A stretch of DNA of 20,087 nt from a virus, in IMG/VR virus record IMGVR_UViG_3300025057_000060, positions 1 to 20,087 of that record; one strand, 5' to 3'. Made by a program: the position numbers and the translations under genes. The notes under the pieces were generated by a model. The model was not told where the DNA came from. It saw nothing but the letters and a program-made list of their open reading frames with translations, and searched no databases. Position 1 is the stretch's first letter. Each line of letters opens with the position of its first letter. This document shows, piece by piece, positions 1 to 20,087 of this stretch.

Positions 1-616
1 ATAGCAAACGCAACTTGTCTTTGTCACTAAAAAAGCACCAGTTTTTTTCTGCCTTCCCATCCACGTGGTTTTGACCAACGGGAGGGTACAGAGCGTCGAC
101 GAGTTCTCCAAACTCATTAATTTTTCCTACACATACTTTCGGAGACTTAACCATTACGGACTTGTTCGTATCCCACTTCGATGCGTACGAACTTGTAACA
201 AATTGTCCGTAAAGCTCATCGTCTGGAGTTAAAAACAAGCGTGGGTCTTCGTAACTGAGTCGATGAGGCTTGCTGCGTAATTTTCTGGCTGCCAGAATTG
301 TGTCGTCATTATGTAGCTGTCCGATATAAATTTCTGTAGGCGTGTTGTTGTAATAGAAATATTTCATATCGTGCCGGAAACAGAAAGGCTCTGGTTGAGC
401 TCTCCATGCAATAACTGTGTGTCCTCTGTGTTTGATGATTGACGGACTAAAGTTAGCTAAATGGTTTTTATCTAAACCTTTACTAATTCGTACAAAAGAA
501 CCCCCAAGATCATCTGCTTGTTTGTACACATTAGGAACTCCTTTTTCAGGAGTTATTTTAAGAGGATGAGTTACGTAAGAATAGGCTGTGTGATAACGAT
601 GGTGTTGAGTACTCAC
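1..616 (-). CDS. Beta-propeller glycosidase/phosphorylase-like protein (partial, N-terminal part)
   Basis: This minus-strand reading frame starts with GTG at 616 and stays open for 205 codons to the window edge, so the C-terminus is missing. The GTG overlaps the TGA stop of the upstream glycosyltransferase by four bases (GTGA), a typical translational-coupling arrangement. Visible motifs are NFSPSI (about residues 55-60), AWRAQ (70-74), YEDPRLF (122-128) and EKNW (190-193). Their order and spacing resemble the blades of five-bladed beta-propeller glycoside hydrolase or phosphorylase-like proteins (GH130/GH43-type folds), where an acidic-Pro-Arg motif lies near the sugar site. The assignment rests on motif resemblance only; the catalytic residues cannot be confirmed in a truncated protein. 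Its position behind a glycosyltransferase suggests a role in making or trimming a glycan. It could also be a sugar-binding protein without catalysis. Confidence 0.55.
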   Translation of the reverse strand, partial: MSTQHHRYHTAYSYVTHPLKITPEKGVPNVYKQADDLGGSFVRISKGLDKNHLANFSPSIIKHRGHTVIAWRAQPEPFCFRHDMKYFYYNNTPTEIYIGQLHNDDTILAARKLRSKPHRLSYEDPRLFLTPDDELYGQFVTSSYASKWDTNKSVMVKSPKVCVGKINEFGELVDALYPPVGQNHVDGKAEKNWCFFSDKDKLRLL

Positions 617-1785
617 TTGCACACCTCCTCGATAGCTTTTTCAAATCCTTCGGCAATCTTGTCCCAACGGAAAGCTGGGTTTTGAGTAATTTTATAACAT
701 TCTTGTGCTGTGTGATCTAGATACTCTTTGTCTTCGTACAGACAAGAAAGAAGATCAGCAGCGTGGTTGACATCGATTAGTCCTCTTTCGACTCCCAGAT
801 CTTTGTCACGTACCCATGCTGCGACATCGATTAAACATGCGCTGTTTTTCCAAATATCTTTGCACGAGGTGTGATTTGGTACGACCTGGGCTCGTTTGCA
901 AGAGGCATGTTCAAAAGGAACAAGACCCCAACCTTCTCCATCAGCTGTATTAATCCCCACGTTGCATGCGCTATAGATTTTATTTAGAAGTTCATCAGGC
1001 GGAGCGTTTGTGTAATTTATATTGTTTGAAGTCATAATCAGTCGGTTATCTGGAGCGATATTTAAACGATTCATCTCAGATTCAAACAGCTCCCGTACGC
1101 TCCACCCGAGGTCTTTCTCGCTCATATGCAGATAAAGCATAGTATCAGGCTTATCCACAGCGAACTTTGCAAAGGTCTTGATCGTTAAGTCAATCCGTTT
1201 GCGTGGTTGATTCCTATTAGCGTTAAGAACTATAAATTTATCTTTAGGAAGTCCTAGTGCTTTCCGAGCTTCTTCGATGTCAATTTCATAAAATTTTGCA
1301 GGGTCAATTCCATGAGGGAGAACTGCAAGGCTTTTTGGCTGCACGCCGTGAGCCATGATTCGTTGAGCTTGTTCGATTGTGAACGTGATCGGAAAGTCCC
1401 AGTCTTTGATAAACCGCATCATAGATGCTGTATACCATTCAGAGTCAATAGGGAAGTATGGAATAAATTTAAATTTAATTTGATCTTTAAGAAAGTGTAT
1501 GCGCTCCCACACCTGATTAACGATCCAGATGTCGTTTAAGCAGATAAATACATCAGGCTTCTCCTTTGCTACGACGTCAGGTAGTCGTCCAATACCAAAA
1601 CGATCAGAGGGGTTTGCTGCTGTAGCTGGATAAACCTTAAAAGGTAAATCGTGAGGATCTCCCATGTAGTTGATCCCAAACGCAACTACCTCATTATTTT
1701 TATTCAAGTGCTCTAAGATACTATGAGTTACACGAGCAAAGCCTGTGTTAGAAAGGATATCCCCGTACCAGAGAATTTTTGCCAT
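613..1785 (-). CDS. GT4-like (GT-B fold) glycosyltransferase
   Basis: The protein is about 390 aa, read from ATG at 1785. It begins MAKILWYGDILSNTGFARV, the glycine-containing N-terminal loop expected of GT-B enzymes. A C-terminal Rossmann half carries LNANRNQPRKRIDL (the start of the donor domain) and DGEGWGLVPFEHASCKRA, which matches the EX7E-type donor-binding motif of retaining GT4 enzymes. It is predicted to transfer a sugar from a nucleotide-sugar donor in the cytoplasm; donor and acceptor are unknown. The frame is also open to a more upstream ATG at 1884, but that start would add 33 residues with no family resemblance and run 54 bases into the divergent terminase gene, so 1785 is preferred. 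Its stop overlaps the start of the glycosidase-like gene. Confidence 0.8.
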   Translation of the reverse strand: MAKILWYGDILSNTGFARVTHSILEHLNKNNEVVAFGINYMGDPHDLPFKVYPATAANPSDRFGIGRLPDVVAKEKPDVFICLNDIWIVNQVWERIHFLKDQIKFKFIPYFPIDSEWYTASMMRFIKDWDFPITFTIEQAQRIMAHGVQPKSLAVLPHGIDPAKFYEIDIEEARKALGLPKDKFIVLNANRNQPRKRIDLTIKTFAKFAVDKPDTMLYLHMSEKDLGWSVRELFESEMNRLNIAPDNRLIMTSNNINYTNAPPDELLNKIYSACNVGINTADGEGWGLVPFEHASCKRAQVVPNHTSCKDIWKNSACLIDVAAWVRDKDLGVERGLIDVNHAADLLSCLYEDKEYLDHTAQECYKITQNPAFRWDKIAEGFEKAIEEVCK

Positions 1786-1830
1786 AAAGCTGTAGAATCT
1801 TGCTAACAGTATACAGACAGTTTTAGGGAT

Positions 1831-3357
1831 ATGCCTAGCCGAGAGACATTTGCTTATCGCCGTGCTTTGAAGCTTCGCGCTCAACGCGCTGTGGAAGACT
1901 CAAGCAATGGTTCAACAGTAGATAATGTTTTTAGTCGCGCACAGAATGATTTTGCGACTTTTTGTACGCTTATGGATAAACCTCCAGCACAGCATATGCT
2001 TCAATGGCATAGAGAGCTTGTGACTGGAGAAAGTAACAGGTACTTGCTTGATATTGCTGGCCCTAATACAGATATTTTGAGTCCACGAGGTTCAGCTAAA
2101 TCAACTTGTTTGAATTTATTTACTGCTTGGTGTATTGGTCGTCACACAGCTGCACAAAGACCTTTGCAGATAATCTACGTATCGTACAACGTCGCCACAG
2201 CAATACCAAAAAGTCGCATCATTAAACAGATTGTCGACAGTGCAACTTTTAAAAAAATCTTTCCTACCTGTAGGCTTAAGCCTGGTATGCAGAGCGATAT
2301 AGGTTGGTCTATTGATTTTGAGTACGCAGGAATACCTCGTGTAGGTGATGAGGAATTTACGCTACGTGCTGCAGGTTTGCGCGGTAGTATTACAAGTAAG
2401 CGAGCGCATTTGTGTATAGTAGATGACCCTATTAAGAGTAGTACAGATATACGCAATCCGGCAATTCGCGAAGAGCAGAACTCTAACTGGAGTAGTGTTA
2501 TTGCTCCGATTATTTTTGAGGGCGGTCGGTCGATTTGTCTTGGCACTCGTTTCCACCCGTTGGACATCCATAAAACGATGTTTATCCCTCAGAAGGGCTG
2601 GAAGCAGGTGGTTCAAGAGGCGATTACGTATAACGATGCAGGAGAACCGATTAGTTACTGGCCTGAGCAGTGGTCCGTGGATTACCTGCTTCAGCAAAAA
2701 GAACTTGATCCGGTAGCGTTCGCGTATCAGTACCAGCAACAGCCTGTGATGACTTCGGATCTGGTCTTGTCGCCAGATTTGATTGTGAAAGGTGAGGTTG
2801 TCACTGAGTTTGATTCTCTTGCTGTTGGGATCGACCTCTCGGCAAGTAAGAATGAAACGTCTGACTACACAGCATTTGTGTTGGGAGGTAGGTTAAAAGA
2901 TAAGTATTACATTATTGATTCGCATCAGGTGCGCTCCATCGGCAACCTTGAGAAAATTGACTTGTTGTGCGACATGCTTGTCGAATGGGGTATCCTTCAG
3001 TTGCAGGATGATCAGTACTTTCCCACTTACTCCACGGTGACGCTTGTTGTTGAGGCTGTTGCGTATCAAGCTTCTCTTGCCGCTGACCTTAGACGTGTGC
3101 TGCTAAACGAGCGTGGCTTGAGCAACCTCCATATTCACGAAGTTAAAGGTTTTAGAGGAGACAAGGTAGCTCGATTCCGAGGAACTTTAGGCTTGTTGGA
3201 AAATAAAAAAGTCATTTTTAATAAATACAGAAAGTTTGACGCGCTTACCGATCAGCTTGTTAACATAGGTGCTACCTCGCATGATGACTTACTAGACGCA
3301 TACACTTGGCTAATGACGTTTTTACAAAAACGCGGCAACTTCTCCATCGAATACTGA
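1831..3357 (+). CDS. terL: Terminase large subunit (DNA packaging ATPase/nuclease)
   Basis: This is the motor that cuts concatemeric phage DNA and pumps it into the prohead through the portal. The 508-aa protein has both expected domains. In the N-terminal ATPase, the Walker A motif SPRGSAKST is at residues 84-92, the Walker B motif LCIVDD at 194-199, and a coupling-type motif LGTRF at 237-241. In the C-terminal RNase H-like nuclease, the acidic residues are D335 in GIDLS, E408 in VEAV and the HDDLLDA cluster at 484-490. Length and motif order fit a complete, active enzyme. It is divergently transcribed from the glycosyltransferase, with only 45 bases between the two start codons, and is followed after one base by another glycosyltransferase-like gene. 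No small terminase subunit is recognisable in the window. Confidence 0.95.
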   Translation: MPSRETFAYRRALKLRAQRAVEDSSNGSTVDNVFSRAQNDFATFCTLMDKPPAQHMLQWHRELVTGESNRYLLDIAGPNTDILSPRGSAKSTCLNLFTAWCIGRHTAAQRPLQIIYVSYNVATAIPKSRIIKQIVDSATFKKIFPTCRLKPGMQSDIGWSIDFEYAGIPRVGDEEFTLRAAGLRGSITSKRAHLCIVDDPIKSSTDIRNPAIREEQNSNWSSVIAPIIFEGGRSICLGTRFHPLDIHKTMFIPQKGWKQVVQEAITYNDAGEPISYWPEQWSVDYLLQQKELDPVAFAYQYQQQPVMTSDLVLSPDLIVKGEVVTEFDSLAVGIDLSASKNETSDYTAFVLGGRLKDKYYIIDSHQVRSIGNLEKIDLLCDMLVEWGILQLQDDQYFPTYSTVTLVVEAVAYQASLAADLRRVLLNERGLSNLHIHEVKGFRGDKVARFRGTLGLLENKKVIFNKYRKFDALTDQLVNIGATSHDDLLDAYTWLMTFLQKRGNFSIEY

Positions 3358-3358
3358 A

Positions 3359-4228
3359 ATGTTTAAGTTTTTCATTGCTCTGACTGCTTATGATCCCCTG
3401 TCGCGGTTTGATCCTCTACTCCGTGCTCTGCAGAGTTACTCGAAGCTACCTGGAAGTAAGACTGTCTATATCTATGTGGATAAAGCGCACGAGCAAGACG
3501 TTCCTGAGCTTTATGAACTGATTGAAGCCAATGTTGAAGACTTAGATGTTTATGTTCAGATTGCTAACGCTTCTTATGAAGGTTATTCGCTTACGTGGGC
3601 ACATAAAGCTGATTTAAGGTTTTTTGTTACAAGCCAAAGCTTTGACTTTTATATTTATGCTGAAAACGATATGCACTTTACGGAAGAAAACTTTAATTAC
3701 TGGCTTAAGTACAAAGACAAGTTAAAACAGTTAAATCTAGAGCCTGGATTCTGCCGATATGAACTCAAAAACTCTGACAAAATTCCTTTCGATAACTACA
3801 AGCAGTGGAATGTTACGGGGCTCACACACAACGTTTGGGGTGATCGTCCTTACGAAGCAACAACGTACCTGTACTTAGAAGATCCAGATGTTCTCTGCTT
3901 TATTTCTCTTGGTAACCCGTATGCGGGACTAATGATTCTTGACCAAGAGCAAGCTGAAGCTTATATTGTTTCGGACAGCTGCGATCCGCACTCCAGCTAT
4001 CTCAAGACCGCCCACAGGAACTGGCCTATTGCCGATAGGTCCTCTATGGGTCTAGCTTTTGAAGGGCTTAGTCCGCACCAAGAGCATCGCCGTGTGGTTC
4101 CGCTCACGAGGACAGACTACGGATTAACAATTCCAGAGTTTGCTCTTGTTGAGCATATGGATACAAAGTATTCAAAGGAACTTTCAGGCGATCCCTCGTT
4201 AATAACGACTTTTTCGATGTTCGAGTGA
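3359..4228 (+). CDS. Probable GT-A-type glycosyltransferase
   Basis: The protein is 289 aa and begins one base after the terminase stop, so the two are very probably co-translated. The N-terminal part (FKFFIALTAYDPLSRFDPLLRAL and then VYIYVDKAHEQDVPELYELI, residues about 2-55) looks like the nucleotide-binding start of a GT-A fold. FDFYIYAENDMHFTEENF (about 96-113) places an END acidic triplet, flanked by hydrophobic beta-strand residues, where the metal-binding DxD motif normally sits. I could not assign it to a named GT family. The predicted role is transfer of a sugar to a virion protein or a host glycan. A non-catalytic relative of the fold is possible because the motif is END and not DxD. 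Confidence 0.6.
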   Translation: MFKFFIALTAYDPLSRFDPLLRALQSYSKLPGSKTVYIYVDKAHEQDVPELYELIEANVEDLDVYVQIANASYEGYSLTWAHKADLRFFVTSQSFDFYIYAENDMHFTEENFNYWLKYKDKLKQLNLEPGFCRYELKNSDKIPFDNYKQWNVTGLTHNVWGDRPYEATTYLYLEDPDVLCFISLGNPYAGLMILDQEQAEAYIVSDSCDPHSSYLKTAHRNWPIADRSSMGLAFEGLSPHQEHRRVVPLTRTDYGLTIPEFALVEHMDTKYSKELSGDPSLITTFSMFE

Positions 4229-4443
4229 CTATGGAACAGGTAAAACATCCTGATCACTATGCTCAAGGTGATATTGAGTGTATTGATGCTATTCGTGCAG
4301 CACTAACGCCCGAAGAGTATCGAGGGTTTTGCAAGGGAAATGCCCTTAAATACATTTGGAGGGAAAGGCATAAAGGAGGAAATACTTCTTTAGAGAAAGC
4401 TGAAGTCTACCTGGACTACATCAAACAGGTGTCGGCAGAGTAG
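4225..4443 (+). CDS. DUF3310 (SaV-like) protein
   Basis: This 72-aa protein matches the DUF3310 pattern along its whole length: HPDHYAQGDIECIDAI near the N-terminus, then GFCKGNALKYIWRERHKGG, then LEKAEVYLDYI. This small family is widespread in phages and has no firmly established function; it is often found near replication or nucleotide-metabolism genes, so its place between terminase and head genes is unusual. Two starts are possible: GTG at 4225, which overlaps the upstream TGA by four bases, or ATG at 4231, two codons later. Neither has a strong ribosome binding site. The family call is firm; the function is not. Confidence 0.85.
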   Translation: MTMEQVKHPDHYAQGDIECIDAIRAALTPEEYRGFCKGNALKYIWRERHKGGNTSLEKAEVYLDYIKQVSAE

Positions 4444-4468
4444 ACTTACACTATCGATTTTATACTTT

Positions 4469-4759
4469 ATGGACGTACGCGCTTTTGGTTCTTATTACGG
4501 GCAAACGTCTCAGCTTCCATATGCAAGTGGGTTTGCTGTTTCCTTGTCTGGAACTATGAATACCGTAAGGTTTCCTGCGTGCCGCGCAATATTTCTTGAG
4601 GCTGACTCCAATCAGAATAAAGGATATTTAGCCGTTGAGCTTACTGATGCTCCTGGTCAAGTTGCATCTGCCATTGAGTTAGCGGGTAACCAGTTGTTCC
4701 CTATTTCTTGTACGGCTGTTGTCAGCGGCAATTTGCCTGGACTTTTTATTCTTTACTAA
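4469..4759 (+). CDS. Small beta-rich protein of unknown function
   Basis: The protein is 96 aa, starting at an ATG preceded by an AT-rich stretch (TTTTATACTTT) with no purine-rich ribosome binding site. It alternates polar and hydrophobic residues (for example SGFAVSLSGTMNTVRF and GYLAVELTDAPGQVASAIEL) and ends NLPGLFILY, which suggests a compact beta-sheet domain. Endings of this type are common in small virion proteins that attach to heads or fibres, but I do not recognise the family. It is followed after a single base by the next gene, so the two are probably expressed together. Confidence 0.6.
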   Translation: MDVRAFGSYYGQTSQLPYASGFAVSLSGTMNTVRFPACRAIFLEADSNQNKGYLAVELTDAPGQVASAIELAGNQLFPISCTAVVSGNLPGLFILY

Positions 4760-4760
4760 T

Positions 4761-5054
4761 ATGGATTCTTACGCACGCGCTAGCTCTGCTTTTGGCAAGG
4801 CTTACCGCAATCAGTTAGAGGCCGCCGATCGTCAACGAGCTGAGTCCACAGGGCAAGAAGCTCAGTTCGGTGATGATGTTCGCCAATCAGCGGAGTATGA
4901 AGCTGGAGCTCCTATGCCTCCCGATGCTGTGCGCGAAATGTCCTCTGAATCTGGTTTTGACCAGCCGATGGACGACCGCGTGGAGTCGATGAAAAACGGT
5001 CTACTTAAAGAAGCACGTTCTCGCATGCAGTCTGTTGCTCCAACCGACTATTGA
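4761..5054 (+). CDS. Small hydrophilic protein of unknown function
   Basis: The protein is 97 aa, starting at an ATG one base after the upstream stop. The frame stays open to an alternative start at 4719, but that would overlap the previous gene by 41 bases, so 4761 is preferred. The sequence is charged and probably helical and partly disordered (RNQLEAADRQRAESTGQEAQ, later DRVESMKNGLLKEARSRMQ), with no hydrophobic core or membrane segment. It lies between the terminase block and the portal gene. I do not recognise a family; a head-assembly accessory role is only a guess from position. Confidence 0.6.
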   Translation: MDSYARASSAFGKAYRNQLEAADRQRAESTGQEAQFGDDVRQSAEYEAGAPMPPDAVREMSSESGFDQPMDDRVESMKNGLLKEARSRMQSVAPTDY

Positions 5055-5085
5055 GTTAGTATATTGTCAGTCTTGTTGCTGACTC

Positions 5086-5895
5086 GTGCTAATTGACACT
5101 TTTACATACTTCAATGAAAAAGAAATTCTTGAGCTGCGTGTACGCACTCTAGAGAATTATGTGGACGGTTTTTTGATTGCAGATGCGAACCGCACCCACC
5201 GTGGTGAAGAAAAGCCTTTTACTTGCTTAGACACGATTCGGGAACTTGGGCTTCCAGAGGACAAAATTCAAGTTCTGCACGTTGAGCTTCCGCCTGTTGA
5301 AGAAGTTGCCGATCCTTGGGTTAGGGAGCGAGGTCAGCGCGATGCACTTGGCGTTGGCCTTCACATGATGCCAGACGATACCTTTTTTATCTGTTCGGAC
5401 TGTGACGAAATCACAAACCCTGAGATTATCGAAGAAGCCAAGCAAACAGTTCTAGATAATCCAGAAAAGATTGTGCGCTTGAGTATGTCCATGCACTATG
5501 GACGAGCTGACCGCCAGCTTCAGTCTCCTAATGGTGAGTTTTTTAACTGGCGTTGCGGCACAGTTTGCACCGTGGGACAACTTAAGAGCTTTGGAACTCT
5601 TTCTTCTCTGCGTGCGTCAGATAACAACTTTTATGTTGGTGATCGGAACGCTGGTTGGCACTTGTCTTGGATGGGCGATGCCGGTCGCCGCAAGGCAAAG
5701 TTGAAGTCATTTGCTCATTTTGAATGCGATACGCCTGCTGTGAACGAAATGTGTGATAACTTTGAACCTAAGCTGGGTTCTATCGATATGCTTGGGCGTC
5801 AAGATCACATTATCGCCGAGTACCCGATTGAGGATTTGCCTCAAGAAGTGCTTAAAATAGAGAGAGTCAAAAAGTATCTGTTACCCGATGGCTAA
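5086..5895 (+). CDS. GT17-like glycosyltransferase (N-acetylglucosaminyltransferase family fold)
   Basis: The 269-aa protein begins with GTG and reads MLIDTFTYFNEKEILELRV, followed by VDGFLIADANRTHRGEEKPF. This is the characteristic N-terminus of glycosyltransferase family 17 (PF04724), whose eukaryotic members are beta-1,4-N-acetylglucosaminyltransferases. RGQRDALGVGL (about 82-92) and ICSDCDEI (about 102-109, the DxD metal-binding site) follow in the expected order, so the protein looks complete and active. The acceptor is unknown; in phages such enzymes may glycosylate virion proteins or host surface polymers. No good ribosome binding site precedes the GTG; instead there is a short inverted repeat (GTCAG/CTGAC at 5066-5083). 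The 3' end overlaps the next small gene by eight bases. Confidence 0.85.
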   Translation: MLIDTFTYFNEKEILELRVRTLENYVDGFLIADANRTHRGEEKPFTCLDTIRELGLPEDKIQVLHVELPPVEEVADPWVRERGQRDALGVGLHMMPDDTFFICSDCDEITNPEIIEEAKQTVLDNPEKIVRLSMSMHYGRADRQLQSPNGEFFNWRCGTVCTVGQLKSFGTLSSLRASDNNFYVGDRNAGWHLSWMGDAGRRKAKLKSFAHFECDTPAVNEMCDNFEPKLGSIDMLGRQDHIIAEYPIEDLPQEVLKIERVKKYLLPDG

Positions 5896-6040
5896 TAAAA
5901 TGCCTGCGGAACTTCTGGAGAAGTTCAAGCAAAAACGAGAAGAGACCAAGGCTCCCAGCGGCGACGAAGCCAAAGTAGAAAAGCGCAAAAGTGCTCGCGA
6001 CAAAGCTCGTAAAGCTAAGGAAATGCGCAAAAAAGACTGA
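5888..6040 (+). CDS. Small highly basic protein (50 aa)
   Basis: An ATG at 5888 opens a 50-codon frame that overlaps the end of the GT17 gene by eight bases and stops 11 bases before the portal start, exactly filling the gap. The product is almost entirely charged, about 40 percent Lys, Arg or Glu (for example EKFKQKREETKAPSGDEAK, later RKSARDKARKAKEMRKKD), and is expected to be a single long helix or disordered. Such a Lys/Arg-rich peptide could bind DNA or act as a small head component, but nothing specific can be assigned. The tight fit between neighbours and the biased composition support a real gene. Confidence 0.65.
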   Translation: MANKMPAELLEKFKQKREETKAPSGDEAKVEKRKSARDKARKAKEMRKKD

Positions 6041-6051
6041 AGTGACTCTTA

Positions 6052-8277
6052 ATGGCCTCTAGTACTGAAACCAGGACTCGATTTGAGGAGATCTTAGAGG
6101 CTTCGCGGACTCAAGATCGTTCTAATCAGTCCGCAACGATGGTGGTGTTGAGCCACATCCAGCAGATGACCCTTCTGATGATCAAGAAGGGTCTCACTTT
6201 TTACTGCAACCAGGACACTTACAACAGCAGAACTTCTTTTTTACAAGATATTATTGCGTTGAATAAGTTGGATATTCGCTTTCCAGCGATTATTCGAAAC
6301 TTTTTGATCGACGGGTGTGGTCTGTTCTACTTCCGGCCTGATCCAAAACTCAAATATCAAATCTATTTTTTTAATAAAAACCAGTATCGGGTTTACCACG
6401 ACCTTAACGGCAACGTAGAAGAGGTCGTAATTCTCTACAGCTACAAAGTTAAGAACCGTAACTTAGGTCTTCCGGCTAATTCTTACGGTCAAAACAAGCG
6501 TTATGTCCGTTTGACCATCACGGCGGACGAAATTAACGAAATTGAAAGTGATACTGAGCTTAGTTTTGAGCTTGAGCCGGGTTCCGTACTGACTCCAGCT
6601 AAAACTCGGCCCAATACACTCGGTTTTGTGCCTGCTGTAGAGGTTTTAAACAAGCCAAACGCGAGTGGAACTGAGGGAGAAGGCGAATTTGACCCGTTTA
6701 TGGAGCAAATTGTGCTCCATGACCAAATTATTCGCAATGTTGCCAAAAATATCGAGTTTTTTGGCAATCCGACGCTAATTAGCTCTCGTCCACGTAGTGA
6801 TCTTGTAGAGGCTAGCGACGCACAAAACACGTTTAGGCCCACGATCAGTAGTCAGAGCGGTTTTGCGGGTCCTGACACGCCTTCGACGCGGGTTAGCGAG
6901 CCTTTTGGGGCTGGTATGGGTAGTGGGCTCCGCGTTCCACGGATTATCGCGAACGTCGAGCCCTCCGATCGTGTGGGCTACATGACCCCTGACCCGGTCA
7001 GTGGGGATATGAACCGTTACGCACTTCTGTTGCGTGAAGAGATTCGTACAGCTCTAGGCGGCGTTGACGAAATCTCTATTTCTGCCGGTGCTACCGCTAC
7101 GGAGATCAAGGGTTTGATGGGTCGTGCCCAAGCCACGGCTCTTCGCAAAAATAAAGGTTTCCTGGTATACGGTTTTTGCCGTTTGTTGGAGATGATGATT
7201 TATCACCAGGAGGTTATTTTCCGTGAGTCGTTTATCGCGGCTATGGGTTTCAATGAGCCCAAAATTCCCACAGAGCAGACTGAAGAGAATGCTGAAAAAT
7301 ATCAAAACTCGATGCGTCGATTTAACAAAAAAGTCGACGAAGCGATGCGCGATGCTCTCGCCAAAAACAAAGTCCCGCGCGGCGTTGTGGGTTTACCTGA
7401 GGACGGCGACCGTGCTGTCTCTTATCGGTTCCAAGGCGACGTCTATGAAGATACTGCATACGATGTGAATCAAAAATCCATCGTTGTTCGAAATCTTCAA
7501 GAACTAGGTGTAGACTCAATTGAAGCGCTGAAGTACTTATTCCCAGATAAAACAGATTCAGAAAGAGCCGAAATGTTGAAGGGATTTCCCTTCAGAATGG
7601 TTCAACAAACGCAAGCAGCAATGCAACAATTTCTGGTATTATTAAGCCAGATGTTGCAGTCTCCGCATCCTCTTGCGCCTGATCAACCACTAGCGGCTGA
7701 TCCTAGACTGAATGTCACTCCGCTCCTTTATAGGACATTCGATCACCTTGCGGAAGAATTAACTTACTCGGGTAGCTATGAGCCAGCAGATCCAAGCTTC
7801 AACCCCGAGCCCGGTCTCCCCGGCGGCAGCCCCGGCGGTATCCAGCGACCAGGGCTCAACCGCCTACCCCCAGTGGGTGGCCCAAACAGCTACCCCGGCG
7901 GTAGCTTCGGTACCTACAGCCCAACCGCCGTCGCAGGCGGCACCAGCTACGGTCCCTTCTACCAACAACCAGTTCAACCCGTCAACGTCTCCGTCCTCCC
8001 CCAGCAACCCGTGGGAAGCAGCGATGGGGTCCTTGGAGCGGGTCCTGTCGAATATTCCAGCCCAACAATCCCTCAGCCAGGCTCCACAGTATCCGAGCCA
8101 GGTTCAACAGCCGGTTACTCAACCAATCAGTCAGCCTTCACAGGTCCAGCCTTGGGCTTACCAGGCACAGCAGGTAGCGCCGACCTCGTATACCAGCGCC
8201 TCACCAACCCAGACTTCCTCTCCGGTTTCTACGGACCAGCAGGCGGGTCTAACCAACGTAAGCGCCGAGGTCGTTAA
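6052..8277 (+). CDS. Portal protein with long Gly/Pro-rich C-terminal extension
   Basis: The 741-aa protein lies between the terminase block and the scaffold/capsid genes, the expected place for the portal, the dodecameric ring at the head vertex through which DNA enters. Portal-like features are an N-terminal alpha/beta region with FLIDGCGLFYFRPDPKLKYQ and a later helical segment with EEIRTALGGVDEISISAGAT, followed by EIKGLMGRAQATALRKNKG and a long stem-like helix. From about residue 575 the protein changes to a low-complexity tail (PGLPGGSPGG, GGPNSYPGGSFG) ending in the basic stretch RKRRGR. These last ~166 codons also encode the scaffold-like protein in another frame. The extension may have arisen by overprinting and is not typical of portals. 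The portal identity rests on synteny and partial motifs, not on a full alignment. Confidence 0.75.
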   Translation: MASSTETRTRFEEILEASRTQDRSNQSATMVVLSHIQQMTLLMIKKGLTFYCNQDTYNSRTSFLQDIIALNKLDIRFPAIIRNFLIDGCGLFYFRPDPKLKYQIYFFNKNQYRVYHDLNGNVEEVVILYSYKVKNRNLGLPANSYGQNKRYVRLTITADEINEIESDTELSFELEPGSVLTPAKTRPNTLGFVPAVEVLNKPNASGTEGEGEFDPFMEQIVLHDQIIRNVAKNIEFFGNPTLISSRPRSDLVEASDAQNTFRPTISSQSGFAGPDTPSTRVSEPFGAGMGSGLRVPRIIANVEPSDRVGYMTPDPVSGDMNRYALLLREEIRTALGGVDEISISAGATATEIKGLMGRAQATALRKNKGFLVYGFCRLLEMMIYHQEVIFRESFIAAMGFNEPKIPTEQTEENAEKYQNSMRRFNKKVDEAMRDALAKNKVPRGVVGLPEDGDRAVSYRFQGDVYEDTAYDVNQKSIVVRNLQELGVDSIEALKYLFPDKTDSERAEMLKGFPFRMVQQTQAAMQQFLVLLSQMLQSPHPLAPDQPLAADPRLNVTPLLYRTFDHLAEELTYSGSYEPADPSFNPEPGLPGGSPGGIQRPGLNRLPPVGGPNSYPGGSFGTYSPTAVAGGTSYGPFYQQPVQPVNVSVLPQQPVGSSDGVLGAGPVEYSSPTIPQPGSTVSEPGSTAGYSTNQSAFTGPALGLPGTAGSADLVYQRLTNPDFLSGFYGPAGGSNQRKRRGR

Positions 8278-8698
8278 GCACTTCGGTATTGAGGCTCCCG
8301 GCATCCTCAATCAATACGCTTGTTCACTTGAGGATCTGCTGATCGATCAAGCTCAGCGTATGGATGATCTAAACGCACGTGCCGGTGCGATGCAGACCAT
8401 TCTGACTAACCCTGACCATCTGGCTGATTACACGGATCGTTTCTTCACAGAGGTTTACCCCGTGGACATCGACGGCCCCACGGTTGAGCAGCAAGCTGCG
8501 CAGCCCTACCAGCAGAACTACGATATGCCTGCTCCCCCTGTAAATGCAGGTGGTCAGCAAGCTTCTGCTAATCCCCAGCAGCAGTGGGAAGTGTTTGGTG
8601 AAGTCATGAACCGCGCTCCCGAAAACGCTTGGCGTTACCTTCAGAACATGGGTCCCGATGCCCTGCGTTCTAAGCTCCTCTTTATGGAAGGAGCCTGA
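7778..8698 (+). CDS. Scaffold/capsid assembly-like protein, 5' half overlapping portal gene
   Basis: The frame encodes 306 aa. The first ~165 residues are rich in Pro, Ser, Gln and Ala and probably disordered (SPAAAPAVSSDQGS, later NPWEAAMGSLERVLSNIP). The C-terminal half is helical: VVKHFGIEAPGILNQYACSL, LIDQAQRMDDLNARAGAMQT, and a final EVMNRAPENAWRYLQNMGP. Position between portal and capsid, acidic or neutral helices and a small C-terminal helical end fit a scaffolding protein that guides capsid shell assembly and is later removed. The start is uncertain. ATG at 7778 has only a weak GGGTAG upstream, while an internal ATG at 8024 has GGGAAG five bases before it and would shorten the overlap with the portal to about 254 bases. 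Both isoforms might be made. Confidence 0.65.
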   Translation: MSQQIQASTPSPVSPAAAPAVSSDQGSTAYPQWVAQTATPAVASVPTAQPPSQAAPATVPSTNNQFNPSTSPSSPSNPWEAAMGSLERVLSNIPAQQSLSQAPQYPSQVQQPVTQPISQPSQVQPWAYQAQQVAPTSYTSASPTQTSSPVSTDQQAGLTNVSAEVVKHFGIEAPGILNQYACSLEDLLIDQAQRMDDLNARAGAMQTILTNPDHLADYTDRFFTEVYPVDIDGPTVEQQAAQPYQQNYDMPAPPVNAGGQQASANPQQQWEVFGEVMNRAPENAWRYLQNMGPDALRSKLLFMEGA

Positions 8699-8721
8699 TA
8701 AGATAAAGGCGAAGGCCAAGG

Positions 8722-8747
8722 TCCCCCTTTTTAGGGGGATTTTTTTT
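8722..8747 (+). terminator. Rho-independent terminator after the portal-scaffold operon
   Basis: A six-base-pair stem (TCCCCC / GGGGGA) with a TTTTTA loop is followed directly by eight T residues. It lies 24 bases after the scaffold-like gene's stop and before the small gene at 8777, so it should end or attenuate transcription of the portal-scaffold unit. Confidence 0.85.
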
Positions 8748-8776
8748 GCTAAACTTCTTGTAAATACAGGATTATC

Positions 8777-8941
8777 ATGCGTTCACTTGAATGGCTTGCT
8801 GAACGGGGCAAGCAAAAAGCAGAAGCTCCCGCTCCTCAACAGCAAGAGCAACCTGCGCAACAGCAAGTCATCGAACTTCAGCAACCCGCGTCGTCTTTTG
8901 ATGAGAGCGTGGATTTGTCAGCTGTGCCTCCGGTCAACTGA
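8777..8941 (+). CDS. Small Gln/Pro/Ala-rich protein (54 aa)
   Basis: An ATG at 8777 opens a 54-codon frame just after the terminator. The product starts MRSLEWLAERGKQKAEAPAP, continues with a Gln-rich stretch and ends DESVDLSAVPPVN. The N-terminal amphipathic helix followed by a disordered Q/P tail resembles the composition of the scaffold-like protein, but no family is recognised. Its last 64 bases overlap the 3' end of the minus-strand holin-like gene, with no terminator between them. Expression would need read-through of the terminator or its own promoter. Confidence 0.5.
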   Translation: MRSLEWLAERGKQKAEAPAPQQQEQPAQQQVIELQQPASSFDESVDLSAVPPVN

Positions 8942-9249
8942 TACTTCTTCTCAATCTTTTTCATAAGTATGTTTTCTCCCATGCGGAGAAATCGTACTCC
9001 TGCGTAGCCGCAAATGAACGAAAGAGCTAAAGACTCTTTTTGACTTAAGTCCAATCGTTCTGAAATTGCTGGAGTCACAAACTCAGCTAAGAAAAACCCA
9101 ACGATCAAAGCTTTAAGTACGTAGGGAATTAATTTTTTTAACGATTGCGGGTGAATGATCGCATCCGTAACCGATCCTGAAAGTGTGGCCAAAGCTGCCT
9201 CCGGATCGTCTGTTAGTACTGACAAGAGTCTAGAGCCGAGTGAGTTCAT
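8878..9249 (-). CDS. Holin-like small membrane protein
   Basis: The product is 123 aa, encoded on the minus strand inside a plus-strand structural cluster. It has an N-terminal amphipathic region, then two hydrophobic segments: LIPYVLKALIVGFFLAEFV (about 40-58) and ESLALSFICGYAGVRFL (about 72-88). A charged tail follows (KKIEKKYQ, then a Ser/Asp-rich end). Small size, two membrane segments and a charged C-terminus are what holins of several classes look like; holins form the inner-membrane lesions that start lysis. I saw no lysin gene nearby, so another small membrane protein role remains possible. The last 21 codons overlap the convergent small gene at 8777-8941. Confidence 0.5.
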   Translation of the reverse strand: MNSLGSRLLSVLTDDPEAALATLSGSVTDAIIHPQSLKKLIPYVLKALIVGFFLAEFVTPAISERLDLSQKESLALSFICGYAGVRFLRMGENILMKKIEKKYQLTGGTADKSTLSSKDDAGC

Positions 9250-9263
9250 TACTCTTGCCTTTC

Positions 9264-9271
9264 TATAAATA
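9264..9271 (+). promoter_or_regulatory. T4-late-like promoter box TATAAATA
   Basis: The exact octamer TATAAATA lies in the 73-base divergent gap between the holin-like gene and the gene at 9323, about 52 bases before that start. It is identical to the core of T4-type late promoters, which are read by a phage sigma factor. One occurrence in an AT-rich gap could be chance. Confidence 0.4.
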
Positions 9272-9322
9272 TTTTAAGTTACTCAACATAGGTTCTAAAA
9301 TTAAATTATCAGCGGTATAAAC

Positions 9323-10102
9323 ATGACTTATGCAGCTTTAACTAACTGGAGATTTGATAAGAAGCTTTATCACAATATTCAGTCTGGCCCTCAGCGCACA
9401 GGAGACAGCTTAAATTTAACTGACACGTACGAGCTTATTTCTAGCGGTTATCGGACACCCTGGGGATATCAAGAGACTTACTTTACTGTTGCTGATGTTG
9501 GCGCAGATTTCGGTATTGTCACTGCAGGACCTCCTAATTACAGCGGGTATTTAACTTCTGAGTGGCGTGCCGTTCCCACAGCTGTTTCTGGTTTCTGGAA
9601 TGATTACAGTGATATCTATCCGTATACTTCAGGAACTTTAAATATTCGAGATGGTTATCGTCGCCAAGGTTTGCTTAAAACTGCAAACTCTACGGTTCAA
9701 ACTGCATTCGGACCTCAGCCTGGTTTGAGGGACATTGGACCCTACACATGGTTCGGTGCTGCGGTACCAGACAACCAGGCTTATGATCCATTCCAAACTC
9801 CGGCTGATAACACAGCTGAACAAGGAAGTTACGGTGGTGCTAACTCATATGCGCGTGCTCGTTATCCTGCTTTAACTAATCCGACAAACGATACGTCGGG
9901 TTCTCGTGCAGCGTGGGAATACCATCAACCTGTTTACTGTCAAACGTTTTCTGAAGCTGTACGCTCTGATGCTCCTGGTCAGATGAGCACTGTTATTCGG
10001 AATATGTATCGTGGCAGATCCACGCGGTATGTTTCTAACTATGGTGCTGTCTACGGTGTGCTTGGTGAGGGGGTAAGGGGTATTATTCGGCGATTAGGTT
10101 AA
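9323..10102 (+). CDS. Virion structural protein of unknown type
   Basis: The protein is 259 aa, starting at the ATG after TATAAAC. It is rich in Tyr, Gly, Asn and Ser (WGYQETYFTVADVGADFG, PGLRDIGPYTWFGAAVP, YGAVYGVLGEGVRGIIRRLG). It has no membrane segments and no recognised catalytic motif. Composition and its place just upstream of the capsid gene suggest a virion component, perhaps internal or head-associated. The final 15 residues (GVLGEGVRGIIRRLG) could be an amphipathic basic helix. I do not recognise the family. Confidence 0.6.
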   Translation: MTYAALTNWRFDKKLYHNIQSGPQRTGDSLNLTDTYELISSGYRTPWGYQETYFTVADVGADFGIVTAGPPNYSGYLTSEWRAVPTAVSGFWNDYSDIYPYTSGTLNIRDGYRRQGLLKTANSTVQTAFGPQPGLRDIGPYTWFGAAVPDNQAYDPFQTPADNTAEQGSYGGANSYARARYPALTNPTNDTSGSRAAWEYHQPVYCQTFSEAVRSDAPGQMSTVIRNMYRGRSTRYVSNYGAVYGVLGEGVRGIIRRLG

Positions 10103-10182
10103 ACGCTAAGAATGCAACACCTTTCTGTTACTTTGTTGTTAAGTAAGCGTAGAATTATTAAGTAGTTTTTTGGAAGTGAACG

Positions 10183-10291
10183 TTGTTTATTGACAACGAC
10201 TTTCCCAAAATCTTAGGTGCTGAACTGTACCGTCCCCACCCCGCATACATCGTAGAGATGGCTGCGGAGCCTGTGGTTGTTCACGATTTCT
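10183..10291 (+). CDS. Major capsid protein, exon 1 (N-terminal 36 codons)
   Basis: Exon 1 starts with TTG at 10183, preceded by GGAAG at 10172-10176. A TGA at 10177-10179 is immediately upstream in frame, so no earlier start is possible. It reads MFIDNDFPKILGAEL, then YRPHPAYIVEMAAEPVVVHD and F, and then enters the intron. In unspliced RNA the frame runs into TAA at 10300, about nine bases past the splice site, giving only a ~39-residue peptide. Joining to exon 2 at 11268 restores the frame (DF-LLTKALKAKQPG) and gives a 378-aa protein. The splice position is inferred from the P1 hairpin and the terminal intron G; a boundary a few bases away, giving HD-LTKAL, is also in frame. Confidence 0.8.
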
Positions 10292-11267
10292 TGACCTGCT
10301 AAGGTCTGGGAACTTCCGAGTGAAAGCTCGGTCGAACAACTCCGTGAATTGCTGGAACGCCGGACCCGTAAGGGAGGCCAATCAGCAGCCAAGCCAGCCC
10401 GAAATGGTTGGAAGGTTCAACGACTAACACTGCTCGAATGCTCTCTCGAAGCGACCGCTCCTTTTTGAAAGGTTCTTGCTTGGGCGATGGGTGTCTCCGA
10501 CACCAGGTGACTTATCCGAGTCTCTACCTCGCTCACTCTAAAAAGCAGTTTGAGTATCTCCGCTGGAAAGTGGGGCGCCTCAACAGAATTTTTGGAATAA
10601 AGCAGCCTATAAAAGAAAGGATGTGCACTAATCAATCAGGGGAACACCCTGGTTGTCAGTGGTGGTCAAATCAACAAGAGCTGCTGCTTCCTCTGTATAA
10701 GGAGCTGTATCCACAAGGGAAGAAGGTTTTGACTCCTTCTTTTCTTCGTGATATCGGTTTAGAAGGTCTAGCTGTCCTCTATATGGATGATGGCAACCTG
10801 AATCTCCGTAAGCGTGGCCAGTCCACGCAGACCGGTGAACCTTACATCAGGGAGCGCATTGTAGAGCTGGCTTTATATGTCCCGTACGATACAGCTCTGT
10901 TTGTGTCGGATTGGATCGAAAGCTTAACCGGTGCCTCATTGACTCCACGGGAGCCGATGAAATCGAAGAGTCCCGACAAATGGAATCTTCGCGGCAACGG
11001 GACTCAAGCTCGGTTATTCGTAGAGGCTTTAAAGCCTTACGGATGTAAAGCCATGGCTTACAAATTCGACCTCCGTTACGACACTCGAACCAATCGAGGA
11101 AAGTCGAAATGGAGCGAGGCTGACCGCAACAAGTTTGTTGTAGAAGCCGATAAGGTGACACGAGCGCGGAGCACCCAAACAGAAGGTAATCCTTGCTGTG
11201 GGTGATGATATAGTCTACTCATCAACGCCCTTAAGTTGATGTTACGTGAGGATAAAGAGCCTCACGG
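10292..11267 (+). ncRNA. Group I self-splicing intron in the major capsid gene
   Basis: The conserved core is readable. P-like GAATTGCTGGAA is at 10346-10357 and Q-like CAATCAGCAGCC at 10379-10390, with GCTG/CAGC forming P4. R-like GGTTCAACGACTAA is at about 10414-10427 and S-like GATATAGTC at about 11207-11215; GACTA in R pairs with TAGTC in S to form P7. P2 is CCGAG/CTCGG at 10316-10331. P3 pairs TCGAACA (10332-10338) with TGCTCGA (10431-10437), one mismatch. P1 pairs exon TTCTT with GGGAA (10308-10312), then GACCT with AGGTC. After S come two hairpins, CATCAAC/GTTGATG (11220-11241) and CGTGAGG/CCTCACG (11245-11266), followed by the proposed terminal G at 11267. The endonuclease gene sits between R and S, in the P8 region. 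The exact 5' and 3' splice sites are inferred. Confidence 0.9.
10438..11205 (+). CDS. LAGLIDADG homing endonuclease encoded in the intron
   Basis: The protein is 255 aa from ATG 10438; the frame is open from TTG at 10408, but that start lies inside the intron R element, so 10438 is preferred. Two LAGLIDADG motifs are present: FLKGSCLGDGCL near the N-terminus and LEGLAVLYMDDGNL about 105 residues later. This is the double-motif, single-chain arrangement in which each motif supplies one catalytic acidic residue (GDG and DDG). Such enzymes make a double-strand break in intron-less alleles so that the intron is copied in. A basic C-terminal region and the motif spacing fit a complete, probably active enzyme. 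The stop TGA at 11203-11205 lies next to the S element, so the ORF fills the loop between the core elements. LAGLIDADG enzymes are less common in phage group I introns than GIY-YIG or HNH types. Confidence 0.9.
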   Translation: MLSRSDRSFLKGSCLGDGCLRHQVTYPSLYLAHSKKQFEYLRWKVGRLNRIFGIKQPIKERMCTNQSGEHPGCQWWSNQQELLLPLYKELYPQGKKVLTPSFLRDIGLEGLAVLYMDDGNLNLRKRGQSTQTGEPYIRERIVELALYVPYDTALFVSDWIESLTGASLTPREPMKSKSPDKWNLRGNGTQARLFVEALKPYGCKAMAYKFDLRYDTRTNRGKSKWSEADRNKFVVEADKVTRARSTQTEGNPCCG

Positions 11268-12295
11268 TGCTTACTAAAGCATTAAAGGCGAAGCAACCCG
11301 GCCAGACTGTACAGCTTGATCGTTACCGCTTCTTCGGTAACCCCGGCTCCAAAGAATCTCGGGAACGCACAGCCGAGCAGACCATCGGTACTGCTAACAG
11401 CCGTAACATCGTGAAGGACAAGGTCCTGGTGACTCTTAAGGAGTACACTGGTCCTGCTGATCCGTCCGATCCTACCCAGCCTTCTACCTTTAAGATTGCG
11501 CGTGAGACCCTGATTACCGCCCAGCGTCTGCTGCTGGACACCGGTAACCTCACCACTTTCCACCAATCCATCGGCAGCCTCACCCTGCTTGACGACTACC
11601 GTCGCTGGCGTGATCGGGTGTTCATCAACGAACTCCTGAAGGCTGTTTCTAAGGGCCAAGCTTCTGATTCCCAGGGCGGTTACTACTTCCCCGGCGATCA
11701 GTCTGTTGGTTCTCTGAGCTATACCAACGCCGAGCAAGCTAAGTTCGACGTCAAGGACGACCTCCTGCGTGTGGTCAAGTCCCTGCGTAAGCGCAACACC
11801 CCGACCTACCAGGACGGTTTCTATCGTTGCGTTTGTGATCCCACCTTCCTGATGCACCTGCGTCAGAACAGCGACTTCCGCGAGGTGGCCCGTTATCCCG
11901 GTAACGGTCAAATCAACCCGCTCATGTCCGCAATGCAGCCCAACGCTGCACTGTACATGGGTCAAGGCTTCGGTCAAGCCACTTTCGTGGCTGGCGAGCC
12001 GATCATGCCGACTGGCTTTGTCTTTGAGGGTGTGCGATTCTTCGAATCCACCAACATGCCTTCCCAGACCCAGAGCGCAGATATTGCTAGCAGCACCGCT
12101 GACTACAACGCTGCGATCGGTATGTTCTTCGGTCCTCAGTCGGTTGGCGTGGGCATCGGCGGTAACAACGCTCAGGTGCTTCTCAACAACAACGACGACT
12201 TCAGCCGCTTCATCATGATGATCTGGAGTCTGTACGCTGGTTTCGAACTGCTCAACGCAGATTTCGTGACCGTTGCCTACTCTTTCGACGCTTGA
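11268..12295 (+). CDS. Major capsid protein, exon 2 (bulk of the protein)
   Basis: Exon 2 supplies about 342 codons of an HK97-fold-type major capsid protein, starting with the codon shared with exon 1 and LTKALKAKQPGQTVQLDRYR. The region GFYRCVCDPTFLMHLRQ followed by FREVARYPGNGQ resembles the N4-gp56 and related capsid families; the end is MIWSLYAGFELLNADFVTVA. The codon use is strongly C-ending (ACC, AAC, CTG), unlike the flanking genes, which fits very high expression. An ORF finder would start at GTG 11246, giving a false N-terminus (MRIKSLTVL) that is really the last intron hairpin; exon 1 provides the true start. Family assignment is by resemblance and position. Confidence 0.8.
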
Positions 12296-12301
12296 GGAGG
12301 T
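12294..12301 (+). promoter_or_regulatory. Strong Shine-Dalgarno site of the gene after the capsid gene
   Basis: GAGGAGGT overlaps the capsid stop codon (TGA at 12293-12295) and lies eight bases before ATG 12310. It is one of only two near-perfect ribosome binding sites in the window; most other starts have weak or no such site. Confidence 0.85.
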
Positions 12302-12309
12302 AACTAACG

Positions 12310-13188
12310 ATGGCTATTAATTCCAACCAGCTCCACGTTGCCAAGATTTACCCCGGCAACTATACCAACGTTCTTCGTTACTGGCACGAAGAAAAAACCA
12401 TGCAGTTCGAGAACGCCAATGGCGTTCAAACGAGCTACACCAACCAGCCCGTTGGTGGCCCTGTGGGCGTGGTCTTCCGTCCCGGCTGGATTGCCCAACA
12501 GGCAATCGGCTATGTGGATCTGAGCTACCAAGCTTTGGGCACCAACAATCAGCTGGCTTACTACACCCGTCCTTACGGGTCTGGTCAGAACTCTGCTGAA
12601 CAGCCCTTCCTGAACGCTGACGTTATCATCCCCTCTCCTGACTTCCATAAGGATGTGCGGGCTGATATCACCGACGGCATCAAAGTTCCTGCCACCGCTT
12701 ACGTTTATCGTGCTTCTCTGCGCGTTGACGGCGGCGATGTGGTGAGCAGCGGTGTTGCCGGTGGCTCTGCTACTCCTCAGCTTTCCCTGGTTCCCGCTGT
12801 GGGCGAGGGTCTGCTTGATGATGGCACTGTCGTGTCTGGTCAGTTCGGTGTGTCTGTGACCGGCGCTTCCAGCCGGATCGCTAACGGAAGCACTGCTTCT
12901 GTGAATATCATCGACTCCAGCTCCCTCTCTGCTCTGTCTGCAGAGACCCAGTGGAAGCTGTTCACCACCACCGACCTTGGCGGTGCTGCTGCTTCTGGTC
13001 TGGCTCAGGGTTCGGGTATCTACGATCCTCGCGCCGGAGTCAACAAGCTGTCTGGTAACGACAAGGCTCTCGCTATCTGCGAAGTCTGCTGGATCGTTCC
13101 CGACGAAGCTCCTGAGCGTCAAGCCGTGGCTCTTCAGCCCGATGGCCTCATCGAGTCCTCTGCTTATACCTCAACCACGCCTGCTTGA
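12310..13188 (+). CDS. Abundant virion structural protein (probable head decoration or shell protein)
   Basis: The protein is 292 aa, immediately downstream of the capsid gene, with a strong Shine-Dalgarno site and the same C-ending, high-expression codon use. The sequence is beta-rich with Gly/Ser/Ala loops (VGGPVGVVFRPGWIAQQAIG, then ASLRVDGGDVVSSGVAGGSA, then VSVTGASSRIANGSTASVNI). No catalytic motifs or membrane segments are seen. Expression features and position suggest a stoichiometrically abundant virion protein such as a decoration or capsid-stabilising protein, although a tail-tube protein cannot be excluded. A strong terminator follows, so the capsid gene and this gene probably form one transcription unit. 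Confidence 0.7.
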   Translation: MAINSNQLHVAKIYPGNYTNVLRYWHEEKTMQFENANGVQTSYTNQPVGGPVGVVFRPGWIAQQAIGYVDLSYQALGTNNQLAYYTRPYGSGQNSAEQPFLNADVIIPSPDFHKDVRADITDGIKVPATAYVYRASLRVDGGDVVSSGVAGGSATPQLSLVPAVGEGLLDDGTVVSGQFGVSVTGASSRIANGSTASVNIIDSSSLSALSAETQWKLFTTTDLGGAAASGLAQGSGIYDPRAGVNKLSGNDKALAICEVCWIVPDEAPERQAVALQPDGLIESSAYTSTTPA

Positions 13189-13216
13189 TAGAATTCAATC
13201 AGGTGAACCGCATAAG

Positions 13217-13240
13217 CCCCTCCTTCGGGAGGGGTTTTTT
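13217..13240 (+). terminator. Strong rho-independent terminator
   Basis: A seven-base-pair CCCCTCC/GGAGGGG stem with a stabilising TTCG tetraloop is followed by six T residues. It closes the capsid transcription unit and insulates it from the convergent minus-strand gene whose stop codon is at 13243. Confidence 0.95.
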
Positions 13241-13242
13241 GT

Positions 13243-13692
13243 TTAGCGCGGCATAATCAAAGTAGGCATTCCACCAAATTTTTCTGTCCGACGACGACTG
13301 TTTCTCCTGCACGCTTCTAAAGCCCTCTTAGCTTTTCCACTTTCGACGTAGTCACTAGGCCTACCGCTGACTAACCGTGTGGCTATATCTCTTGTCAGAT
13401 TTTCAGTGTTAAATAAACTTGCGCAATCTTGCGTATCACGCACAACCGGTGGTGCATTAGGAGTGAATTCTCGACTGTAGTCGAGGACTTGAGGGATTGC
13501 ATTTAAACCCCTAGATCCTGCTGTAAACATCATTTCAGTTCCTCCCACAACACCTGCATTCACTGCTTTTTGCAGCATGGAAGGTTCTGCAGGATTTAAA
13601 AGTTCTGTAACAGGTCCAATAATATCGGTTAAAGGTCCTACAACTCGTCTGAGCGCATCGCCAGCAAACCTAACTGGATTTTGCTGAGGCAT
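13243..13692 (-). CDS. Unknown protein on the opposite strand of the structural cluster
   Basis: The protein is 149 aa with no recognisable family. The N-terminal half is hydrophobic and partly helical (RVVGPLTDIIGPVTELLN, then GVVGGTEMMFTAGSRGLNAI). The C-terminal part is polar and basic (KAKRALEACRRNSRRRTEKF) and contains Cys residues in DCASLF and EACRR. It is transcribed against its neighbours, facing the terminator of the capsid unit and starting 71 bases from the divergent gene at 13764. Such single opposite-strand genes in late clusters are often accessory cargo, but the sequence does not show what it does. Confidence 0.6.
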   Translation of the reverse strand: MPQQNPVRFAGDALRRVVGPLTDIIGPVTELLNPAEPSMLQKAVNAGVVGGTEMMFTAGSRGLNAIPQVLDYSREFTPNAPPVVRDTQDCASLFNTENLTRDIATRLVSGRPSDYVESGKAKRALEACRRNSRRRTEKFGGMPTLIMPR

Positions 13693-13763
13693 AATAAAAT
13701 TTTGATTCTTGCTCTATTTTACGCAGAATTAGATTAAACTACTGCTCATATACTGTTTGTTCT

Positions 13764-14195
13764 ATGTCTGACACCATTTACAAACCAAGTGGAATTAAAG
13801 TTCAGGTCCTCTCCAAGCACGATGAGGGCGAATACTTTATGGTTCGATCAAACACTTCTGGCAAAGTTTTCTTTGCTCATAAAGATCAGATCGAAGATGC
13901 ACAAGATAAAAGTTCTAAGGCGAGCGAACCTTCGTTAAGGAATCGCCGTTCCAAGAGGAAAGTTGCTGTAGTGCGTCCGCAGATCCCGACTGACAACCGA
14001 ATCAATTTAAATACGTTGACTCCTGAGGGTCTGACTCAGGTCCTTCCAGGCGTGGGCATCAAGACCGCTAAAGAAATCGTTGATCTACGTCAATCGCTCC
14101 CTGGTGAAAAATTTACAAAGCTAGATCAGCTTAAATCGATTAAGCGCGTGGATTGGGATCAAGTTTTTGAAAGCGGAGATGTTTACGTAGAATAA
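13764..14195 (+). CDS. Protein with ComEA-like helix-hairpin-helix domain
   Basis: The protein is 143 aa. Residues about 1-45 form a small beta domain (IKVQVLSKHDEGEYFMVRSN, then GKVFFAHKDQIED). A basic linker follows (RNRRSKRKVAVVRPQ). Residues about 80-130 fit a helix-hairpin-helix of the ComEA type: INLNTLTPEGLTQVLPGVGI, then KTAKEIVDLR, with the glycine hairpin LPGVGIKTAKEI. HhH domains bind DNA backbone non-specifically in competence, repair and ligase proteins. Here it lies in the virion cluster, so it may bind packaged DNA at the connector or be an ejected DNA-binding protein. The basic linker is consistent with nucleic-acid contact. The fold is a confident call; the role is inference. 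Confidence 0.75.
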   Translation: MSDTIYKPSGIKVQVLSKHDEGEYFMVRSNTSGKVFFAHKDQIEDAQDKSSKASEPSLRNRRSKRKVAVVRPQIPTDNRINLNTLTPEGLTQVLPGVGIKTAKEIVDLRQSLPGEKFTKLDQLKSIKRVDWDQVFESGDVYVE

Positions 14196-14217
14196 AGATA
14201 CGTAATGGTCGAAGTTA

Positions 14218-14838
14218 GTGGCGCAGCTTTCTCAAAACGAACTTGAGCAGATCCAGAGTTATCTGGCTCAACAAGGTGTAACGTTTAACGCAACAAGCAC
14301 AGATGCTTCTAAAAGAGAAGTAATTTATGCTGCGATTAATCAACTTACACGTAACCCTGCGCAGGTATTTGGTTACAAGTTAGATGATTATAACTTTAGT
14401 CGTGTAGCTTATCATCTAGGCTACAATATCACTACTGTGCCTGCAGGTGACTATGCAAGATTATTAGAGGCTTGTAATAGTATTCCAAGTGAGTTTTACT
14501 ATGACAAGATAGTGCAGCAAGTTGAGCGCTGTGAGGAAGCTGAGCGCTTAACAGAACTTGCTACTGGTCGAGCCACGAGTCGTCAAGAGACTATCCTTGG
14601 TGACGTCAGTCGATCTATTTCGATTCAAGATAAACGAGAAGTTACTCGTGTTTGGCGAGAAAACTATATGTATGAGTGCGGCAGATTAGCTGAGATGTTG
14701 TATGTGCCGAACTACAAGGACCCCGTGGCCGCACGCTATCGGTTTGAGCGAAGTGGAGGGGAGTTTATTCAGGCGATTCCTGGTCCTCCAGATGTATCTC
14801 GCGCTGACAGGTTATACTTCTACGCCAATTGGCGTTAA
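14218..14838 (+). CDS. Probable connector/neck or other virion protein (unknown)
   Basis: The protein is 206 aa, starting with GTG at 14218 without a clear ribosome binding site. The first third is helical (AQLSQNELEQIQSYLAQQGV, ASKREVIYAAINQL), the middle contains KIVQQVERCEEAERLTELAT, and the end has YRFERSGGEFIQAIPGPPDV and YFYANWR. The helical content and position after the HhH protein are consistent with a head-completion or connector protein, but no family is recognised. Confidence 0.55.
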   Translation: MAQLSQNELEQIQSYLAQQGVTFNATSTDASKREVIYAAINQLTRNPAQVFGYKLDDYNFSRVAYHLGYNITTVPAGDYARLLEACNSIPSEFYYDKIVQQVERCEEAERLTELATGRATSRQETILGDVSRSISIQDKREVTRVWRENYMYECGRLAEMLYVPNYKDPVAARYRFERSGGEFIQAIPGPPDVSRADRLYFYANWR

Positions 14839-14867
14839 ACTATAACTAAATAGCAGGACTCATTGTG
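14836..14867 (+). promoter_or_regulatory. Gene-junction element with AT-rich box TATAACTAAATAG
   Basis: Starting at the TAA stop of the previous gene, the sequence TAAACTATAACTAAATAG is followed by CAGGACTC and a non-ATG start (GTG at 14865). It resembles the junction at 17243-17273. The AT-rich box is close to a T4-type late promoter, and CAGGA serves as the ribosome binding site. Confidence 0.35.
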
Positions 14868-16613
14868 TCAAAAGAAGGTTTCGGAGAACTTATTCGTTTG
14901 GGCGGTCGCGGTGTGGATACCGCGTTACCTGTTCTCGATATGGTTCTTCGGGGAATGGGTATGAGCGAAGGTATTGCTCCTCTTTTGAAGGGTGTTGATC
15001 CTGCTCGGGCTAGAGCTCTCCGTGAAGCCGCAGAATCTGTTCGTCAATCTAGGACTCCTGCCCCACCTGCTCGACCGATTCCCACTAGTACTCCTGCCAT
15101 GAAGCAGGGTGAGTTGCTGACAACTAAAGGTGCAGCTCAAAATTTTACTGGAGGTCGCAAACCGTTTGTTCGGTCTAGTGACGTACCTTTAACACGAACC
15201 GCTCGCGGCGCTTCTGAAGCACCAGTGGCAACGGGTCGAGTTCGTCAAGCCCCTGGTCAGACAGATCTTTTTTCTCCAACCAGTCCTGAGCCTGCTTTTA
15301 CATCCACTCGGGGTCCAGAAGTAACTTATCCTCCTGTTCCTTATAGCCCTGAAGCTCAAGCTCTTGCCCAAAGCGATCCTGGGACCTTTAACGCACTCCG
15401 TCAAATGGCGGCCAAGGCAGAAGATTACTACGGTATTACCCGAGGCAATCTTGTTAACGATTTAGTTGCTCCCGGCGGCACTGATGTTATTCGTTATTTA
15501 GATCAGGGGATGCCTCTTGATCAAGCGCGGGCAGCAGCTCGCGGATCTTTAACAACTACTCCAGGTACGCAAATCGCAGCTCCTCCTGCCGGAACCAGCA
15601 GCGCAATGTCTGTTCCCGGTGGCCAACCAGGTGCGTTAGTTCGCTCTCCTGGCGGTGTCATTGATACAGGTGAATCTTTCACCAATATTCCTGTAGATGT
15701 ACGGGTCATGGACCCCGAAACTATGCGCTCTATCGCCGCAGCTAGGGCTGCAAATGGCGGTGTTCAAATGGGCGATTTGAGTAAAGTTGCTGACTTTCTC
15801 AAAACACCTGCCGGTTTTGGTACTGCACTTGCCGGAGGAGCGATAGGTGCTGGGATGTTGGCCCGCATGTTTGGTGGGGACCAATCCGTTCCTACTTCTG
15901 CAGGAACTCAAGGTGGCGGTGAGTCGACTGGTTCACGAGTTCTTATCCGAGATGAAAATGGTCGTCCTTTAGGCGACACATCTGCTGCTGAAGTTGCGGC
16001 GGCTGCTGCACGGACGCCTGTATCCGCTGATCCTTCAGCCCCTGGTCGTACGATTGTTACTGCTGGTGACGGTGGAGCTAGTGAGCGGCGTGCGGCCCTC
16101 GCTCAGTCTGCTCCTATGCAAGCTGCTGCTGAGCGTGCTTTAGAGCCACGTGACCCTAGCTCTTATAAAAATATCGCTGACTACTACGCAGCTCGTCGAG
16201 CTTATGCTCAAAATCCAGCTGTAGCAAACGAACTTGCTAACTATGCAGCGCAACAGTTTGCTGAAAGTCAAGTTGCTGAGCAGCTGGATAAATGGGCCAA
16301 GCTTAATCCTGAGCTTGTTTATGAGATGCAGCGTCGTTCGATGGTTAATCCCGCTGCAAACCAACAGTCTCCTGAATCAGTTACAACTTCTCAAGTTGTG
16401 ACTCCAATGGGTTCGAATACTCAAGCAAACGCTGTGGGTAACTCTGAGGCTACGGCTGATATTATTACTTCAGAGCGTCTTCGTAATGCTTTGAATGGAG
16501 TTACCCAACAAGCATACGAACTGCGTGATGCTACTCGTCCTATGGAGCAGCCTCAGCTGCAGCGTACTCAGGATCTGATGCGTAACGCTGGCGCTGGTCG
16601 TCCTTTGTTTTGA
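14865..16613 (+). CDS. Large Ala/Pro-rich virion-associated protein with one hydrophobic segment
   Basis: The protein is 582 aa, starting with GTG after AGGACTC. The N-terminus is helical (GELIRLGGRGVDTALPVLDM, then RARALREAAESVRQS), followed by a long Pro/Ala/Thr-rich disordered region. A hydrophobic Gly/Ala helix FGTALAGGAIGAGMLARMFG lies at about residue 318, and helices follow (AAAERALEPRDPSSYKNIAD, NELANYAAQQFAESQVAEQL). Repetitive disorder plus a membrane-type helix is common in phage internal or ejected proteins, which leave the head and enter the cell envelope, but no sequence family is recognised. It lies between connector-like and tail-like genes. Its stop codon overlaps the strong ribosome binding site of the next gene. 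Confidence 0.55.
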   Translation: MSKEGFGELIRLGGRGVDTALPVLDMVLRGMGMSEGIAPLLKGVDPARARALREAAESVRQSRTPAPPARPIPTSTPAMKQGELLTTKGAAQNFTGGRKPFVRSSDVPLTRTARGASEAPVATGRVRQAPGQTDLFSPTSPEPAFTSTRGPEVTYPPVPYSPEAQALAQSDPGTFNALRQMAAKAEDYYGITRGNLVNDLVAPGGTDVIRYLDQGMPLDQARAAARGSLTTTPGTQIAAPPAGTSSAMSVPGGQPGALVRSPGGVIDTGESFTNIPVDVRVMDPETMRSIAAARAANGGVQMGDLSKVADFLKTPAGFGTALAGGAIGAGMLARMFGGDQSVPTSAGTQGGGESTGSRVLIRDENGRPLGDTSAAEVAAAAARTPVSADPSAPGRTIVTAGDGGASERRAALAQSAPMQAAAERALEPRDPSSYKNIADYYAARRAYAQNPAVANELANYAAQQFAESQVAEQLDKWAKLNPELVYEMQRRSMVNPAANQQSPESVTTSQVVTPMGSNTQANAVGNSEATADIITSERLRNALNGVTQQAYELRDATRPMEQPQLQRTQDLMRNAGAGRPLF

Positions 16614-16620
16614 GGAGGTG
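16612..16620 (+). promoter_or_regulatory. Strong Shine-Dalgarno site overlapping a stop codon
   Basis: GAGGAGGTG overlaps the stop TGA of the preceding gene (16611-16613) and lies seven bases before ATG 16628. The 20-base junction from TGA to ATG matches the one after the capsid gene at 16 of 20 positions. Confidence 0.85.
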
Positions 16621-16627
16621 ATTAATC

Positions 16628-17245
16628 ATGACAAATAGTTTTTACGGCGCAAGCACTCCTTCTTTTGGTTTCGGGGAATCTTTAAACGTCCCCAGCATGG
16701 GTTACGGTCAGTTGAGGGATGACGTCGGGAGTTTTATTGCTCCCAGCTACCAAGCTCAGACAAGCGCTCCCAGTTTTATTCCTGCAACTTATGGAGCTCC
16801 AGCTCCTGTACGCACTACACCTGAACCTTCTTCAAGCACTAGTTGGGCAGAGGGGCTAACCGCTCTGGGTGGATTGGCTGGAATTGTCGGTGACACAATC
16901 CGAGCCTTTCGTGGCGAAACTCCTGTTTATAGTCGTCTTGCAGGATCTCGCATGTCTGGTTACTTTAACGATCCTCGCAATGCTTTTTCCCAGGAAAGAG
17001 GTCGTCTGCAGCAAGATGTAATTCGTAGTCTTGAGGAGAGGATTCGCGAGCTAGAGCGTGCTCAGCAGATGCAACCTAGTGCGATTAAGGTTGAGTCAGA
17101 CATTCCTTCTGTCCCTGATGTAACTAAAGAAGCATCAGCAGCTCGGTCTTTTGATGAGAGTACATTAGGTGATCTGGACTTTGGTCGAAACATGTCTGCT
17201 GGTCTTGGAACAGACTTAGGCATGTATCGACTGTCTCTCGACTAA
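16628..17245 (+). CDS. Virion-associated protein with C-terminal coiled coil (unknown)
   Basis: The protein is 205 aa. The N-terminal half is Gly/Ser/Pro/Phe-rich and likely disordered (SFYGASTPSFGFGESLNVPS), followed by a hydrophobic helix (WAEGLTALGGLAGIVGDTIR). Residues about 122-145 form a coiled coil (RGRLQQDVIRSLEERIRELE), suggesting oligomerisation. The C-terminus repeats GLDLGM/LGTDLGMYRL-like motifs. The strong ribosome binding site suggests it is made in quantity. It may be an internal virion or baseplate component, but nothing specific is visible. Confidence 0.55.
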   Translation: MTNSFYGASTPSFGFGESLNVPSMGYGQLRDDVGSFIAPSYQAQTSAPSFIPATYGAPAPVRTTPEPSSSTSWAEGLTALGGLAGIVGDTIRAFRGETPVYSRLAGSRMSGYFNDPRNAFSQERGRLQQDVIRSLEERIRELERAQQMQPSAIKVESDIPSVPDVTKEASAARSFDESTLGDLDFGRNMSAGLGTDLGMYRLSLD

Positions 17246-17273
17246 ACTTATAGTAAATAGGAGTTGACCATTG
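17243..17273 (+). promoter_or_regulatory. Gene-junction element with AT-rich box TATAGTAAATAG
   Basis: The junction after the stop at 17243-17245 reads TAAACTTATAGTAAATAG, then GAG and a TTG start at 17271. It parallels the element at 14836, and both lead to non-ATG starts. AGGAG at 17259-17263 is the ribosome binding site, seven bases before TTG. Confidence 0.35.
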
Positions 17274-17825
17274 GCGAGTACTAGCACTAACAAACAGCCC
17301 ATGATGGTGGATCGTCCCTTTTTAAGGGGCGCTAAATTCACCAGCGCTACCACAACGGTCGACGCTTCAAATCCAAACTTTACGGATCTAATTCAACTTG
17401 TCCGTGTGGGTGACATTCCATCTGAAGATGCAGCTTTAGTTGAAGATGTTTTTGTTGTTTCGAACGAGAGCTATCAAGATGACGCTGGGATGTATACAGC
17501 GGCTTTTGGTATCTATGTTTATGCTCCTAACCAAGCAGCTCCTTCAACTTCCGCTCCTCTGATGCTCGGTAAGTTTGAAGTCGGTCTTTCAGGTGCTACG
17601 GAAGGTCTTCTTCAACGTATCGAACTTCCGTCTACTAATGCTCCCGTGCCTCAAGTAGGAGACACAAACCTTGCTCGTTCAGTTCAGATCGGCAAGATGG
17701 AAGGTCTTTATCTTGAAAAAGGATATATCTTGTGTGTTGGTTATTTAGGCGAAGGTCCTAATGCTGTGTCTGGTAGTTTAAGCGCGTCAGGTGTAACCTG
17801 GATGGCACAGGGCGGCTTCTATTGA
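17271..17825 (+). CDS. Beta-rich virion protein of unknown type
   Basis: The protein is 184 aa starting with TTG, supported by AGGAG at a normal distance; the next possible starts (ATG ATG at about codon 11) would lack a ribosome binding site. The sequence alternates short strands (DLIQLVRVGDIPSEDAALVE, FGIYVYAPN, GKFEVGLSGATEGLLQRIEL) and ends ASGVTWMAQGGFY. This pattern is typical of beta-sandwich capsid-decoration, tail-tube or fibre-attachment proteins. Neighbouring genes are also structural. The specific role is not resolved. Confidence 0.55.
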   Translation: MASTSTNKQPMMVDRPFLRGAKFTSATTTVDASNPNFTDLIQLVRVGDIPSEDAALVEDVFVVSNESYQDDAGMYTAAFGIYVYAPNQAAPSTSAPLMLGKFEVGLSGATEGLLQRIELPSTNAPVPQVGDTNLARSVQIGKMEGLYLEKGYILCVGYLGEGPNAVSGSLSASGVTWMAQGGFY

Positions 17826-17828
17826 TCT

Positions 17829-19376
17829 GTGGCCAGAAAGAAAGGATCAGATAATTTCGGTTTTCATAATCACAAGCCAAAAAAATCTTCGTTTGGTTTT
17901 GATGGCTTTAAAAGTTTTGACAAAACATCTCAGCTTAAACGCCCACAACCGTGGGAAGCTAAATTTCGTCCTGACTTTAACTTAAAGGACTTTAGTATTC
18001 TTTTTGATTACAATTACGCTTCTCTTTGGACGAGATGGCGTAGAGGGTATGAATTATATATGTACTCCCAGCAGGCTTATGTTGGCTTAAATTATTCTTT
18101 TAGATATTTTGTTTCAGGCACTGTCGGAGTAGGCGCAGCCTTGCCTGGTGCTTGTTATATGTATCCGTCTACAGATCAGGATATGGGGATGAGGATGGTT
18201 GCCATCCGACCCAGAGATTCTTTTAGCTTTCTTGATTACGGGTACGCAATTCAATCTGTAACGCAAGTTGATACTGATTTGTACGCAGTTCAACTAAATA
18301 GCAACTTTGGTCCTCCAGTTAGTTTTTTTGAGGGTGAAGTTTTATCTGATCGTTTTGATGCAAACGGTATTGAAAAAACAAGTTTCAATAACTATACGGT
18401 TGTCGGTGTCGGTAACGGAACAACTCCCTTGGCTCCTGGATTTGCTCCGATCTACAACAGCTTGTTTATTTCTACCAGTATTGATAACAGTTGGAGCGTG
18501 GTTGACAACGAGACTCTGGCAGCTCCAGCTGTATCTTTACCTACGCCGGGCGAGTACTTTACGACTGAGATGAGGTTTGGATGCAACTGCCCTGACTACC
18601 TTGCTCGCGAAGACTTTAACTTGTACAAGTACAACCTTAAACGTCGGTATCCTTATACAACTCCTCAAGATCTCAAGCCAGGTATTTACGACGCAGGTTA
18701 TGAAACGTCTCCACAACGGAGACAGAGTACCCGAGACTTTCCTGGTTTTGCTCGTGATTTTGGTTTTATTTATGTTAAACGAATACTAGACTTACCTTCG
18801 TATAGGGATAACTCTACGAGTTACTCAGATCCTAATTTGTTTTATTATGCACCTAGATGGTGTAAGCATATTTATGCTTCCTTCTGGGATATGAAAAATA
18901 GGTTTGGTGATAACAGTTTTGCTGCACCTTGGCTTTCTCAGCCGACAGATGAACCGATGGACGATCGGTATCGTGAATATTTTCAGCGAACTTTAGATAA
19001 AAGTACAGATTTCAAAAACCGTGAAAGAAATTTAATTTGGTGGCAAAAATACTCACCATCTCAAAACACTGTTCCGATACACATGATGTATTCGGATATG
19101 ATGCCCACGATGGTGAAGGCTCTTAATTTTGATACTCTTGCTTCTGGAACTACCACTCAGATCACGGCAAGTGGATTTGAGATGTTTCAACTTGATCAAT
19201 ATAATCCTTTTCTGCCTCCGGCTCCTGAAACAATTCAAATCATTGATGGAGGCTACTATGAAAATGGTGTTTTAATCAGTGGGGCTACACTTACTTACGA
19301 CGGTGGTTCTTATTTAAATGGTGCTGTAGTTCCTCCTCCTTCTTTGCCTTCTAGCATCAACGGCGGTACTTATTAA
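17829..19376 (+). CDS. Large structural protein with CxC...CxH residues
   Basis: The protein is 515 aa, starting with GTG three bases after the previous stop. The N-terminus is Lys/Phe/Gly-rich (RKKGSDNFGFHNHKPKK). A central part contains CNCPDYLAREDFNLYKYNLK (C252, C254) and, about 90 residues later, APRWCKHIYASFWDMKNRFG (C345, H347). CxC with CxH is the pattern of SWIM-type zinc sites, but the loop is much longer than usual. The C-terminus has DGGYYENGVL and DGGSYLNGAV, an imperfect repeat about 20 residues apart, a beta-structured fibre-like element. Size and position suggest a tail, neck or baseplate protein. No family is recognised. Confidence 0.5.
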   Translation: MARKKGSDNFGFHNHKPKKSSFGFDGFKSFDKTSQLKRPQPWEAKFRPDFNLKDFSILFDYNYASLWTRWRRGYELYMYSQQAYVGLNYSFRYFVSGTVGVGAALPGACYMYPSTDQDMGMRMVAIRPRDSFSFLDYGYAIQSVTQVDTDLYAVQLNSNFGPPVSFFEGEVLSDRFDANGIEKTSFNNYTVVGVGNGTTPLAPGFAPIYNSLFISTSIDNSWSVVDNETLAAPAVSLPTPGEYFTTEMRFGCNCPDYLAREDFNLYKYNLKRRYPYTTPQDLKPGIYDAGYETSPQRRQSTRDFPGFARDFGFIYVKRILDLPSYRDNSTSYSDPNLFYYAPRWCKHIYASFWDMKNRFGDNSFAAPWLSQPTDEPMDDRYREYFQRTLDKSTDFKNRERNLIWWQKYSPSQNTVPIHMMYSDMMPTMVKALNFDTLASGTTTQITASGFEMFQLDQYNPFLPPAPETIQIIDGGYYENGVLISGATLTYDGGSYLNGAVVPPPSLPSSINGGTY

Positions 19377-19378
19377 AC

Positions 19379-19972
19379 ATGGCTTCTACTCCTGTTATTC
19401 TCCTAACCAAGCGCACAGGTAACGCTTCAGATCGGCCTAACACTGCGACTGTGCAAGCAGGTGAAGCTGCTCTTAGTTTTGGCGCTGCTGATCCTGGTCT
19501 CTATTTTCGAGACTCTGCATCTTCTATCCGCAAGGTAGGCCCACCGCATTACGGAAGTACTGCTCCTAACTCTTCTCCAGTTGGGTCTGCAGGCAATTCA
19601 GTAGGAGAGCTGTGGGTCGAAGATAGTAGTCCTTATTACATGCAGGTTTGGAATGGATCTGCTTGGCAGAAGGTTGGGGCAGCTTTTGCTGATACAGCGA
19701 GCATTGCTTCTGTGACAATTGCTTCGGGTGCGCTTGTCGCAAATAGTGCTCTTGTTGCGTCTGGTTCTTTGGGAGCTGTTTTAGCATCCGGTTCACTTGG
19801 TTCTATTCTTTCGTCTGGTGTTGTAACAGCAACTGGTGTTCCGTGCGCTGAAATCTATACAGGAGCACTCACTGGAACAGGACCAAGTGGTACTTTATTG
19901 TATAAAGCAGATGACACTGGCAGCCCTAGTGGATTGTATGTAGCGTTTGCCGGTGGTTGGGCTCTTGTTTAA
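19379..19972 (+). CDS. Fibre-like structural protein
   Basis: The protein is 197 aa, starting two bases after the upstream stop. The N-terminus (PVILLTKRTGNASDRPNTAT, then GEAALSFGAADPGLYFRDSA) is of a type seen at the start of phage fibre proteins, and ELWVEDSSPYYMQVWNGSAW is typical of such modules. Then follow Ser/Gly/Ala repeats (ASGALVANSALVASGSLG, AVLASGSLGSILSSG) that look like beta-helical fibre repeats. The end is GLYVAFAGGWALV. It is probably attached to the virion surface as a short tail or head fibre. Assignment is by composition and repeat pattern only. Confidence 0.6.
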   Translation: MASTPVILLTKRTGNASDRPNTATVQAGEAALSFGAADPGLYFRDSASSIRKVGPPHYGSTAPNSSPVGSAGNSVGELWVEDSSPYYMQVWNGSAWQKVGAAFADTASIASVTIASGALVANSALVASGSLGAVLASGSLGSILSSGVVTATGVPCAEIYTGALTGTGPSGTLLYKADDTGSPSGLYVAFAGGWALV

Positions 19973-20087
19973 TAATTTCGCAGTGTGCTCTTCAGCATCC
20001 ACGCTGATTTAAACATGTGACCTACGATTTCAGCAACTTCATTTTTTGCGTTAAAAATTTTAATTTTTTGAGTGATGTTTTAAATAT

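Follow-up and report, generated by a model that had tools for sequence, protein, structure and literature searches.

The window, as we call the whole analysed stretch of 20,087 nucleotides, is IMG/VR record IMGVR_UViG_3300025057_000060 from an uncultured S-EIV1-like virus. Its plus strand carries a split major head protein gene (10183–12295) made up of exon 1 (10183–10291), a group I intron (10292–11288) and exon 2 (11289–12295). Exon 1 begins with TTG and contains codons 1–36 and the first base of codon 37; it translates as FIDNDFPKILGAELYRPHPAYIVEMAAEPVVVHDF. Exon 2 matches the family phrog_1357 ('major head protein') with an E-value of 3.8e-22, an intact homologue matches it with 1e-22, and the gene lies in a head-gene cluster, with terminase and portal-like genes upstream. 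Judged by this profile match and gene order, the product of 10183–12295 is the major head protein. The AlphaFold2 model of an intact homologue, built from a shallow alignment, has a mean pLDDT of 32 and is unusable for judging an HK97 fold, and a search of PDB sequences with the capsid profile returned no match.

The nearest cultured relative with the same capsid gene is Synechococcus phage S-EIV1 (L001, KJ410740), which is 67% identical to the window capsid in exon 2 (over 95% of the ORF) and 89% identical in exon 1. Unlike the window, S-EIV1 has no detectable group I intron, and its counterpart of exon 1 runs straight into exon 2. The preliminary description had exon 1 start at TTG 10183. 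This holds, as homologues without the intron, S-EIV1 among them, have exons 1 and 2 in one piece and N-termini that match exon 1. The start codon itself varies: TTG is found in the window and in its nearest empty relative (L147), ATG in L018 and L007, and GTG in S-EIV1. The S-EIV1 capsid gene (in the region 11815–13041) is misannotated in GenBank, where the minus-strand ORF AHV82227 overlies its 5' half and AHV82228 covers its 3' part only; its true start is a GTG near 11890. Elsewhere in these genomes, the large terminase of S-EIV1 (5111–7651, 846 residues) contains an intein (PF14890), while none is seen in the window terminase (1831–3357, 508 residues), and glycosyltransferase genes (Glycos_transf_1; family 17) lie on either side of the window terminase region at 613–1884 (minus strand) and 5086–5895 (plus strand).

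Splice junctions and RNA structure of the intron

The intron is 997 nt long and is bounded by a U at the end of exon 1 and the omega-G 11288. The 5' splice site follows U10291, which forms a U.G wobble with G10308 in P1, and this pair is kept in 22 of 22 alleles, in agreement with the hairpin proposed earlier for the 5' junction. The 3' splice site lies at 11288/11289. Close intron-less alleles read GTTGTTCACGATTTC TCG AAG CAA CCC GGC at the junction, and the window join that matches them places GATTTCT before and TGACC after the 5' site, with ATTAAAGG before and CGAAGCAACCC after the 3' site. The predicted spliced junction is thus GATTTCT/CGAAGCAACCC, which can also be written as GTTGTTCACGATTTCT/CGAAGCAACCCGGCC. 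A purpose-written spliced-alignment program, constrained to exons ending in U and introns ending in G, returned the same limits (10292–11288). The joined exons encode 371 residues, of which 369 are identical, in a gap-free alignment, to the intact relative L006, and it is this near identity that fixes the junction at 11288/11289.

The preliminary description had put the 3' boundary 21 nt too early, at 11267/11268, and had consequently given the intron 976 nt and the joined protein 378 residues. That junction is in frame and 11267 is likewise a G, but its product carries LLTKALKA where a single S stands in the 371-residue version. The seven added residues are absent from all 146 intron-less loci, each of which has exactly 48 nt where the carriers are interrupted. 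Furthermore, bases 11268–11281, which would be exonic, form the covarying hairpin P9.2, and in alleles interrupted at the same site (site B; e.g. L045, L072, L115 and L227) the sequence before the true 3' site varies while the hairpin is kept. We therefore regard a group I intron with the earlier boundary as very improbable and retain 11288/11289.

The Rfam group I model (RF00028, Intron_gpI), named in the preliminary description as a check, matches 10271–11241 over its full length with an E-value of 9.9e-9 and a score of 41 bits, which is below the gathering score of 50 bits. The shortfall is presumably due to an ORF insert of ~750 nt, as L115, a copy of the window intron in which the ORF is naturally eroded, scores 78.5 bits and so exceeds the gathering score. 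The core helices P3–P9 with a conserved P7 are present and are supported by covariation among 22 alleles: compensatory double changes occur in 25 of 69 helix pairs, a total that excludes one wrong P8 extension, compared to 2–4 in slid controls.

P1 (10287–10312) pairs the exon bases UUUCU (10287–10291) with the internal guide GGGAA (10308–10312), and its inner stem, GACC (10293–10296) with GGUC (10303–10306), is 100% paired with double changes in all four pairs. The anatomy derived from relatives lacking the ORF also includes a P2. P3 (10340–10345/11166–11171) is 100% paired in the 22 alleles, with double changes in two of six pairs. Rfam had placed the 3' strand of P3 in the window near 10570; this placement was rejected, as the ORF-less copies put it at 11166–11171. 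P4 (10350–10355/10382–10387), which encloses P5 within 10350–10387, is 100% paired and invariant, and P6 with P6a follows at 10388–10416 (P6a is 98% paired, with double changes in three of six pairs). P7, GACTA (10422–10426) with TAGTC (11211–11215), is exactly the pairing proposed before; it is invariant and 100% paired in all 22 alleles and by homology is the guanosine-binding helix. P8 (11172–11176/11200–11204) is 100% paired, with double changes in two of five pairs; a guessed extension of it was paired in only 2% and was dropped. P9 (11220–11241; 100% paired) and P9.1 (11245–11266; 99% paired) each show double changes in four of seven pairs, and the terminal hairpin P9.2 (11268–11281), which is missing from intron-less alleles, is 98% paired with double changes in three of five.

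The unspliced frame runs into a stop a few codons past the 5' splice site, so a capsid protein that includes exon 1 requires splicing. One could instead imagine that the intron is no longer spliced, that translation of exon 2 begins internally, for instance at GTG 11246, and that exon 1 is a relic: 11246–11288 and exon 2 do form a single open frame of 349 residues. In codons 5–35 of exon 1, however, purifying selection is undiminished in intron-bearing alleles (pN/pS of 0.031 in 18 of them, compared to 0.035 in 85 without an intron), an argument for working splicing. The covariation of the intron helices also speaks against a loss of splicing, making this explanation barely credible.

The homing endonuclease gene and probable mobility of the intron

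The intron contains a LAGLIDADG homing endonuclease gene (HEG) on the plus strand at 10438–11205, which encodes 255 residues from ATG 10438, the frame being open from TTG 10408. It is inserted between the 5' strand of P7 and the 3' strand of P3, and its 3' part overlaps the latter and P8. We take this slot to be the P7.1/P7.2 place of IA-type introns, to which the intron would then presumably belong. The translated product matches PF03161 with 54 bits (cut-off 25; E about 2.5e-14 to 2.7e-14) as well as phrog_11023, and carries two motifs, FLKGSCLGDG and LAVLYMDDG, at residues 9 and 111. This bears out the earlier description, which had a LAGLIDADG ORF lying between R and S. With a median dN/dS of 0.09 over 221 pairs, sequence comparison indicates that the gene is under purifying selection. 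Its relatives comprise 36 loci in phage contigs; among 84,980 genomes of bacteria and archaea no cellular source turned up, only one weak fragment of 36% identity, and PDB sequences gave no match. Some copies of the window HEG are decaying: L084 has a stop near the end, L198 a frame break, and in L115 erosion has left an intron of only 384 nt, a pattern as in the homing cycle.

The presence of the intron varies among close relatives. An exon-1 pattern, which is blind to site A carriers, sampled 114 resolvable loci, some from recurring records, of which 95 lack and 19 contain an intron at codons 31–49 or nearby; a few of the 'empty' loci (e.g. L020) have a codon-5 intron. Hence ~83% of the sampled alleles are intron-less at the sites covered by the pattern. 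In a DNA tree of distal exon 2, the window (site B) groups with L018 (site C), L147 (empty) and L121 (site A) with an SH-aLRT support of 99, and site-B presence requires 11 changes on this tree, at least seven of which are forced by strong branches. Allele pairs that are 93–99.5% identical distally and differ in intron state show 87.5% identity over the first 100 compared nt of exon 2 and 87.3% over exon 1, whereas intron-less pairs of like distal identity reach 93.8% and 92.1%, the pairs in this comparison being mutually non-independent. Lower exon identity near the site is what co-conversion would leave. All these sequences are metagenome assemblies, in which chimeras are possible, yet each of these introns is met again and again in independent contigs.

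The site B intron has a close counterpart at site B' (L046, L065, L082, L115 and others), 2 nt away and with a different P1 and guide sequence. The two are sub-lineages of one intron, and their HEGs are 81–91% identical. L208 is mixed: its P1 is of the B type and its 3' exon of the B' type, and it seems to depend on the second U.G pair of P1. L004 (2696–4043) carries two capsid introns: the one at codon 31 lacks a HEG and is 334 nt long, while the one at codon 37 has the full 997 nt.

Taken together, the window very probably contains a mobile group I intron that interrupts the major head protein gene of an S-EIV1-like cyanophage in codon 37 (phase 1), a reading that includes predicted self-splicing, a restored 371-residue protein and homing. 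In its main point, the preliminary description, which saw a LAGLIDADG-encoding group I intron in the major capsid gene, is thus strongly supported. Most likely, the intron excises itself from the late transcript and thereby ligates U10291 to C11289, which restores the 371-residue protein. Intron-less capsid alleles of co-infecting relatives are the most likely targets of the LAGLIDADG enzyme; after cleavage, repair would copy the intron with flanking exon sequence into the cut allele. In phage PhiPA3, an intron-encoded enzyme is reported to contribute to competition between co-infecting phages (PMC11620839). By analogy, a similar role could hold for the capsid intron.

A further proposal was a coupling of splicing to late gene expression, with a regulatory intron that times late-phase synthesis of the capsid protein. 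Apart from that initial inference, a phage psbA intron has been reported to affect expression. In near-identical phages, however, the site is empty or the intron sits elsewhere in the capsid gene, and the prevalence of intron-less alleles also stands against a regulatory role. The intron would seem dispensable, given that in close relatives a protein with 99.5% identity comes from an uninterrupted gene. We consider a regulatory function highly unlikely and the proposed coupling without support; a mobile element remains the preferred reading.

Intron sites across the capsid gene lineage

Among the IMG/VR relatives, group I introns occupy ~15 positions of the same capsid gene: codon 5 (phase 0), 19 (0), 22 (1), 31 (2), 36 (2), 37 (1), 41 (0), 49 (0), 54 (0), 89 (1), 108 (0), 145 (0), 278 (0), 293 (2) and 344 (0), where codons 19, 41, 54 and 293 are numbered after the homologue L210. 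Four introns are resolved within one capsid gene in each of L208, L193 and L224, and L193 has a fifth Rfam match just ahead of codon 4. L120 contains at least four, one of which is not cleanly resolved; its spliced alignment is ambiguous between codons 36 and 49 and was left out of the site count. The codon-108 intron distinguishes L223 from L224. Several capsid introns are HEG-less mini-introns that score above the Rfam cut-off. All long intron ORFs tested are of the LAGLIDADG type: sense LAGLIDADG_2 genes are found at codons 19, 37, 49, 89 and 108, and antisense LAGLIDADG_3 genes at codons 31 and 278 (L007, 3108–3935, minus strand; L193, 9761–10690). In 25 whole records (1.63 Mb, S-EIV1 included), 14 of 14 RF00028 matches fall in the capsid gene, and all 14 records that have no match carry a capsid gene that is intron-less at these sites.

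The presence, absence, HEG decay and stacking of introns across the ~15 sites are typical of the homing cycle. A bolder idea is that in S-EIV1-like cyanophages the capsid gene is the sole arena in which LAGLIDADG group I introns have radiated, with at least seven of the ~15 sites bearing ORFs and with enzymes aimed at a conserved gene, where they would cut the capsid allele of co-infecting rivals. We offer it tentatively and think it somewhat less probable than its negation.

Relation to known systems and significance

It was fair of the preliminary description to call a capsid-gene insertion with a LAGLIDADG enzyme less usual, but capsid-gene introns, as a class, are already known from mycobacteriophage LittleE and crAss-like phages; the window intron does not found a new class. 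Splicing of the LittleE capsid intron was demonstrated by RT-PCR and N-terminal sequencing, and its type was called 'unclear, most likely group I' (PMC3706429). Like the window, LittleE has a major capsid gene split by a group I-like intron whose ORF is LAGLIDADG-related, with a U at the exon end and a G at the intron end, but its ORF is antisense and 177 residues long, whereas that of the window is sense and has 255 (PMC3706429). The antisense arrangement recurs in relatives of the window, in the LAGLIDADG_3 genes of L007 (site A) and L193. In the Delta and Zeta groups of crAss-like phages, the MCP gene likewise carries one to several group I introns, and one Zeta MCP is in five fragments (PMC7886860). 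Unlike the window lineage, where all detected introns are in the capsid gene, these phages have Bacteroidetes hosts and spread introns and inteins over many genes (PMC7886860). Cyanophage group I introns with homing endonucleases are also found in Pf-WMP3 (DNA polymerase) and in S-SRM01 and S-CBWM1 (psbA), but these host genes are not capsid genes, and the Pf-WMP3 enzyme, I-PfoP3I, is an HNH enzyme. We found no earlier report of capsid introns in S-EIV1-like cyanophages in the literature searched, the scope of which left aside the description of S-EIV1 itself.

The concentration of introns in the capsid gene is the more interesting part of these observations. Gene callers break the capsid gene, which is misannotated even in the intron-less S-EIV1, so capsid-based surveys miss or truncate it. 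The natural alleles that are near-identical save for their intron state (empty, A, B or C) provide a ready set for tests of homing, co-conversion and phage–phage interference. In the S-EIV1-like lineage, the most abundant virion protein is encoded by a gene that can bear up to four or more introns, presumably self-splicing, and their splicing must therefore be very efficient or cheap.
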